Assembly: GCA_947303255.1 (NCBI GenBank)
Contig: CAMYXL010000008.1
Location: forward strand, 1 to 60,505
Length of the DNA: 60,505 nt
DNA from: an uncultured Clostridia bacterium
GTDB lineage: Bacteria; Bacillota; Clostridia; Saccharofermentanales; Saccharofermentanaceae
Reading direction: 5' to 3'
The notes beneath the pieces are model-generated. The model was not told the origin of the DNA, did not search any database, and was given only the letters and a program-made list of their open reading frames with translations. Every line of letters begins with the position of its first letter. Position 1 is the stretch's first letter. This document shows, piece after piece, positions 1-60,505 of the stretch. Both the position numbers and the translations under genes were made by a program.

Positions 1-833
1 CACTCATAACAAGCGACGGCACAACGCTTCTTGGCGCCGACGATAAGGCCGGAGTCAGTGAGATAATGACTGCCGTCGAAAGGGTCATGTCGGAAGGACG
101 CCCTCACGGACCCCTTTGCATAGCGTTTACGCCTGACGAAGAGATAGGTGAGGGAACCGAGTTCTTTGACTTGGAGAAGTTCGGTGCGGATTTCGCATAT
201 ACAGTTGACGGCGGAGTCTTAGGTGAGATATCTTACGAGAACTTCAATGCGGCATCGTGCGTGATAACCGTTAAGGGTTGTAACGTGCATCCGGGCGAAG
301 CCTACGGTAAGATGCTCAACTCGCAAAGGATCGCCATGGAGATCGATTCCAAAATCCCTGATACGCAAAGACCTGAGACGACGAGAGACCACGAAGGATT
401 CTTCCATCTTTGTTCGATGACGGGTGATGTTTCTGAGACCACGATGAAGTACATAATCAGGGATCACGATAAGGGACTCTTCGAAGAGAAGAAAAAGTTC
501 ATTACGAAAGTATGTGAAGAGATCGAAGCTTTACATGAAGGCGCTAAGATCGAAGTGAAACTTACCGATTCATACTACAACATGCTTGAGAAGATCGAGC
601 CTGATAACATGCATGTGGTCAGAAGATGTCTTGATGCAATGAAGGCGAAGGGAATCGAGCCTATAATCGAGCCTATTAGAGGCGGCACGGACGGCGCGAT
701 GCTGTCGTTCAAGGGATTGCCGTGTCCTAATATCTGTGCAGGCGGACATAACTTCCACGGCGTATACGAATACGTATGCGTTGAATCGATGGATAAGATC
801 GCTGAGCTTCTGGTGGAGATAGTTAAGGCTTAA
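1..833 (+). CDS. pepT: Peptidase T (tripeptide aminopeptidase), 5' end outside window
   Basis: Zinc-dependent M20-family aminopeptidase that removes the N-terminal residue of tripeptides in the cytoplasm. The reading frame is open from base 3 and is cut by the window edge. The first visible residues include DGTTLLGADDKAG, the metal-binding Asp block of PepT, followed by the FTPDEEIGEG block with the catalytic Glu-Glu pair. The C-terminal half has IRGGTDGAMLSFKGLPCPN and the final metal-ligand His segment GGHNFHGVYEY, both typical of PepT rather than other M20 enzymes. About the last 276 of roughly 400 residues are present. Its stop codon overlaps by four bases the stop of the convergent gene on the minus strand. 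Confidence 0.95.
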   Translation, partial: LITSDGTTLLGADDKAGVSEIMTAVERVMSEGRPHGPLCIAFTPDEEIGEGTEFFDLEKFGADFAYTVDGGVLGEISYENFNAASCVITVKGCNVHPGEAYGKMLNSQRIAMEIDSKIPDTQRPETTRDHEGFFHLCSMTGDVSETTMKYIIRDHDKGLFEEKKKFITKVCEEIEALHEGAKIEVKLTDSYYNMLEKIEPDNMHVVRRCLDAMKAKGIEPIIEPIRGGTDGAMLSFKGLPCPNICAGGHNFHGVYEYVCVESMDKIAELLVEIVKA

Positions 834-1489
834 GATTTCTTCGGATGAAGGACTTTTCCGACCAGCGTGATAAGAGGTCCTAAGAAAAGAGCCATGAGGA
901 TGATACCGATGATCGGTACACCGCCGAAGATTATTCCGACAACGATAGCGAGTGCATCCCAGCAGATCCTGATGAGAGTCTTCGGGACCTTAGGAAACTT
1001 GCCTGTGATCTTGTCAGTTAAGATAATCGGGATTCCGTCATATGGAGCAACACCCGTATCAGCGTTGATGTAAACGGATGCGCAGACCATGAAGCATAAA
1101 AGTGCCACGAGGAATATGGACCATCTGGAAACAGGTGCGGTGAAGACAGTAGTAGGGATCGTCTTACCCCAGATCCAGTTAAAGAAATCAACGTAATAGC
1201 CCACGAGGACCATATTAAAGAGGGTTCCGAAGCCGATGAGCTTACGGTTAAAAAGAAGAACGATCGCGAACATGAAGATGTTGATGATGAGCTGCCAGTT
1301 ACCAAAGCTCATGCCGATCTTTGATGAGATGGAGCGGTTCATGAATGTGCACGGGTCAGTTCCCAGGTTGCAGTTAACGAGGATGGAGACAAAAAATCCC
1401 ATGCCTGTTACACCGAGAAAACTTATAAGTACTCTCTTCCATTCGATTGCTTTGACTTTTCTAAGAACCAGACTATCTGACATATTCAT
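830..1489 (-). CDS. YczE/YitT-type integral membrane protein
   Basis: Polytopic membrane protein of 219 residues with about five hydrophobic segments. It matches the YczE/YyaS/YitT pattern: an early NCNLGTDPCTFMNRSIS motif, then GMSFGNWQLIINI and IGFGTLFNMVLVGYYVDF, and a C-terminal Gly/Ile/Pro-rich membrane hairpin. The family is widespread in Firmicutes and its transport or regulatory role is not established. The start chosen is the first Met; a second Met two codons on is equally possible. The gene is convergent with pepT and shares four bases with it. It has no obvious operon partner and probably starts from a promoter between 1490 and 1600. Confidence 0.8.
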   Translation of the reverse strand: MNMSDSLVLRKVKAIEWKRVLISFLGVTGMGFFVSILVNCNLGTDPCTFMNRSISSKIGMSFGNWQLIINIFMFAIVLLFNRKLIGFGTLFNMVLVGYYVDFFNWIWGKTIPTTVFTAPVSRWSIFLVALLCFMVCASVYINADTGVAPYDGIPIILTDKITGKFPKVPKTLIRICWDALAIVVGIIFGGVPIIGIILMALFLGPLITLVGKVLHPKKS

Positions 1490-1596
1490 TACCTCAACAG
1501 TGAGTAATTCTACTTCAGCGTCAAATGTTATTCAACGGCAACCGGATTGTGCGATTGGATAAATATGTGAGGCAATCGGAAGTCAGTGAGGGCGAA

Positions 1597-1629
1597 TTGA
1601 CAAAAATGAGGTCCCGCGGATGGTATAAT
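1597..1629 (+). promoter_or_regulatory. Possible promoter of the PARG-like gene
   Basis: TTGACA lies at 1597-1602 and a perfect TATAAT at 1624-1629. The 21-base spacer is longer than the usual 16-18, so the -10 is convincing but the paired -35 is doubtful. Confidence 0.4.
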
Positions 1630-1671
1630 GGAAGAGTATTTACATGGGATAAGTAATTTAACAATGTTACA

Positions 1672-1691
1672 AACACTGTATTTTCAGTGTT
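1672..1691 (+). repeat. Inverted repeat in the leader of the PARG-like gene
   Basis: AACACTG and CAGTGTT (7 bp) flank six bases and are followed by TTTTCGAAAAC. The element lies between the putative -10 and the ribosome binding site, so it could be an operator, a leader hairpin or a weak attenuator. Confidence 0.45.
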
Positions 1692-1719
1692 TTCGAAAAC
1701 ATGGAAAGGGAAAGAACAA

Positions 1720-2523
1720 ATGAACAACATTCAAGTAGCAAATGAGACGATCAGGATCTGTTCTGCCGAAAAATACGAAGTAAACGGCAAAGAAATAGCA
1801 TTTCCTGAAGGCGATTATGAGAGCGTGGAGGTCATAACTCCTGCCATGGGCGAGGAACTTCTCGGGGAAACTTTTGAGGCTTCGTCCGACAGACCGATGT
1901 GTAAGATCACAGTCACCAACAGCGACACTTATGCGGCAGCCAAAAAGTTTGATAGTGTGCTTGCGATGAACTTTGCCAACGCACATCAGCCGGGCGGCGG
2001 ATTCAGGGCAGGCGCTAATGCCCAGGAAGAAGCTCTGTGCAGATGCAGCACGCTCTACAGATCGATCACTTCCGATAAGGCGAAGGAGATGTACACCTAT
2101 AACAACACCCACGTGAGCAAAGTGGAATCAGACTACATGCTCATCTCCAAAGACGTATTGGTATTCCGTAATGAGAACCTGGAACTTCTCGAGGAGCCGT
2201 TTAAGACTTCGGTAGTAACGATACCTGCTCCTAACAGGCGCGGTGCAGCATTCTTTGCATCGTCATCTCTTATCGAAGAAACGTTCAGAAGAAGGATCAG
2301 GATAATGGTAAAAGCAGCGATCGAGCGCGGCTACAAGAACATGGTCCTTGGAGCGTGGGGATGCGGCGCATTCGGAAATAAGCCGACTGAAGTTGCACGA
2401 TATTTTAAGGAAATCATCGTAGACGAAGGCTACGGCAGATTCTTTGATGAGATCTGCTTCGCGATTTACGGATCTGAAGACGGCAGGAATATCACCGCTT
2501 TCAGAGAAGTATTGAACGGATAA
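1720..2523 (+). CDS. TIGR02452-type poly(ADP-ribose) glycohydrolase / macrodomain-like protein
   Basis: Predicted ADP-ribose-processing hydrolase of the microbial PARG family (macrodomain fold). The catalytic signature is direct: a Gly-Gly-Gly run at residues 92-94 in NAHQPGGGFRAG, and Gln102-Glu103-Glu104 in NAQEEALCR, matching the GGG-x(6-8)-QEE motif. A later VLGAWGCGAFGNKP segment matches the ribose-binding loop. Known bacterial members cleave poly- or mono-ADP-ribose; the substrate here is unknown. The ATG at 1720 was chosen because AAAGGGA precedes it, whereas an upstream in-frame ATG at 1687 follows a palindrome with no ribosome binding site. The protein has 267 residues and no signal peptide. 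No ADP-ribosyltransferase or sirtuin gene is adjacent, so the partner reaction lies elsewhere. Confidence 0.85.
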   Translation: MNNIQVANETIRICSAEKYEVNGKEIAFPEGDYESVEVITPAMGEELLGETFEASSDRPMCKITVTNSDTYAAAKKFDSVLAMNFANAHQPGGGFRAGANAQEEALCRCSTLYRSITSDKAKEMYTYNNTHVSKVESDYMLISKDVLVFRNENLELLEEPFKTSVVTIPAPNRRGAAFFASSSLIEETFRRRIRIMVKAAIERGYKNMVLGAWGCGAFGNKPTEVARYFKEIIVDEGYGRFFDEICFAIYGSEDGRNITAFREVLNG

Positions 2524-2528
2524 TTAAC

Positions 2529-3494
2529 TTAGCTGTTTTCCTTGATAACGCCGAGAAGGTAATTGAATTCTCCTGCGTAGAAATCTTTTTCTATCTTCAT
2601 GAGATCGAGTCTTGAATCTTCGAGCATGTTGAGTCCGTCACAGCATGCCTTGTAAGCTGCGTCCACATCACCGAGGATGTTGTAGCTATAGAAAGCATAT
2701 ACTCTGAGGGATGCAGGATTCTCATTCCTGTGAAGATCTGACTTGATCTCGTTATAGAAAGGCTTAGCCTTACGCATGTCTACATCGTAGATACTGAAGT
2801 AGTTAAGGAATACGAAGTACTGGTTGAACAGAGTTGAGTTATAAGGACTCTTATAACGCTTCTCGAACCACTTCTGGATCTCATAGACCGTGTCTGTGAA
2901 GTTTACCATCTCAGCCCACATGTAACGGAGGAACTGATAGGACTCTGCAGCTGCAGGAGTCGGATTGTATTTTGTAAGAGAATCGATATCAGGCATTGAT
3001 ACCTGGTCTGGTCTGGAACTGTTCTTAAGTTCGGTGATCTTGCCGTTGAGGAAGATCCTGAAATCATCTTTCTGCTTAGCCTTAAGTGATGAGATCGCGA
3101 TCATGAGAAGTGCGATGATGACACCGATAAGTGCGCCGACAGAGAAAGCATTGAGATATGCCGGACTTGGCTTAAAGAGAACGATGAAAAGGATGAGGTA
3201 GATGATCGCTGCGATGCCGACGATGATAAGACCTTTGACAGATTCTTTTCTTGCTCTGTCTTCATCGATCTCTACGTCAGGCCTGAACTCTGCCTCAACG
3301 AACGGGAAGAGGGAGAAGCCCTGCTTCGTATCTGTCTTGTTGTTGCCGAATCCGAAGAAGAACTTCAGAAATCTGATACCCGTGATCTCTTCATAACTTG
3401 AAGATTTAACGAGAATGATCTGACCAATAAGTGAAGCGAGAAAGAAACCTACCGGAATTCCGATTACACCAAGCAAGACGATAAGAAAGCCCAT
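2529..3494 (-). CDS. Hypothetical membrane protein with large cytoplasmic tail
   Basis: Not recognised as a named family. The 321-residue protein has three clear hydrophobic segments (about 3-29, 88-107 and 116-136). A hydrophilic, helix-rich tail of about 180 residues follows, rich in Tyr, Phe and Asn. The tail ends in two helical pairs (around AFYSYNILGDVDAAYKACC) that look like a degenerate TPR or scaffold. There is no protease or transporter motif. The stop codon lies six bases from the PARG-like gene on the opposite strand, so the two are convergent. Confidence 0.65.
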   Translation of the reverse strand: MGFLIVLLGVIGIPVGFFLASLIGQIILVKSSSYEEITGIRFLKFFFGFGNNKTDTKQGFSLFPFVEAEFRPDVEIDEDRARKESVKGLIIVGIAAIIYLILFIVLFKPSPAYLNAFSVGALIGVIIALLMIAISSLKAKQKDDFRIFLNGKITELKNSSRPDQVSMPDIDSLTKYNPTPAAAESYQFLRYMWAEMVNFTDTVYEIQKWFEKRYKSPYNSTLFNQYFVFLNYFSIYDVDMRKAKPFYNEIKSDLHRNENPASLRVYAFYSYNILGDVDAAYKACCDGLNMLEDSRLDLMKIEKDFYAGEFNYLLGVIKENS

Positions 3495-3598
3495 ACAAAT
3501 ACCATCCTAAAAAAGATTTTACTAGTGCATTTTATCACAGATTTTCGCGGTGTGAATGTTATTATCTATATATAAACATTATATATGGAGGTAGCACT

Positions 3599-3940
3599 AT
3601 GCCATTCATTGATTCAAAGATCACTTTCAAAGTTACACCCGAGCAGAAGGAAACCATCAAGAGCGAACTCGGCGTTTTGATCGGTACACTCGGCAAGAGC
3701 GAGACCTATCTCATGGTAGGAATAAACGACGGTTATGATCTCTGGCTCGGAGGCAGGAAGATCGAGAAGGGCGCCTATGTAGCAGTAAGTCTTTACGGTT
3801 CCGCATCGCCATCCGCTTACGATAAACTGACAGGTCAGATCTGCGAATTGTTCGGACGTGTGCTCGACATTCCGGGGGATAAGATCTATGTCACATATCA
3901 CCCGATAAATGACTGGGGTTGGAACGGCGGAAACTTCTGA
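3599..3940 (+). CDS. MIF-like phenylpyruvate/dopachrome tautomerase
   Basis: Macrophage-migration-inhibitory-factor superfamily protein (tautomerase fold, usually a homotrimer). It begins Met-Pro, so removal of Met exposes the catalytic Pro1. A Lys follows in TLGKSETYLMVGIND, at the place of MIF Lys32. The C-terminal YVTYHPINDWGWNGGNF aligns with the MIF ending around GWNNSTF. The MIF Cys-Ala-Leu-Cys redox motif is absent; the equivalent stretch reads KGAYVAVSLYGSAS. Length is 113 residues, close to the family's 115. A strong GGAGG lies nine bases upstream of the ATG. Bacterial homologues are tautomerases of unclear physiological substrate; mimicry of host MIF would be speculation. Confidence 0.88.
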   Translation: MPFIDSKITFKVTPEQKETIKSELGVLIGTLGKSETYLMVGINDGYDLWLGGRKIEKGAYVAVSLYGSASPSAYDKLTGQICELFGRVLDIPGDKIYVTYHPINDWGWNGGNF

Positions 3941-3991
3941 CGGTCTTTTTCGAGAAAGAACAATAAAATCAAAAAAATTCAATTGAAGTAG

Positions 3992-4043
3992 ACCATGAAA
4001 ATGGTTATTCTGAAAACAGGTGTTATGGTGTTTTCTGTTCACC
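3992..4043 (+). promoter_or_regulatory. Structured leader before purine permease (hairpin plus possible H-type pseudoknot)
   Basis: ACCAT-GAAA-ATGGT (3992-4005) is a 5-bp hairpin with a GAAA tetraloop. Then GAAAACA (4012-4018) pairs with TGTTTTC (4029-4035). The loop base run GGTG (4019-4022) can pair with CACC (4040-4043) just after the stem, giving an H-type pseudoknot. The ribosome binding site of the permease starts about 14 bases later. I see no consensus of the classical purine, PRPP or preQ1 riboswitches. Confidence 0.45.
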
Positions 4044-4073
4044 GAGTTTGCTTTACGGAGGAGGAAATCAAAG

Positions 4074-5513
4074 ATGGGATTTTTTGACAAGACGTTCCGC
4101 CTTAAAGATAACGGAACGACTATTAAGACCGAGATAATCGCGGGCCTTACCACATTCATGACAATGGCCTACATTATCGCTCTTAACCCTAATCTTTTGA
4201 CAGGCTTTGGAAGTGAGGGCGCTGACCTATGGAACGGCGTATTCCTCGCAACATGTATCGCGTCGGCAATCGGTACGGTGCTCATGGGATTCCTCGCGAA
4301 TAAACCTTTTGTTATGGCTCCTGGTATGGGTCTTAACTCGTTCTTCGCGATCGTCGTCTCGAATATCGTAGCGATTACGGGATTTACTTATCTTAAGTCC
4401 TTCCAGTCGGCGTTGGTAATCATTTTTATCGAAGGTATCATTTTCTTGGTACTCTCCGTTCTCAACATCCGTGAGAAGATAGTTGAAGCTATCCCTATGG
4501 GTGTTCGTCTCGGTATCGGACCTGCTATTGGTCTTATGCTCATGAATATCGGCTTTGGCTCCAACGTTGGTGTCTACACAGCAACAAGCGAGAGTCCGTT
4601 CTATGTTATGCGTGACTTCTTCGGTTCACTTACCGCTAAGTTCGCCAAGGACACAATGGGCGACGACGGCTACAAGACGATGGTCCTCACAGTTGCTACA
4701 ATGCTCATCGGACTTTTCGTTATCATCGCTCTCGACAAGTTCAAGGTAAAGGGCTCCGTTCTCTGCGGCATGATCGCTGCTTCAATTATCTACTGGGCAG
4801 GCGAGGCGATCTTCCTCGGCGTTAATCCGTTCGCAGGTCTTAAGGACGCTTCCTTTATTCCTCCATTTAAGGACATGGCTAATACCACACTCTTCAAGCT
4901 CGACTTCAAGGGCTTCGTTGAGATCGGCTGGTTTACTATAATCACATTGATCATTACATTCTGTATCATCGACATGTTCGATACTATCGGAACATTGGTC
5001 GGTACCGCTTCCAGAGCCAACATGCTTGATAAAGACGGCAAGATGCCTAAGATGAAGCAGGCTTTGATCTCTGACGCAGTCGGTACTCTCGCAGGTTCCG
5101 TTACAGGTACTTCAACAGTTACAACATTCGTAGAGTCAGCTTCCGGTGTTGAGGCAGGCGGACGTACAGGTCTTACGGCTATCGTAGCAGCCATCATGTT
5201 CCTTCTTTGCATGTTCATCGCTCCTATCGCAGCCATCATCCCTGCAGCAGCTACATCATCTGCTCTCATCTACGTTGGTATCCTGATGCTCAGCAACCTC
5301 AAGAAGATCGCTTTCGACGACATCACACAAATGGCTCCTGTAGCTATCATGCTCCTGGCAATGCCTATCTCCGGTTCCATCGGTCACGGCATCGGCCTCG
5401 CTCTTATCAGCTACACATTAATCATGCTCGTCACAGGCAGAGCGAAAGAAGTATCCATCCTTACATACGTTCTTTCCGTTATCTTCCTTGTTAAGTTCTT
5501 CGTACCATTGTAA
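4074..5513 (+). CDS. NCS2-family purine permease (AzgA-like; hypoxanthine/guanine/adenine)
   Basis: Membrane importer of the AzgA branch of the nucleobase-cation symporter-2 family, taking up purine bases. The 479 residues show about 12-14 hydrophobic segments. An early TTFMTMAYIIALNP and a VTGTSTVTTFVESASGVEAGGRTGLTA block are both signatures of AzgA-type guanine/hypoxanthine permeases (B. subtilis PbuG/PbuO type). The start at 4074 is preceded by GGAGGAGG; the frame is open upstream but has no ribosome binding site there. An unusual structured leader precedes the gene and an intrinsic terminator follows it, so it is probably monocistronic and leader-regulated. Confidence 0.92.
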   Translation: MGFFDKTFRLKDNGTTIKTEIIAGLTTFMTMAYIIALNPNLLTGFGSEGADLWNGVFLATCIASAIGTVLMGFLANKPFVMAPGMGLNSFFAIVVSNIVAITGFTYLKSFQSALVIIFIEGIIFLVLSVLNIREKIVEAIPMGVRLGIGPAIGLMLMNIGFGSNVGVYTATSESPFYVMRDFFGSLTAKFAKDTMGDDGYKTMVLTVATMLIGLFVIIALDKFKVKGSVLCGMIAASIIYWAGEAIFLGVNPFAGLKDASFIPPFKDMANTTLFKLDFKGFVEIGWFTIITLIITFCIIDMFDTIGTLVGTASRANMLDKDGKMPKMKQALISDAVGTLAGSVTGTSTVTTFVESASGVEAGGRTGLTAIVAAIMFLLCMFIAPIAAIIPAAATSSALIYVGILMLSNLKKIAFDDITQMAPVAIMLLAMPISGSIGHGIGLALISYTLIMLVTGRAKEVSILTYVLSVIFLVKFFVPL

Positions 5514-5540
5514 TTCTCGAAAACATTAACCGAATAACAA

Positions 5541-5570
5541 AAAGCAGATCCCCCGGGGTCTGCTTTTTTT
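5541..5570 (+). terminator. Intrinsic terminator of the purine permease
   Basis: GCAGATCCCC pairs with GGGGTCTGC across a minimal loop and is followed by seven T residues. Confidence 0.9.
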
Positions 5571-5594
5571 ATGTTCTTTTACATCCTATCACCC

Positions 5595-5805
5595 AAAAAT
5601 CCAGTTCCTTCTCCCTGTTGATAGGGATACATCCCCTGGATTTTCTGCTGAAATCCAGTTAGCAATCCCTGTAGATAGGGAACAAATACTGGATTTTCTA
5701 CTGAAATCCAGTTAGCAATCCCTATAGATAGGGAGCAAATACTGTATTTAACGGGAAAATCCAGTAAGTAATCCCTGTGTACCAGGGACAAATTACTGGA
5801 TTTTT
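5595..5805. repeat. Array of four tandem two-tier palindromes (about 53-bp period)
   Basis: Four imperfect copies lie at about 5595-5645, 5651-5697, 5704-5750 and 5756-5805. Each unit has outer arms AAATCCAGT and ACTGGATTT and inner arms ATCCCT and AGGGA around a six-base loop of the GTAGAT type. Linkers of 5-7 bases separate the units. The right outer arm of copy 3 has decayed (ACTGTATTT). The array sits between convergent genes and resembles REP/BIME or MITE-derived hairpin clusters. A 70-codon minus-strand frame through it is a by-product of the repeat. Confidence 0.85.
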
Positions 5806-5814
5806 AAAAGACAC

Positions 5815-6663
5815 TTAGACAACAGCCATTTTCTTCTTTTTTCTGAGCAGTGAAAGTACAAAGACGATCACGACAAGATATGCCGCGATGGAAATGACAG
5901 ATGCTTCCATTCCGAAGTCGCCGCCGGTAATAAGGAATGACTTTGACTTAAGGACATAGGTGAAGATCGACTCATTCTTGGCAGCAGTGCTGATGGCCAC
6001 GAAAGAGGCCGATGCATTCCACAACGCGTGAACGATTGCGCCTTCCCAGATGCTGTCGCTGTACTTCGCGATAAGTGAGAACAGGATTCCCACAAGAGTT
6101 CCTGCGATGATGAGCTGGATCGTACTTACAAAACTTAAACCTGCGCCGATCATGTGGACTGCGCCGAAGAGAACAGACGGGATTATCATCGCGATCTTGA
6201 AGTTGGTCTTGTTTTCGAGAAGACCCATGATGATGCCCCTGAAGACCAGCTCTTCCACGATGCCTGCACCAATGCTGAAGAACAGGACTGACTGCACAAC
6301 GTATGCGGTAAGTTCGCTTGTCGGCAGAGTGCTTTTTACCATCTCGCCTTTGAAGAACTTGTAGCCGCCGATGGCGAGCGCCGGCATGATGACTGCGACG
6401 ACCATCCAGAGTAGCTTTGGCTTAAAGCGGGTAAGTCTGATGACTTTTGATGGAATCTTCATAAGTTTACAGATGACGAGCCATACGCCCGTGATCGCGA
6501 GGGCAGGGTAAAGGATCGCGGAGACGATGACTGAAGGGATGTCAGGTACTCCCAATTTGATGAGACCTTCGCCTGCCTCCATGGCAGTAAATTGTGCGCC
6601 GACCAGGATCGCTAACCCGAGAATTATTCCGATTATAGTTTTGGGCCAAGATTGTTTATTCAT
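5815..6663 (-). CDS. CPBP-family intramembrane metalloprotease (CAAX protease/bacteriocin-immunity type)
   Basis: Predicted intramembrane glutamic/metalloprotease of the Abi/CPBP family with about eight hydrophobic segments. Motif 1 is EELVFRG (Glu137, Glu138, Arg142), motif 2 is FGAVHMIG (His170), and a third block VHALWNAS supplies a later His. These are the conserved residues of CPBP proteases. Family members process prenylated proteins, act in bacteriocin self-immunity or affect envelope stress; the substrate here is unknown. GGAAGAGG precedes the chosen Met. Its promoter region at 6737-6767 is almost identical to that of the padR operon at 42.3 kb, implying shared PadR control. Confidence 0.88.
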   Translation of the reverse strand: MNKQSWPKTIIGIILGLAILVGAQFTAMEAGEGLIKLGVPDIPSVIVSAILYPALAITGVWLVICKLMKIPSKVIRLTRFKPKLLWMVVAVIMPALAIGGYKFFKGEMVKSTLPTSELTAYVVQSVLFFSIGAGIVEELVFRGIIMGLLENKTNFKIAMIIPSVLFGAVHMIGAGLSFVSTIQLIIAGTLVGILFSLIAKYSDSIWEGAIVHALWNASASFVAISTAAKNESIFTYVLKSKSFLITGGDFGMEASVISIAAYLVVIVFVLSLLRKKKKMAVV

Positions 6664-6736
6664 AGAAAACCTCTTCCGCTTATTAGTTATATATACTTCT
6701 TAGGCGGACTAAGGCCTGTCATCCGCCTGTTTAGCA

Positions 6737-6767
6737 ATACTATGCCACGCGAGGTATTATGTGTCAA
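6737..6767 (-). promoter_or_regulatory. Promoter/PadR-type operator of the CPBP gene
   Basis: Read on the minus strand: TTGACA (6767-6762), 17 bases, CATAGT (6744-6739). The spacer and -10 lie in a dyad, ATACCTCGCG...CATAGTAT (6757-6737), identical over 21 bases to the sequence before padR at 42326-42346. The -35 and its flank (about 15 further bases) are also conserved with one mismatch. Confidence 0.75.
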
Positions 6768-6820
6768 GAGGTATTCTAAAACCGGGCTCCCAAATTTTTT
6801 TTAAATTTTTTTCGAAAAAA

Positions 6821-6850
6821 GTGAAACCTCGGGAAACCTTTTGTTGATAT
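6821..6850 (+). promoter_or_regulatory. ECF-type promoter of the lipoprotein leader
   Basis: GTGAAACCT (-35 type, 6821-6829), seven bases, then CCTTTTGTTGATAT (-10 type, ending 6850). The same pattern with the same spacing lies 44-66 bases before the ECF sigma gene at 13618. A TGAAAC -35 element is typical of ECF sigma promoters. Confidence 0.7.
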
Positions 6851-6859
6851 TAGTAGTGA

Positions 6860-6976
6860 AAGCCTTGAGGGAAGGCTTCAAGGAATGGTCAAAGTAAGGA
6901 ATAGATACAGGATAGGGATAAGGAAAAGGGATAGATACATAGAAGTAAACAAAGATCTGTAAGGAGTGACCATTCC
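6860..6976 (+). promoter_or_regulatory. Structured purine-rich leader RNA before the lipoprotein gene
   Basis: Downstream of the ECF-type promoter, AAGCCTT-GAGGG-AAGGCTT (6860-6878) forms a 7-bp hairpin. GGAATGGTCA (6882-6891) is perfectly complementary to TGACCATTCC (6967-6976), closing a purine-rich loop of 75 bases. A further 158 bases, including the palindrome GTTGATCAAC at 7113-7122, precede the start codon at 7135. The leader totals about 280 bases. No known riboswitch consensus is recognised. Confidence 0.5.
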
Positions 6977-7134
6977 GAAGCGATCAACAGCCGTTGCCGT
7001 CATAGTGCGAATAAGGGTGTAGCTGCACTGAGGGAAACAAAGATGACGACAAGCCTAGAACATGAAGAAGATTGATAGATACAGAAAACAGAACGAAACG
7101 GCGCGGCTTATTGTTGATCAACTAAGGAGACAGG

Positions 7135-7608
7135 ATGAAGGGAAGTAGAAGTAAAAAATCTGTCACGCTGATCTTAGCGGGAATAATGAGTATCAGTGTG
7201 ATGGCGTCTTGCAAGGCACAGGACAAAAACGAAGTGGTTTGCAGGACCAGGGAAGATAAGATCAAATCTTCCCCAAAAGTGAATCTTAACGTCCAGGTCG
7301 AATACAACGGATGGGGCGAGGACGGCGAGCCTCTGGGAAGCGGTGAGTTCGAATACGATCTCGAGTGCTATGAAGGCATGATGCTCTATGAAGACGGTGG
7401 CGGTTACTATAAAGATGAGATGGTCTGGGATGATGAAGATCCTGTGATAACCATTAAAGAGATCAACGAGGATGGTGTCGTTATAAGAACTCGCAACGAA
7501 GATCAGACGATATCCTACGGTGAATCGGTTGAATTTGATCCATTATATTGGACATATGACGGGATAAATTATTTCTCGACTTTGACTTTCGAGGAGCCCG
7601 ACAATTAA
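7135..7608 (+). CDS. Small secreted lipoprotein of unknown function
   Basis: 157 residues with a short basic N-terminus, a hydrophobic core and a lipobox ending at Cys26 (VMASC). It should be lipid-anchored on the outer face of the membrane. The rest is acidic and rich in Gly, Tyr and Glu; I recognise no domain. AAGGAG lies seven bases before the ATG. The gene is alone between a long structured leader with an ECF-type promoter and a strong terminator, suggesting a cell-envelope role under the ECF factor encoded at 13.6 kb. That link is inferred from promoter similarity. Confidence 0.7.
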   Translation: MKGSRSKKSVTLILAGIMSISVMASCKAQDKNEVVCRTREDKIKSSPKVNLNVQVEYNGWGEDGEPLGSGEFEYDLECYEGMMLYEDGGGYYKDEMVWDDEDPVITIKEINEDGVVIRTRNEDQTISYGESVEFDPLYWTYDGINYFSTLTFEEPDN

Positions 7609-7641
7609 TTAGACGTTTTTCTGAGTTTTTTCCCATATTTT

Positions 7642-7674
7642 CGTGCCGGTCAATTTTGGCCGGCACGTTTTTTT
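7642..7674 (+). terminator. Intrinsic terminator of the lipoprotein gene
   Basis: CGTGCCGG pairs with CCGGCACG around a ten-base loop, followed by seven T residues. Confidence 0.92.
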
Positions 7675-7838
7675 ATATAACGATTATGACATAAAAAATA
7701 TAAAATTCTTTCCATAATATAAAACTTTTGTCCTTATGCTCGAAAAATGTGAAATATATTTGTCGAATATGAAGCAAATGTGTTTACAATGTGAACTTCA
7801 TGTGATAAGTTTACGAAAAAACTGGGACTGGGTAGTGT

Positions 7839-10800
7839 ATGACAGAAGGAAGCAGGCATTCTCGAATAGTAAGGATCGAAGCATTGATATTTGCTCTTGT
7901 TTTGATGCTTGTAATCTTTTTTCAGCATCAGGATCTTTACGCCGCATCCCATCTTAATGTTACCCTTACTCATTCAGTTGCATTACAGAGCAACCCGGGT
8001 ATCATCTACAAGGTTAAGTTTAATTCCAAGGAATCATTTTCCAATTTAAGACTTCATATAGAAAAGCAGGTCTTTTCCAATTCATCTTCAAATTACACCT
8101 GGCAGGAATTTGATCTTACCGATTACACGGTTCAGGACGGCCAGTATGTATTCTCATTTAACGGAATAAGTTCTGTTGAGATGAATAATACAATAAAGGC
8201 GACAGTGTATGCCGACAAGGGTTCTTCAACTCTCTTCAGCGAAGAAGATAAATTCACTGTAAAAGAATATGTAACAGATACTTTGAAAGCACACCAGAAC
8301 GGAACAACAGATTCCGATAAGAAGCTTCGCACTGTATGTGTGGATATGCTCAATTTCGGTGCAGCTGCTCAGAAGTATTTCAATATCAACACATCATCAC
8401 TTCCGAACAGCGGACTTACATCAACACAAAAAGGCTATGCGTCTCAGCTTCCTTCAAGCTTCGCATCGCACTATAACTATAGTGCGATGTCGGGATCATC
8501 CTGCACCATCGATAATTTTATCCTGGCTGATGATTACAACGCATATGTTAATGCATATATCAAGTTTAACGGTACACCTTCTTCCGACACAGTTCTTGAA
8601 GTTACATATAAGTCTGTAACTGACGAGACTAAGAAGATCACCGTTACCAAAGATGAGTTTAACTACGACAGCAGCATCGGTTATTATGTTGCTCCGATCT
8701 ACGGAATCGGATCACCTGATTTTTCCACACAGATAACTGTTGTCGTTAAGAAAGGTTCTAAGCAGATAAGCGGAACATATAAGACCAGCGTTGAGACATG
8801 TATCAGAGATGTCTACGCAGTAGGTTCTGCTTCGCTTAAGGAGCTTCTTAGGTACGTAATGGCTTTGAGTAATTCATCGAAGCTCTACTTCGGAAAGAGC
8901 GGTTCAGTTACACCTGATCCGACGATCACTCCGATCCCTTCAGTTACTCCTTCAGTAATTCCTACGATCGCTACTGGCATCTCCGCATATAAGAACAGTA
9001 AATATACGACTAATATGCCTAAGGCTAATATCGTAATCCCTTCGAAAGCGACCGAGCAGGAGCAGTATGCTGCAAGTCTCCTCCAGAAATATATCGGAGA
9101 CCTTGACGGTTATACTCCTTCCATCGTTAAGGATTCGACTTCACAGGGAAGCACATTCGAGATCTCCGTAGGTAATACCAATCGTCCTCACGGAACGATG
9201 AAGTATTCATCTGACGGCTCATATAAGATCAAGTCTTATACGAACGGTATCTCCATTATCGGAATCGGTAAGCGCGGTACCATCGACGGTGCAGTTAAGT
9301 TCCTGTCACTTTGCGGCGGCTACTTCTGGCTGTCATTCGAAGACGGTTATAAGACCAACCAGGATCACTTCAAGTATTCGACCTCCATCGAATATGACTA
9401 CGAGCGTCCATTCATGTTCAGCGACATCGACGTTTGCTTCGGTAAGGGTGAAGACGGTGATAACAAGATGTTCTGGCTCGCTAACGGCGTTAACGGTTTC
9501 TACGCTACATTAAGCCAGACTAATCAGCCGTATTACCAGTCTTACTACTTAAGCCTCGGCGGAAACTATGACGGACTTCAGCCGGGTCAGGCACATACTC
9601 TTCTTAGAGAATACATAACTGTCGATAATTTCGATAAGCACCCTGACTGGTTCAGCGTTGTAAATAAGGAGCGTCAGCCTAAGCAGCTCTGTCTTACCAA
9701 TCCGGAAGTATACGAGCAGATCAAGAAGCACGCTTTTGAGATCCTTCAGAGCAGCAAATATGATCCTAATGCTCCTATGCAGATCTTAAGCCTAACTCAG
9801 GAAGACAACGCATATTACTGCGAGTGTTCAGAGTGCTACAAGTTCCGTTTCGAGCATGAGAGCGGCAAGAAGAGCAACAAGATGGGCATCAACGATTCAG
9901 CCCTATATCTTGATCTTTGTAACAAGCTTTCTGCCGACATCAAGAAAGCAGGCTACACGAACGTTTACGTAGATATGCTCGCTTACACATGGACACTTCA
10001 TCCGCCTGTAGATCAGTGGGGTGAGGGCGCTAACCAGTGGAAGTGGATGGAGATCGATGATCATGTCATCGTCCGTTATGCAGCAATCAGCCGCTGCTAC
10101 GCACATGACTGTGATGATACAAGTTGTGAGAGAAACAAAGAGGTAATCGAATACTTGAAGGGCTGGTCACAGCTCACCCAAAACGGTAATGCAAATCTTT
10201 GGATCTGGGACTACAACGCCAACTGGCGCAGCACATGCGGTCCTTACATGAACCTCTACGCACTCGCTCACGACGTACAGTACTACGATTCAATCGGCGT
10301 ATCCGGCGTATACCTCCAGAGCAACGACGCTCATAACAGGTGTAACACAGAATTTGGTGATCTCAGAAACTATCTTTCTGTTGTCCTTCTCGAAAACCCT
10401 AACGCAGATTGGCAGACCGAGATCCAGTTCTTCTGTCACGAGTTCTACGGCGAGAGCGGCCAGTACATCGTCCAGGCTCTGGACATCATGGAAACTCAGG
10501 CCAAGAACCACGCGGCAGGTCCGAACTGCACATATAACGCCTGGTATCACAGAGGTCACTGCATGACTTATGACTGCACGGTCAAGCAGGTATTCGCCAA
10601 CGCATATCCTGCTGATATGGATGCTCATAACAGGATGCCTGACGACCAGATCGCACTTTGCGAATACTACTGGAACAAGGCACTGGAAGCAGCGGCAAAT
10701 GACACGGCCGAGCATCAGTATAAGACCGGACGAACCCACGTCTGCTGGCGTTACGTCAAGTCCGCTCTGAAGGTCTATGAGTTCTCTGACACGAGCACCT

Positions 10801-10949
10801 ATAGAGCTAAGAACAAAGAATTATTTGACGATATCTTCGATACATATAAGAACGAATTCTTCTTCATCGGTATCGGAGGAAGAAAGAAGGCGGGAGCGCC
10901 TTACCTGGATCACACACCTGACTACTGGTACTACTCCAACGAAGGTTGA
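7839..10949 (+). CDS. Large secreted DUF4838 protein, probable carbohydrate-active
   Basis: Extracellular protein of 1036 residues. An N-terminal hydrophobic segment (about 12-34) is a signal peptide or anchor. Residues about 40-350 form a beta-rich module with the phrase VDMLNFGAAAQKYFN, which I associate with secreted proteins of rumen and gut Clostridia. A Pro/Thr linker follows (about 357-380). Then comes a domain like the N-terminal region of alpha-glucuronidases and GH20-associated domains (IVIPSKATEQEQYAASLLQKYI). The rest matches DUF4838: HPDWFSVVNKERQPKQLCLTNPEV, SLTQEDNAYYCECSEC and WIWDYNANW. The architecture suggests glycan binding or hydrolysis; no catalytic pair can be assigned with confidence. 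The ribosome binding site at the ATG is weak, so the exact start is uncertain. Confidence 0.82.
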   Translation: MTEGSRHSRIVRIEALIFALVLMLVIFFQHQDLYAASHLNVTLTHSVALQSNPGIIYKVKFNSKESFSNLRLHIEKQVFSNSSSNYTWQEFDLTDYTVQDGQYVFSFNGISSVEMNNTIKATVYADKGSSTLFSEEDKFTVKEYVTDTLKAHQNGTTDSDKKLRTVCVDMLNFGAAAQKYFNINTSSLPNSGLTSTQKGYASQLPSSFASHYNYSAMSGSSCTIDNFILADDYNAYVNAYIKFNGTPSSDTVLEVTYKSVTDETKKITVTKDEFNYDSSIGYYVAPIYGIGSPDFSTQITVVVKKGSKQISGTYKTSVETCIRDVYAVGSASLKELLRYVMALSNSSKLYFGKSGSVTPDPTITPIPSVTPSVIPTIATGISAYKNSKYTTNMPKANIVIPSKATEQEQYAASLLQKYIGDLDGYTPSIVKDSTSQGSTFEISVGNTNRPHGTMKYSSDGSYKIKSYTNGISIIGIGKRGTIDGAVKFLSLCGGYFWLSFEDGYKTNQDHFKYSTSIEYDYERPFMFSDIDVCFGKGEDGDNKMFWLANGVNGFYATLSQTNQPYYQSYYLSLGGNYDGLQPGQAHTLLREYITVDNFDKHPDWFSVVNKERQPKQLCLTNPEVYEQIKKHAFEILQSSKYDPNAPMQILSLTQEDNAYYCECSECYKFRFEHESGKKSNKMGINDSALYLDLCNKLSADIKKAGYTNVYVDMLAYTWTLHPPVDQWGEGANQWKWMEIDDHVIVRYAAISRCYAHDCDDTSCERNKEVIEYLKGWSQLTQNGNANLWIWDYNANWRSTCGPYMNLYALAHDVQYYDSIGVSGVYLQSNDAHNRCNTEFGDLRNYLSVVLLENPNADWQTEIQFFCHEFYGESGQYIVQALDIMETQAKNHAAGPNCTYNAWYHRGHCMTYDCTVKQVFANAYPADMDAHNRMPDDQIALCEYYWNKALEAAANDTAEHQYKTGRTHVCWRYVKSALKVYEFSDTSTYRAKNKELFDDIFDTYKNEFFFIGIGGRKKAGAPYLDHTPDYWYYSNEG

Positions 10950-10974
10950 TTCAGGCTTTAAACAAGTTGATCAC

Positions 10975-11031
10975 CTTCCCGTTTCGGCTACTCTTATAAC
11001 CCTTTCCCTTCCGGGTAGTCGTTACGGGAAG
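10975..11031 (+). repeat. Long imperfect hairpin after the DUF4838 gene
   Basis: CTTCCCGT (10975-10982) pairs with ACGGGAAG (11024-11031), with partial inner pairing ACCC/GGGT. It has no T run, so it may protect the mRNA 3' end rather than terminate. Confidence 0.55.
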
Positions 11032-11086
11032 AGCTGATAATAAATTATTCAGACAACAATCCTATAAAACCATTTGTATTTGCCCC

Positions 11087-11122
11087 GGCCCGTTCTTCCC
11101 CAAGACGGGCCACCCTTTTTTG
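11087..11122 (+). terminator. Intrinsic terminator downstream of the DUF4838 gene
   Basis: GGCCCGT-TCTT pairs with AAGACGGGCC with a one-base bulge, then six or more T residues. Confidence 0.88.
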
Positions 11123-11186
11123 TCTCCTTTTCAGGTTATAAGTCTTAGTTATATCAATCGATAAAAAAGGCCTATTGTCTTACCCA

Positions 11187-11214
11187 TTGACTTGGTAGGT
11201 GAATGTGATAACAT
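11187..11214 (+). promoter_or_regulatory. Promoter of the metY leader
   Basis: TTGACT (11187-11192), 16 bases, TAACAT (11209-11214). It lies about 50 bases before the leader peptide start codon. Confidence 0.55.
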
Positions 11215-11262
11215 ACAAATGTCCGCAGGGACAACAGACCAAACGAAAGGAGACACAAAGCT

Positions 11263-11376
11263 ATGTCGAGCATTACAAGAACAAACACACAGATGATGTG
11301 TTGTCGAATGTTTAACTCCCGAGCATCGAAGAAGGCCGGGGCAGACGACAAGCGATGTTGTGCCTCAAAAAGATAA
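11263..11376 (+). CDS. Met/Cys-rich leader peptide of metY (37 residues)
   Basis: AAAGGAG lies ten bases upstream of an ATG that opens a 37-codon frame. It carries MMCCRM at residues 11-16 and a second Cys pair in RCCASKR at the end. Paired Cys codons beside Met codons, ahead of a sulfur-amino-acid gene and a terminator hairpin, are the hallmarks of a ribosome-stalling leader peptide. The first Cys pair (11299-11304) lies 11 bases before the 5' arm of the putative antiterminator. The stop codon is at 11374-11376, 100 bases before metY. The function is inferred from this architecture. Confidence 0.78.
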   Translation: MSSITRTNTQMMCCRMFNSRASKKAGADDKRCCASKR

Positions 11377-11430
11377 AAAGACTTTTGCCTTGATGTTCGG
11401 GAGCTTAATAAAGTAAGCCCCCATTTTTTT
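11316..11430 (+). promoter_or_regulatory. Transcription attenuator of metY (antiterminator/terminator pair)
   Basis: Left arm 11316-11336 (CTCCCGAGCATC, bulge, AAGGC) pairs with 11387-11403 (GCCTTGATGTTCGGGAG) as an antiterminator. The terminator uses GGGAGCTTA (11399-11407) and TAAGCCCCC (11414-11422), nine pairs with one mismatch, then ATTTTTTT. The arms share 11399-11403, so the two structures exclude each other. A ribosome stalled at the first Cys pair leaves the antiterminator arm free; one translating onward covers it. Confidence 0.75.
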
Positions 11431-11476
11431 CGAAAAACAAAACAAAAACAAAATACTATTTAAGGAGATTAAAACC

Positions 11477-12763
11477 ATGAGTAATTATAAATTTGAGACA
11501 CTTCAGCTTCACGTAGGACAGGAACAGGCAGATCCGGTAACAGATGCAAGAGCAGTACCGATCTATCAGACAACATCATATGTATTCCATAACAGCCAGC
11601 ACGCAGCTGACAGATTCGCACTTAAGGATGCCGGCAACGTATACGGAAGACTTACGAATCCTACAGAGGGAGTTCTCGAGAGCAGGATTGCCGCTCTTGA
11701 GGGAGGAAGCGCAGCACTTGCAGTAGCATCCGGTGCAGCTGCTATCACATACACTATCCAGGCTCTCGCGGCTAACGGCGGTCACATCGTAGCACAGAGC
11801 TCTATCTATGGAGGAAGCTTCAACCTTCTTTCTAATACACTTCCGCAGTACGGCATCAATACAACATTCGTAAATATCCATGATCTGGATGAAGTTAAGA
11901 ATGCGATCACATCAAACACAAGAGCTATCTACATCGAGACACTCGGTAACCCTAATAGTGACATCCCGGATATCGAAGCACTTGCTTCTCTTGCTCACGA
12001 GCATAAGATCCCGCTCGTAGTTGATAACACATTCGGTACTCCTTACCTCATCAGACCATTCGAGTACGGTGCAGATATCGTTGTTCATTCCGCTACTAAG
12101 TTTATCGGCGGTCACGGAACAACATTGGGCGGTGTCATTATCGAGTCAGGTAAGTTCGACTATAAGGCCAGCGGTCTTTTCAAGAACATCACTGATCCTA
12201 ACCCGAGCTACCACGGAATCCCATTCTTTGATGCAGTAGGACCTGCAGCATTCGTTACATATATCAGAGCTATTATCTTGAGAGATACAGGTGCAGCTAT
12301 CTCACCATTCAATGCATTCCTGCTCCTTCAGGGAATCGAGACACTTTCCCTCAGACTTGAAAGACATGCAGAGAACACAAAGAAAGTCATCGACTTCCTG
12401 AAAAATCACCCTCAGGTAGAAAAGATCAACCATCCTGCACTCGAGGATCACCCTGATCACGAACTTTACAAGAAGTACTTCCCGAACGGCGGAGCATCTA
12501 TCTTCACATTCGACATCAAGGGCGGCGAGAAAGAAGCATGGGCATTCATCGATAACCTTAAGATCTTCTCACTTCTTGCTAACGTAGCAGATGTTAAGAG
12601 CCTTGTTATCCACCCTGCAACAACAACTCACTCACAGCTTCCTGCTGAGGAACTCGAGGAATTGGGCATCAAGGGAAATACCATCAGACTCTCCATCGGT
12701 ACAGAGCACATTGATGATATCATCGCTGATCTTGAGAACGGATTTGCTGCTGCAAAGAACTGA
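11477..12763 (+). CDS. metY: O-acetylhomoserine sulfhydrylase (O-acetylhomoserine aminocarboxypropyltransferase)
   Basis: PLP-dependent enzyme making homocysteine from O-acetylhomoserine and sulfide (direct sulfhydrylation). Family features: an N-terminal FETLQLHVGQEQADPVTDARAVPIYQTTSYVF, an YGRLTNPTEGVLESRIAALEGG block, and the PLP-binding lysine Lys208 in HSATKFIGGHGTTLGG. The 428 residues, with the long insertion seen in MetY rather than MetB/MetC, favour this assignment. AAGGAG precedes the start. Control appears to be by the leader-peptide attenuator just upstream. The stop codon abuts that of a convergent minus-strand gene. Confidence 0.95.
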   Translation: MSNYKFETLQLHVGQEQADPVTDARAVPIYQTTSYVFHNSQHAADRFALKDAGNVYGRLTNPTEGVLESRIAALEGGSAALAVASGAAAITYTIQALAANGGHIVAQSSIYGGSFNLLSNTLPQYGINTTFVNIHDLDEVKNAITSNTRAIYIETLGNPNSDIPDIEALASLAHEHKIPLVVDNTFGTPYLIRPFEYGADIVVHSATKFIGGHGTTLGGVIIESGKFDYKASGLFKNITDPNPSYHGIPFFDAVGPAAFVTYIRAIILRDTGAAISPFNAFLLLQGIETLSLRLERHAENTKKVIDFLKNHPQVEKINHPALEDHPDHELYKKYFPNGGASIFTFDIKGGEKEAWAFIDNLKIFSLLANVADVKSLVIHPATTTHSQLPAEELEELGIKGNTIRLSIGTEHIDDIIADLENGFAAAKN

Positions 12764-13267
12764 TCAGTTCTCGTCAGCAGGTACTTTGATAAAGATAAGT
12801 ATAGTGATAACTGCAAGCACAACAGCTGCAAGTATTGCGAGGTAGAAGCAAGGACCTGACTGGGTCACGATATCTATTCCGGCTTCCTTGAGAAGTGATT
12901 TGTCGAACAGCAGACCGAACATAAGCTTATCGATAAGGAAATCCTTGGCAAATGCTGCCATGTACACCATCGCGAGCAGGTCAAAAACTGTGACAAAACC
13001 CATAGCAACTACAAGACCTCTCTTGTACTTGATCAGGCAGCTGATGCTTCCGATGATACTGCAGACGAGAGCCGGAATGAAAAAGCCGGTCTGATATCCG
13101 CGATAAGCAGTTGCCTGACTAAGCTTCGACGATGCGTCATAGCCGTAAAGGGCCATCATTTGATTTGTGCCTGTGACTTTGATTCCGATCGATAAAAGTA
13201 CCTGTGTAAAGATAACCACAGCAAAGATGCTTGCTAAGATGTAGCAGATCAAAAGTATTTTTTTCAT
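12764..13267 (-). CDS. Hypothetical four-helix membrane protein
   Basis: Not recognised. 167 residues with four predicted membrane segments (roughly 4-27, 63-82, 87-108 and 139-161) and short loops, in the manner of small MARVEL- or DUF-type integral proteins. A loop Tyr-Gly-Tyr-Asp-Ala follows the first helix. AGGAGG lies just before the Met. It is convergent with metY and shows no operon partner. Confidence 0.65.
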   Translation of the reverse strand: MKKILLICYILASIFAVVIFTQVLLSIGIKVTGTNQMMALYGYDASSKLSQATAYRGYQTGFFIPALVCSIIGSISCLIKYKRGLVVAMGFVTVFDLLAMVYMAAFAKDFLIDKLMFGLLFDKSLLKEAGIDIVTQSGPCFYLAILAAVVLAVITILIFIKVPADEN

Positions 13268-13430
13268 AATATCCTCCTATATATCAACCTTCTTTAATCT
13301 TAAAGAAAATTTATGATATGTAAATAGCGGAGGCGACCGAAAGGATCATACCTATTTTGATTTTCTTCATCGAAAACACTTAAAGATACGAAACTTAAAA
13401 AATTGCATAAGTATTGCCATAGACGAAGAA

Positions 13431-13457
13431 AGTGCCGGGTTTTCCGGCACTTTTTTT
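13431..13457 (+). terminator. Intrinsic terminator without an obvious upstream gene
   Basis: AGTGCCGG pairs with CCGGCACT, followed by seven T residues. The nearest plus-strand gene upstream is metY, 670 bases away beyond an opposing gene. The terminator could end metY readthrough or a short RNA starting near 13390. Confidence 0.85.
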
Positions 13458-13551
13458 CGAGAAAAAGAAGGGGAAAGAGAACAACATTTCTTATTATTAA
13501 TAATAGATGGTATAATCATTCAGAAAGTTTTTTATAAATATTTTAAAAAAT

Positions 13552-13581
13552 GTGAAACCTAAGCGGCCCTTTTGTTGATAT
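13552..13581 (+). promoter_or_regulatory. ECF-type promoter of the sigma factor operon
   Basis: GTGAAACCT, seven bases, then CCTTTTGTTGATAT: the same two blocks at the same spacing as the promoter at 6821-6850. Its position just before an ECF sigma gene suggests autoregulation. Confidence 0.72.
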
Positions 13582-13617
13582 ATAGAGTAAAGGCCGCAGA
13601 TCTAAGGAGGCTAGGTC

Positions 13618-14184
13618 TTGGCTATCGATGACTCGGCAATTGTCGATCTTTATCTTGCAAGGGATGAGAGTGCGATAACTCATACTTCCGAGAAATACGG
13701 GCGTGCTATACGTCATCTCGCGAACAATGTCATCAACGACGATGAGTCGGCGATGGAGTGCGAGAACGACACGTACCTTAAGACTTGGAACTCCATTCCT
13801 CCGCATGAACCGAGAACGTACTTTTTCCCGTTCCTCGGCAAGATAGTCAGAGCTATAGCGATCAACAGATTAAGAAGCAACGTAGCCCAGAAAAGGAATG
13901 CTGTGGTCCTTGAGCTTACGACAGAGCTCGAGAATGTTGTCTGTTCACCGGATAGTGTAGACGATGAGATGGACAGCCAGACATTGAGTAAACTCGTAAG
14001 TGACTTTTTAAGGGGAGTGTCCCCTGAGAAGAGACAGGTCTTTGTCAGACGCTACTGGCACATGCAGTCCATCGCTGAGATCTCAGAAGAGCTCGGCATA
14101 AGCGAAGGTAAGATCAAGACCATTCTTTTCAGGATGAGAGCATCTCTTAAGGAGTATCTTGGAAAGGAGGGATTCTATCTGTGA
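13618..14184 (+). CDS. ECF-family RNA polymerase sigma factor
   Basis: 188-residue alternative sigma factor with only the two DNA-recognition regions of the ECF class. Region 2 is about residues 10-90 (KYGRAIRHLANNVI..., DTYLKTWNSIPP, INRLRSN). Region 4 is about 125-182 (SPEKRQVFVRRYW, then the helix-turn-helix IAEISEELGISEGKIKTILFRMRASLKEYL). The start is TTG, chosen because AAGGAGG lies seven bases upstream and no ATG fits. It overlaps the next gene by four bases, so the two are translationally coupled. The matching promoter ahead of it points to self-activation. Confidence 0.93.
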   Translation: MAIDDSAIVDLYLARDESAITHTSEKYGRAIRHLANNVINDDESAMECENDTYLKTWNSIPPHEPRTYFFPFLGKIVRAIAINRLRSNVAQKRNAVVLELTTELENVVCSPDSVDDEMDSQTLSKLVSDFLRGVSPEKRQVFVRRYWHMQSIAEISEELGISEGKIKTILFRMRASLKEYLGKEGFYL

Positions 14185-15110
14185 ACGGATTAGATTTTTT
14201 GGATAAGATCAATGACTTGGATGATGATCTTCTCGTATTGGAGAAACCTGCCAAAGTTACTAATCTCAGACTTCGCACGACTATCATAAGTCTTGCTGCA
14301 ACTGCAGGTGTGTTCCTGATCATAGGTTCTATTATTTTGGTCCCTCATTTCATGAACAAAGGATCTAACGCTATCTCGACTGTCAGATCAGGCGGTTCCG
14401 ATGATGGCGGAAAAAAATCCATTTATGCCGAGGCAGCTGAGCAATCCGAAGATAACGGTGCAGATTATGAGGCAACAACTGTTTCTTTTGAAGAAACACA
14501 AGCGGACTTTGAGGATTACGAGGATGAGGATTCTTCATTCGAGCAGGACTCTGAGCAGGCTTCCGATCAGGCTTCACAGCAGCAAGGCTGCGAACAGGAT
14601 TCATCCGATAAGAATACGGATTCACTCTACAAGGGTGATGTAGCGATCGTAAATAATGACAATAACTTTACTGATGATGAAGGCTATGATTATCTGGCTG
14701 AGATATACGAGAACATCAGTGGTACAGGATACACCTTCGGTGATCCGAGTTCCTATGATTTCTCAGTTGACGGATTCTGTTACCTCGATATAACAAATGA
14801 TCCTATGATCGATGTGGGATATAAATACTATATCGAATATAAGGAAGATTCCATTAACAGCATTATCGGTGTAGCGAAGAATGATAATGATTACAAGTAC
14901 CAGATTAATATCTACCTGTGGCTCGACGATCTTTATGATTTCTTTGAAGAGCATAAGGGCCAGGATGTCGTATTCGTAAAGGATGGCGAGGATATTTATT
15001 GTATCGCTCCTGACAACACATATTTCTCAAGTGATGCTACAGGTCATCTGTCAGGTTCGAATCTCTATTCTCTCTATAAATACGAAGAGAATACATATCA
15101 CATTGATTGA
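14181..15110 (+). CDS. Probable membrane-bound anti-sigma factor
   Basis: Starts at a GTG inside the stop region of the sigma gene (GTGA overlap). The 309 residues comprise a 32-residue acidic cytoplasmic segment, one transmembrane helix (about 33-57), an acidic Ser/Gln/Glu-rich linker (about 65-150) and a Tyr/Asp-rich extracellular domain. Single-pass anchoring and coupling to an ECF gene are the usual signs of an anti-sigma factor that holds the sigma at the membrane until an outside signal arrives. No zinc-binding HxxxCxxC anti-sigma motif is present, so the assignment rests on context. Confidence 0.65.
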   Translation: MNGLDFLDKINDLDDDLLVLEKPAKVTNLRLRTTIISLAATAGVFLIIGSIILVPHFMNKGSNAISTVRSGGSDDGGKKSIYAEAAEQSEDNGADYEATTVSFEETQADFEDYEDEDSSFEQDSEQASDQASQQQGCEQDSSDKNTDSLYKGDVAIVNNDNNFTDDEGYDYLAEIYENISGTGYTFGDPSSYDFSVDGFCYLDITNDPMIDVGYKYYIEYKEDSINSIIGVAKNDNDYKYQINIYLWLDDLYDFFEEHKGQDVVFVKDGEDIYCIAPDNTYFSSDATGHLSGSNLYSLYKYEENTYHID

Positions 15111-15128
15111 TGAATTACTAGGCTATAT

Positions 15129-15165
15129 GAGGGCTGTTTTCTTTGAAAACAGTCCTCTTTTTTTT
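15129..15165 (+). terminator. Intrinsic terminator of the sigma/anti-sigma operon
   Basis: GAGGGCTGTTTTC pairs with GAAAACAGTCCTC (one G-T pair) across a three-base loop, then eight T residues. Confidence 0.95.
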
Positions 15166-15167
15166 GT

Positions 15168-15195
15168 TTGTCTTTTCAGTAGTAAGTTGTATAAT
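15168..15195 (+). promoter_or_regulatory. Promoter of the zinc-ribbon membrane protein
   Basis: TTGTCT (15168-15173), 16 bases, TATAAT (15190-15195), starting right after the preceding terminator. Confidence 0.65.
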
Positions 15196-15228
15196 CAAAG
15201 CAATTTAATTAGCAGGGGGGATTATAAA

Positions 15229-16011
15229 ATGGCATTTTGTCAGAATTGCGGAGCGCAGCTTGCAGAGGGTGAGAAGTTCTGCAGCTCATGCGGAAGCGCT
15301 GTACCGGGTGCAGCAGCACCTGTAGCTCCGGTTGTACCTGTTGCACCACAGATAATGACACAGCAGTCACTTTTCGAGCAGCAGCAGAAGGCCAGACAGG
15401 ATTCGATCAACGAATTGGCAAAGATGATCTCATATTTCGGTCAGAAAGCCGATCTTTTCAGGGAGTACGAACTCTCTCATAACAAGTTGGCATATCTTCA
15501 GAAGGGCACCAACAAAACTTCATTGGTATGGGGAATTATCCTCATCATTATTTTCGGTTTTATTGATACGATCATTGCCTGGGCCATGATCGAAGCCAAA
15601 ACTCCGTTATCGTCAGTGCTTATCATAGGATCAATCTTCGGTATATTTTTACTCCTGGGAATTGCTCTTATCGTCTTATACATTGTTAAGAAATCCCGTA
15701 ACGGCAAAAAACTCGTAGCAGAGCGAACCAAGGTAACCGATATCGCTTATGAGCTCACGAATCACTACACAAACTACGGTTTCTGCCCACTCGGAATCGA
15801 GTACTGCAATCCTTCGATCCTCGTTAAGGTAGCAGACGTCATCAGATCCGGAAGAGCAGCAAATCCTCAGGAAGCGATCAACGCACTTCTCGCAGACAAC
15901 AGAAAGTCCGCGATGCAGCTCCAGAAGAAACTCGGAAGCCTCGCTGCCCGACAGGAAGTCCGTAACGGAAGCCCGGCAGCAGCATTTACTCCTTCCAACT
16001 TCTTCAGATAA
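15229..16011 (+). CDS. Zinc-ribbon membrane protein
   Basis: 260 residues. The N-terminus has a double-CxxC zinc ribbon (CQNCGAQLAEGEKFCSSCG), followed by an Ala/Pro/Val-rich linker and a Gln-rich helix. Two transmembrane segments (about 97-120 and 127-150) and a C-terminal helical domain complete it. The ATG at 15229 has AGGGGGG upstream; an in-frame extension toward 14983 overlaps the previous gene and lacks a ribosome binding site. The zinc_ribbon_2 type is common in Firmicutes membrane proteins of unknown role. It is monocistronic between its own promoter and terminators. Confidence 0.8.
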   Translation: MAFCQNCGAQLAEGEKFCSSCGSAVPGAAAPVAPVVPVAPQIMTQQSLFEQQQKARQDSINELAKMISYFGQKADLFREYELSHNKLAYLQKGTNKTSLVWGIILIIIFGFIDTIIAWAMIEAKTPLSSVLIIGSIFGIFLLLGIALIVLYIVKKSRNGKKLVAERTKVTDIAYELTNHYTNYGFCPLGIEYCNPSILVKVADVIRSGRAANPQEAINALLADNRKSAMQLQKKLGSLAARQEVRNGSPAAAFTPSNFFR

Positions 16012-16025
16012 ATTCGTTAACATCG

Positions 16026-16060
16026 GACCGTCTCACTTCAAGCGAGGCGGTCTATTTTTT
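16026..16060 (+). terminator. Intrinsic terminator of the zinc-ribbon gene
   Basis: GACCGTCTC pairs with GAGGCGGTC (one G-T pair), then TATTTTTTT. Confidence 0.9.
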
Positions 16061-16066
16061 TATTGA

Positions 16067-16117
16067 GAACAAACATTTTTCCTCTGATTCGTGAAAATGT
16101 TTGTTCAGTGTTTTTTT
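16067..16117. terminator. Second strong hairpin, possible bidirectional terminator
   Basis: GAACAAACATTTT (16067-16079) pairs perfectly with AAAATGTTTGTTC (16094-16106), 13 bp, followed by AGTGTTTTTTT. On the minus strand it is followed by an A/T-rich tail, so it may serve the opposing gene too. Confidence 0.75.
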
Positions 16118-16131
16118 GAGAAAAAATGCGT

Positions 16132-16168
16132 ACTAACCTAATCATAATTTTCCACTAAAAAGGTTAGT
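16132..16168. repeat. Third inverted repeat in the convergent intergenic region
   Basis: ACTAACCT (16132-16139) and AGGTTAGT (16161-16168) are perfect 8-bp arms. On the minus strand the stem is followed within four bases by six T residues, fitting a terminator for the gene ending at 16214. Confidence 0.6.
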
Positions 16169-16213
16169 GTTTTTGAGGCTTGAATAGTATCGGATAAATG
16201 AATCATGTCACTT

Positions 16214-17815
16214 TTATTTCTTGCCGGCCGCTTCTTCTATCTTGCCTGTGTCCGGTTCGTCTCCGTATGTGATTCCTGCTCCTGAGTTCGGATGGAAAGC
16301 GGAGTAGCCAAGGTCGATGATGAACAATACGATCAAAACTACTGCTGCGATCTGCTTGTACTTTGGTTTGATCTTACTGTAAAGCTCATCGATCAACGGT
16401 GCAAAGAGGTAGGTGAATGCAACTCCTGCAAGACCGAATACCAAAAGTCCCTCGAGGCAGACTCTGCCGTGGATGTTAAGGAAGAAGCCTGTGTAATCCC
16501 ACCACTTTGTATGGAACAAAGTCTCGAGCATCCATGCGGCGAAGTACTCAAGGATTCCGCACGCCACAAATGTTCCGAGGAACATGATGAACGGATGTTT
16601 TCGAAGAGGACGAAGAAGAACGATGATAACAAGTCCGCCGAAACCGTAGATAGGAAGCCAAGGACCGAACATGGTGCCGCGGTTGACGAAGCGGCCGTTG
16701 TTCAGAAGGCTGTAGAAAACTTCCCAGAGCCAGCCGACGTGAGCGAACGTAAAGAAGAACAATACGATGGTCTGAATGGAGTACTTACGGTCGTAATTGA
16801 TCTTGATCCACTTACGCTTCTCGAGAACCTGGATCTTGTATGCGTATTCAGGATATTCGCCGTAAACGAGCTTGTCTGTGACGAGAGCTTCATCGTTAAG
16901 AAGATCGATGTTCTCGACAACGGATGCTTTGTTCTCGCGAAGGTCCATGTAGATCTCTGCATAAGCACATTCCTTAAGAGGATCCAAAAGGAATACTGCA
17001 ATGAGGTTGAAGGAGAATGTGGAGAAGAAATAACCGATACCGTAGATGAGGTCGATGATGAAAAGTCTTCTCTTATCTCCTGCGGTAAGCTGCTTGGAAA
17101 GCTTGAAAGCTTCCTTCCATTTGATCTCTGGATTCTCGGCCAAAACGTATGGGATCATGGAATACTCATATGACTTTACGATTCCGCCGATGATCGTGAA
17201 ATTCCAGAGGAACTGGAAGATGTAACGGATGAACATTATCTTGGCAACGTTCAGTGTCTTTCCGTGCTTATAAACGAAGAGGAGCTTATCGACTCCTGTC
17301 TCTTTGTAGCTTCTGTGCTCCAGGAAGTATCGGCATTTACCGACATAAAGGACATTCTTGACGAAGATGTTAAGTACAAGAAGGATAATGGCAAAGACGA
17401 GGATTACGATGGACGATGCGATCCTGTCTTTAAATACCAATGTGTTGATACCGTTAAGGACTCCGAATCCGAATGAACCGGATGAAGAGATGGAGTTAAC
17501 GAAAACGGAGATGACACCGTTTGAATATTTACGTGCAAGTGAATCCGAATCGGTGGTGACATTGATGAGTTCCTGTGAAAGAGCGAAATCTTCAATGATG
17601 TCGGAATTGGATTTACCTGTAACCTTATCGAGGACTGCGAGTGTCTCTGTCTCGGCGAGGGTAGAAGTCTTGGTTGCACCGATCTGGGCAACTCCCGTAT
17701 TAAGAGAATAACCTCCGATGATGATACCTGCCAAAAAGACTACAATAACGCTCGTGAAATATCTGCTCTTAAAACTGCTCCATGCATTTTTAAGACACTT
17801 TTTGATGTTAAGCAT
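16214..17815 (-). CDS. DUF975 - CmpB-type fusion membrane protein
   Basis: 533-residue polytopic membrane protein made of two modules usually encoded separately. The N-terminal part (about 1-300) matches DUF975: VGKCRYFLEHR, AENPEIKWKEAFKLSKQL and FIIDLIYGIGYFFSTFSFNLIAVFLLDPL. The C-terminal part (about 345-510) matches the putative ABC-transporter type IV/CmpB family: HVGWLWEVFYSLLNNGRFVNRGT, PWLPIYGFGGLVII and TKWWDYTGFFLNIHGRVCLEG. Functions of both are poorly known. The ATG at 17815 was preferred over an upstream TTG because GAAGGG lies ten bases before it. Monocistronic. Confidence 0.82.
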   Translation of the reverse strand: MLNIKKCLKNAWSSFKSRYFTSVIVVFLAGIIIGGYSLNTGVAQIGATKTSTLAETETLAVLDKVTGKSNSDIIEDFALSQELINVTTDSDSLARKYSNGVISVFVNSISSSGSFGFGVLNGINTLVFKDRIASSIVILVFAIILLVLNIFVKNVLYVGKCRYFLEHRSYKETGVDKLLFVYKHGKTLNVAKIMFIRYIFQFLWNFTIIGGIVKSYEYSMIPYVLAENPEIKWKEAFKLSKQLTAGDKRRLFIIDLIYGIGYFFSTFSFNLIAVFLLDPLKECAYAEIYMDLRENKASVVENIDLLNDEALVTDKLVYGEYPEYAYKIQVLEKRKWIKINYDRKYSIQTIVLFFFTFAHVGWLWEVFYSLLNNGRFVNRGTMFGPWLPIYGFGGLVIIVLLRPLRKHPFIMFLGTFVACGILEYFAAWMLETLFHTKWWDYTGFFLNIHGRVCLEGLLVFGLAGVAFTYLFAPLIDELYSKIKPKYKQIAAVVLIVLFIIDLGYSAFHPNSGAGITYGDEPDTGKIEEAAGKK

Positions 17816-17890
17816 GATCGAATAACCCTTCAAACTGTTTATATAGTTATTAACTTATATTATAGAAAGGGATTTTTCAATAAATCGGGC

Positions 17891-17917
17891 AAAAAAATGG
17901 CCGCCTTAAAGACGACC
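17891..17917 (-). terminator. Intrinsic terminator of the prepilin gene
   Basis: On the minus strand GGTCGTC pairs with GGCGGCC (with G-T pairs) around TTTAA, followed by ATTTTTTT. Confidence 0.7.
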
Positions 17918-17962
17918 GTTTTCTGTTATGCAATTTTTGGATTTAAAGAAACATCTTAGATA

Positions 17963-18163
17963 TCAGAAGAACTTAGATACTGTAGATGTAACTTTACTTG
18001 TTGCGTCGTTATGGCTCATAACCTTATCGCGAGCAGTCTCAGCATACTTGATATAATATGCGATTCCCGCTACAATACCTACTGTCAGGATTGCGATGAT
18101 GGCAATTACCAATACCATCTCAACAAGTGTGAATCCCTTCTTTGATTTGCAAATGCGTTTCAT
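17963..18163 (-). CDS. Type IV prepilin-like protein
   Basis: 66-residue protein with a basic leader ending in Gly and the class III signal KKGFTLVEMVLVIAIIAIL. This is the prepilin peptidase cleavage and methylation site followed by the hydrophobic assembly helix. The mature part is very short (about 30 residues beyond the helix), like minor pseudopilins or ComGC-type subunits. GGGAGG precedes the Met. No prepilin peptidase, ATPase or other pilin gene is adjacent, so it is an orphan here. It is transcribed divergently from the response regulator at 18309. Confidence 0.82.
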   Translation of the reverse strand: MKRICKSKKGFTLVEMVLVIAIIAILTVGIVAGIAYYIKYAETARDKVMSHNDATSKVTSTVSKFF

Positions 18164-18211
18164 AAGAACCTCCCAAACAAAAACACTTGGTAAACAAAAC
18201 AGTTCCTATAG

Positions 18212-18290
18212 TTCACAATTTCCTCAACTCACCCTAATTATAGCAGACGAATTGTGAACAAGAAAGACACAATCTTGTCAAAATTGTGAA
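18212..18290. promoter_or_regulatory. Three AATTGTGAA boxes between prepilin and response regulator
   Basis: TTCACAATT (18212-18220) is in the opposite orientation to two direct copies AATTGTGAA (18250-18258 and 18282-18290). The intervals are 38 and 32 bases. The last copy lies between the -35 and -10 of the response regulator promoter. This is a candidate operator for divergent control. Confidence 0.5.
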
Positions 18291-18302
18291 TTTTAATATA
18301 AC
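18275..18302 (+). promoter_or_regulatory. Promoter of the response regulator, leaderless mRNA likely
   Basis: TTGTCA (18275-18280), 16 bases, TATAAC (18297-18302). The expected transcript start falls at about 18309, the ATG itself. No ribosome binding site is visible. Confidence 0.55.
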
Positions 18303-18308
18303 TATTTT

Positions 18309-18998
18309 ATGAAAAACATGAAAAATACGGTATTAATTGCGGAAGATGACAAAGAGATAAACCAACTCCTCAGAAATTACCTTGAGGAGGAAGGCTATAA
18401 TTGTCTATCGGCGGGCACGGGACTGGATGCTCTTCGACTCATTAAAGAGGAGGCTCCTGACCTTGTTTTGCTCGATCTCATGCTTCCTTTGAAAAGCGGC
18501 GATGCGGTACTTGAAGAAGTGCGTAAATATTCAGATGTTCCGGTCATAGTCGTGTCTGCAAAAGACATGGTAAGAACTAAGATAGATCTTATGAGACTTG
18601 GTGCTGATGATTATGTCACAAAGCCTTTCGATCTTGACGAATTATTGGTAAGGATAGAAGCCGTCCTTCGAAGAAGCGGAAGAAATGATAAAACTTCAAA
18701 TGCTCCTTTGAAGTTCAAAAATATGGAGATCGACACCGATCTTAAGAAAGTTTTCGTGAGCGGACATGAGCTCTCGCTTGCTGCGAAGGAGTACAGCATA
18801 CTTGAACTTATAATCGGAAATCCGACAAAGCTTTTCTCGAAGGCGAACCTTTTCGAGAGCGTATGGAAAGAAAAGTATATGGATGACGATAATATAATTA
18901 AAGTACATATGAGTAATATCAGATCCAAGATCAAGGAATATGATCCGGACGAATATATCGAGACCGTCTGGGGAATGGGTTACCGTCTCAAAAAATAA
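18309..18998 (+). CDS. OmpR-family response regulator
   Basis: 229 residues. The receiver domain (about 6-120) has the acidic pocket Glu12-Asp13-Asp14, phosphoacceptor Asp56 in LVLLDLMLP and the TKPFDLDEL lysine block. The C-terminal winged helix (about 133-228) ends in the typical IETVWGMGYRLKK. The start may be at 18309 or at the ATG three codons later; neither has a clear Shine-Dalgarno. It heads a four-gene module with an ABC exporter and a histidine kinase, the arrangement of antimicrobial-peptide-sensing systems (Bce/Spa/Cpr type). Four phased TTAACY boxes lie right after its stop codon and are its likely binding sites. Confidence 0.94.
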   Translation: MKNMKNTVLIAEDDKEINQLLRNYLEEEGYNCLSAGTGLDALRLIKEEAPDLVLLDLMLPLKSGDAVLEEVRKYSDVPVIVVSAKDMVRTKIDLMRLGADDYVTKPFDLDELLVRIEAVLRRSGRNDKTSNAPLKFKNMEIDTDLKKVFVSGHELSLAAKEYSILELIIGNPTKLFSKANLFESVWKEKYMDDDNIIKVHMSNIRSKIKEYDPDEYIETVWGMGYRLKK

Positions 18999-19039
18999 TT
19001 TAACTTTTATTTAACCTTTTACTTAACCTCCGTTTAACT
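18999..19039 (+). promoter_or_regulatory. Four phased TTAACY boxes, putative response-regulator operator
   Basis: TTAACT (19000-19005), TTAACC (19011-19016), TTAACC (19023-19028) and TTAACT (19034-19039) recur at 11, 12 and 11 bases, one helical turn apart. OmpR/PhoB-class regulators bind such direct repeats. A TATCAT at 19049-19054 could be the -10 of an activated promoter for the ABC genes; no good -35 is present. Confidence 0.7.
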
Positions 19040-19081
19040 GACTTTGTTTATCATAAAGTCAAAATACAAGCGGAGGTTATT

Positions 19082-19996
19082 ATGTCTAATATAGTTTTGG
19101 AGACAAAGGGCCTGACAAAAAAATACGGCAAGGCAACAGTCGTCGACAACTTCAGTTTCAAAGTCGAAAAGGGACACATCTGCGGACTTATCGGACCGAA
19201 CGGTGCAGGCAAGACCACGATCATGAAGATGATGGCGGGACTTATAAAGTCAAACGGCGGTTCACTGGAATTGTTCGGAACCGGTAAGGATCTCGACAGG
19301 AACAGAAGAAGGATCAGTTTTCTTATCGAAAACCCTATGCTCGACATCAACATGAGTGCCTATAAAAACATGGAATACATTAAGTATCTTAAGGGGATAC
19401 CTACATCCGAAAAGATCGAGGATGTTCTGGAATTTGTCGGATTGCTGGATGCTAAGGATAAGAAAGTTAAAAAGTTCTCTCTTGGTATGAGACAAAGACT
19501 CGCGATCGGAATGGCTATCCTTTCAAAGCCTGAGATCCTGGTTCTTGATGAGCCTGTTAACGGACTTGATCCTGAGGGAATCGTTGACGTAAGAAAGATG
19601 ATCAAAAGACTGGTTCACGAAGAGGAAGTAACGGTTCTTATCTCAAGTCATATCCTCTCTGAACTTTCAGAACTATGTACTGATTATGCGATCATAAATC
19701 ACGGTTGTCTTGTTGAGAGCATAACTGCTGAAGATTTGGAAGTTAAGTGTGAAAACCACATCACTTTGAAGACTGATGACATCAACCGTACGGCTACGAT
19801 CCTTGAAGGAAAACTGGGTATCTCAAAATACAAAGTTTTCAGAGATGAAGAGGTTCATATCTTCGAGAAACTTGATGATGTTTCAACTGTTTCAAGAGCA
19901 ATAACGGATTCAGGTCTTACCATCCTTAAGCTCGTTGAAGAAGGCGCAAGTCTTGAAGAGTATTATCTGTCGAAAGTAGGTGGTTCTAATGTTTAA
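19082..19996 (+). CDS. ABC transporter ATP-binding protein
   Basis: 304-residue ATPase of an ABC-2 type exporter. Walker A is GPNGAGKTT (residues 38-46), the signature is FSLGMRQRLAIGMA, Walker B is ILVLDEPVNGLDPEG and the switch His is in LISSHILSEL. The C-terminal 90 residues are an extra domain common in antibiotic and lantibiotic exporters. GGAGG lies eight bases before the ATG. It overlaps the permease gene by eight bases and sits in the module with response regulator and kinase, suggesting resistance to or export of a peptide sensed by the kinase. Confidence 0.94.
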   Translation: MSNIVLETKGLTKKYGKATVVDNFSFKVEKGHICGLIGPNGAGKTTIMKMMAGLIKSNGGSLELFGTGKDLDRNRRRISFLIENPMLDINMSAYKNMEYIKYLKGIPTSEKIEDVLEFVGLLDAKDKKVKKFSLGMRQRLAIGMAILSKPEILVLDEPVNGLDPEGIVDVRKMIKRLVHEEEVTVLISSHILSELSELCTDYAIINHGCLVESITAEDLEVKCENHITLKTDDINRTATILEGKLGISKYKVFRDEEVHIFEKLDDVSTVSRAITDSGLTILKLVEEGASLEEYYLSKVGGSNV

Positions 19997-20726
19997 TCTG
20001 ATAAGAGCAGAATTATACAGATTTAAGAATTCCGGCGGATACCTGTATTTTATGATTCTGGCTGCCATAATTTCGACCGGAACGGCATTTCTTACTAACG
20101 GTGTTGAGACAAGTTTTGATTTTACGATCATGCTCTCAAATGTTGCTCAGTTATCATATAACATGGTACTTCTGTCATGCGGCACATTGCTTACGATATT
20201 TATCGGTGTCTCATATAATAACAGGATGAGTTATTACGAGATAATGGGTGGTAATCCTCCTCACAAGATCATCCTCGCGAAAACATTGTCGATAGGTTTC
20301 ATATCAGCTGTGATCATGTATGTTCCGACAGCTATCCTTCTTATCGCTTCATATATCAAGAGCGGTAAGCAAACGATAGATAATCCATTGATGGTATTTA
20401 TTATCCTGTTCGTGATAACACTTCATACAACGTTCAGTTTTATCCTGTATTCGATGCTCGGAAGAAATCTCGTAATCGCATCATTTATACCGTATGCAAG
20501 ATTGGGTATCATGGATCTTATCGTATACATGTTGATCTTCCAGGAATTTTCCGAACATGCAGACAATAAACTTCTTTACATAACGACAAACTCACAGATG
20601 GCTCATCTTTTGACGATGACCGGAGACAATAAACTTCTTTACATCGTTTTGATCACATCTGTTGTCGAGTGCGCAGTACTTTATATTTTGGTATACTTGG
20701 TCTATAAGAACAGAAAATTCAAGTAA
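19989..20726 (+). CDS. ABC-2 type transporter permease
   Basis: 245-residue membrane partner of the preceding ATPase, with six hydrophobic segments (first about 19-40, last about 218-239). The loop after the second segment, YEIMGGNPPHKIILAKTLSIGF, resembles the coupling region of lantibiotic-immunity-type permeases. The start chosen is the ATG inside the end of the ATPase gene, preceded by AGGTGG; a GTG three codons upstream is less likely. The single permease probably dimerises. Confidence 0.85.
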   Translation: MFNLIRAELYRFKNSGGYLYFMILAAIISTGTAFLTNGVETSFDFTIMLSNVAQLSYNMVLLSCGTLLTIFIGVSYNNRMSYYEIMGGNPPHKIILAKTLSIGFISAVIMYVPTAILLIASYIKSGKQTIDNPLMVFIILFVITLHTTFSFILYSMLGRNLVIASFIPYARLGIMDLIVYMLIFQEFSEHADNKLLYITTNSQMAHLLTMTGDNKLLYIVLITSVVECAVLYILVYLVYKNRKFK

Positions 20727-20747
20727 TAAGATCAGGAGGACGGAACT

Positions 20748-21656
20748 ATGGATATCGCATTGATCATCATATGTTCTGTCCTCTTTTTAATCGCAGTTTT
20801 TTTGCTCATAAGTCTTATCGTTATCAAAAAACAGATCAGGGATTTCTCCAAAGACGTAAAGTATATCGTTGATAACGATACAAAAGAACCGATCAAAGTA
20901 TCAAGCAGGGACAAGGATATAATCGAACTTGCCAAAGCCCTGGACGAACACGTTGACAGAGCAAGGAACGAGTACGCTTCATATGTGAAAGACAGGGAGA
21001 GGATCAACTATCTCGTAAGCGGAATCTCACATGATTTCAGGACGCCGCTTACTTCGTCATTAGGTTACATTCAGCTTATCGAAAAATCCGGTGAGATCAA
21101 AGATCCGAAGAACGTTGAATACTTTAAGATCATCAAGGATAAGAATAATTATCTTAAGATGTTATCGGATGATTTTTTTGACGTATCAAAACTTGCACTA
21201 AATAAGGAACGCGCAAAAGATATAAAAGAGATCGAACTTTCAAGACTTGTTGAAGAAGAGCTTCTTCAGTATTACGACAGGATAAACGACAGAAATCTTA
21301 AGACAGATATCGTTGTTGAAAAAGGAATAAAGATCATGTCTGAACCTTTGGATGTGACGAGAATAATCGACAATCTTTTATCGAATGCATCAAAATATTC
21401 CGCATCATTTATCAACGTAAAACTTGAAGGAAAAAAGTTTAGTGTTACTAATGATATTCAACCTGAAAATGACTTTGAAATCGATCGTGTTTTCGAGTTG
21501 TTTTATCAAGGCGGAGTGAGAGGTCAAAAGGGCAGCGGTGTAGGTCTTTACGTAGTGAAATGTCTCGCTGATGATCTCGGTTTTGAAGTAAGTGCGAACA
21601 AGAATGATAACGTGTTTGAAATAACGTGCGTTTTCGATGATGAAAAAGCATTGTGA
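20748..21656 (+). CDS. Sensor histidine kinase
   Basis: 302 residues. A single N-terminal membrane helix (about 4-27) is followed directly by a cytoplasmic linker, with no extracellular sensor domain. The H box is SGISHDFRTPLTSS with His95, the N box DNLLSNASKYS, and the G2 block GQKGSGVGLYVVK. A canonical DxGxG G1 box is not obvious; the region reads VTNDIQPENDFEIDRVFELFYQGG. With the ABC pair and response regulator upstream it forms a transporter-linked signalling module, where the ABC exporter may act as co-sensor. AGGAGG precedes the ATG by eight bases. It is the last gene of the operon. Confidence 0.92.
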   Translation: MDIALIIICSVLFLIAVFLLISLIVIKKQIRDFSKDVKYIVDNDTKEPIKVSSRDKDIIELAKALDEHVDRARNEYASYVKDRERINYLVSGISHDFRTPLTSSLGYIQLIEKSGEIKDPKNVEYFKIIKDKNNYLKMLSDDFFDVSKLALNKERAKDIKEIELSRLVEEELLQYYDRINDRNLKTDIVVEKGIKIMSEPLDVTRIIDNLLSNASKYSASFINVKLEGKKFSVTNDIQPENDFEIDRVFELFYQGGVRGQKGSGVGLYVVKCLADDLGFEVSANKNDNVFEITCVFDDEKAL

Positions 21657-21745
21657 ATATATACAAAGGAACGAATTTTGATGTTGTTTTTTTACAAACA
21701 ATCGTAAAAAAATTATTAATTCGATATCATAAACCGCATAAAATC

Positions 21746-21774
21746 TTGACATAAAAAGTTAGGAATAATAAAGT
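21746..21774 (+). promoter_or_regulatory. Probable promoter of the Lys/Ala-repeat protein
   Basis: A perfect TTGACA lies at 21746-21751. Possible -10 elements are TAATAA (21766-21771, short spacer) or TAAAGT (21769-21774, 17-base spacer). Confidence 0.5.
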
Positions 21775-21808
21775 AAGCATATAACCACACTTTTATGGAG
21801 GTATTTTT

Positions 21809-22330
21809 ATGGCAAGCACAGATAAAGCAGCAACACCTGCTAAGCCAGAGGAAGTAAAGGCAGCTCCTGCAGCAGCAGTTGCTCCAAAGACAGAAGTTAA
21901 GAAGGCAGAGGCTAAGAAGCCAGCAGCTAAGAAGGCAGCAGCTAAGAAGCCAGCAGCTAAGAAAGCAGCAGCTAAGAAGCCAGCAGCTAAGAAGGCAGCA
22001 GCTAAGCCAGCAGCTAAGAAGGCAGAGGCTAAGCCAGCAGCTAAGAAGGCAGCAGCTAAGCCGGCAGCTAAGAAGGCAGCAGCTAAGCCAGCAGCTAAGA
22101 AAGCAGCAGCTAAGCCAGCAGCTAAGAAAGCAACAGCTAAGAAGGCAGCTAAGAAGCCTGCTAAGAAGGTTGTTAAGAAGCTCGGTAAGGTTATCTTCGA
22201 GTTCGACGGCAAGCAGATCGCTTACAAGGACATCGAGAAGAAGGCAGCTAAGCTCGGCGGCGATGTTTATGTAGTTGCAGCTGAGAAGAAGATCTACGAT
22301 GCAGACGGTAAGGCAGTAGCTCTTTTCTAA
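21809..22330 (+). CDS. Lys/Ala/Pro-repeat, histone H1-like protein
   Basis: 173 residues. Residues about 30-120 are a low-complexity run of AAKKPAAKKA-type repeats, very basic and like the tails of histone H1 or bacterial Hc1/AlgP-type DNA-binding proteins. The last 50 residues (KLGKVIFEFDGKQIAYKDIEKKA...) form a compact domain resembling the C-terminal module of DUF6465-type Clostridial proteins, but shorter; this match is tentative. Non-specific nucleic-acid binding is a reasonable inference. GGAGG lies ten bases upstream. It is monocistronic, with a perfect TTGACA and a strong terminator, suggesting high expression. Confidence 0.78.
   Translation: MASTDKAATPAKPEEVKAAPAAAVAPKTEVKKAEAKKPAAKKAAAKKPAAKKAAAKKPAAKKAAAKPAAKKAEAKPAAKKAAAKPAAKKAAAKPAAKKAAAKPAAKKATAKKAAKKPAKKVVKKLGKVIFEFDGKQIAYKDIEKKAAKLGGDVYVVAAEKKIYDADGKAVALF
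21899..22155 (+). repeat. Tandem DNA repeats within the Lys/Ala coding region
   Basis: Many near-exact copies of AAGAAGGCAGCAGCTAAGCC-like 15-27 bp units encode the Lys-Ala-Pro repeats. Codon use is nearly constant (gca, gct, aag), so the DNA itself is repetitive and prone to slippage. Confidence 0.9.
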
Positions 22331-22352
22331 TCTGATTCAGGATATAAAAATA

Positions 22353-22379
22353 GGAGTTGCAAATTGCAACTCCTTTTTT
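22353..22379 (+). terminator. Intrinsic terminator of the Lys/Ala-repeat gene
   Basis: GGAGTTGCAA pairs with TTGCAACTCC, a near-perfect palindrome, followed by six T residues. Confidence 0.93.
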
Positions 22380-22417
22380 ATTGCTTAGATTTCTATCTAT
22401 ATAGGTATCTGTCGATA

Positions 22418-23770
22418 TTACTTAGATAGTTTTCTCTTTTGCTTTGAGTTGATTATCGAGAAATAGATTATGCACATAACGATGCCGATCAGTGTTGCCA
22501 AAGGAGCAGCTTGTCCGATATACGTAAGTGATGCATTTGGTCTTATACTCATGATGTATGAAAACGGAAGACGTATCGCAAATGATTGAATTAATCCTTG
22601 TACCATAACAAATGTTGATTTGGAATGACCGTTGAAATATCCCAAGAAACTGAAGAGTATAGAAGTGATGATTGCCTCAGGTGCAAAGCCTCTTAAGAAC
22701 TCCGCAGCTCTTGCTATGTATTCAGGATTATCTGTAAAGACTGATGCCGGGATATCGCCGTGAAGGAATGTGATTATTGCTACAGGGATTCCAATAATGA
22801 CACCTATTACCATTCCCGTTCTCATTGCTTTCTTTGCTCTTGCTTCATTTCCTGCGCCAACATTCTGTGCTACGAACGAAGACATGCTCTGGATTATCGA
22901 AGCAGGGATGAGCATAACAAAACCGACTATCCTTTGTGATACTCCGTACCCTGAGGAAGCTTCAAGTCCGAGCTTATTAACGAATGCACAGATCGCGAGG
23001 AAAGTTACATTGGTAAGTATTTCCTGAAGTGCGAGAGGTGCACCGATCTTAAGGAAATGAAAGACTTCAAGACCGAAGGTGAAATCTTTCTTGGAAAGCT
23101 TAAACGGAAGAGCTTGTTTTCGAATAACAAGAAGAGAGATAACGACACTTATCGCCTGTGAAATGATGGTGGCAAGAGCGGCACCTGCTACATTAAGCTT
23201 CAATACAGCAACGAAGAAAAGGTCGCCTAAGATATTTGCGACGCATGCTATCGCGACGAATAGGAGAGGGAGTCTGGAATTACCGAGGCCTCGAAAGATA
23301 CAGCTTATGAAATTATAAAAGACAACGAATACAAAACCCGCGCCGCAGATCCTGATGTAAAGGGTGGTCGCATTGAGTGCTTCTTCAGGTGCCTGCATGA
23401 GGATCGCGATGGGCCTCGCGAGAATGATAAGAACGAGTGACAGGACCGCGCTGAGAACGAGGAAGAAGCATACCGCATTTCCGAGGAGTCGACCTATCTT
23501 ATCAGGTTCTCCGGTACCTAAGTACTGACCGATAAGAACAGTTACGCCTGTTGTTAATGCAACAACAGTGAACGTAAATAATTGAAGGATACTGGCACCT
23601 GTGGATACACCAGAGATGCCGTCCTGTGAACCGAATCTTCCTACGATAAGAAGATCTATGGCGCTGTACATCGATTGAAGGATAAGGGCGGCAAGAATAG
23701 GGAGCATAAACCCTACTAATTTCTTGGTTATGCTCCCGCTTGTAAAATCTGCTTTGTTGTCATTATTCAT
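22418..23770 (-). CDS. MATE-family efflux transporter
   Basis: 450-residue multidrug and toxic compound extrusion pump with about 12 hydrophobic segments. The N-terminal half has LPILAALILQSMYSAIDLLIVGRFG and VTVLIGQYLGTGE. The second half carries the repeat-related MLIPASIIQSMSSFVAQNVGAGNEARAKKAMRTG. Such pumps export cationic drugs or metabolites using sodium or proton gradients. It overlaps the upstream EEP-family gene by eight bases, so the two are co-transcribed. The substrate is unknown. Confidence 0.93.
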   Translation of the reverse strand: MNNDNKADFTSGSITKKLVGFMLPILAALILQSMYSAIDLLIVGRFGSQDGISGVSTGASILQLFTFTVVALTTGVTVLIGQYLGTGEPDKIGRLLGNAVCFFLVLSAVLSLVLIILARPIAILMQAPEEALNATTLYIRICGAGFVFVVFYNFISCIFRGLGNSRLPLLFVAIACVANILGDLFFVAVLKLNVAGAALATIISQAISVVISLLVIRKQALPFKLSKKDFTFGLEVFHFLKIGAPLALQEILTNVTFLAICAFVNKLGLEASSGYGVSQRIVGFVMLIPASIIQSMSSFVAQNVGAGNEARAKKAMRTGMVIGVIIGIPVAIITFLHGDIPASVFTDNPEYIARAAEFLRGFAPEAIITSILFSFLGYFNGHSKSTFVMVQGLIQSFAIRLPFSYIMSIRPNASLTYIGQAAPLATLIGIVMCIIYFSIINSKQKRKLSK

Positions 23771-24851
23771 CTAACAGTTTGAACTCCATATAGATCGGAT
23801 CGTGATCTGAACGCTGGAAGTCCCAGTCAAGTGATTTGTAGGTAATGACTTCAACGTTATCTGATACGATGAATCCGTCGGCGAGAACTGTAAATGTTTC
23901 ACCCGGGATCCATGCAATGTCCGAATTTCTGCAGCTATTATGCTCGATATCTGATTCTTCTGCAACCTTGAATCCGAGATTACTTCCTGAAGGAAGTTTT
24001 TCCATTGGGAAAGGCTGTGCCCAGTCAGGTACGCCCTCACCGGATTCGCCTCTGAGATTATGGTTGAAATCGCCGCCGCAGATGACGTAGTTTCCGTTCT
24101 CGATCTCTTTTTGGATATCGCCCATGAGCATGCCGAGCTGGCCTTCTCTAACGGAAGCATCGCTGCCGTATGCGGACAGGTGAACGTTAAAGATGCAAAG
24201 TTCCTTACCGTTTTCGACAGGTATTCTCGTGATGGAATAACAACGGTCGAGGTCGACGATCCTCTTAAGAGATGTGGAGACCGGAAGGCTTCTTCTAAGT
24301 GATGATGAGAAATAAAGTGATGAGCATGTAAGAAGGCCTGACTGGTTCTTGCCGTGTGGCTCAGTCAAAGGCCAGAACAGGAAAGGTGAATCGAAGTTCT
24401 GTGAGAATACATAGTTCGAATAACCGAAGATGTTCTTAAGTTGCTCTGCTTCATCGACATGATAAGTTCTCGTTCCGTCGGTATCGACTTCCTGAAGGAT
24501 AACTATATCAGGGTTAACGCTCTTAACGTCATTTCCGATGCCGTCGATATTTAAGATGAGACCGTCTTTGCTCTTAGCCCAGGAAGAATCACCGCCGTCC
24601 ATGAAGAAACTGTAATCGCTCTCGTATGCACCGAAACCGATGTTATATGTCATGATGGAATATGTCTCGTTAACTGAAGCCTGCTGTATAACTTCTCCTC
24701 TGTTGTCGATCGTAAGCTCTTTGTTGTCTTCGATCCTGTGATAGGATGCGAAAGCGTAGATTACATAACCTCCTACAACGACTACGAGAATTGCGAGTAT
24801 GATTGCGACGACCTTAAGTATCGTCTTTACGATTGATTTTGATCTTGCCAA
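23763..24851 (-). CDS. Membrane-anchored endonuclease/exonuclease/phosphatase-family protein
   Basis: EEP-superfamily hydrolase (DNase I fold) anchored by one N-terminal helix (about 8-34) with the catalytic domain outside. Motifs: MTYNIGFGA (metal site), PDIVILQEVDTDGTR (catalytic Glu), LCIFNVHLSAYG, VICGGDFNHNL (Asp and Asn) and the final RSDHDPIYMEF (Asp-His). The likely substrate is a phosphodiester or lipid phosphate rather than cytoplasmic DNA. The TTG at 24851 was chosen because GGGGGTG precedes it; a GTG at 24860 is an alternative. The frame is open further upstream, but that would cross the divergent gene's leader. It is coupled to the MATE pump. Confidence 0.82.
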   Translation of the reverse strand: MARSKSIVKTILKVVAIILAILVVVVGGYVIYAFASYHRIEDNKELTIDNRGEVIQQASVNETYSIMTYNIGFGAYESDYSFFMDGGDSSWAKSKDGLILNIDGIGNDVKSVNPDIVILQEVDTDGTRTYHVDEAEQLKNIFGYSNYVFSQNFDSPFLFWPLTEPHGKNQSGLLTCSSLYFSSSLRRSLPVSTSLKRIVDLDRCYSITRIPVENGKELCIFNVHLSAYGSDASVREGQLGMLMGDIQKEIENGNYVICGGDFNHNLRGESGEGVPDWAQPFPMEKLPSGSNLGFKVAEESDIEHNSCRNSDIAWIPGETFTVLADGFIVSDNVEVITYKSLDWDFQRSDHDPIYMEFKLLDE

Positions 24852-24887
24852 TTGTGTCACCCCCAAGGGATATTGTACATATGATGT

Positions 24888-24893
24888 TATAAT
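24888..24893 (+). promoter_or_regulatory. Extended -10 of the Sel1-repeat gene
   Basis: TGTTATAAT is an extended -10 (TG-n-TATAAT at 24885-24893). No consensus -35 is seen. It lies 31 bases before the start codon. Confidence 0.55.
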
Positions 24894-24923
24894 ATTAAAA
24901 GAAGTTATTTTACGGGGGTGTTT

Positions 24924-26810
24924 ATGTATAAGCCGATGAAGGGGAGTCCGGTAGTTCATATAGCGACGGGAAGGATAGGCGTCGCATCTGCCGATCTGGG
25001 CAATTCCTGGCTTGTATCATTCCGCGACAAGAGCCTTCTTCATCCGGAGAACATCGCCATCCCGACTGAGGAACTTGACAGCGTTATCCTTCCTGAGATC
25101 AAGGGTTCCGAGATCAAGGAAGTCGTAAGGGGAAATCTGGATATCAGGGAACTTACCGCTAATTTTCTCGTTATCGGCGAGATATCCAAGCGCAGCAAGT
25201 ATAAACTCAAGGCTGCTGATCTTCTGTCCGGAATCAAGACACTTCTCGTAGCATTCGAACTGGAAAAGGTCGCTGATTACTGCCTTTTCGTGTGCTCGCT
25301 CCTTTATGAGATCTTACCGCCTCCTGAATTCGACGACCGCTTCGAAGAAAGGGAAGTCATCGAATACTCAGTAGGCCTTTTAAACCAGATCTTCGTAAAG
25401 ATACTCGAGAACCCTTTGCTGGTCAACATTGAAGAAGCAATCCATTTCTTTGAATATATCGAAAAAGACCTCAAGGACTACATAGATGAAGGCATTATCC
25501 CTGACATGGTATACGCGAGTTTTCTCGGGAAAACTGACGCTGACGAAGCCTGCCTTGAGGGTGATGCATACATGGAAAAGTTCAAGTTCGCCCTCGAGTA
25601 TCTGTGCGCCAAAGATGATCCTCAGGCGATAAAGACAAGAGGTTATTGTTACTATACGGGTAACAAGATGTATAAGCAGGATTTCTATAAATCCCGCGAC
25701 GCTTTCTTAAAGTATTATTCCATGACAGGTTCCGCGACTGCCGCAAACACGCTCGGCTACATCTACTACTACGGAAGATGCAACGGCGGAAAACCGCAGT
25801 ATGACGAGGCTTTCAAGTACTTCAGCATCGGCCATGCGGCAGGACTGTTTGAAAGTACTTATAAGCTCGCGGATATGTTCGCCAAGGGTTATTACATAGT
25901 CCAGAACGGCAGGATCGCCATGGAACTTTACTGGTCCGTATATAACGAATGCTTTGAGCAGATAAGGCGCGAGAACTACGATTCCAAATTCGCCGATGTC
26001 GCTTTACGAATGGGTAATTGTTATATGCACGGAATCGGCGTCGAAGAAGACTACGAGACTGGTTACGCATATTATCTGCAGGCGAAGTTCGCCATTGAAA
26101 AGAGAATGCAGGAACTGGACTACTACGGCGATGACGTTGTCTATAAGAGCGTCAGGAGCGCCTTGACGGAGGCCAGAAGGAAATACAAAAAGCATGACAC
26201 CAAGGTTGTCTTCGGAGGACCTCAGTGGGTATTGTGGCTCGGAATGGGCGAGAGAAATTGCACCATTAGACTCGCGCCTTTCCCGGACGGATCCATCATG
26301 ATCGAAGGAAAGATGCTGAGTAACAGCAAGGATAAGGACGGATTACCGCCTAAGATCATGGTCGTAATTCCTCCGGCAGATTACTGCGCGCTCAAGAACA
26401 AGATCATGGTCAAAACTGCACCGGGAAGTACCTATGAGATCTTCGGTGAACCGGAAAAAATGGTGTTTAACAATGTTACATATAACGACGCAGAGGGCGT
26501 TTCCACGTTTTGGCTCGACGGTATCCCGGTTGGAAGGATCACCACCAAATATTATGAGATAAGCGCCCCGCTTCCTGCTGAAACGGAAGGTCATAAGGGC
26601 AAAAAGCACAGATTCGTGTCGGTTGTTTTCGATGGCTCGAAAAGGAAATACGACTACCTTTGCACTGATAAGTCGGTAAAGCCAGGAGACAAAGTTATAG
26701 TAAGCGGATATGATGGAGACACGATAGTTACGGTAACGGATGTTTTCGATAGATATGAGGATGAACTTCCGATGCCGATCAAAAAGTACAAAAAGGCAAA
26801 GAAGATATAA
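24924..26810 (+). CDS. Sel1-like repeat (TPR-related) protein
   Basis: 628-residue cytoplasmic protein. Residues 1-60 form a small beta-rich start (GSPVVHIATGRIGVASADL). Residues about 205-410 contain Sel1-type alpha-alpha repeats (AANTLGYIYYYGRCNGGKPQYDEAFKYFSIGHAAGLFESTYKLADMF..., RMGNCYMHGIGVEEDYETGYAYYLQA). The C-terminal part is beta-rich and ends with a small barrel-like segment (SVKPGDKVIVSGYDGD...VTDVFD) and a Lys tail. Sel1 repeats mediate protein-protein contacts; the enzymatic role, if any, is unknown. The ATG at 24924 has GGGGG five bases before it. Divergent from the EEP gene. Confidence 0.75.
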   Translation: MYKPMKGSPVVHIATGRIGVASADLGNSWLVSFRDKSLLHPENIAIPTEELDSVILPEIKGSEIKEVVRGNLDIRELTANFLVIGEISKRSKYKLKAADLLSGIKTLLVAFELEKVADYCLFVCSLLYEILPPPEFDDRFEEREVIEYSVGLLNQIFVKILENPLLVNIEEAIHFFEYIEKDLKDYIDEGIIPDMVYASFLGKTDADEACLEGDAYMEKFKFALEYLCAKDDPQAIKTRGYCYYTGNKMYKQDFYKSRDAFLKYYSMTGSATAANTLGYIYYYGRCNGGKPQYDEAFKYFSIGHAAGLFESTYKLADMFAKGYYIVQNGRIAMELYWSVYNECFEQIRRENYDSKFADVALRMGNCYMHGIGVEEDYETGYAYYLQAKFAIEKRMQELDYYGDDVVYKSVRSALTEARRKYKKHDTKVVFGGPQWVLWLGMGERNCTIRLAPFPDGSIMIEGKMLSNSKDKDGLPPKIMVVIPPADYCALKNKIMVKTAPGSTYEIFGEPEKMVFNNVTYNDAEGVSTFWLDGIPVGRITTKYYEISAPLPAETEGHKGKKHRFVSVVFDGSKRKYDYLCTDKSVKPGDKVIVSGYDGDTIVTVTDVFDRYEDELPMPIKKYKKAKKI

Positions 26811-26837
26811 TAAGAGAAAAGGGCAAAAAACTTATTA
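26808..26837 (+). repeat. Leader hairpin before the GH16 gene
   Basis: TAATAAG (26808-26814) and CTTATTA (26831-26837) flank 16 bases and end at the TGGAGG ribosome binding site. Confidence 0.45.
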
Positions 26838-26851
26838 TGGAGGACTGACCT

Positions 26852-27877
26852 ATGAAAAAGGCCACATTCGCGCTGGTGATGGCATCACTGATGCTCCTGG
26901 GATCATGCGCAAAAACGACTGAAGTAGCGACTTCGGAGGAAACAACCACAACGGCTCAGGCGACAGAAACAAGCGAGGCAACGACTGAAACTACTACGGA
27001 AGCAACAACAGAGGAGACAACGACTCAGATTGCTCCGGAGATCACGACAACAGAACCTGTAGAGACTGAACCGCCGACGCCGCCGGAAGGATGCGTTGTG
27101 CCGGAAGGATATACTTTCGTATGGTCAGATGAATTCGACGGCGATGAATTAAGCAAAGACAACTGGAATACCGAGCATCACAACAAGGGATACGTAAATA
27201 ACGAGCTTCAGGAATATACCTGGGGAACAACGAATGTCTATGTTGAGGACGGAGATCTCGTTATCCAGCCTCTTAAAGAAGTCTCTGATAGTGGTGAAGT
27301 TACATACACATCCGGAAGGATCAACTCATATCAGAACGCATCGTTCCTCTACGGCTATTTCGAAGCGAGGATCAAGGTTCCTGAAGGTAAGGGATTCCTG
27401 CCTGCATTCTGGATGCTTCCGAGTAAGAATACATACGGCGGATGGCCTTTGTCAGGTGAGATCGACATCATGGAAGTTGTCGGAGGAAATGAGAGTACGA
27501 CATACTCAACGCTTCACTACGGACTTCCTCATGATCAGACACAGGGTTCTACTTCCATAAGCGGAAAACTGTCGGATGACTATCATATCTACGCATGCGA
27601 ATGGGTTCCGGGTAAGATGTCATTCTATCTCGACGGAGAGAAATTCTTTGAGACAAGCGACTGGTTTTGTACTACGCAGCTCGGAGTCGAAAAGGATTAT
27701 CCTGCACCGTTTGACGGAGCATTCTACTTTACCCTTAATGTAGCAGTAGGCGGTGACTGGCCGGGTGATCCTGATGAGAGCACGATGTTTGACGAGTCAG
27801 CTCAGATGAGAGTTGATTACGTTCGTGTATATCAGATGGATTCTTATGATGACAGCTCAGTCGTTAAGCCTTCCTGA
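26852..27877 (+). CDS. GH16 endo-beta-glucanase lipoprotein (laminarinase/lichenase type)
   Basis: Cell-surface glycoside hydrolase of 341 residues. The signal peptide ends in a lipobox with Cys19 (LLGSC), then a Thr/Glu-rich linker (about 21-75) spaces it from the membrane. The GH16 jelly roll begins near WSDEFDGDELSKDNW. The catalytic motif is GEIDIMEVVG with Glu203 (nucleophile), Asp205 and Glu208 (acid/base); this six-residue ExDxxE form with the inserted Met is the laminarinase (beta-1,3) or beta-1,3-1,4-glucanase subtype. GGAGG lies ten bases before the ATG. It follows the Sel1 gene by 41 bases and may be co-transcribed with it. Confidence 0.93.
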   Translation: MKKATFALVMASLMLLGSCAKTTEVATSEETTTTAQATETSEATTETTTEATTEETTTQIAPEITTTEPVETEPPTPPEGCVVPEGYTFVWSDEFDGDELSKDNWNTEHHNKGYVNNELQEYTWGTTNVYVEDGDLVIQPLKEVSDSGEVTYTSGRINSYQNASFLYGYFEARIKVPEGKGFLPAFWMLPSKNTYGGWPLSGEIDIMEVVGGNESTTYSTLHYGLPHDQTQGSTSISGKLSDDYHIYACEWVPGKMSFYLDGEKFFETSDWFCTTQLGVEKDYPAPFDGAFYFTLNVAVGGDWPGDPDESTMFDESAQMRVDYVRVYQMDSYDDSSVVKPS

Positions 27878-27879
27878 TC

Positions 27880-29700
27880 TTATTTGAAAGGAATAATTCT
27901 GGCAGCGATACACTTGCTTCCGAATTCGGTACTTCTGGTAAATCCCAGGACTACCTCTCTTCTTGTTGCGCCGCCTTTGAGCTGTGAGACCCAGAAATTC
28001 TTACCTGAAGGATCACTTGATCTGTCCATAAATGTAAGATAGAGTCTTTCAACAAAATCCTCATCGGAGAGGTTAAGACCTTCCATCTCAGGGCTCAAGA
28101 AGAACTCTACACCTGCATCTTCGCCGGTAATTTCAAAGTTAGCCAGAAGCTTAGCCCAGAAGTCACGACCTTCAGTATCATAGTCTCTTCCGAGAGCTGT
28201 CTGATAGAGTCGCTCAACAAATGCGTTGGTAGCATCGGTAGGTGCGATCTTGATGGATGAAGCAGCAGTTCCGCCGGATTTGATTCCGTAGGAAGCACAT
28301 GTATCTGCCCACTCCTTGGAATTGATGAAGAAGTCAGCGAGAGTTTCAAAGTTTACTTCGCCCTTGCAAAGTGCGATGGTCCAGAAGTTCTTACCTTCGT
28401 AATCGAATTCACGATTGAAGAATGCTCTGTAAAGAACGTTCAGATAATCACTGTAACTTATAGTCTTGCTCTTGAACTCTGCGGACTTAAGGAAATTGTA
28501 TGCGCACTCTGCGCCTGTATTTCTGTAGTTGTAAAGCTCGTTAACCCAGAACTCTTCTCCTTCAGGTTCAGCTTCACGACCGAGAACGCAGGTATACATT
28601 CTGTCGACGAATGCTCTTATCTGATCAATGGAACTTCCTGTATCAGTAGGCATCGGAACAGGGGAGTTCGTAACCTCGAACTTGGTTCCGTTGTAGTAAA
28701 CGTAGTGAGGATTTGATCCGCCTTCGTTGATCTTCTTACAATAAAGACCGTTAAGGAAATCGACGAAGAAATAAGTGTTGCCGTCGTACTCGAAGTAAAG
28801 TTCACCCGTGTAGAGGCCGTTGTATTCTGTATTGTCAGGCATTTTATCGTAGAAAGATCCTACGATAGGTGAGTAGATATCACTGTTATAGAGAAGATAT
28901 GAAAAGCTTACGTTAAACCTGGTGTGGGAGATCGTAGTCCTGTCATCGTTGGTGACGTCAACGCAGTACCAATAGCCGTGAACATTTACGAAGTTCCACA
29001 TGTGGGATTCACTCTCGACACAGATAGCTTCAATATCGTGAAGTTTCAAAAGGATCTGGAATGCCTTGCTGTAGCCTGTGCAGACAGTCCTTTGAGTGTT
29101 GAAAGCGCTGACGATGTTCTGACCGTCATAGACGCTCGAGAGATCATAAGTAAGTTTCTGGATAAGATAATCGTGGATGAAAAGCTCAATATCAGCAGGT
29201 CTGTTTGAAGTAAGTCCTGCATTGATCTCGTTATTCCATGCTTCGATATTTGAACGAAGCTGCTTGGTCGTAGAACTCCTGGTTTTTCCGTTAAGGAAGT
29301 CAGAATATACATAATCATGGATCTCAACGATCTGTCCGGTATGAACATTCATGTAGTAGGAAAAGCCGTTGAGAACAAAGTAATACTGCGGCTTATCGTC
29401 TTTGAAAAAGTAGAAGACATCTACCAGCTGACGCTGGGTAAGCCCCATATTTGAAACGTTGATGCTGATATCAGGATTGGTTTCCGTGCCGAAAAGAAGA
29501 CCGCTGCATACCTTATCGAGTTCGTTATAGAAAACTTTCTCGCTGTCTGTGAGACGGTCATAATAATAGTGACCTGAAAGACCGTTCCAAAAATCACGGT
29601 CGCTTAATCTGGTCTCAGCTGAGACACGTGTTCCAGGGATCATCGCGAAAACGACGATCATCGATAATATCAATGATAAGAATCTGAATCTTCTACGCAT
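27880..29700 (-). CDS. Secreted transglutaminase-like protein with DUF4214 repeats
   Basis: 606 residues with a signal peptide (about 1-28). A transglutaminase/cysteine-protease-like core follows, with Cys207 (QRTVCTGYSKAFQ), His233 (SESHMWNFVNV) and Asp248 (YWYCVDVTNDD), the expected catalytic triad. From about residue 350 there are four units of the DUF4214 type (AFVDRMYTCVLGREAEPEGEEFWVNEL, LNVLYRAFFNREFDYEGKNFW, FVERLYQTALGRDYDTEGRDFW, FVERLYLTFMDRSSDPSGKNFW). DUF4214 is found in S-layer and surface proteins, so cell-wall association is likely. The stop codon lies two bases from the GH16 stop on the other strand. Confidence 0.88.
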   Translation of the reverse strand: MRRRFRFLSLILSMIVVFAMIPGTRVSAETRLSDRDFWNGLSGHYYYDRLTDSEKVFYNELDKVCSGLLFGTETNPDISINVSNMGLTQRQLVDVFYFFKDDKPQYYFVLNGFSYYMNVHTGQIVEIHDYVYSDFLNGKTRSSTTKQLRSNIEAWNNEINAGLTSNRPADIELFIHDYLIQKLTYDLSSVYDGQNIVSAFNTQRTVCTGYSKAFQILLKLHDIEAICVESESHMWNFVNVHGYWYCVDVTNDDRTTISHTRFNVSFSYLLYNSDIYSPIVGSFYDKMPDNTEYNGLYTGELYFEYDGNTYFFVDFLNGLYCKKINEGGSNPHYVYYNGTKFEVTNSPVPMPTDTGSSIDQIRAFVDRMYTCVLGREAEPEGEEFWVNELYNYRNTGAECAYNFLKSAEFKSKTISYSDYLNVLYRAFFNREFDYEGKNFWTIALCKGEVNFETLADFFINSKEWADTCASYGIKSGGTAASSIKIAPTDATNAFVERLYQTALGRDYDTEGRDFWAKLLANFEITGEDAGVEFFLSPEMEGLNLSDEDFVERLYLTFMDRSSDPSGKNFWVSQLKGGATRREVVLGFTRSTEFGSKCIAARIIPFK

Positions 29701-29859
29701 ATAAAAACCTCTTGTATTGCCTTGGTTTATATTATCAGAGAAATCATACTAATGGAAAGATGAAACTGTAACAAATAATAAGCATATAAGTTATTTTTTA
29801 ATATGTACTGTCACAATAAATGATATAATCTCCTATAGTTTAATTCAAGGAGAATGATG

Positions 29860-30402
29860 ATGGTAATTGAATCCAAAAAGATCGACAGATCTTATGCCAA
29901 GGAGTTCCAGAATGTCGTATATCAGGGAACTGTACTCATGAAGAATCCGAGAAAGGGAACGAAGGATCTTTTCGTTATCTATCCGGGCATCGCGGTATTT
30001 TGTCTGTTCTTGGGTTTCGGTATGCTTTTCATGGCGCTTTGCACGTCATTTTTCAAAGAGCACGATTATCTTTACTACTGTCTCGCAGGTGCGTTCCTTG
30101 GAACTTTGATCGTTGGTGCTTTCTACGTTAAGCTCCTTTTGAACCTTAACAAGAGCGTTAAGAAAGATCGTAACGTAACATATACTTTCGGAGAAGAAGG
30201 CTTCAAATATGAAGACCACGAATCCGATGCTCTCGACATCAAGTGGGAAGACTGCAACTGCCTTCTTATCATGGAGCACGGAATGTACATCATCCCGAAC
30301 AGCGACAAGGATGGTGCCCTGATCGGAATCCCGATAGAACATAAAGATCAGGTAACTGGCTTTCTCAAAGAAAATGATATTGATTTGGAAATAGTAAAGT
30401 AA
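29860..30402 (+). CDS. YcxB-like membrane protein
   Basis: 181 residues. Two transmembrane segments (about 44-67 and 75-97) are followed by a cytoplasmic beta domain of about 80 residues (YTFGEEGFKYEDHESDALDIKWEDC, MYIIPNSDKDGALIGIP) resembling the YcxB-like C-terminal domain. Function unknown. Three Met codons are adjacent; the third was chosen because AAGGAG then lies at a normal distance. A TATAAT sits at 29824-29829. Monocistronic with its own terminator. Confidence 0.75.
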   Translation: MVIESKKIDRSYAKEFQNVVYQGTVLMKNPRKGTKDLFVIYPGIAVFCLFLGFGMLFMALCTSFFKEHDYLYYCLAGAFLGTLIVGAFYVKLLLNLNKSVKKDRNVTYTFGEEGFKYEDHESDALDIKWEDCNCLLIMEHGMYIIPNSDKDGALIGIPIEHKDQVTGFLKENDIDLEIVK

Positions 30403-30404
30403 AA

Positions 30405-30437
30405 AGAGGATGTCACAATGACATCCTCTTTCTTTAT
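30405..30437 (+). terminator. Intrinsic terminator of the YcxB-like gene
   Basis: AGAGGATGTC pairs with GACATCCTCT around ACAAT, followed by TTCTTT. Confidence 0.88.
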
Positions 30438-30468
30438 TCACAGGTTTACACATCTGTTTCCGTTAATC

Positions 30469-30843
30469 TTATTTCTTTCTAATGGTTATTATTCCGTTCT
30501 TTACGGCATTATACAAATTGTATGAGCCGGATGTTTGTGTTACATATACAGGCTTTAATGCTCCGCTATTAATGTACTTCACCATACTGTCAGCATATGG
30601 ACAATTAGCGAGGCATCCGGAACTATTAAGGACAACCATATCTCCCTGACGGATACCGTAGGTATTGTATGCATATTTTCCACTGCTGTTTTCTCCGTAA
30701 ACAACAACGTAAATATATGTGGTAGCCTTATAGACACCGGAGTAATCTTTTGCTGATACATCTTGTGAGTGCAATGGGATGATTGCATATGCGCCTAAGA
30801 ATAATGCCAATGCTAAAACAACACTTATAATCCTTTTGTTCAT
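30469..30843 (-). CDS. Small secreted hypothetical protein
   Basis: 124 residues. A signal peptide (about 1-31, ending near VSAKD) precedes a mature part of about 93 residues rich in Tyr, Ser, Asn and Val with two Cys (SGCLANCPYADSM) that could form a disulfide. No family recognised. A purine-rich ribosome binding site precedes the Met. It stands alone between convergent and divergent neighbours. Confidence 0.6.
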   Translation of the reverse strand: MNKRIISVVLALALFLGAYAIIPLHSQDVSAKDYSGVYKATTYIYVVVYGENSSGKYAYNTYGIRQGDMVVLNSSGCLANCPYADSMVKYINSGALKPVYVTQTSGSYNLYNAVKNGIITIRKK

Positions 30844-31024
30844 GTTCTTTTCTCCTTTTCAGATGAAGTGTTATGTGTAAACCTGAAATATATATCTTTT
30901 GAATAATAAGTATTAGGTATTATTACTTTTCGGACAATATCTGATACATTAAAGGTTAACAGTAGCAATACTCTTTGTATATGCGCTTATATCACGAGAC
31001 ATCACGTTTTTTTACAACATTTTT

Positions 31025-31067
31025 GTCGAAAAAAGAACTGTTCCCGTGAAAAGACGGAAACAGTTCT
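31025..31067 (-). terminator. Intrinsic terminator of the thiamine operon
   Basis: On the minus strand AGAACTGTT-CCGT pairs with ACGG-AACAGTTCT, then six T residues and CGAC. Confidence 0.92.
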
Positions 31068-31092
31068 AAATGTCAAATTATAAGAAATATTA

Positions 31093-32397
31093 TCAGAGAA
31101 TATCGATATACTCTCCTGCGAGTGCTTTGTTCATACTTCTTACTGCACAGAACTTACCGCACATGGAACATGTATCATCGTGCTCAGGTGCTCTGCTGTC
31201 GCGGATAGCCTTGGCTGTCTCAGGATCGATGGAGCACTCCCACTGCTTATCCCAGTCGAATGTTCTTCTGGCATCAGCCATCTGATCATCAAGGTCACGT
31301 GCGTGTGGGATCTTCTTTGCGATATCAGCTGCGTGAGCTGCGATCCTGGATGCGATGATGCCCTGCTTAACGTCTTCAACGTTAGGGAGAGCCAAGTGCT
31401 CTGCAGGTGTTACGTAGCAAAGGAAAGCTGCACCTGCGGAAGCTGCGATAGCGCCGCCGATAGCTGAAGTGATGTGATCATAACCCGGAGCGATATCTGT
31501 TACGAGAGGTCCGAGTACATAGAACGGAGCGCCCATGCACATTTTCTGCTGGATCTTCATGTTTGCTTCGATCTCATCCATTGCCATGTGTCCTGGACCT
31601 TCGATCATTACCTGAACGTCCTTAGCCCATGCACGCTTTGTAAGCTCAGCAAGGCGAACGAGTTCTTCGATCTGGCATACGTCACTGGAATCTGCAAGAC
31701 ATCCCGGACGGCAAGCGTCACCGAGAGAAATAGTAACGTCGTACTCACGGCAGATGTCGAGGATCTCATCGTAATACTCGTAGAAAGGATTCTCTTCTCC
31801 TGTCATGCACATCCAAGCAAAGATCAATGAGCCGCCGCGGGATACGATGTTCATCTTTCTCTTGTGCTTCTTGATCTGCTCGATGGTCTTTCTTGTGATA
31901 CCGCAGTGAAGGGTAACAAAGTCTACACCGTCTTCTGCGTGAAGTCTTACTACGTCGATAAGATCTTTTGCAGTAAGAGTAGCGAGATCTCTTTGATAGT
32001 GGATAACGCTGTCATATACAGGCACTGTACCGATCATAGCAGGGCATTCGGATGTAAGCTTTTTTCTGAACGGCTGTGTGTTTCCGTGAGACGAGAGGTC
32101 CATGATAGCCTCTGCTCCCATGTCTACTGCAGCCATGACTTTCTGCATCTCGATGTCATAGTCCTTACAGTCTCTGGATACTCCAAGGTTAACGTTGATC
32201 TTGGTCTTGAGCATCGATCCTACACCGTTCGGGTCGATACATGTGTGAAGCTTGTTTGCGCAGATAGCTACCTGACCTTTTGCAACGAGATCTCTGATCT
32301 CTTCTTCGGTCCTGTACTCCTTTTTGGCAACTGCCTTCATTTCAGGTGTGATGATGCCGCGCTTTGCTGCATCCATTTGAGTTGTGTACTCTCTCAT
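31093..32397 (-). CDS. thiC: Phosphomethylpyrimidine synthase, short bacterial form
   Basis: Radical-SAM enzyme converting aminoimidazole ribotide into hydroxymethylpyrimidine phosphate, the pyrimidine half of thiamine. 434 residues, lacking the N-terminal ThiC-associated domain of the long form. Diagnostic segments: [58 protein letters not shown] and the C-terminal iron-sulfur motif CSMCGKFC (Cys410, 413, 417). The ligand spacing is CxxCxxxC. It is the last gene of the thi operon. Its ribosome binding site (GGAGG) lies inside an upstream small open reading frame whose stop overlaps the ATG. Confidence 0.96.
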
Positions 32398-32507
32398 GAT
32401 ATGGTTCCTCCGTTAATATATAGATTCTTGTCAATATGACGCACGGGACCCGTATCATGATAGGTTCCGGCGCCTGCAGGATTATTCCTGCTCGATAATG
32501 CTCTCAT
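32394..32507 (-). CDS. Small open reading frame coupled to thiC (37 codons)
   Basis: AAAGGAGAC precedes an ATG opening a 37-codon frame, beginning [10 protein letters not shown] and ending INGGTIS. Its TGA overlaps the thiC ATG (ATGA). No similarity recognised. Coupling and a good ribosome binding site favour real translation, perhaps to open the thiC start. However, its DNA also holds GCAGGA/TCCTGC (32476-32491) and ACGGG/CCCGT dyads, so it may instead be a structured leader. Confidence that a functional peptide is made is moderate. Confidence 0.5.
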
Positions 32508-32536
32508 AAAGTCTCCTTTGCATTACGTTTTATTGT

Positions 32537-32567
32537 GCGACACAAGGTGGTGCCCCCGGTGTGCCGC
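32537..32567 (-). repeat. Intercistronic hairpin between tenI and the thiC small ORF
   Basis: GCGGCACA pairs with TGTGTCGC (minus strand, one G-T pair), with inner G-rich/C-rich pairing. No T run follows, so it is more likely an RNA-processing or stability element than a terminator. Confidence 0.6.
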
Positions 32568-32573
32568 ATATAT

Positions 32574-33125
32574 TCAAAAAGCGGAGAAGAGTTCTCCGAC
32601 GTTTTTGCATGTCATGGCACTGCTCATTATGCAGATGCCTTTCGCTCCGGCGTTTAGTACTGACCGGTAGTTCTTAGGATCTATGCCGCCTATGGCATAG
32701 ACAGGTATCGATACATTTTCCGTAACTTCCCTGATGAAGTCAGTTCCTCTTCCGGGAAGCCCCTTTTTACAGTCCGTCTCGAAAACGTGTCCTGCTATAA
32801 GATAATCCGCTCCCATGGCCTCAGCCTTTACCGCATCTTCTGCGGAATGTACAGAGGTCCCGACTATCATACCACTCTTTTTTACAAATCTTTCGAGGGG
32901 ATAATGAACATTATCTCCATACGGAAAAGTATGTGATATGAACGTGACTTTATATCTGTCACAGATATTTTTAACGTTTCCTGCAAGATCAAGATAATCG
33001 TTCTCGGGAAGGTCTTTTTCGCGAAGGATCAAAGCCTTGGGAGAACACTTGCATATCTCTTCGATCCTTGAAAGAAAGTCGCCTTCTACGAGTTTTCTGT
33101 TGGTGACAACGATGATGTCAGACAT
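32574..33125 (-). CDS. tenI: TenI-type thiazole tautomerase (ThiE-family fold)
   Basis: 183-residue TIM-barrel of the ThiE/TenI superfamily. The segment SVHSAEDAVKAEAMGADYLIAGHVFETDCKKGLPGRG carries the GHVFET block (with the TenI catalytic His) instead of ThiE's GPxFxTxTK. TenI aromatises the thiazole tautomer made by ThiG; ThiE couples thiazole and pyrimidine. The sequence therefore favours tautomerase, and no other coupling enzyme is in this operon. The start MSDIIVV at 33125 overlaps the end of thiH by eight bases. A dual role cannot be excluded. Confidence 0.8.
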   Translation of the reverse strand: MSDIIVVTNRKLVEGDFLSRIEEICKCSPKALILREKDLPENDYLDLAGNVKNICDRYKVTFISHTFPYGDNVHYPLERFVKKSGMIVGTSVHSAEDAVKAEAMGADYLIAGHVFETDCKKGLPGRGTDFIREVTENVSIPVYAIGGIDPKNYRSVLNAGAKGICIMSSAMTCKNVGELFSAF

Positions 33126-34368
33126 AAAGATAATCGTTAAGGACAGGCTGCAGACCTTCGCCCGAGATATCGTCATACATCGACTTGAGGCTTCTTGAAT
33201 CCTCGATCTCGAACTGCTCGTCGCCTACGCTGTCCGACTCCTTTCCTTCGTATTTGCTCTCGTGGTCACCGATGCCTGTGGATACGCCTGCTGATACTTT
33301 AGTGGCGCAGATCTTGACGATGCCGTTTCTGAAACTGGCGCTCTCTCTGGATGACACGGTTATGCCGACAAACGGCAAAAAGATCCTGTAGGCGCATAAG
33401 ACCTGACAAAGCTGTTTCTCATGAACATCGAGCGGATCGATCTTCTCGTTATTGATGATCGGACGAAGTCTCGGACATGACAGAGACATCTCGGCATGCG
33501 GGTATTTTCGCTGAAGAAAATAAACATGAAGGGCACTGGCAAGCGCGTCTTTTCGAAAATCAGAAAGGCCTAAAAGAGCGGAGAACGCCACGCCTCTCAT
33601 ACCGCCCATAAGAGCTCTTTCCTGGGCGTCGAACCTGTACGGCCATACACGCTTATGGCCCATGAGATGCAAAGTCTCATACTTGACCGTGTCATATGTC
33701 TCCTGGAAAACGGTTACGTAATCTGCACCGCATTCATGAAGGTAGCGGTACTCATCTGTGTTTACCGGATAGATCTCAAGGCCGACGAGCCTAAAGTATT
33801 TCCTGGCGAGCTTGCAGGCTTCACCAATATATTCGACGTTACTTTGGGCACGGCTCTCACCGGTCAGGATCAAGATCTCTTCCATGCCGCTTTCGGCGAT
33901 GACCTTCATCTCTTTTTCGATCTGCTCCATGCTGAGCTTCATCCTTCTTATGTGGTTATAGCAGTTGAAACCGCAGTAAACGCAATAGTTCTCGCAGTAG
34001 TTGGCGATATATAGCGGAGTGAAGATGTAGACCGTATTTCCGAAGTGCTTGGATGTCTCGAGACGTGCCTTCTCGGCCATCTTCTCAAGGAACGGTTCCG
34101 CGGCAGGGGACAGAAGTGCCTTAAAATCTTCGATCGTGCACTTGTCATGCTCGAGTGCTTTTTGAACATCTCTCGCGGTGTACTTGGTGTAGTCATAAGA
34201 ATTCATCTCGCTCATGACCTTGTCGCAGATGTCGGAATTGATGATCTCCATTCCTTCCATATATTTCATATGGTCAGTTCTGACGGAAGGATCATTTTCC
34301 AAACGGTGCTTTTTCTCCAGAGCTTCCTTGGATAGAAATTCGGAATCGATAAGATAATTATTCTCCAT
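33118..34368 (-). CDS. thiH: 2-iminoacetate synthase
   Basis: Radical-SAM tyrosine lyase supplying dehydroglycine for thiazole synthesis in anaerobes, in place of ThiO. 416 residues. The cluster motif is CENYCVYC (Cys125, 129, 132), followed by GFNCYN. Further ThiH segments: EILILTGESRAQSNVEYIGEA, YHLMGHKRVWPYRFDAQERA-like region and LSCPRLRPI. It sits between thiG and tenI, 13 bases after thiG. The presence of ThiH supports an anaerobic lifestyle. Confidence 0.95.
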   Translation of the reverse strand: MENNYLIDSEFLSKEALEKKHRLENDPSVRTDHMKYMEGMEIINSDICDKVMSEMNSYDYTKYTARDVQKALEHDKCTIEDFKALLSPAAEPFLEKMAEKARLETSKHFGNTVYIFTPLYIANYCENYCVYCGFNCYNHIRRMKLSMEQIEKEMKVIAESGMEEILILTGESRAQSNVEYIGEACKLARKYFRLVGLEIYPVNTDEYRYLHECGADYVTVFQETYDTVKYETLHLMGHKRVWPYRFDAQERALMGGMRGVAFSALLGLSDFRKDALASALHVYFLQRKYPHAEMSLSCPRLRPIINNEKIDPLDVHEKQLCQVLCAYRIFLPFVGITVSSRESASFRNGIVKICATKVSAGVSTGIGDHESKYEGKESDSVGDEQFEIEDSRSLKSMYDDISGEGLQPVLNDYLYV

Positions 34369-34381
34369 CTCGGGTTACCTC

Positions 34382-35149
34382 TTAATCTCTCAGAAATCCC
34401 GTGAGGGGATCGGAGGCACTGGCGCCTCTTGTGAGTACTCTGCCGAGTCCTGCAAGGTAAGCCTTACGTCCTGCGATGATCGCATCCTTAAATGCTGAAG
34501 CCATCATCGGAAGATCGCCTGCCGTGGCAAGTGCTGTGTTGGCCATGATGGCAGCTGCACCCATCTCCATTGCTTCGCATGCCTGAGAAGGTTTCCCGAT
34601 TCCCGCATCGACGATGATCGGAAGATCGATCTCATCTATAAGTATCTGAATGAAGCTCTTTGTGGCAAGTCCTGAGTTGGAACCTATCGGAGCTCCGAGC
34701 GGCATGATCGTTGCTGCGCCTGCATCCTTAAGTGATCTCGCGACATTAAGATCCGGGTACATGTACGGCATAACGACGAAGCCTTCGTTCGCCAGGATCT
34801 CAGTTGCCTTGATGGTCTCATAGTTATCAGGGAGGAGATACTTTGTATCCTTCATGATCTCGATCTTAACGAAGTTTCCGCAGCCGAGTTCTCTTGCAAG
34901 TCTCGCGATACGGACTGCTTCTTCCGCTGTCCTTGCTCCGCTGGTGTTAGGAAGGAGGGTAACTCCCTTTGGAATGTAGTCCAGGATGTTTTCTTTTTCC
35001 TGTGTGTTTGCTCTTCGAACTGCCAGAGTTATTATCTGTGCACCCGCATCTTTGACTGCTGCTTCGATTAGCTTAAGTGAATATTTTCCCGATCCTAAGA
35101 TGAATCTGGAATCAAATTCGTGTCCTGCGATTATAAGTTTGTCATCCAT
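34382..35149 (-). CDS. thiG: Thiazole synthase
   Basis: 255-residue TIM-barrel enzyme forming the thiazole phosphate from deoxyxylulose phosphate, dehydroglycine and ThiS thiocarboxylate. Seen: FILGSGKYS at the start, the Schiff-base lysine Lys95 in [48 protein letters not shown] and the end AYLAGLGR. One base separates it from thiF. Confidence 0.96.
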
Positions 35150-35150
35150 A

Positions 35151-35786
35151 TTATTCGTTATCCTCTCCGATTATTATCCTTACTATCATGTGTGCCTCGT
35201 GAGCGGCGCAGGCCATGACTCTTGAAGATACAAGTCCTATGCCGTCATTGACGTCACTTATTCCGTCACCGCATATGAAAAACTTAGGCGACAGTTTTCG
35301 GGTCTTTATAAGATTCGCGCTCTTAAATCCTGCCATTCCCGAAGCTGCCACGAGGTACTTGTCCGGCATGTTTTCGAGAACATGATTTACCAGCATTGCC
35401 TTTGCCTCGGGATCATCGAAAGCCTCGCAGATTATGTCCGCATCCTTACAGATCCGCTCTATATTTTCTTCCGTGATCCTCTCGGCATAAGTTGTTATCT
35501 CAAGATAAGGAGCAATCTCCTTCAGATTCTCGAAAATGGCCGCCGTCTTAGTCATACCTATCTGCGCAGCTTTGTACTGCTGACGGTTGAGATTAGTGAT
35601 ATCGACCTTGTCAAAATCAGCCAGGATGAGTTTACCGACTCCCGCTCTTGCCAGAGCGATCGAGACGTTAGATCCGAGACCGCCAAGTCCCAAAACTGCA
35701 ACTGTCGCTGACTTAAGTTTTTGAAGATTATCTTTGCCGACGCGTTCTTCGAGTGCGTCATTCATTTCTTTTTCTGTCGGGATCAT
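35151..35786 (-). CDS. thiF: ThiS adenylyltransferase, ThiF family 2
   Basis: 211-residue E1-like enzyme that activates the ThiS C-terminus. The nucleotide-binding Rossmann motif is [10 protein letters not shown], then [19 protein letters not shown], the usual E1 block with catalytic Asp and Arg. It lacks the zinc CxxC pairs of E. coli ThiF, as in the shorter family-2 form typical of Clostridia. The ATG overlaps the thiS stop by one base (TGATG). Confidence 0.92.
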
Positions 35787-35980
35787 CAGCCGCCTCCGAC
35801 AAAACTTACTATCTCGAGAACGTCTCCGTCCTCTATGACAGTCTCATCGTATTTGGCCTTAGGAACTATCATCGTGTTTTTCTCGACAGCAATGTACTTA
35901 AGGTCATAAGCGGTGGTCTTAAGATAGCCGGATATTGTCATACCCGCTATGTCCAATTCTTTTCCGTTAACTTTAACCAT
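35786..35980 (-). CDS. thiS: Sulfur carrier protein ThiS
   Basis: 64-residue ubiquitin-like protein whose C-terminus ends FVGGG. The terminal Gly-Gly is adenylated by ThiF and thiocarboxylated to donate sulfur to thiazole. The start MVKVNGKEL at 35980 was chosen because GGAGGTGA lies just upstream. First gene after the TPP riboswitch. Confidence 0.93.
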   Translation of the reverse strand: MVKVNGKELDIAGMTISGYLKTTAYDLKYIAVEKNTMIVPKAKYDETVIEDGDVLEIVSFVGGG

Positions 35981-36003
35981 CAGGTCACCTCCATTCGAAG
36001 CAA

Positions 36004-36037
36004 ACAAAAAGGAAGTTCCCTGATTTGGAAACTTCCT
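36004..36037 (-). terminator. Riboswitch-controlled terminator of the thi operon
   Basis: On the minus strand AGGAAGTT-CC pairs with GG-AACTTCCT, then TTTTTG. Its left arm and loop contain CCAAATCAGG, an exact 10-base complement of CCTGATTTGG inside the TPP aptamer, allowing an antiterminator. Confidence 0.88.
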
Positions 36038-36068
36038 AAAAGTCTTGTCAAATGTAAGTCGTTAAAAG

Positions 36069-36160
36069 TCCGTCCCTACGTTGGCATTATCCAAATCAGG
36101 TAATCGGTTCAAAGCTCAATTACTTCATCTCAGCCTGAGTTACAAGCACCCGTGTACGGA
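36069..36160 (-). promoter_or_regulatory. TPP (THI-box) riboswitch
   Basis: Minus-strand leader of thiS. Closing stem TCCGT/ACGGA joins 36160-36156 and 36073-36069. Conserved elements in order: ACGGGTGC, GGCTGAGATGA, GAACCGATTACCTGATTTGG, then ATAATGCCAACGTAGGGA. These match the TPP aptamer (GGGUGC, CUGAGA, GAACCUGAUCUGG, AAUGCCAGCGUAGGGA). Ligand binding should release CCAAATCAGG into the terminator and switch the operon off. Confidence 0.95.
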
Positions 36161-36164
36161 TAGA

Positions 36165-36192
36165 ATTATAACCTACAATTACTTGGTGTCAA
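36165..36192 (-). promoter_or_regulatory. Promoter of the thiamine operon
   Basis: Minus strand: TTGACA (36192-36187), 16 bases, TATAAT (36170-36165), both perfect. The -35 directly abuts the stop codon of the upstream gene. The transcript would start at about 36158, the first bases of the riboswitch. Confidence 0.9.
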
Positions 36193-37416
36193 TTACCTTT
36201 TGTCGTAACGTACTTTCTCATACTGTCTCGACAAAGTCTCAAAATCCTTATCGGATTCGATCATTATATTCTCGATCTCATTCGGCGATGAAGAATTGGT
36301 GATATTCTTACCATGCTTGATCGCCTTGGTGACTTTGCCGTAGTATTTCTTTCTGATCTTATATTCTTCTCCGCGGCCGAAGTCGAGCTTGAACTTGAAG
36401 TGCTCTTTCTTCTCAACGTCCTCGATGATATCTACGACGTTGCTTCCGCTCATGAACTGAACTCTGCCTTCATGATTGAATCTCTTCATGAGATAACGGA
36501 AGAGCTTATAAAGACCAAAGAGAATAAGTGCGATAGCTATAACGATAACGATCTTGAGAAGGAAATCGAGGACAGGGGTCGGAGCGTACTGAGGTTCCTC
36601 CTCTTCCTCTTCTTCTTCCGGTTCTATAAGTTTCCATGGTGCATTCTTGTCACGCTTGAAAAGGGCAGCCAGGAACTTAATGATCCTTACGAAGAATCGT
36701 CCTGTTATCTTAACGATGAAAGCGATCGCTGCACTTAATGACTCGACAGGGAAGATGTAAAGGAGGATTATCGCTACGATAAGGACTCCGAGGATCGTGA
36801 TAACCGTTATGTAGTTATATCTTCTTACATCATCGACCGGCTGTGATTCAATTGTGTGAGCATATTTGTCGCTTAATACGTTCATCTGTCTTGCGATAAC
36901 GTAAAAGCAGGAGATGACGATAAGACTCCAAATGATAATGCTCAAGATCGACGTATCTGTTCCGGCACCGATATAGAAAAGTATTCCGATAACGAAGTGC
37001 ATTGCAACAGACAGGAAGTACAACTCAGAATATGATTTGAGCTTCTTGCTTCCAGGCAGTTTATAACGCTGGGCCATGGAGTAGAAACCGTTGACGATCG
37101 CTATCGAGGCAAAGCCAAACAACTGCAGGGTATCCGTAAATCCCAAAGCGAATTTAAGTACCAAAACATAAGCGACTATTGTAAGGATATGAGCGCCTAT
37201 CATCATCAAGTTCGAGAGCTTTGTTCTTCTGATGAAGAGGAACAAAGGGATGACAACGACGCCGTACATCTGCCATGAGTATTCCATCTCTATGAGAGGA
37301 AGGAAACTGATGATTACCGACTGGACGAGAAGTGAAGTCAGGAAGAAGATGGCGGATATCAGAAAATCAGGCAAGATACCGTCTGTTATGAAGAATGATT
37401 TTTTCTCATTAGTCAT
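36193..37416 (-). CDS. Membrane protein of the MoxR-DUF58 operon (TgpA-like without transglutaminase)
   Basis: 407 residues with about eight N-terminal membrane segments, an acidic Glu-rich linker (about 275-285), another helix (about 298-318) and a C-terminal cytoplasmic segment with KIRKKYYGKVTKAIKHG, similar to DUF4129 tails. In many bacteria a MoxR ATPase and a DUF58 protein are followed by a TgpA-like membrane transglutaminase; here the layout matches but no Cys-His-Asp domain is present. GGAGGTGA precedes the Met. It overlaps the DUF58 gene by eight bases. Confidence 0.72.
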   Translation of the reverse strand: MTNEKKSFFITDGILPDFLISAIFFLTSLLVQSVIISFLPLIEMEYSWQMYGVVVIPLFLFIRRTKLSNLMMIGAHILTIVAYVLVLKFALGFTDTLQLFGFASIAIVNGFYSMAQRYKLPGSKKLKSYSELYFLSVAMHFVIGILFYIGAGTDTSILSIIIWSLIVISCFYVIARQMNVLSDKYAHTIESQPVDDVRRYNYITVITILGVLIVAIILLYIFPVESLSAAIAFIVKITGRFFVRIIKFLAALFKRDKNAPWKLIEPEEEEEEEEPQYAPTPVLDFLLKIVIVIAIALILFGLYKLFRYLMKRFNHEGRVQFMSGSNVVDIIEDVEKKEHFKFKLDFGRGEEYKIRKKYYGKVTKAIKHGKNITNSSSPNEIENIMIESDKDFETLSRQYEKVRYDKR

Positions 37417-38533
37417 GACCGCTCACCTCCCACTTAATGATGTTGGAAGATAATTCCGCGTCCAAAGGCGGGAGCGGAGTTGACTTATAAGTAGGGATGA
37501 TCCACTTCATAGAAGTCCTTCTCTGCTTCAGATCGATAAGATAATTTTGTATGTTGGTGTCGGACCTTGGAGATATGATGACGATGAGGTCGTCTATACC
37601 TGTTGATCCTATATTGTTTTCGACAAGCTCGATGAAAGAAACCCTGTCGGTATTAAGATCGACACGAGCGAGGTCAATAGCTGGTTTTGTAACGTCAACC
37701 GAAGCCTGCTCTGATACGACCGGGCTATGGGTTACGGTATCAACGCCATTGGCGAAAAGAAGGGTAGGGATGCCCTGCTCAGAAAGCTCGCAAAGGTAAG
37801 TGAATGCGAGGCTTATTGATTTCTCGAGTAATGGCATGGATCTCTTCTGGTTATAAAAATCCAGGTTAAGGAAGACCGTGACCTTCTTCGTTGAAGTAGA
37901 CGCATTCTGATTTACCATGTAGTCGCCGACCTTGGCGGATGCTGTCCAGTTAACGGACTTCATCGGATCCCACGGCTGATATTCACGGATGCCTGCAAAA
38001 GAGAACGGGTCAGTTAGAAGCGTTCTTCTTTGCTGGATGTCGCTGAATGTTATCGAGAGCGAAGTCCTGATCTCGTCAGGTGAGAGCCTTTGCGGAAGGA
38101 TGGTCAAAGTCGCATCATTCGGGAACTCACGGGAAAGCTTCTCGATAAAAAGAAGATCAGTCGATGAGATGGTGATTCTCGGGAATGTATAATATCCGCG
38201 TCTGTTGCACTTAGCCTTTATCTTTCTCGTATGTCTCGAAAAAGGTTTCATGGAGAGCATATCTTCACGATAAAGAAGGTCGGACACAGAAGTGTTCGTC
38301 ATGTCCTGGAATTCGATCGCGGTCGGAGCCTCGAACTTAAGAAGGACGAACGGAAGACGCATCTTCTTATTATTCTGCGCAACCTCAATAACCTCGATCA
38401 TCTCGCCATGGCCTGCAACAGGCTTAGAGAAACGGACGTCAAGATCGAGATCTTCCATGGCGTGCTTTCCGTAATAGATGAGCTCTATCAGAACGAGCAC
38501 CAGAAGAAATGCGAAGAATACTACTATCGTCAT
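37409..38533 (-). CDS. DUF58-domain protein
   Basis: 374 residues: one N-terminal membrane hairpin, a beta-rich segment and the DUF58 signature FAGIREYQPWDPMKSVNWTASAK, then a von Willebrand A-like fold (TVFLNLDF, LIVIISPRSD). DUF58 proteins work with MoxR ATPases as possible chaperones of envelope or metal-binding complexes. The start at 38533 was preferred because its ATG overlaps the moxR stop (ATGA); a Met 27 bases upstream is possible. Confidence 0.87.
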   Translation of the reverse strand: MTIVVFFAFLLVLVLIELIYYGKHAMEDLDLDVRFSKPVAGHGEMIEVIEVAQNNKKMRLPFVLLKFEAPTAIEFQDMTNTSVSDLLYREDMLSMKPFSRHTRKIKAKCNRRGYYTFPRITISSTDLLFIEKLSREFPNDATLTILPQRLSPDEIRTSLSITFSDIQQRRTLLTDPFSFAGIREYQPWDPMKSVNWTASAKVGDYMVNQNASTSTKKVTVFLNLDFYNQKRSMPLLEKSISLAFTYLCELSEQGIPTLLFANGVDTVTHSPVVSEQASVDVTKPAIDLARVDLNTDRVSFIELVENNIGSTGIDDLIVIISPRSDTNIQNYLIDLKQRRTSMKWIIPTYKSTPLPPLDAELSSNIIKWEVSGHD

Positions 38534-39501
38534 TTGTGGCTGAAATCCTCCGTCGGGCATGAGACGGTATCAAGGATCTTATTGATCGCTGTAGCAGCGA
38601 CGGTCCTTGGAGTTACGAATGTTCCGTCAGAACCGAACGAACCTGCGGAACGAACTGTGAGCCTGTGTGCGAGAACAGGTACTGCGAGTTCCTTGAAGTC
38701 GTCCGGTGTTACATAGTCTCTGCCTCTTAAAAGAGCCAGAGCCTTACATGCCGCAACGTAAGAGATAAGAGCACGAGGGCTTGCTCCGATCCTTATGTCG
38801 GAACTGTTTCTCGTTGCTTCTACTATATCGGTAGCATAAGAATAAAGTTCATCTGAAACGAATACTTTCTTCGCATCTTCCTGCATCTTAAGAAGCTCGG
38901 AAGGTTCTGCAACTGACTTTAATGTCGTGAGCGGATCTTCTGTAGCAAATCTCTTAAGGATGGAGATGCTTTCTTCGTGTGTAGGATAATCCATGGAAAG
39001 CATCAAAAGGAATCTGTCGAGCTGTGCTTCAGGAAGAGGGAATGTCCCCTGTGATTCGATCGGGTTTTGTGTAGCGATTACCATGAACGGAGCCTGAAGC
39101 TGTCTTGTCTCGCCGTCGACCGTTACCTGCTTTTCTTCCATACACTCGAGAAGGCTCGACTGTGTTCTTGCAGTTGCACGGTTGATCTCGTCTGCCAGAA
39201 GGATATTGGTGAACAACGGTCCCGGTCTGAAGACGAACTTGTCCTGGCTTCTGTCGAAGTAATGGATACCCGTAAGGTCAGAAGGGAGAAGGTCGATAGT
39301 AAACTGGATACGCTTAAAATCCAGATCCAGTGACTGAGCAAGAGATCTTGCAGTCTTGGTCTTTCCGGTTCCCGGAACGTCTTCGAGAAGAACGTGACCG
39401 CCGACTACCAAAGCTACGAGCAGTAGCTCGATCTGCTTGTCCTTTCCCACGATTACACTTGATACGTTTTCTTTTATCTTGGAAGCAATGTTGTTATCCA
39501 T
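38530..39501 (-). CDS. MoxR-family AAA+ ATPase
   Basis: 322-residue AAA+ chaperone. Walker A is GHVLLEDVPGTGKTKTA, Walker B LLADEINRATARTQSSLLECMEE, sensor 1 ATQNPIESQGTFPLPEAQLDRF, and sensor 2 lies in the GASPRALISYVAACKALA lid. Start MDNNIAS at 39501 has AAAGGGG upstream. First gene of the moxR-DUF58-membrane protein operon; such ATPases remodel or activate the DUF58 partner. Confidence 0.95.
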   Translation of the reverse strand: MDNNIASKIKENVSSVIVGKDKQIELLLVALVVGGHVLLEDVPGTGKTKTARSLAQSLDLDFKRIQFTIDLLPSDLTGIHYFDRSQDKFVFRPGPLFTNILLADEINRATARTQSSLLECMEEKQVTVDGETRQLQAPFMVIATQNPIESQGTFPLPEAQLDRFLLMLSMDYPTHEESISILKRFATEDPLTTLKSVAEPSELLKMQEDAKKVFVSDELYSYATDIVEATRNSSDIRIGASPRALISYVAACKALALLRGRDYVTPDDFKELAVPVLAHRLTVRSAGSFGSDGTFVTPRTVAATAINKILDTVSCPTEDFSHK

Positions 39502-39599
39502 AGTTATCCCCTTTGCAAATATCGTTACGTTAATTATATTCTCCGCCATATATCTTCAACAACAGATAAACTACAATGAAAGCACCGAAAAATTCTAAT

Positions 39600-39636
39600 A
39601 AAAAAGCGCCCCGCGGATGAAGTCCGCGAAGCGCCG
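39600..39636 (-). terminator. Intrinsic terminator of the DUF937 gene
   Basis: Minus strand: GGCGCTTCGCGGAC pairs with its near complement CCGCGGGGCGC around TTCAT-type loop, then six T residues. Confidence 0.92.
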
Positions 39637-39652
39637 TAATCGCTTTGATCGA

Positions 39653-40216
39653 TCAGAGAACTGTCTTTTTAAGGATGTCGAGAAGGGAAGAAGATGATGC
39701 TCCCTTAATACTCTTTGCGGCCTTCTGGTCGTCCTCATCCATAACGAGAGATTTAACAAAACTTCCGATGGAAGATGTGTCGATCTTTTCATCCTTTGCG
39801 TCTTTCTTCTCTGAAGAAGTAGCAGCGGAAAGTGAACTTAAGATAGCAGGTGCGATGCTGCTGAGAACCGACTTGGATTGAGTGATATCAAGACCGGAAC
39901 TTTTCGAGATCTCCTTGATGAAATCATCCTTGTCTCCGCCCATGATCTTGGCGATGATCTTGCTGCCGTCGAGCTCATCTGCGTTCTTGATCTGTGATGA
40001 GATCGAATCGGTATTTTTATGCTGACCCAATGCTCCGAGAAGTGATTTAGCACCTTCGTCGGAAGAAGCATTTTTAGTCATCGATCCGATGAGGGAAGGG
40101 ATAGCTGCTTTAACGGCACTCTCAACCTGTTTTGACGATCCGCCTGTCTTGCCCTTCAACGCGTCGATGGAAGACTCATTTGTCATGTTTTTAAGTAATG
40201 CATTTACAAGATCCAT
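39653..40216 (-). CDS. DUF937 (YidB-like) protein
   Basis: 187 residues, Ser/Lys/Ala/Asp-rich and helical. The N-terminal half matches DUF937: MDLVNALLKNMTNESS..., then VESAVKAAIPSLIGSMTKNASS with the Ala-Ile-Pro-x-Leu-x-Gly motif. A second similar block (SVLSSIAPAILSSLSA) follows. Function unknown. The start at 40216 has AAGGATG nine bases before it. Monocistronic. Confidence 0.85.
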   Translation of the reverse strand: MDLVNALLKNMTNESSIDALKGKTGGSSKQVESAVKAAIPSLIGSMTKNASSDEGAKSLLGALGQHKNTDSISSQIKNADELDGSKIIAKIMGGDKDDFIKEISKSSGLDITQSKSVLSSIAPAILSSLSAATSSEKKDAKDEKIDTSSIGSFVKSLVMDEDDQKAAKSIKGASSSSLLDILKKTVL

Positions 40217-40270
40217 GGATATCACCATCCTTCGTAATTTATATAGTAGGATTTTATCATAATAATAAGA

Positions 40271-40302
40271 AAAAGGAGCGGCCCAACGGACTGCTCCTTT
40301 CT
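40271..40302 (-). terminator. Intrinsic terminator of the padR operon
   Basis: Minus strand: AAAGGAGC and GCTCCTTT are perfect arms with partial inner pairing, followed by TTCTT. Confidence 0.82.
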
Positions 40303-40324
40303 CTTTTAGGATGGGTAAATATAT

Positions 40325-41362
40325 TTATCTGACGCTGATGTCACCTGATGAAGTTGAGACATTTAATGTTGTTCCGTCTTTTGCCTGATCAACATCGATG
40401 TCTCCGGAGTTTGTGCTTGTAAGTACCAGGAAACTGGATGATTTGCCGGTTACATCTCCGCTTGAAGTCTTGATGGAACTTTCTGATGCCAAAGTAAGAT
40501 CCGTGAATGCAAATTCTCCGCTGGAAGATACAGAATCGAGACTGTCGGCAGATACATTATCAAGATAGATATCACCGCTTGTTGAAGAGAGTTTTATGTT
40601 CTCTGTAACATCAATGTTTGTCAGTTTAATGTCGCCTGATGAAACTTCTGTCTGGATTTTGGTTCCCTTGATATCGGAAAGAGCTGTTTCGCCGCTTGAT
40701 GTAGATGTGCTTATTGATGCATTGTCGATATTCATAAGTGTTATGCTTCCGCTTGAAGCTACAACGCTTAAGTTTGTCGGATCCATATCATCGATGCGGA
40801 TATCTCCGCTTGTAGTCTTGATGTCTGCATTATCGGTTACCTTGGAGTTGAACACTATATCTCCGCTTGAGAGCTTAACGGTCGTGTTTCCGAATGTAAG
40901 TGCTGCATCGGTATTAACATCGGAACTGGATGCGTTAATAGTAAGATCCTGATATTCATCTTCAGGAAGAAGGACGATTACCTTAGGACCTTCATTTATA
41001 CCGAAACTGACTGTGACATTCTGATACCATTTTTTGATCTGATCTTTGAGGTTAACGGAGATCTCGAGTGAGTCACCGTTAACGCTTACTGTGTGCTTGT
41101 GGTTCTCGTTGTCATATACCGTTACGTGAGTATTGGAATCTGATGACTTTCCGATCTGGATGTCATGTGATGACTCCTTGATGGTGATGTTATTGATGTC
41201 GTCAGAAAAGTCGTAATTGACTATGTCATATTTCTCAGTCTGGCCGTTGAATACCGTTCCGTTGAAACCTCCGCCGATTGCAGCTGCGAGAGCTGTTACA
41301 CCGAATCCGAGAACGACAAGTGCGCCGCCTGAAATAAGTAAGACCTTTGTAAATGCTTTCAT
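40325..41362 (-). CDS. DUF4097-type beta-strand repeat (adhesin-like) protein
   Basis: 345 residues. An N-terminal membrane segment (about 7-28) acts as anchor or signal. The rest is a regular right-handed beta-solenoid of about 20-residue rungs of the type SSGDIxLxNxxxxxxIxxxT (TTSGDIRIDD, ASSGSITLMN, TSSGETALSD, VSSGDIKLTN, TSGDIYLDN, SSGEFAFTD). This is the DUF4097/putative-adhesin fold. It is the third gene of padR-DUF1700-DUF4097, a common Firmicutes cassette thought to respond to envelope state. Confidence 0.9.
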   Translation of the reverse strand: MKAFTKVLLISGGALVVLGFGVTALAAAIGGGFNGTVFNGQTEKYDIVNYDFSDDINNITIKESSHDIQIGKSSDSNTHVTVYDNENHKHTVSVNGDSLEISVNLKDQIKKWYQNVTVSFGINEGPKVIVLLPEDEYQDLTINASSSDVNTDAALTFGNTTVKLSSGDIVFNSKVTDNADIKTTSGDIRIDDMDPTNLSVVASSGSITLMNIDNASISTSTSSGETALSDIKGTKIQTEVSSGDIKLTNIDVTENIKLSSTSGDIYLDNVSADSLDSVSSSGEFAFTDLTLASESSIKTSSGDVTGKSSSFLVLTSTNSGDIDVDQAKDGTTLNVSTSSGDISVR

Positions 41363-41363
41363 A

Positions 41364-41990
41364 TTAATTTACCTCTGTATTGATTTCTGTTTTCTTTGCC
41401 TTGTTTCCGATGAGCTTTCTCTTGACCCATCTGATGAACTTTGCGATCAATTCCCAAAGTCCTGTGACTGCTGCCTTAACAGGTACTACCAGGAGTACTC
41501 CGATACCGAGCATCATGATGCAGATGCCGATAACTGCGAGAGCCTGTGCACCGCCGCCTGAGAAGAGCTGTGCTATGCCTGCGACTATGCCTGTGAGTGA
41601 ACCGAGGATGATTCCGAGTACGAAGCAGATGATCGTGAGCATTACGAAGAAGATAACTAGTATTACCCACAGGAACATCATTAGAAGCCATGCACCTATG
41701 ATTATCCAAAGCGGTGATCCGATTATGATCAAGGCTATCTCCCAACCCTTAAGGGTCCTTTGCGGCTTTGCCTTTGCTGTGATGAGCTTCGGGATCGATG
41801 AATCCATTAAGATCTTCTCTGCGATCTCTTCAGGAGTTCCTACAGCGTTTATTGCCTGTTCTTCAGTAAGTCCGTCTTCGATCCTGTCTTCGATCGCTTC
41901 CTCGTAGTATTCGATCGCGCTGTTTATATCTTTCTCCGGAAGACCCGCCAGCTTGGAACGGATGCTGTCCAAATATTCTTTTTTATTCAT
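41364..41990 (-). CDS. DUF1700 membrane protein
   Basis: 208 residues. The N-terminal cytoplasmic helices MNKKEYLDSIRSKLAGLPEKDINSAIEYYEEAIEDRIEDG match DUF1700/HAAS (PadR-associated), followed by EEQAINAVGTPEEIAEKIL. Four membrane helices follow (about 83-180) and a basic tail. HAAS-type proteins are thought to signal to their PadR partner. The ATG overlaps the padR stop by eight bases. Confidence 0.92.
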   Translation of the reverse strand: MNKKEYLDSIRSKLAGLPEKDINSAIEYYEEAIEDRIEDGLTEEQAINAVGTPEEIAEKILMDSSIPKLITAKAKPQRTLKGWEIALIIIGSPLWIIIGAWLLMMFLWVILVIFFVMLTIICFVLGIILGSLTGIVAGIAQLFSGGGAQALAVIGICIMMLGIGVLLVVPVKAAVTGLWELIAKFIRWVKRKLIGNKAKKTEINTEVN

Positions 41991-42303
41991 TGTCTTTACC
42001 CTCCCTGACAACATACTCGTAGATCTCCATGATCTCTTTCCATTCTTCTGCAAAGTCTTGAAGCTTCTTCTTACCGGCGTCAGTCAAATGATAATATTTT
42101 CGAAGTCTTCCGTTATGCTCTGCAGATCTTACTGTCAAACACCCGGCTTCTTCCAGACGTCTCAGGATTGGGTAGAGCGTTGACTCTGATATGGTCATAT
42201 ATGGTTTGATATCCTTGATGATCTTGTATCCGTATGAGTCTTCGCCTTTGATGGCGGCCAGTACAAGGATATCGAGTAATCCGCGTTTCATTTGTGTATC
42301 CAT
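41983..42303 (-). CDS. PadR-family transcriptional regulator
   Basis: 106-residue winged-helix repressor: MKRGLLDILVLAAIKGEDSYGYKIIKDI, then ISESTLYPILRRLEEAGCL (recognition helix) and RKYYHLTDAGKKKL (wing), plus a short dimerisation helix. The start MDTQMKR at 42303 has AGGAGGT eight bases before it; a longer in-frame start would overlap its own promoter. The dyad in its promoter is the probable autoregulatory operator, and a near-copy lies before the CPBP protease gene. Confidence 0.95.
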   Translation of the reverse strand: MDTQMKRGLLDILVLAAIKGEDSYGYKIIKDIKPYMTISESTLYPILRRLEEAGCLTVRSAEHNGRLRKYYHLTDAGKKKLQDFAEEWKEIMEIYEYVVREGKDNE

Positions 42304-42325
42304 GTCGATTACCTCCTTCTGCGAT

Positions 42326-42356
42326 ATACTATGCCACGCGAGGTATATCGTGTCAA
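42326..42356 (-). promoter_or_regulatory. Promoter/operator of the padR operon
   Basis: Minus strand: TTGACA (42356-42351), 17 bases, CATAGT (42333-42328). The dyad GATATAC...GTATATC overlaps spacer and -10. The central 21 bases are identical to 6737-6757. Confidence 0.78.
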
Positions 42357-42443
42357 GGGGTATTTTGAAGTTTTTCATGAACTTTTTGTTACGCCCCGAA
42401 AGCGCTATAATGTTGGTAATTATTTAGGCAATAAGGGATGTAT

Positions 42444-43244
42444 ATGGAACAGAAAAATTTTCTCTTTGGCGGTATTTTTCGAAAAGGATTAGCCTTGGTA
42501 TCCTCCTTGGCGATACTTTTGTCATGCGCATCATGTTCCTTCTCGAAAAAGACCTCCGGCGACGAGACTAAGGAAAACACCAAAGAGACCGAAGAGACCA
42601 AAGACCCGCGGGTTCCTGACTATCATCCGTCAGACGATCCGGTCTATGAGATGAAGACTTTTAAATGGTATTCCGACAGCTGCCAAGATCCGTTCAGCGT
42701 GACACTCAATATCGATGTGGACATGTATGAACACTACTGTCAGGTGAAAAGGACTTTCACCATCTTCGGCGGTCACATGGCGGTCTACATCAACGACGAA
42801 AACAACAAAGCTCTCATGGAAGAGATCGCTTCCCAGATCAAAGAGCAGTGCGACGACTACGGCTACGACGAAGACCAGGCGATCATCGAAGCCATCAACT
42901 TCGTTCAGAGCATCCCGTACGAACTCGACATCGATTCAAAAGGGGAGGAGGATTACTCCAAATACCCGATCGAGACTTTGTACGAGAATAACGGCGACTG
43001 TGAAGATTCGAGCATGCTCCTTGCTGGTATCCTCAAAGCTATGGATTACGACGTTGTGTTCTTCTGGTACTTAAGCGGTCATATGGCAGTCGGCGTCAAG
43101 GTCGACGGAATGGATGAGGGCAAGTATTTCGAATACGAAGGCGAGAAATATTTCTATATAGAGACCACCGGAACAGGCTGGGAGATCGGTGAGGAGCCCT
43201 TCGGCAATGATGTCGTTTATGTTATTTCCGCTGATCCTGAGTAA
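42444..43244 (+). CDS. Transglutaminase-like lipoprotein
   Basis: 266 residues. The signal peptide ends at a lipobox (Cys28, or Cys31) and is followed by a Glu/Lys/Thr-rich linker. The C-terminal domain has Cys186 in YENNGDCEDSSMLLAGIL, His213 in LSGHMAVGVKV and Glu240 in YFYIETTGTGW. This is the Cys-His-acid order of the bacterial transglutaminase-like cysteine peptidase fold. It would act on the outer membrane face, perhaps on peptidoglycan or surface protein. The ATG at 42444 was preferred over that at 42438, which touches the AAGGGA ribosome binding site. It heads a three-gene run with a GT-C-like protein and a CE4 deacetylase. Confidence 0.82.
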   Translation: MEQKNFLFGGIFRKGLALVSSLAILLSCASCSFSKKTSGDETKENTKETEETKDPRVPDYHPSDDPVYEMKTFKWYSDSCQDPFSVTLNIDVDMYEHYCQVKRTFTIFGGHMAVYINDENNKALMEEIASQIKEQCDDYGYDEDQAIIEAINFVQSIPYELDIDSKGEEDYSKYPIETLYENNGDCEDSSMLLAGILKAMDYDVVFFWYLSGHMAVGVKVDGMDEGKYFEYEGEKYFYIETTGTGWEIGEEPFGNDVVYVISADPE

Positions 43245-43278
43245 TATGCTATAATGCATTGAACCTTAAGGAGGCACT

Positions 43279-45717
43279 ATGGTGATCGGATTTCTATTGC
43301 TCATGACTTTGGCGCTGTTTATCTACAGCGCATCTTTATTGCTCAAGAAAAGGAGCCTTATCGAATCGATCGTTATCGGTTCATCTGTCTTCTTTGCTTG
43401 CCACGTAATAGTGAGCTATGTATTCTTCTTATTTGATGCTTATACGCCTGTCAACAACGCACTGGCTGTCCTCGGCGTCGGATTTTTGGGAACCGGCATC
43501 GTGATCCTTCGTAAAAGAAGCATCAAGCCTGAAGTTACTACCCACCTTAAGGACTTTATTATTCCGCTCATCATTATTTTGATCCTTCTCCCGTTTACCG
43601 TTGTTAAGAACCAGTACTACGGCCTCGGACAGGACGAGGGAGGATATCAGACTCAGGCTATCATGTTCATGAACAATGATACCGAGAAGATCCATAAATT
43701 CTACGAATACTACACGATCCCTGAAGCCTACAAATCAGAGTTCATATCTGACGTCAACGACCTGATCGGAATGGATTCCGCAGGCGATCTTCAGGACCGC
43801 CCTGAAAGATACGTTCACGGCATCCCGACTTATTCAGCGATCCTTGCTTCATGGGGAAGTGTTTTCGGATATAAGAACATGCAGGGCGTAATGAGCGTAC
43901 TTTACGTACTGTCGGTCATGATGGTCTACTTCTGCGCCAGGAACCTTCGAATGGACAGGCTGTCGAGATATCTCGCGATGTTCGTGTACGGCTTCGTTCC
44001 GGCGGTCATCTGGGTTTCCAAATCAGCACTGACAGAAGGCGTTACGGCGCTTCTCATCTTACTGTTCGTTTACCTTGTCACTAACGGCAAGAACCGCCTC
44101 TGGTCGCTTCTTCCGGTTGTGGCATTCGGGTGCTTTCACATGTCGTTCTTCTCCATGCTTCCTATGTTCATCGGAGTCTACGGCATATTCTATTTCTTCA
44201 GCAGAGACAGAAGAGACATCCTGTCGATGGCATTGATCCCGCCGCTTGGCATCATCAGCTATCTTACGATGGTAGAGATCCAGCCGACATACACCATCGA
44301 GAACTACATGAAGCTTTTCCGTAAGCTTCTCGGACATAACGTCCCTGATCTCGATCTCGCGGTCATCATCGTGCTTCTCATCTACGTCATCTTGATCGTC
44401 CTTTTCATCTTTATCCTCAGATTCTCGAAAAAGCCATCTCTGGAGAAAGTGCGTGACCACAAATACTTCGGTCATATCCTAAGGATTCTTATCGTTCTTC
44501 CGGTACTTCTGGTGATCTATAACTTCTTCAGCAGCGGCATCCCGGCTAAGAGGGAACTTCTCGGCATGGCCCAGAGCTCATCATTCTGGCTCTTTATCGC
44601 AGGCGCGGGAATCCTTACATCTCTTATCGCTGCAGTGATGTTCATGTATAAGCCGGGCAAGATTTTCGAGAGCGAGAGCTCCGCAGCCGTAGCGATCATG
44701 TTCTTCTACGGAGTCCTCATCTACTCTGCAGTGATCAACAAAGAGATCACGGCTCTTTACTACAACTCCAGATATCTCGTTCCTTACATGGCACTCGCGG
44801 TACTCTTCGTCATGTTCATGATCAAGGACGTAAAGAAATACATCGTACTTCCTGCGGCAGCCATCAGTCTTTGCATCTTCATTCCTGTCAATCTTAATCT
44901 TCTCGAAAACTATGACGACACGATGATGGAATGGAACACAATCGAGGACATCACTTCCATGATCAGATCCGAAGACCGTGTCATCGTCATGGATTCACTT
45001 GAAAGGCAGATGTGGATCCCCGTAAAACAGCTTACAGGCGCGAGCGTCTATCCTGTCTTCGTCGATAACCTCTACGCTGAAGCAGAGGGCATGGCAGCAG
45101 GCTACGGTAACGTCTACATCATAAGCGACCGTCCGATCTACGAAGACGATTACATGAGAGAATTAAGCCTCGTCTATCACGACACTTATAAGTGCGTCGG
45201 CGACAACCATCCGACCGTTTGTCCGATCACTTTGTATCCGTGGGAATTCGATGAATTCGAAGACGAGATCTACGTATACAAATATACACATCAGGACGTT
45301 AAGGAATATCCGATCTTAAGCTGCTACAAGTACTATGAAGGCCTTACGGGCTACGAGCACGACTACTCATGGACAGGCGAGGACGAAGTTGTCCTTAACT
45401 GTACTCTCTACAAAGATAACTACTTCATGACAGTCGAACTTAACGACCTTATTCCGTTCGATTCAATCATTAACGGAACCATCGACGTAGAGATCTACGC
45501 CAACGACAATTACGTCGGAAAGGCGACCATCAGCGCATTTGAAAACAGGACCAACTTTGTGGCTTACCTCTCTTCAGAATACCTGGAGGACGGCACCAAC
45601 AAGATCACATTTAAGTCCAACACCTGGCCGGCATCGATCAACAATCCTGAAGACGACCGCCAGCTCGGTTTCGCGATCAAGAATATCATTTTCGAATCGG
45701 AGGTAAAGAATCAATGA
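43279..45717 (+). CDS. GT-C-type membrane glycosyltransferase-like protein
   Basis: 812 residues with about 13 membrane segments up to about residue 560, then an extracellular C-terminal beta-rich domain. The first large outside loop holds YYGLGQDEGGYQTQAIMFMNND, with the Asp-Glu pair where GT-C glycosyltransferases carry the catalytic acid. A second conserved stretch is VWVSKSALTEGVTALLILLFVYL. GT-C enzymes move sugars from polyprenyl-phosphate donors to surface acceptors; the acceptor is unknown. AAGGAGG lies six bases before the GTG/ATG region. The stop overlaps the CE4 start (ATGA). Confidence 0.8.
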   Translation: MVIGFLLLMTLALFIYSASLLLKKRSLIESIVIGSSVFFACHVIVSYVFFLFDAYTPVNNALAVLGVGFLGTGIVILRKRSIKPEVTTHLKDFIIPLIIILILLPFTVVKNQYYGLGQDEGGYQTQAIMFMNNDTEKIHKFYEYYTIPEAYKSEFISDVNDLIGMDSAGDLQDRPERYVHGIPTYSAILASWGSVFGYKNMQGVMSVLYVLSVMMVYFCARNLRMDRLSRYLAMFVYGFVPAVIWVSKSALTEGVTALLILLFVYLVTNGKNRLWSLLPVVAFGCFHMSFFSMLPMFIGVYGIFYFFSRDRRDILSMALIPPLGIISYLTMVEIQPTYTIENYMKLFRKLLGHNVPDLDLAVIIVLLIYVILIVLFIFILRFSKKPSLEKVRDHKYFGHILRILIVLPVLLVIYNFFSSGIPAKRELLGMAQSSSFWLFIAGAGILTSLIAAVMFMYKPGKIFESESSAAVAIMFFYGVLIYSAVINKEITALYYNSRYLVPYMALAVLFVMFMIKDVKKYIVLPAAAISLCIFIPVNLNLLENYDDTMMEWNTIEDITSMIRSEDRVIVMDSLERQMWIPVKQLTGASVYPVFVDNLYAEAEGMAAGYGNVYIISDRPIYEDDYMRELSLVYHDTYKCVGDNHPTVCPITLYPWEFDEFEDEIYVYKYTHQDVKEYPILSCYKYYEGLTGYEHDYSWTGEDEVVLNCTLYKDNYFMTVELNDLIPFDSIINGTIDVEIYANDNYVGKATISAFENRTNFVAYLSSEYLEDGTNKITFKSNTWPASINNPEDDRQLGFAIKNIIFESEVKNQ

Positions 45718-46394
45718 TCAACGCAATACTTACAATAGACGATATGCCGCAGAACAACACCAGAGCCATCGTAGACTACCTTGTGTCGAAGAACATCAAG
45801 TGTGTCTTCTTCACGATCGGCGACCTTCTCGACAAGAACCCTGAGAACGCCATTTACGCCATCTCCAAGGGCTTTGTCATCGGCAACCACACATACACTC
45901 ATCCTAATCTCGACGACTTAACATACGATGAAGCAATTGCTGAGATCGAGAAGTGCGAGAAGTCCCTTAACGCAGTTTATGAGAAAGCAGGCGTAAAGCG
46001 TCCTGTTAAGCTTTTCCGTTTCCCGTATCTGGCAAACCGTAAGGACCTTAACGATTACCTCGTAAATAACGGCTTCAAAAAGGTCGACGACAGCAACGTC
46101 AAGAACCAGTGGTACATCGATTCCGGCTGGAAAGATGAGTGCCACGTAAGCTGCAGTTTTGACTGTGAGGAGTATCTCTTAAGACCGGGTAACGACAAGA
46201 CATTCGCATCCATCATGGACGCTATCGATGCCGAGTTCGGCAATAACCCGATCGATCAGGATCACATCATCCTCACTCATTCACACGATGAGACAGAAGA
46301 GATGGAGAGCGAATACTGGCGCAAGATCGTCGAGCGCATCGAAGCAAACGGTGCCAAGTTCATCGATCCTTCGTTTGTTGACCTTCACGCCTGA
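45714..46394 (+). CDS. Polysaccharide deacetylase (CE4/NodB fold), no signal peptide
   Basis: 226 residues. NodB motifs: TIDDMP (Asp9, Asp10; motif 1), GNHTYTHPNL (His59, His63; motif 2), RFPY (motif 3) and ILTHSHD (motif 5 His). There is no signal peptide or membrane helix, so it may act in the cytoplasm on a lipid-linked or nucleotide-linked precursor that the GT-C protein later uses; that link is inference. Translationally coupled to the preceding gene. Its last 35 bases overlap the 3' end of the opposing AraC gene. Confidence 0.88.
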   Translation: MINAILTIDDMPQNNTRAIVDYLVSKNIKCVFFTIGDLLDKNPENAIYAISKGFVIGNHTYTHPNLDDLTYDEAIAEIEKCEKSLNAVYEKAGVKRPVKLFRFPYLANRKDLNDYLVNNGFKKVDDSNVKNQWYIDSGWKDECHVSCSFDCEEYLLRPGNDKTFASIMDAIDAEFGNNPIDQDHIILTHSHDETEEMESEYWRKIVERIEANGAKFIDPSFVDLHA

Positions 46395-47148
46395 AACTGC
46401 TCGGTGTCCCTCCCGTAATCTTCGAAAACTGTCGGCAGAAATGCTCGGTACTCTTATAGCCGCATAATTCCGCGATCTCAGATATTGATCTCGAGGTATA
46501 TTTGAGCCTGTCTTTAGCAAGTTCGATCCTCGCGTTTATAACATCATCTATGCAGCTGACACCGAAAGTCTCTTTGTAAAGCGTCTGAAATCGCGTCCTT
46601 CCGAGATTTAATCTTCCGGCCATCGAATCAACGTTCCAGGAAAGCTCCGGGTGAAGCATCATATCACGTCTCAGTGCAACGAGTTCGTGGTGATACGGTT
46701 TGTTCAAAAGGTCAACATTATCATCCGACAATTTCGCGAAAAGAACCTTAAAAAGACAGAGCATCTCCGGATTATCTGTCTCTTTTTTTGCGTTGCTCTC
46801 CCATGCGATCAGCTTGAAAAGATTATGCACGAAATCAGGATCTGCAGGTGAGAAAGGAACATTGGTTATCGGAAAGCTTTCTATAAATTCCTCATCAGTA
46901 TCAAATCTGATCCAGTCATTTTTATACGGTTCATTCGGAAGTGAACTATAGTACTTACGATGTCCGGGAGTAAACAGTATTACGGACCTTGCGGGATATT
47001 GCCGAAGTTTGTTATCCACCCAGAACAGGGCAGGGGTATGAGTATATAGCATCTGATAACTGTCGAATCCTCTTCGTCCAAGATCCGTATCATAGACCAG
47101 TCCGTCATCGTGCTGATAACTGTAACCTGAATAAAGAACATTGATCAT
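46360..47148 (-). CDS. AraC-family transcriptional regulator
   Basis: 262 residues. The N-terminal half is a cupin-like ligand-sensing domain (YSGYSYQHDDGLVYDTDLGRRGFDSYQMLYTHTPALFWV). The C-terminal double helix-turn-helix (about 160-255) contains SVDSMAGRLNLGRTRFQTLYKETFG and ISEIAELCGYKSTEHFCRQFSKITGGTPSSFR, the AraC signature. GGGGGAT precedes the Met. Members often control sugar uptake and use. The 3' end overlaps the deacetylase gene by 35 bases; targets are unknown. Confidence 0.93.
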   Translation of the reverse strand: MINVLYSGYSYQHDDGLVYDTDLGRRGFDSYQMLYTHTPALFWVDNKLRQYPARSVILFTPGHRKYYSSLPNEPYKNDWIRFDTDEEFIESFPITNVPFSPADPDFVHNLFKLIAWESNAKKETDNPEMLCLFKVLFAKLSDDNVDLLNKPYHHELVALRRDMMLHPELSWNVDSMAGRLNLGRTRFQTLYKETFGVSCIDDVINARIELAKDRLKYTSRSISEIAELCGYKSTEHFCRQFSKITGGTPSSFRREGQQTKDR

Positions 47149-47335
47149 ACTTTTATCCCCCTTCGACTAATATGCACAAAAAAGCAACCCGTTAATTCGA
47201 TTTTGTACTACAAATTGTATTTTGTAAAGATAATGAGTGAACAATAAGTCAATTTCTGTGCATTATAGTTCATTGAGACGAACTATGTGTAATGTTAATG
47301 TGACCTTGCAAATAAAAGAAAGGATCCGAAGAATC

Positions 47336-48742
47336 ATGAGTGCTCTTGTACGTGACATGACAAAAGGAAATACCACCAAGCTCCTTCTGGAGTTTTCCTT
47401 GCCTATGCTCGTGGGAAACATTTTCCAGCAGCTCTATAATCTCGTCGACTCTGCGATCGTTGGCCGTTTTGTCGGTGCTGATGCTTTGGCTGCCGTTGGT
47501 TCGACCGGATCGCTTTCTTTTTTATTTTTCTCATTCTGCATCGGAGTAGCAAACGGCGGCGGAATCACAGCTTCCAAATATTTCGGTGCGAAAGATGAAC
47601 AAAGGGTCAAGAAGGTCATTGTAAACAGCGCTTATATGATGCTCGTCGCATCACTCCTCATGGCTCTATTGGGATTCGTTCTATCAGCCCCAATCCTTCG
47701 ACTCCTTGACACACCTAACAACATCATAAACATATCAACACAATACCTAAGGATCATGTGTTTGGGGATCCCGTTGATAGGAATGTACAATTACGCATCC
47801 GCTATGTTACGCGCATTGGGAGATTCTAAAACTCCGCTTATATTCCTATTTGTTTCTTGCGTTGTTAACATTGGCCTGGACCTGTTGTTCGTCTACGTTC
47901 TCGGAATGGGAGTATTCGGAGCTGCGATCGCAACATTGATCGCTCGGTTCCTTGCGGGAATCGGCTGTCTGATCTTCGCATATATCTTGAACGATTACTT
48001 TAAGATCTCCAGAGAATTTTTCTCTCCTGACCTCAAGATAATAAAAGAGTGTACGAGAATGGGTTCCATGCTCGCACTTCAGATGTCACTCATTGCAGTT
48101 TCATGTATCGCTTTGCAGCGTTATGTTAACGGATTTGGTTCAATGACTATCGCAGCTTTCACAGCTACGAGCAGGATCGAGCAGATAGTCCAGCAGCCAT
48201 ACGGCTCACTTGGAATGGCACTTTCAACCCATGCAGGTCAGAACCTCGGTGCACGCCAGCATAAGCGTATCAAAGAAGGTTTTTCCAAGGGCATGATCAT
48301 TATGGGTGTTTTCTCAATGATCGTTCTTCCTCTTGCACAGTTTGGCGGTGAGAGTGTAATGCATATCTTCGTTAAAGATCCGGAGATCATCGTTATGGGC
48401 GCCAAGGCATTGAGGATCACGAGCGTATTCTACTTCGCACTCGGAACCATCTATGTCTGCCGTGGTGTATTAAACGGTATCGGTGATGCAGGTTTTGCTC
48501 TCATCAACGGTGTTGTGGAAGTAGTAGGAAGAATCGGTTTCCCTCTCATGCTTAGCCTTTTCCCTATCATCGGAGTATGGGGCATCTGGATCTCAGCAGG
48601 TCTTACATGGCTCATAAGCGGAATCTTCGCACTTATCAGATATCTCATTAAAGTAAGAAGTGCAGGTTTTATAGTAGCTTCTTCTCCGGTTACACAGCCG
48701 ATCAAAAGGCACACACCTTGTTTAGCCAGCAAGTCTAAATAA
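47336..48742 (+). CDS. MATE-family efflux transporter
   Basis: 468 residues, 12 membrane segments. MTKGNTTKLLLEFSLPMLVGNIFQQLYNLVDSAIVGRFVGADALAAVG is the typical MATE start, and PYGSLGMALSTHAGQNLGARQHKRI the second-half counterpart. It differs from the pump at 22.4 kb and belongs to another subgroup. The ATG at 47336 has AAAGGA upstream; the longer in-frame start lacks a ribosome binding site. Possibly controlled by the divergent AraC regulator. Confidence 0.93.
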   Translation: MSALVRDMTKGNTTKLLLEFSLPMLVGNIFQQLYNLVDSAIVGRFVGADALAAVGSTGSLSFLFFSFCIGVANGGGITASKYFGAKDEQRVKKVIVNSAYMMLVASLLMALLGFVLSAPILRLLDTPNNIINISTQYLRIMCLGIPLIGMYNYASAMLRALGDSKTPLIFLFVSCVVNIGLDLLFVYVLGMGVFGAAIATLIARFLAGIGCLIFAYILNDYFKISREFFSPDLKIIKECTRMGSMLALQMSLIAVSCIALQRYVNGFGSMTIAAFTATSRIEQIVQQPYGSLGMALSTHAGQNLGARQHKRIKEGFSKGMIIMGVFSMIVLPLAQFGGESVMHIFVKDPEIIVMGAKALRITSVFYFALGTIYVCRGVLNGIGDAGFALINGVVEVVGRIGFPLMLSLFPIIGVWGIWISAGLTWLISGIFALIRYLIKVRSAGFIVASSPVTQPIKRHTPCLASKSK

Positions 48743-48777
48743 TTAAGTCAACTACAACTTTTTCATATAAGCACCCA

Positions 48778-48854
48778 TCTAGACCACTTATCGATTTCGA
48801 GAGTGGTTTTAGATTGCAAAAAAATAGGAGCATCCCGAAGGACGCTCCTAAATC
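48778..48854. repeat. 77-bp repeat copy A (3' tail of the first DUF4214 gene)
   Basis: Matches 50901-50977 at 70 of 77 positions. It contains an ACCACT/AGTGGT hairpin and the terminator of the DUF4214 gene ending at 48866. Confidence 0.9.
48818..48849 (-). terminator. Intrinsic terminator of the first DUF4214 gene
   Basis: Minus strand: AGGAGCGTCC-TTCG-GGATGCTCCT, a UUCG-capped stem, then ATTTTTTT. Confidence 0.92.
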
Positions 48855-48865
48855 AATCAATATAA

Positions 48866-50764
48866 TCACGTGTATACGATTGAACCATCTGCATAAGTTG
48901 TCTTTGTCTTAATGTAGTTTCCGTTTTCGTAGATACTTTCTACTTTCTTGGTGAACTTTCCATCCTTATCGGCGTACTCATAGCATATACCTATATATGT
49001 GCCACTATGTGCAACATCTTCGTATGTAATGATACATGAGTAGTCAAACACTTTGTTGCTGTCGTAATATTTGATCTTTGTCTGCGTTGCACTGATATAC
49101 TCATGCTCGGTATATCCGGAAATGTTATCACTGGAATCATAAATCTCTTCCGTAATTACTTGGCCTTCTTTGTCCAGACCGCATATTGTCTTGCATATGC
49201 GGTTACCGTTTTCATCATAATTGGTAACGATCTTCTTATTCTCTTTCGGATAGTACTGTTCCTCAGAGGTCATTTTTCCGTTCTCGGCAAAATGTGTTAT
49301 TTTGTCAAAACTTCCATCCTCGAAATAAGTTGAAATATTACTTAAGTTTCCGTTAGGATAGTAATTCTTGTATTCTTTATTTTGGATAAGGATTACTTCC
49401 ATTTCACCGCTTCCGCTTCCTCTGTCATCATATGGATAATATGTGATCTCATTTTCGAGGATACCGTCTGCCGTATAAGTCTTAGACGCTACGAGCATGC
49501 CTGCATCATAATCTTCGGTTCTCTTTTCAGATAATTTGCCATTTTCGTAGCTCTCGGAATATCTGCTATCCAACAATTCGTTTGAGTCATATTTGTCAGT
49601 ATACTTGGAGGTAATTATTCCGTTCTTATAACTGACATAGCTCGTTTCGATCAGCATGTTATCGGAATCGTACTTATATTCTGTTGTGCTGGTTGATTTG
49701 TTGTCCGGAGAAGAATAAGTTGCTTTGGTCATTCTTCCGGCACTGTTCCTTGTATATTTATAGATTGCTGAAGGATTACCGCTAGGATCGTAAAAATTCT
49801 CTTCGATGATCAGGCCGTTGGAGTCATACTTAGGAACTCCATAGTATCCTGTAGTGAAGATTTCCTGGATACGCTTATTGTTGGAATCATATTCACTTCC
49901 ATCCAAAGTTGTATCAGGTGTAAATGTTCCGGGGATGATACCGTATCTTGAACAGATATCTGTGAACTCCTTGGAGAATGCAAAGCCTGAAAGGACTCCG
50001 TCTCTGCTAAGTCCGTTTTCTAACTGTGCGATCCAGAAAACCAATCCGCCTTTGTCAAATTCTCTTCCCATCATAGCAAGATACATATTCTTGACATACT
50101 CTAAGTCAGTAAGATTCTTGCTTTTGTATTCAGAACTCTTTATGAAATTTGCTGCGCAGGCAATACCCTGAAGTTCTCCGTTAAGAAGACCCTTTACCCA
50201 GAATTCCTGGCCGCCTTTGTCACCGATACGGCCAAGGCAAACCTTGTACATTCTTTCTACGAAAAGGTTAACATTGTTTACTTGATCAAGCGGATATTCG
50301 TTTGTGAAATAACCTGCTGTGATTCCGCAGTCGCTGCAAACATTGTAGAACTCCTCCGAATTTGCGAATCCGGTAAAGATATCTTCTCTCGAGCTACCCT
50401 CGTTTAATCTGGCACACCAGAAATCATATCCGGATGAATCTGCTTCTCTGCCCATGAACATAGTATAAAGATCATTAACGAACTGCTTGTCTGAGGTGTT
50501 CTTTTCTTTATACTCTTTACTGAAGATGAAATTGAAGACAACAGCTGAGCCGTCGAGTCTTCCTTCGGTAATCTCTTTTTTCCAGAAGTTAAATCCGTCT
50601 GAATCAGGTTCTCTTCCGAGAGATACCTTGTAACATCTGTTTACAAAGTCATCGATGGTGTTGTCAGCGCTTACCTTGGGAGCGTTGATAAGTAAGACGC
50701 CCGTTGCCATTACCAAAGCCAAAGAAAGCCCGGCTATCTTTGAAGCTATAGTTCGAAGTTGCAT
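48866..50764 (-). CDS. Secreted DUF4214 protein with YD/MORN-like C-terminal repeats (paralogue 1)
   Basis: 632 residues. A signal peptide (about 1-33, ending KVSA) precedes four DUF4214 units in residues about 35-290 (FVNRCYKVSLGREPDSDGFNFW, FVNDLYTMFMGREADSSGYDFW, FVERMYKVCLGRIGDKGGQEFW, YLAMMGREFDKGGLVFW). The rest is a run of short Tyr-rich beta units (EYKYDSDNMLIETSY, DKYDSNELLDSRY, ESYENGKLSEKR) like YwqK/MORN or YD repeats. Surface location and binding functions are likely. GAGGAGG lies eight bases before Met. Its N-terminal half is nearly identical to the next gene, indicating recent duplication. Confidence 0.87.
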   Translation of the reverse strand: MQLRTIASKIAGLSLALVMATGVLLINAPKVSADNTIDDFVNRCYKVSLGREPDSDGFNFWKKEITEGRLDGSAVVFNFIFSKEYKEKNTSDKQFVNDLYTMFMGREADSSGYDFWCARLNEGSSREDIFTGFANSEEFYNVCSDCGITAGYFTNEYPLDQVNNVNLFVERMYKVCLGRIGDKGGQEFWVKGLLNGELQGIACAANFIKSSEYKSKNLTDLEYVKNMYLAMMGREFDKGGLVFWIAQLENGLSRDGVLSGFAFSKEFTDICSRYGIIPGTFTPDTTLDGSEYDSNNKRIQEIFTTGYYGVPKYDSNGLIIEENFYDPSGNPSAIYKYTRNSAGRMTKATYSSPDNKSTSTTEYKYDSDNMLIETSYVSYKNGIITSKYTDKYDSNELLDSRYSESYENGKLSEKRTEDYDAGMLVASKTYTADGILENEITYYPYDDRGSGSGEMEVILIQNKEYKNYYPNGNLSNISTYFEDGSFDKITHFAENGKMTSEEQYYPKENKKIVTNYDENGNRICKTICGLDKEGQVITEEIYDSSDNISGYTEHEYISATQTKIKYYDSNKVFDYSCIITYEDVAHSGTYIGICYEYADKDGKFTKKVESIYENGNYIKTKTTYADGSIVYT

Positions 50765-50900
50765 TTGCCATACCTCCTCAATCATAAATATAAAATGATT
50801 TTAACATGGCCTAACTCGTCTTGTCTTTATACTGATTTGTCTGTTGTGCAATTATTAATATAACTTTTTTTCGAAAAAAGAGCATCCCGAAAGGACGCCC

Positions 50901-50977
50901 TCTAAACCACTTATCGTTTTCGAGAGTGGTTTTAGAATGCAAAAAATAAGGAGCACCCCGAAGGACGCTCCTTAATC
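50901..50977. repeat. 77-bp repeat copy B (3' tail of the second DUF4214 gene)
   Basis: Copy of 48778-48854 with seven mismatches. A third partial copy of the terminator hairpin (GAGCATCCCGAAAGGACG) lies beside it at about 50879-50898. Confidence 0.9.
50942..50974 (-). terminator. Intrinsic terminator of the second DUF4214 gene
   Basis: Minus strand: AAGGAGCGTCC-TTCG-GGGTGCTCCTT, then ATTTTTT. A second terminator-like hairpin followed by TTTTTTCG lies further downstream near 50872-50902. Confidence 0.92.
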
Positions 50978-50986
50978 TTCTTATGA

Positions 50987-52864
50987 TTACTCGTATCTTG
51001 TTTCCTCAGTTCCGTCAGCATGATGAGTTACAACCTTGTACATATCCTTTTCAGAATCATAGGTAGATTCCTCGTAGTAATCTAAAGTGCCGTTAGGAAG
51101 ATAATAAGATATTTTGGAGTGCTTTTCTCCTAGTTCCTCTTTAGTTTTGGAGCCCATTATCTCACCTGCCGCATTATAATCGATATCTGTTATCACGGAT
51201 TCGTCAGCATTATATGAGGTCGTAGTGTATCTTAGTAGTGTATCAGTATCTTTCTCATAGACATCCATTCTTATCAGTCTGTTTTTAGAGTCATAAGTAT
51301 ACTTTTCTGTAGAATCTAAAACACCGTTTGTGTAGGATTTGGATAATATCAAAAGATTATTTTTGTATACTGTATAGTAATTCAGCGAACCGTCCGAATT
51401 ATAGAATGAATTTTCACTGTCATTCCAACTGTTTTTGTATGTAGATACTTCTTTTCTGCCATCATTGTATTTGGTTTCTGATGATGTAGGATTTCCTTCA
51501 GTATCGTAATAATATCTGGTTTCATATCCATTTTCATAATCCTTTTCCCAGAAGGTCTTAGTCGTATCGTTATCTTCATCATAGAACTCGAAAATGGATT
51601 GATGCAATATCTTGTCATCCGCGGACCTTGTGATCAATTCAACTTTATACGGTTTTGAGGTTGCCTCAACTTTTCTGTCGACCTTGCCATCTTTATTGTA
51701 GTACACTGTCTTCTCAATATTTTCATTATCCGAGATAATGGTGTAATCTGTGACTTCTTTAGAACCGTCATTCCAGACGGTTTCGGAATGTCCGGCATCT
51801 CCGTTCGGATAATGATTGGAGACAGTTGTGACATAAGATCTTCCGTCATTATATTTACAGACTTTCTTTGTAAGGAATCCGTTGCTGCTATATTCCAAAG
51901 TTTCCGTATAAGCATCTAATCCGTTTTCAGGATCATCAGGACAAATGACCTTTATCAACTGGTTATTGTCATTATACTCATTTTTGATTCCGTATTTATC
52001 AACGAAAAACTTGGAAGGCGTATATGAGCCAGGGACGATTCCATAGCTTTCGCAGATTCCTCTGAATTCAGCCGAGTTGGCAAATCCGCAGAATACATAA
52101 TCACGACTGTAGTTGTTGCAGAGCAGATTGAACCAATAATCCAAACCACCCTTATCATACTCTCTTCCCATCATTGCACGGTAGAGATTCTTAACATAAT
52201 CAATGTAGTATTCGTTAGCTTCGATGTACTCTCTGCTGTTAACAAAATTGGCTGCACAGGATATACCTGTCAGATCCTGCTTAAGAAGACCTTTTACCCA
52301 GAATTCCTGGCCATCTTTGTCACCGATCCTTCCGAGGCAGGTCTTATAAAGTCTTTCTACGAAAAGGTTTACTTTATTAACCTGATCCAGAGGGTATTCG
52401 CTTGTAAAGTAACCTGCTGTAATACCGCAATCATTGCACACTTTATAGAATTCGTCCGAGTTGGCAAATCCTGCAAAGATGGATTCTCTGGAATCGCCTT
52501 CGGATAATCTGGCACACCAGAAATCATATCCGGAGGTGTCTGCTTCTCTGCCCATGAACATGGTATAAAGATCATTAACGAACTGCTTGTCGGATGTGTT
52601 CTTTTCTTTATACTCTTTGCTGAAGATGAAATTGAAGACGACAGCCGATCCGTCTAGTCTTCCTTCGGTAATCTCTTTTTTCCAGAAGTTAAAACCGTCT
52701 GAATCAGGTTCTCTTCCGAGAGCTACCTTGTAACATCTGTTTACAAAGTCATCGATGGTATTGTCTGCGCTTACCTTTGGAGCGTTGAAGAACAGGATAC
52801 CTGCGATCATGATTAAGGCTAATGATACGCTGATGATCTTTGATGTGACTTTTCTTGCCTGCAT
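50987..52864 (-). CDS. Secreted DUF4214 protein with YD/MORN-like C-terminal repeats (paralogue 2)
   Basis: 625 residues. Signal peptide, then four DUF4214 units nearly identical to paralogue 1 over the first 200 or so residues (FVNRCYKVALGREPDSDGFNFW, FVNDLYTMFMGREADTSGYDFW). The C-terminal half again consists of Tyr-rich repeats (NHYPNGDAGHSETVWNDGSKEV, TYDSKNRLIRMDVY) but has diverged strongly. A conserved anchor with a variable repeat region suggests a ligand- or partner-binding tail under diversification. GCGAGGG precedes Met. It has its own terminators, so the two genes are separate transcription units. Confidence 0.87.
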   Translation of the reverse strand: MQARKVTSKIISVSLALIMIAGILFFNAPKVSADNTIDDFVNRCYKVALGREPDSDGFNFWKKEITEGRLDGSAVVFNFIFSKEYKEKNTSDKQFVNDLYTMFMGREADTSGYDFWCARLSEGDSRESIFAGFANSDEFYKVCNDCGITAGYFTSEYPLDQVNKVNLFVERLYKTCLGRIGDKDGQEFWVKGLLKQDLTGISCAANFVNSREYIEANEYYIDYVKNLYRAMMGREYDKGGLDYWFNLLCNNYSRDYVFCGFANSAEFRGICESYGIVPGSYTPSKFFVDKYGIKNEYNDNNQLIKVICPDDPENGLDAYTETLEYSSNGFLTKKVCKYNDGRSYVTTVSNHYPNGDAGHSETVWNDGSKEVTDYTIISDNENIEKTVYYNKDGKVDRKVEATSKPYKVELITRSADDKILHQSIFEFYDEDNDTTKTFWEKDYENGYETRYYYDTEGNPTSSETKYNDGRKEVSTYKNSWNDSENSFYNSDGSLNYYTVYKNNLLILSKSYTNGVLDSTEKYTYDSKNRLIRMDVYEKDTDTLLRYTTTSYNADESVITDIDYNAAGEIMGSKTKEELGEKHSKISYYLPNGTLDYYEESTYDSEKDMYKVVTHHADGTEETRYE

Positions 52865-52981
52865 TTTATACCCTCGCTTTCTCAAAAAAATCTTATTTTC
52901 ATGTTATCACATATTCGTGATATTTATTCAATACCTGTGGTATCATCTTCTTGTATTTATTTTCGCGAAGGAGGAAAAATA

Positions 52982-53377
52982 ATGAGCAAGATAAACGATT
53001 TTTTGAGCGATGCAGGAGTATTCTTCCTTGCAACTGTTGACGGAGATCAGCCGAAGATAAGACCACTCGGACTTCATCTTGAGATGGACGGAAAGGTTCT
53101 TTTCGGAATCGGTGATTTTAAGAATGTATATAAGCAGATGGTTAAAAATCCTAAGGTCGAGATCGTGGCAAGTAAGCCTGACGGACACTGGATGCGCTAC
53201 ACCGGAAAGGCTGTTTTCGAAGAGGATAATAAGTATGCAGAGGCTGCTTTGGAAGGTGCACCTCACTTGAGAGGTATCTATAACGAGCAGACAGGGAACA
53301 AGATGATGATGTTCCATCTCGAGGATGCTACATGTGTTGACATTACAGTGATGGGAGAAGGGGAAAGCCTTATCTGA
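52982..53377 (+). CDS. Pyridoxamine 5'-phosphate oxidase-like flavin-binding protein
   Basis: 131-residue split-barrel protein of the PNPOx-like family. Typical segments: DAGVFFLATVDGDQPKIRPLGLHLEMDGKVLFGIGDFKNVYKQMVKNPKVEIVASKPDGHWMRYTGKAVFE. These bind FMN or a related cofactor and reduce small molecules or sense redox state; the substrate is unknown. AAGGAGG lies about eight bases before the ATG. The stop overlaps the next start by one base (TGATG). Confidence 0.9.
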   Translation: MSKINDFLSDAGVFFLATVDGDQPKIRPLGLHLEMDGKVLFGIGDFKNVYKQMVKNPKVEIVASKPDGHWMRYTGKAVFEEDNKYAEAALEGAPHLRGIYNEQTGNKMMMFHLEDATCVDITVMGEGESLI

Positions 53378-53550
53378 TGAGCAAATGTGACTACTGCGTC
53401 TTCTATAATTATGATGACTTCACGGGCGAGTATGTCTGTGATGCGAATATCGATGAAGACGATATAGAACGCATGATGTATAAGGGCACAAAAGATTGTC
53501 CGTTTTTTAGAGATGGTGACGAATACAAAACTGTTCGTCACCAGATCTAA
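53377..53550 (+). CDS. DUF6472-like small Cys-rich protein (57 residues)
   Basis: Begins at the A of the preceding stop codon (TGATG overlap), so it is translationally coupled to the PNPOx-like gene. The sequence has CDYCVFYNYDD near the start, VCDANIDEDD in the middle and CPFFRDGDEY near the end. The Cys and acidic pattern with the final DEYKTVRHQ resembles the DUF6472 family of Clostridia. Four Cys could bind a metal or cluster. Function unknown. Its length is below common gene-calling thresholds. Confidence 0.85.
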   Translation: MSKCDYCVFYNYDDFTGEYVCDANIDEDDIERMMYKGTKDCPFFRDGDEYKTVRHQI

Positions 53551-53642
53551 AAACGCAAAAATATTATATTTTTAATTGCGTATTTTTACCTCCATATTAA
53601 AAAAAGCATAATTGACAGTACAAATCCTAGAGTTTGTCGGTA

Positions 53643-53701
53643 TATCGCGAAACGATTCTAAGGATATATTTTAAAGTAACCATTATTGCGAAGAGCAATA
53701 A
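53643..53701 (+). promoter_or_regulatory. Possible operator and leader hairpin of the xylanase gene
   Basis: The dyad ATCG-CGAAA-CGAT (53644-53656) has the look of a LacI-family operator. Downstream, TTATTGC-GAAGA-GCAATAA (53683-53701) is a perfect 7-bp hairpin just before the GGAGG. No clear promoter pair is placed: a TTGACA at 53612 is followed by TATATC only after 23 bases. Confidence 0.4.
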
Positions 53702-53718
53702 ATTATATGGAGGTTAGT

Positions 53719-56280
53719 ATGAAAAAAGTGTTTAGAAGTGTTGTAGCGGCAGCACTTGCAACTGCGATGGTATTATCCGTGGCAGCTTGTAACAGCAAGG
53801 AGTCAACGGAGACTTCAGGCGAAGAGACCACTACAACGGAAAGTTCCGAACAGACAACGGAAACGACCAAAGACGAGGGTTGGACAATGCCGCCTATCGT
53901 CAGCACGATCAGTTCTGAGGGAAACATCATCAAGAATGGTTTCTTTGAGGATTCTGACGTAAGTATGTGGTCGATCGAATGCGGAAGTTCTGTTATCTCT
54001 GCAGGTAATGATGCATCAGAGGCATGCGATGCTTATTCCACCTACGGCGTGATCGACAGAGATCCTGCTTCTGCTTCACCTTACGACTGTTTTGCTCAGG
54101 ATGTTACGGCAGACATCCAGAGTGGCGTAACTTACAACTATGAGTTCTACGCTAAACTGTCCGCAGATTATGACGGCGCTCCTGCTAATCAGCGCCAGAT
54201 CGACTTTGCTCCTTACATGACAGTCGACGGACAGACAAGTTATCTCGGTTCTTATTCAGCTGAGATCTCCGGTACCTGCAGCCAGCAGCTCGAGCCTGGT
54301 GTATGGACACGTTTCGCAGGTACATTCACACCACAATGGAGCGGTTCACTTGATAAGGCAGTTATCCGTATCATCGAGCAGGGTACAGATTACGGCAGCG
54401 GTGACTGCGTAAAGGGTGACTATTACATCGCAGGATTTATCCTCGCACCTGATTCTGAGATCGAGGATCTCGGACCAGCAGAAGTAGAGACAGATATTCC
54501 TGATCTCCGTTCTGTAGTTGCTTCTGCTGACGGACTCGGTGATGATGCTATCTGCGGTACATCCATCGTACAGTCCGAGCTTAATGATGAGCTCTTGATG
54601 CAGCTCGTTGAGAAGCACTTTAATGCAATCACGATCGGTAACGAACTTAAGCCAGATGCTATGTTCGGTTATAACAACCACGAAGTTGGTGCTCTCGAGG
54701 AAGTTGAGTTCAACGGCGAGACAATGACAGTACCTGTACTTGATCACTCCCGTGCAGATGCTATCCTTGATGCTATCCTTGCTTGGAATGAAGCTAATCC
54801 TGATCATGCGATCAAGGTAAGAGGACACGTTCTCGTATGGCACTCTCAGACACCTGAGTGGTTCTTCCACGAAGATTATGATGCTACAAAGCCATATGTA
54901 TCCAAGGACGAGATGAATAAGCGTCTTGAGTGGTACATTTCTTCAATGCTTACATATTACACAGGTTCCGGCAGCAAGTACGAAGGACTCTTCTATGGCT
55001 GGGACGTTGTAAACGAAGCTATCAGTGATGCAACAAATACTTACAGAACAGACGAAGAGGCAGGCGGTGAGCTTACTGATGATACACACGGAAGCAAGTC
55101 TTCCTGGTGGAAGGTATATCAGAGCAACGAGTTCATCATCAATGCTTTCAAGTTCGCTAACAAGTATGCACCTGCTTCTTTGGAGCTCTACTACAACGAT
55201 TACAACGAGTGCAACCTTAAGAAGTGCGAAGGTATCGTTAAGCTCATCGAAGATGTTAAGGCAGCAGAAGGAACACGTATCGACGGTTTCGGAATGCAGG
55301 GTCACTACACAGTTAATGCTCCTTCTGTAGGTCAGATCGAGACATGCGCAAGAGAGTATGCTAAGGTCGTTGACAAGATCATGCTCACAGAGCTTGACGT
55401 TAAGACAAGTGTAGGATTTGACGGTTCCAAGGAAATGCTCCCTGATGAGTACAACCGTCAGGCTGTATATCTCAATCAGATCTACGAAGTACTTAAGACA
55501 CTCGATAAGGAAGACGGAATCGATGTATCCGGTATCACAGTTTGGGGTGTAATCGATCCTAACTCATGGCTCCAGTCACAGAGCAATGTTGGTGGCGGTG
55601 CTAACGGACTTCTCGCTCAGTATCCACTTCTCTTCGACGGAAGATATCAGGCTAAGCTCGCTTACTGGGCATTCGTTGATTCTTCCAAGCTCGACTTTGA
55701 TATCAAGGCTCTCGAGCGTCCATCAATGGATGTTAAGAAGGGTACTGTTACTGTAGACGGTGAACTCGATGATGCATGGGCTAATGCAGCTGATGTTCCA
55801 CTTGATATCGTACTCGGTGCTAAGTGTACTGGTTCTGCTAAGCTCCTCTGGGATGAGGAAAACCTCTATGTAATCTTCACAGTTAAGGATTCCGTTCTTA
55901 ACAAGGATAACGAGAATGCTTGGGAGCAGGATTCCATCGAGGTATTCATCGATGAGAATAATGCTAAGGCAGGCGGATATGAGCCTGACGATAAGCAGTA
56001 TCGTGTAAGCTATGAGAACTTCCTCTCATTCAACGGCGATAAGTGTCTTGAAGAGAACATGAAGTCCGCTGTTAAGATCACAGATGACGGATATGTCATC
56101 GAAGCTTCTTTCAAGTGGACAGACATTACACCTGAGGTAGGAACAGCAGTAGGTCTTGAACTTCAGGTTAACGATGCCGGAGCAGACGGTGTACGTTCTG
56201 GTACTATCAGCTGGGCTGATAATACAGGTAACGGTTACCAGGATCCGGAAGTATTCGGTACAATCAATCTTGTTGAATGA
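53719..56280 (+). CDS. GH10 endo-beta-1,4-xylanase lipoprotein with CBM modules
   Basis: Cell-surface xylanase of 853 residues. Signal peptide with lipobox (VAAC), a Thr/Glu/Ser-rich linker, then an N-terminal carbohydrate-binding module of CBM4/9/22 type (about 75-255, IIKNGFFEDSDVSMWS). The GH10 barrel spans about 275-660: VRGHVLVWHSQTPEWFF, acid/base Glu433 in GWDVVNEAISD and nucleophile Glu558 in MLTELDVKTS. A C-terminal CBM9-like module follows (about 675-853, VDGELDDAWANA..., SIEVFIDENNA). GGAGG precedes Met. Terminator follows. Probably degrades plant xylan at the cell surface. Confidence 0.96.
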   Translation: MKKVFRSVVAAALATAMVLSVAACNSKESTETSGEETTTTESSEQTTETTKDEGWTMPPIVSTISSEGNIIKNGFFEDSDVSMWSIECGSSVISAGNDASEACDAYSTYGVIDRDPASASPYDCFAQDVTADIQSGVTYNYEFYAKLSADYDGAPANQRQIDFAPYMTVDGQTSYLGSYSAEISGTCSQQLEPGVWTRFAGTFTPQWSGSLDKAVIRIIEQGTDYGSGDCVKGDYYIAGFILAPDSEIEDLGPAEVETDIPDLRSVVASADGLGDDAICGTSIVQSELNDELLMQLVEKHFNAITIGNELKPDAMFGYNNHEVGALEEVEFNGETMTVPVLDHSRADAILDAILAWNEANPDHAIKVRGHVLVWHSQTPEWFFHEDYDATKPYVSKDEMNKRLEWYISSMLTYYTGSGSKYEGLFYGWDVVNEAISDATNTYRTDEEAGGELTDDTHGSKSSWWKVYQSNEFIINAFKFANKYAPASLELYYNDYNECNLKKCEGIVKLIEDVKAAEGTRIDGFGMQGHYTVNAPSVGQIETCAREYAKVVDKIMLTELDVKTSVGFDGSKEMLPDEYNRQAVYLNQIYEVLKTLDKEDGIDVSGITVWGVIDPNSWLQSQSNVGGGANGLLAQYPLLFDGRYQAKLAYWAFVDSSKLDFDIKALERPSMDVKKGTVTVDGELDDAWANAADVPLDIVLGAKCTGSAKLLWDEENLYVIFTVKDSVLNKDNENAWEQDSIEVFIDENNAKAGGYEPDDKQYRVSYENFLSFNGDKCLEENMKSAVKITDDGYVIEASFKWTDITPEVGTAVGLELQVNDAGADGVRSGTISWADNTGNGYQDPEVFGTINLVE

Positions 56281-56301
56281 TCCGAATGAAATAAACAACT
56301 T

Positions 56302-56329
56302 AAGGAGGTGCTTCGGCACCTCCTTTTTT
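56302..56329 (+). terminator. Intrinsic terminator of the xylanase gene
   Basis: GGAGGTGC-TTCG-GCACCTCC, a UUCG-capped stem, then six T residues. Confidence 0.96.
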
Positions 56330-56368
56330 GTAGTACAATTACATAAATGATTTTTTTCGGAGGCTTAT

Positions 56369-57019
56369 ATGGAACAGAAAAGAATACTTTGTTTCGGTGA
56401 TTCACTTACGTGGGGATATGATCCTGTTAAACGCTGCAGAATGCCGGAAAGCGAGCGTTGGACAGGAGTACTGCAAAGTGAACTTGGTGACGGTTACAAA
56501 GTGATCGAGGAAGGTCATAACGGAAGGACCATTGCAGTAGACGATCCTGCAGAAGGAGAGAAGAACGGCCTTAAGTATATTATCCCTTGTCTCGAAAGCC
56601 AGAGCCCTCTGGATGTCATGATCTTAATGCTCGGAAGTAACGACCTTAAGACAAAGTTTGGATTTTGCGCAATGGACATTGCAGGTGAGATGCAGATCTT
56701 CCTGGAAAAAGTTCAGACACATAACAGATATCGAATGGGCGGAAAACTTAAGATCCTTCTTATCGCTCCGCCGATGCTCGGAGGCAAAGCATACGGTACG
56801 TGGCTTGACGAGTGTTTTGATTTTAAGAGAACTCCTTCGATCTGTAAGGAAATTCCTGAGTGGTACAAAAAACTCGCGTCAATGTATGACTGCGAGTTTA
56901 TGGATGCATCTTTGATTGTAGAACCGAGTGAAGCGGACGGTGTTCATCTTGATCCTTCCGAACAGATAAAACTCGGTAAAGCTATCTATAGCAAACTTAA
57001 AGAATCGGGACTAATTTAA
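56369..57019 (+). CDS. SGNH-family esterase/lipase
   Basis: 216-residue cytoplasmic or unsignalled hydrolase. Block I CFGDSLTWGYDP carries the catalytic Ser12, block II EEGHNGRTI, block III MLGSNDLKT, and block V DGVHLD provides Asp and His. The pattern with PESERWTGVLQSELG and LDVMILMLGSND is that of arylesterase/acetylesterase-type SGNH enzymes. Beside a GH10 xylanase it might deacetylate imported xylo-oligosaccharides; that is inference. CGGAGG precedes the ATG. It overlaps the convergent nitroreductase gene by four bases. Confidence 0.9.
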   Translation: MEQKRILCFGDSLTWGYDPVKRCRMPESERWTGVLQSELGDGYKVIEEGHNGRTIAVDDPAEGEKNGLKYIIPCLESQSPLDVMILMLGSNDLKTKFGFCAMDIAGEMQIFLEKVQTHNRYRMGGKLKILLIAPPMLGGKAYGTWLDECFDFKRTPSICKEIPEWYKKLASMYDCEFMDASLIVEPSEADGVHLDPSEQIKLGKAIYSKLKESGLI

Positions 57020-57681
57020 GCCCAGATATCATGATCTTTGCCTGAACCGACCTCGAAGTTGTACTTAACGATTCCGAGGTCTATTTTTGTGTTAAAACCA
57101 AGACCTGTTTTAGCCTTTACCTTATCATCGAGAAGAATGAGTTTAAACTTCTGCTGATTAAGTGCAGTAGGGGCGAGAAGAGCTGCATCGATTCCTTCCT
57201 TGAACCACTCCGGAGAATCAGCTTCGATGTTACTTACGTCATCAGGCTTCTTGGACTTTCTTTCCTGTCCCTGATCGACACCGTAACCGACAGTTATAAC
57301 GATAACAATCTTTTCACCCTGACCAATCTTGAATGCGCTAGGGACCTTGGAATATGTCATAGCAACCCAGCATGTATTAAGACCTAATGTCTGAGCATAA
57401 AGAACTATCTTCTGGCCATAATAACCGGCATCTTCTTCAAGCGTATCGGATTTCTTACCGACGATCGCGATGTAGTTTGTAACGCCCGAGAAATTACCAT
57501 AGTGGGCAAGTGTTCCGGAGAATGCACGAGGCTCATTTTTGACGAGCTGAATATGAAGACCGCTTTCAGTATTGATCTCAGTGATAAAGCATTCGAGCTT
57601 GGTTACGATATCTTCGCCAAGTTCTTTTTCTTCATATTGTCTGACGGAGTGTCTTAACTTTAAAGCTTCCTTCAAATCCAT
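57016..57681 (-). CDS. Nitroreductase-family flavoprotein
   Basis: 221 residues. The N-terminal LKLRHSVRQYEEKEL is the FMN-binding Arg-Ser-Val-Arg block, and YYGQKIVLYAQTLGLNTCWVAM the core helix. A C-terminal IEADSPEWFKEGIDAALLAPTALNQQ repeats the helix with the Ala-Pro-x-Ala-x-Asn-x-Gln motif. This is the two-domain Clostridial nitroreductase subgroup, likely reducing quinones or nitro compounds with NAD(P)H. GGAGGTGA precedes the Met. Confidence 0.92.
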   Translation of the reverse strand: MDLKEALKLRHSVRQYEEKELGEDIVTKLECFITEINTESGLHIQLVKNEPRAFSGTLAHYGNFSGVTNYIAIVGKKSDTLEEDAGYYGQKIVLYAQTLGLNTCWVAMTYSKVPSAFKIGQGEKIVIVITVGYGVDQGQERKSKKPDDVSNIEADSPEWFKEGIDAALLAPTALNQQKFKLILLDDKVKAKTGLGFNTKIDLGIVKYNFEVGSGKDHDIWA

Positions 57682-57801
57682 AATCTCACCTCCGATATAA
57701 TTTTATAACGCGAAACCATTTGAGTTCAATAGACAAGATATTAAGGTTTTGAGGCATTTTGGAAAATTTTATCATGTGTAACATATGACACGATTTTGAT
57801 G

Positions 57802-57830
57802 TTGACGAAGTAAATAACCTCTGCTAAACT
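57802..57830 (+). promoter_or_regulatory. Promoter of the structured RNA
   Basis: TTGACG (57802-57807), 17 bases, TAAACT (57825-57830). The expected transcript start is about 57837, at the first hairpin. Confidence 0.65.
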
Positions 57831-57836
57831 AACACA

Positions 57837-58052
57837 CAGTTAGCCAATGCTAACTAGTTTGTAAAGTAATAATATTACCTGCAAATACAAGGACATTAAC
57901 TGCAAAAAGAAAAAAACGCCATAGACATGTTGCAGACACTACTCACTCTAAGATGATCCAGGCACGGATCGTCAAATGTCCAAAGCGGGGACTCACCCCC
58001 AAAAATGAACTTATAAACCGTTAGAAGCCGCGACATTTCTGTTGCGGCTTTT
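57837..58052 (+). ncRNA. Unassigned structured RNA (sRNA or riboswitch-like leader)
   Basis: About 215 bases between a promoter and a terminator with no open frame. Helices in order: GTTAGC/GCTAAC; an outer stem GGACATT (57891-57897) with AATGTCC (57975-57981) enclosing CTGCAA/TTGCAG (57900-57905, 57930-57935) and GATGATCC/GGATCGTC (57952-57973), which is a three-way junction; GGGG/CCCC near 57987-57999; and the terminator. It lies on the same strand as nfnAB, whose start is 124 bases after the terminator. No known family is recognised; it could be a leader of nfnAB or a free sRNA. Confidence 0.6.
58025..58052 (+). terminator. Intrinsic terminator of the structured RNA
   Basis: AAGCCGC-GACA pairs with TGTT-GCGGCTT (with one G-T pair), then four T residues. 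Confidence 0.8.
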
Positions 58053-58096
58053 AATGTGTGTTAGTTCGAAAAGTTTTTTGAATGAAACTTAACTAA

Positions 58097-58107
58097 TATA
58101 CTAGTAT
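58097..58107 (+). promoter_or_regulatory. Candidate -10 and overlapping palindrome upstream of nfnA
   Basis: TATACT (58097-58102) lies within the perfect palindrome ATACTAGTAT (58098-58107). No good -35 at normal spacing. This could be an operator over the core promoter. Confidence 0.4.
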
Positions 58108-58175
58108 GCAAAACGGGAATTTAGTATTAAAATGGTAATATTAAAATGAAAATCAATTTACACGGAGGATATTCT

Positions 58176-59069
58176 ATGTATCTGATTAAAAGAAAGGTCG
58201 ATCTGCATCCGCTCATATTCCTTATGGATGTAGTGGCTCCCAGAACAGCTAAGTATTGTGAGCCTGGACAGTTTGTAATAGTCAAGATCGACGAGAAGGG
58301 TGAGAGGATACCTCTTACTATCTGCGACTATAACAGGGATGAAGGTACAGTTACTATCGTAGTTCAAAAGATCGGTTACAGCACCACAAGAATGGGTGAT
58401 ATGAAAGAAGGAGATTACTTCATGGATTTTGTAGGTCCTTTGGGTAATCCTTCAGAACTTGTAACAGATGATATAGAGGAAGTTAAGAAAAAGAAGATCC
58501 TCTTTGTAGGAGGAGGCCTTGGTACAGCTCCTGTTTATCCGCAGGTTAAGTGGCTTCATGAACACGGTATCGATGCCGACGTTATAATCGGTGCAAAGAA
58601 TAAAGAACTCGTTATCCTTGAAGAAGAGATGAAGAAGGTAGCAGGAAATCTTTATATCACAACTGATGACGGATCTTACGGAAGAAAAGGTCTAGTTACT
58701 GAAGTTATCAAAGATCTCGTAGAAAACCAGGGAAAGAAATATGATCTTTGCGTCTCGATAGGACCTATGATCATGATGAAATTCTGTGTTCTTACAACTA
58801 AGAATTACAACATTCCTACTATCGTCAGCATGAACCCTATCATGGTTGACGGAACGGGTATGTGCGGTGCCTGCAGACTTACTGTAGGAGATGAAGTTAA
58901 GTTCGCTTGTATTGACGGTCCTGAGTTCGACGGATTCCTCGTTAATTTCGATGAGGCAATGGATCGAATGAGACTTTATAAGACCGAAGAGGGAAGAGCA
59001 CTCCTTAAACTTAAGGAAGGCGATACCCATCACGGCGGATGCGGACACTGCGGAGGTGATGAGAAATGA
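58176..59069 (+). CDS. nfnA: NfnA-like subunit: ferredoxin-NADP/H reductase, FAD and 2Fe-2S subunit
   Basis: 297-residue homologue of the dihydroorotate-dehydrogenase electron-transfer/sulfide dehydrogenase beta subunit. Segments: YCEPGQFVIVKIDEKGERIPLTICD (FAD), ILFVGGGLGTAPVYPQVKWL (NAD(P) binding) and a C-terminal 2Fe-2S motif MCGACRLTVGDEVKFACIDGPEFD. An extra Cys-rich tail HGGCGHCGGD ends it. With the next gene it forms NfnAB, which couples NADH, NADPH and ferredoxin by electron bifurcation. GGAGG precedes the ATG at 58176. Four-base overlap (ATGA) with nfnB. Confidence 0.9.
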   Translation: MYLIKRKVDLHPLIFLMDVVAPRTAKYCEPGQFVIVKIDEKGERIPLTICDYNRDEGTVTIVVQKIGYSTTRMGDMKEGDYFMDFVGPLGNPSELVTDDIEEVKKKKILFVGGGLGTAPVYPQVKWLHEHGIDADVIIGAKNKELVILEEEMKKVAGNLYITTDDGSYGRKGLVTEVIKDLVENQGKKYDLCVSIGPMIMMKFCVLTTKNYNIPTIVSMNPIMVDGTGMCGACRLTVGDEVKFACIDGPEFDGFLVNFDEAMDRMRLYKTEEGRALLKLKEGDTHHGGCGHCGGDEK

Positions 59070-60451
59070 TTAACGAAAGAGTACCGATCAAGGAACGGGA
59101 ACCTCTCGTAAGAGCCAAGAATTTTGACGAAGTATGTCTCGGATATAATGACGAGGAAGCAGCTCTTGAAGCATCCAGATGTTTGAACTGTAAAAATCCT
59201 CAGTGTGTTACCGGATGTCCTGTTAACATCAACATTCCGGGATTCATCTCTAAGCTTAAGGAAAATGATATCGCAGGCGCTTATGATGTGCTCTCTCTTT
59301 CCAGTTCTCTTCCTGCAGTATGCGGACGTGTATGTCCTCAGGAAACTCAGTGTGAGTCCAAGTGCATAAGAGGAATCAAAGGCGAAGCAGTTGCTATCGG
59401 TAAGCTTGAAAGATACGTTGCCGATAAGGCGAGAGAAAACGGCATCAAACCTCATAAGCTCGCTCCTGAAAACGGCCACAAAGTTGCGATCGTAGGAGCA
59501 GGTCCTGCGGGTCTGACATGTGCAGGTGACTTGGCAAAACTTGGTTATGACGTAACAATTTTCGAGGCTCTTCATGAGGCTGGCGGAGTACTCACATACG
59601 GTATTCCGGAGTTCAGACTTCCTAAGGATACTGTAGTTAAATCCGAGATCGAGAACGTTAAATCTTTGGGTGTTAAGATCGAGACTGACGTTGTTATCGG
59701 AAGATCAGTTACTATTGATGAGCTTATCGAGAACGAAGGTTTTGAGGCTGTATTTATCGGTTCAGGAGCAGGCCTTCCTATGTTCATGAAGATACCTGGC
59801 GAGAACGCCAAAGGTGTTTTCTCAGCTAACGAATACTTAACGAGAAGTAACCTCATGAAAGCATTCAGAGACGACTATGATACTCCGATCCTTAAAACAG
59901 GAAAGACAGTTGTAGTAGGCGGCGGTAACGTTGCAATGGATGCAGCCAGAACGGCTCTTCGTCTGGGTTCCGAAGTAACTGTTGTCTACAGAAGAAGCGA
60001 GAAGGAGCTTCCTGCAAGAGCAGAAGAAGTTCATCATGCAAAAGAAGAAGGAATCAAGTTCGAACTTCTTACAAATCCTATCGAGATCCTTATGGATGAC
60101 GACAAGTGTGTCCGTGCTATCAAGTGCATAAGAATGGAACTTGGCGAGCCTGATGCCAGCGGCAGAAGAAGACCTGTTGCTGTTGAAGGATCAGAGTTCG
60201 AGATCGAGACTGATTCCGTGATCATGGCTCTCGGTACTTCTCCTAATCCTTTGATCGCGAAAACGACCAAAGGTCTTGAGACGAACAACAAGAAGTGCAT
60301 CGTCGTAACTGAGGAATCAGGTAAGACAACTAAGGAAGGCGTTTACGCAGGCGGTGATGCCGTTACGGGTGCAGCTACTGTTATCCTTGCAATGGGTGCA
60401 GGTAAGGCAGCTGCAAAGGGAATTGATGAGTTCCTTTCAAAAGTACAGTAA
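59066..60451 (+). CDS. nfnB: NfnB-like subunit (glutamate synthase small-subunit type)
   Basis: 461-residue flavoprotein. Two 4Fe-4S clusters are bound by CLNCKNPQCVTGCP and VCGRVCPQETQCESKC. FAD binding is at VAIVGAGPAGLTCAGDLA, and NADPH binding at VVVGGGNVAMDAARTALRLG. A second FAD contact is GVYAGGDAVTGAATVILAMGAGKAAA. Such proteins are often labelled gltA (homotetrameric glutamate synthase), but direct coupling to an NfnA-type partner favours the bifurcating transhydrogenase. Confidence 0.9.
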   Translation: MINERVPIKEREPLVRAKNFDEVCLGYNDEEAALEASRCLNCKNPQCVTGCPVNINIPGFISKLKENDIAGAYDVLSLSSSLPAVCGRVCPQETQCESKCIRGIKGEAVAIGKLERYVADKARENGIKPHKLAPENGHKVAIVGAGPAGLTCAGDLAKLGYDVTIFEALHEAGGVLTYGIPEFRLPKDTVVKSEIENVKSLGVKIETDVVIGRSVTIDELIENEGFEAVFIGSGAGLPMFMKIPGENAKGVFSANEYLTRSNLMKAFRDDYDTPILKTGKTVVVGGGNVAMDAARTALRLGSEVTVVYRRSEKELPARAEEVHHAKEEGIKFELLTNPIEILMDDDKCVRAIKCIRMELGEPDASGRRRPVAVEGSEFEIETDSVIMALGTSPNPLIAKTTKGLETNNKKCIVVTEESGKTTKEGVYAGGDAVTGAATVILAMGAGKAAAKGIDEFLSKVQ

Positions 60452-60469
60452 TATTTGGAGGTTTTAGAA

Positions 60470-60505
60470 ATGTTTTGTCCTAAATGCGGTCTTGAGTTCA
60501 GAGAG
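60470..60505 (+). CDS. Zinc-ribbon protein, 3' end outside window
   Basis: GGAGG lies 11 bases before the ATG at 60470. Only the first 12 codons are visible (MFCPKCGLEFRE), a CxxC zinc-ribbon start like that of the protein at 15229. It is 18 bases after nfnB and could be co-transcribed. Confidence 0.65.
   Translation, partial: MFCPKCGLEFRE

Follow-up and report, generated by a model that had tools for sequence, protein, structure and literature searches.

The metY gene of an uncultured Clostridia bacterium is very probably preceded by a ribosome-mediated, cysteine-responsive transcription attenuator of a kind that many Clostridia carry ahead of genes for MetY, MetQ, and transporters. A ribosome waiting at a pair of cysteine codons in a short leader open reading frame (ORF) is predicted to let an antiterminator form, with read-through into the genes downstream. 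The window, i.e., the whole stretch of DNA that was analyzed, comprises 60,505 nucleotides (positions 1 to 60,505 of the forward strand of contig CAMYXL010000008.1, assembly GCA_947303255.1). Sequence comparison yielded the ORF, its Cys pairs, the overlap of antiterminator and terminator, an inner hairpin (P2), a helix involving the leader's own Shine-Dalgarno (SD) sequence, and the conservation of all of these; from them we infer the steps of switching. The relatives recovered indicate that the metY leader is one member of a wide Clostridia leader family and not a single locus.

All parts of the window leader lie on the forward strand. The 37-codon leader peptide ORF (MSSITRTNTQMMCCRMFNSRASKKAGADDKRCCASKR, 11263..11376), taken from the ORF list and a frame test, follows the SD sequence AAAGGAG (11246..11252). 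Codons 13 and 14, TGT TGT, form the first Cys pair (11299..11304), with which the core TGTTGTCGAATG begins (11299-11310; both from the sequence and pattern searches), and codons 32 and 33 form the second (11356..11361), which the ribosome scan described below places within a second antiterminator-permissive zone. The antiterminator pairs a 5′ arm at 11316..11336 with a 3′ arm at 11387..11403 (duplex energy, −27.2 kcal/mol; the 3′ arm also follows from an 83-sequence alignment), and P2 is nested within it (11338..11366, strands 11338-11350/11356-11366, −13.9 kcal/mol). The 5′ arm is also used by an anti-antiterminator hairpin (11317..11341, strands 11317-11324/11335-11341, −10.9 kcal/mol). A segment of the ORF at 11351..11366 is able to pair with the SD region (11250-11262) in an interrupted helix of −9.4 kcal/mol that excludes P2. 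The intrinsic terminator (11399..11430) consists of a hairpin (11399-11407/11414-11422, −11.7 kcal/mol) and a run of seven T's (11424-11430), and since 11399-11403 is common to the antiterminator and the terminator, the two are mutually exclusive. Thus, both the 37-codon ORF with two Cys pairs and the exclusive hairpins described in the initial annotation are present; the ORF has an SD sequence upstream and keeps its frame in relatives, and the hairpins are paired across 83 diverse sequences. The gene downstream (11477..12763) encodes an O-acetylhomoserine aminocarboxypropyltransferase/cysteine synthase (TIGR01326, 614.8 bits against a cut-off of 495.1). A simple scan restricted to this region was not significant (it gave one promoter-like site where 1.7 are expected and did not list the terminator); a chance origin of the window leader is excluded by the comparison with related leaders. 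Elsewhere in the window, a TPP riboswitch was matched at 36056-36162 on the reverse strand (61.2 bits).

The antiterminator and P2 are referred to here as the ON fold, and the SD helix, anti-antiterminator, and terminator as the OFF fold. Because the SD helix excludes P2 and nests with the anti-antiterminator, the leader would have two global folds. With ample Cys-tRNA, the ribosome would pass the Cys pair, cover the antiterminator arm, and then leave, upon which the anti-antiterminator and the SD helix would occupy the arm, the terminator would form, and the leader SD would be closed. With scarce Cys-tRNA, the ribosome would wait with its A site on a Cys codon and its front edge just short of the antiterminator arm, so that the antiterminator and P2 could form and RNA polymerase would read through into metY. 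The later Cys codons, which cluster at +17 to +21 (the second pair of the window leader is +19/+20), may provide a second waiting place, because a ribosome there would occupy both the distal strand of the anti-antiterminator and the strand that closes the SD sequence and would leave the arm free.

The source genome (∼2.9 Mb in 116 contigs) holds three copies of the leader, before metY, a metQ-type gene, and a metN-type gene. A search of this genome with the metY leader returned a 30-base match elsewhere, which belongs to a leader with the same architecture, ahead of the metQ-type gene (L003); the third leader (L014) precedes the metN-type gene in the same cluster. The name metN is given by its place beside metI/metQ-type genes and by appearance, and the genome's own MetQ matched TIGR00363 with an E value of 3e-53, below the model cut-off. 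Within the same taxonomic family, matches were found in 71/115 genomes when three mismatches were allowed and synonymous positions left free, with one match in the reversed control; three rows of that search with a different core (G051, G056 contig 49, and G078) are by eye chance matches. An exact gapped pattern matched 62/188 genomes of the order, all within 2 of the 30 genera, which both belong to the family of the source genome, and its reversed controls gave zero matches. A collection of named genomes contained at least 119 stretches matching an exact pattern of 19 fixed bases, with ∼2 expected by chance according to our own arithmetic. The conservation of the core among these sites is no evidence, because the core itself found them. 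Isolates among the matches listed include Lachnospiraceae AC2029, NC2008, and YSD2013, Clostridium porci, and Ruminococcaceae bacterium KHP2. Across the class the distribution is patchy: 11/391 genomes matched, and 10 of the 12 sites were genuine by context, the other two (L231 and L240) being set aside as chance matches. The family of Lachnospiraceae AC2029 carries the leader in 10/150 genomes, and 100 genomes of another family gave four matches, three of them genuine; the fourth (L254), with no recognized gene downstream, is a chance match.

In total, 221 sites were collected, and 39 were dropped before counting (26 identical, 5 with N, 4 without an SD sequence, and 3 + 1 near contig ends), leaving 182 non-identical leaders, among which near-identical ones remain. 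Swap tests used 130 representatives; energy, ribosome-scan, and residue counts used the 126 of these in which a T run was found; and the covariation alignment comprised 83 sequences of 106 alignable representatives. Thirteen further loci, from the class-wide search and those in the AC2029 family and the other family, were fetched later; 10 of them have an SD-preceded start under the script rule and 12 have a MetY, transporter, or permease gene downstream. One of the 13, L268, whose peptide is identical to that of L212, lacks both a strong antiterminator and a T run. On contig 98 of G071, two leader copies (L080/L131) lie 127 bases apart with an N run between them, which may be a repeat or an assembly fault.

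The initial annotation had proposed searching relatives for Cys-pair leader ORFs upstream of metY; 80 of the 182 non-identical leaders obtained precede MetY-type genes (63 close and 17 distant MetY-like). MetQ follows 68 leaders and a family-3 amino-acid binding protein 12, one of the downstream binding proteins being a fusion of a family-3 domain with a MetQ/NlpA domain. The remainder precede LysR (5), Fe-ADH (3), an amino-acid ABC permease (3), a JAB-domain gene (2), MetN (1), no recognized gene (3), or the contig end (5). In the LysR type (L046, L056, L074, L088, and L090), LysR is followed by a nitrogenase-component-1-like gene (families were scanned for L074 only), which may resemble the nitrogenase-like sulfur-salvage reductases. 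The second half of the LysR-class leaders is shifted by one base, and a TCGATGT-like RNA segment is nonetheless mostly kept out of frame, with TCGGTGT in its place in L088. In the JAB type (L198 and L203), next after the JAB-domain gene comes one for a rhodanese-domain ThiF protein (scanned for L198 only), the N terminus of which resembles SAMP/MoaD below the cut-off; this pair could constitute a sulfur-carrier route to cysteine. Downstream of L159, one of the leaders with no recognized neighbor, a GCS2-domain, glutamate-cysteine-ligase-like gene starts 660 nt past the Cys pair. As far as homology tells, most downstream genes appear to fit sulfur metabolism, the alcohol dehydrogenase not plainly so. 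One switch is likely to coordinate MetY, MetNIQ, amino-acid or cystine-type uptake, and a few other genes.

In 171/182 leaders, frame 0 runs uninterrupted from an SD-preceded ATG to the Cys pair; frame +1 does so in 4 and frame +2 in 0. Restoring the four sites dropped for lack of an SD sequence makes the frame 0 count 171/186. Between 12 and 14 codons precede the core in 148/182 leaders and 4 or 5 in a small group (7/182). Cysteine is enriched outside the core pair as well, accounting for 198/3031 residues (6.5%) in 81 Clostridia leaders (loci chosen with an expression allowing only CGA or CAA), compared with 1.15% of codons in 10 window genes. The frame counts indicate a genuine leader ORF. 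A metabolite-binding riboswitch in which the core UGUCGAAUG and the SD helix form the pocket and the ORF is incidental would account for a conserved core without a found partner, an SD-hiding helix, and an overlapping terminator; the preserved frame with its SD sequence and the Cys enrichment speak against it, as does the lack of any Rfam match for the window leader at gathering score or for 10 leader loci at E≤1, and we regard it as very improbable. The same searches at the same thresholds returned no T-box and no SAM riboswitch. Both were matched elsewhere in the genome: the T-box 11 times, 4 of them above the Rfam cut-off, and the SAM riboswitch (RF00162) once (C36, L242), before a MetK-like ORF that was read as metK from its translation. 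A sensor based on translation, in place of either element, as had been suggested from the sequence of this stretch, agrees with this distribution. No published description of the leader family was found in open-access PMC text, and no Rfam family matched it at these thresholds.

The core is the most constant part of the leader, and the manner of its conservation bears on what the ribosome responds to. Among 126 leaders, the residues of the pair region are Cys in 124 and 125, Arg in 125, and Met (+3) in 126, values that are partly fixed by the search patterns; Ser occupies +6 in 119/126 and Arg +7 in 123/126, both codons being read from the antiterminator arm. These near-invariant residues (CCRM, in a core partly fixed by the search patterns, with S at +6 and R at +7) could be read as an arrest peptide: MCCRM would stall the ribosome in answer to a small ligand, be it Cys, Met, SAM, or a reduced sulfur compound, and a lack of Cys-tRNA would play a secondary part. 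At least three leaders (L014, with MCRRM, L035, and L039) have only one Cys at the core, which suggests that two are not always needed and favors the same reading. Against this, TGT CGA ATG was retained in 10/10 matches of the search in the AC2029 family and in all 10 genuine class-wide matches, with synonymous positions left free in both searches (the first Cys codon may be TGC). Since other codons were allowed, nucleotides and not only residues are kept in the core. In the ten window genes, CGA makes up 6/107 Arg codons and TGT 22/46 Cys codons. The antiterminator arm supplies the codons of the S-R residues, the residues ahead of the core vary, the Cys pair is preceded by no more than four codons in some leaders, and extra Cys codons are enriched, all of which makes an arrest peptide unlikely. 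The cysteine-responsive attenuator has its own limit here: conservation of UGUCGAAUG down to synonymous positions suggests that Cys starvation alone is insufficient as its cause. A pairing partner for the core was sought in two later leader segments, and its own segments were no better than swapped ones among 130 representatives. Our guess is that the conservation may reflect a polymerase pause or CGA codons that are decoded slowly. Many MetQ-type leaders of the same taxonomic family end in CGA TGT TGA/TAA (Arg-Cys-stop), with Cys as the last codon.

The helices of both folds are conserved in the covariation alignment. In the ON fold (83 diverse sequences), pairing reaches 98.4% of cells for the antiterminator, 83.5% for its extension, and 74.5% for P2. 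Together, the ON helices are 87.5% paired, compared with 28.6 to 54.7% when the strands are slid, and double changes occur in 15/22 pairs (6/7 in P2). They hold 68 double-change cells against 22.1 in shuffled alignments; 0/500 shuffles were as high on each measure, a fraction that is not a probability. The OFF helices are 79.6% paired against 34.6 to 56.0% when slid; 15/500 shuffles matched their number of pairs with double changes, and 0/500 their number of double-change cells. Within the OFF fold, the terminator is paired in 89.2% of cells, the SD helix, which joins the SD region to the 3′ strand of P2, in 70.4% with double changes in 8/8 pairs, and the anti-antiterminator in 74 to 89% with no compensatory change. 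RNAalifold by itself returned the antiterminator only. In swap tests with 130 representatives, leaders fared better with their own partner than with an exchanged one in 97 cases for the antiterminator, 103 for P2 (P = 1.9e-15), and 103 for the SD helix (P = 2.5e-13). No gain for own pairs was seen among the same 130 for the anti-antiterminator or for the SD sequence against two other target regions, and pairing of an upstream part of the ORF with the antiterminator arm was rejected, own pairs being worse than swapped ones. Among ten leaders fetched later, including two repeats of earlier ones, the sign of the SD helix held in 7.

To relate the position of the ribosome to the two folds, 30 nt were masked around each position in 126 leaders and the ON and OFF folds were compared; all energies are equilibrium values, so folding order and polymerase speed are outside their scope. 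In 81/126 leaders, the offset between the first Cys codon and the beginning of the antiterminator arm is 17 nt. With the first or second Cys codon in the A site, the mean ON minus OFF energy is 1.3 or 0.9 kcal/mol, and it rises to 4.1 one codon past the pair, 9.2 two codons past it, and then about 11 kcal/mol. In this model, the first Cys pair is the last waiting place before the antiterminator arm is covered, and the initial proposal that the pair is positioned to free the arm thus gains support from the offset and from the collapse of the ON/OFF balance within one to two codons. Even with the ribosome at the pair, no more than 56 and 59 of the 126 leaders favor ON in the scan. The lowest means (−0.2 to 0.4) occur at the start of the ORF, with the ribosome over the SD sequence, and a second, weaker permissive zone has a mean of 1.5 with +18 in the A site. 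By folding energy, ON is favored in 33 of 126 leaders with no ribosome, 21 with a ribosome at the stop codon, 61 at the Cys pair, and 4 on the arm. In the window leader, the second-lowest value of the scan (−9.2) falls at +19, only the start codon being lower (−10.9). This leader favors ON even when no ribosome is present (−47.8 against −41.2 for OFF), so termination there would depend on kinetics or on a ribosome close to the end. The metN leader of the same genome, which has one Cys (MCRRM), shows the opposite trend in the scan.

Permutation of codon positions bears on which residue is sensed. The later Cys codons as a group occupy ON-favoring positions (0/2000 permutations as low), and in 26/126 leaders a Cys codon lies at +9, a place from which a stalled ribosome would mask the antiterminator arm. 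Codons for Asp, Glu, and Thr are also found at ON-favoring positions, so position alone is no proof of Cys sensing. The same architecture might instead sense Met, either alone or jointly with Cys, as the initial annotation had suggested: MetY and MetQ serve Met, and Met is found at −1 in 94/126 leaders and at +3 in 126/126 (the latter fixed by the search patterns). In the leaders that lack Met at −1, however, the residue there is mostly Cys (19) or Trp (7); the single SAM riboswitch match in the genome precedes the gene read as metK; and the downstream Met codons sit where a stall would favor termination (all 2000 permutations lower). Together with the cystine-type transporters among the downstream genes, these positions lend no support to a share for Met, and we consider Met sensing distinctly improbable relative to Cys.

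The region upstream of the leaders may carry further control. In the window, a palindrome-like element, ACCCATTGACTTGGTAGGT (11182..11200), overlaps a −35 sequence (TTGACT, 11187-11192), which is followed by a −10 sequence (TAACAT, 11209-11214); the promoter-like match is not above chance by itself. A CCYATTGAC...GG-type element lies at most 110 nt ahead of the start of the leader in 85/92 leaders of the same taxonomic family and 70/90 others (chance rate not computed). A near-palindrome around the −35 sequence (ACCYATTGAC...GTAGGT) is common to all three leaders of the genome (window 11182-11200, L003 1400-1418, and L014 1393-1411). We infer that the palindrome-like element may be an operator. 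A gene for an Rrf2-family regulator (PF02082) adjoins the metN leader of the same genome in divergent orientation. Given this gene and the upstream near-palindrome, a CymR-like second layer of control over the leaders is possible.

Because the SD helix excludes P2, adoption of the OFF fold would also make the ribosome site of the leader itself inaccessible. This suggests, tentatively, a self-closing sensor that is read once: with the SD sequence held in the OFF fold, a pioneer ribosome might test cysteine a single time, UGU-UGU-CGA-AUG might time that test, and the device might govern a cysteine/sulfur regulon across many Clostridia. A self-limiting ribosome site has reportedly been described for the trpL leader of Escherichia coli, so the SD-closing feature may have a precedent. 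Through the leader family, a testable cysteine regulon can be proposed for numerous Clostridia of rumen and gut, many of which are known from metagenome assemblies alone, and the 12-base tag of the family offers a means of finding members. Since the mechanism needs a ribosome that arrives in time, it also bears on transcription-translation coupling in these bacteria.

In the Firmicutes, the usual association is with T-boxes and riboswitches. Like the trp/his/ilv-type attenuators of Proteobacteria and Actinobacteria, the Clostridia leader has an SD-led short ORF with regulatory codons and an antiterminator that excludes an intrinsic terminator and whose arm would be free only with a waiting ribosome; it differs in its Cys codons, in an arm that lies inside the ORF just past these codons, and in the helix closing its own SD sequence. 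Polycysteine leaderless short ORFs of mycobacteria were reportedly described by Canestrari et al. in 2020. Leader-peptide attenuation has been linked mainly with Proteobacteria and Actinobacteria, according to excerpts of one source (PMC2965389). In the portions of the sources consulted, the mycobacterial polycysteine leaders are leaderless and translational (PMC13236596), and the actinobacterial cys leaders have, in Mycobacterium, Cys runs near the stop codon and no conserved terminator hairpin (PMC1262725). As described there, these leaders likewise place Cys codons in a short upstream ORF before cysteine and sulfur genes and are cysteine-responsive. In contrast to the mycobacterial polycysteine leaders so described, the Clostridia leader is not leaderless, having an SD-preceded start (171/182), and ends in an intrinsic terminator. 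Compared by description, from part of the source, uORFC-8-2 before cysS in Rhodobacterales shares tandem Cys codons (positions 14-15) and a terminator-like stem with the Clostridia leader; UGC is dominant there and the gene is cysS, whereas the Clostridia leader uses TGT, precedes metY, metQ, and transporter genes, and belongs to another clade (PMC8632094). The histidine leader peptide of bacilli, in excerpts of its source, is likewise a predicted attenuation system of Firmicutes, for another amino acid and other genes (PMC2965389). Finally, the Cys-specific T-boxes of Clostridium perfringens, as far as the excerpted source goes, also subject sulfur genes to premature termination according to cysteine availability; there the RNA reads the tRNA directly, whereas the metY leader, which has no T-box match, would do so through a translated ORF (PMC2940859).
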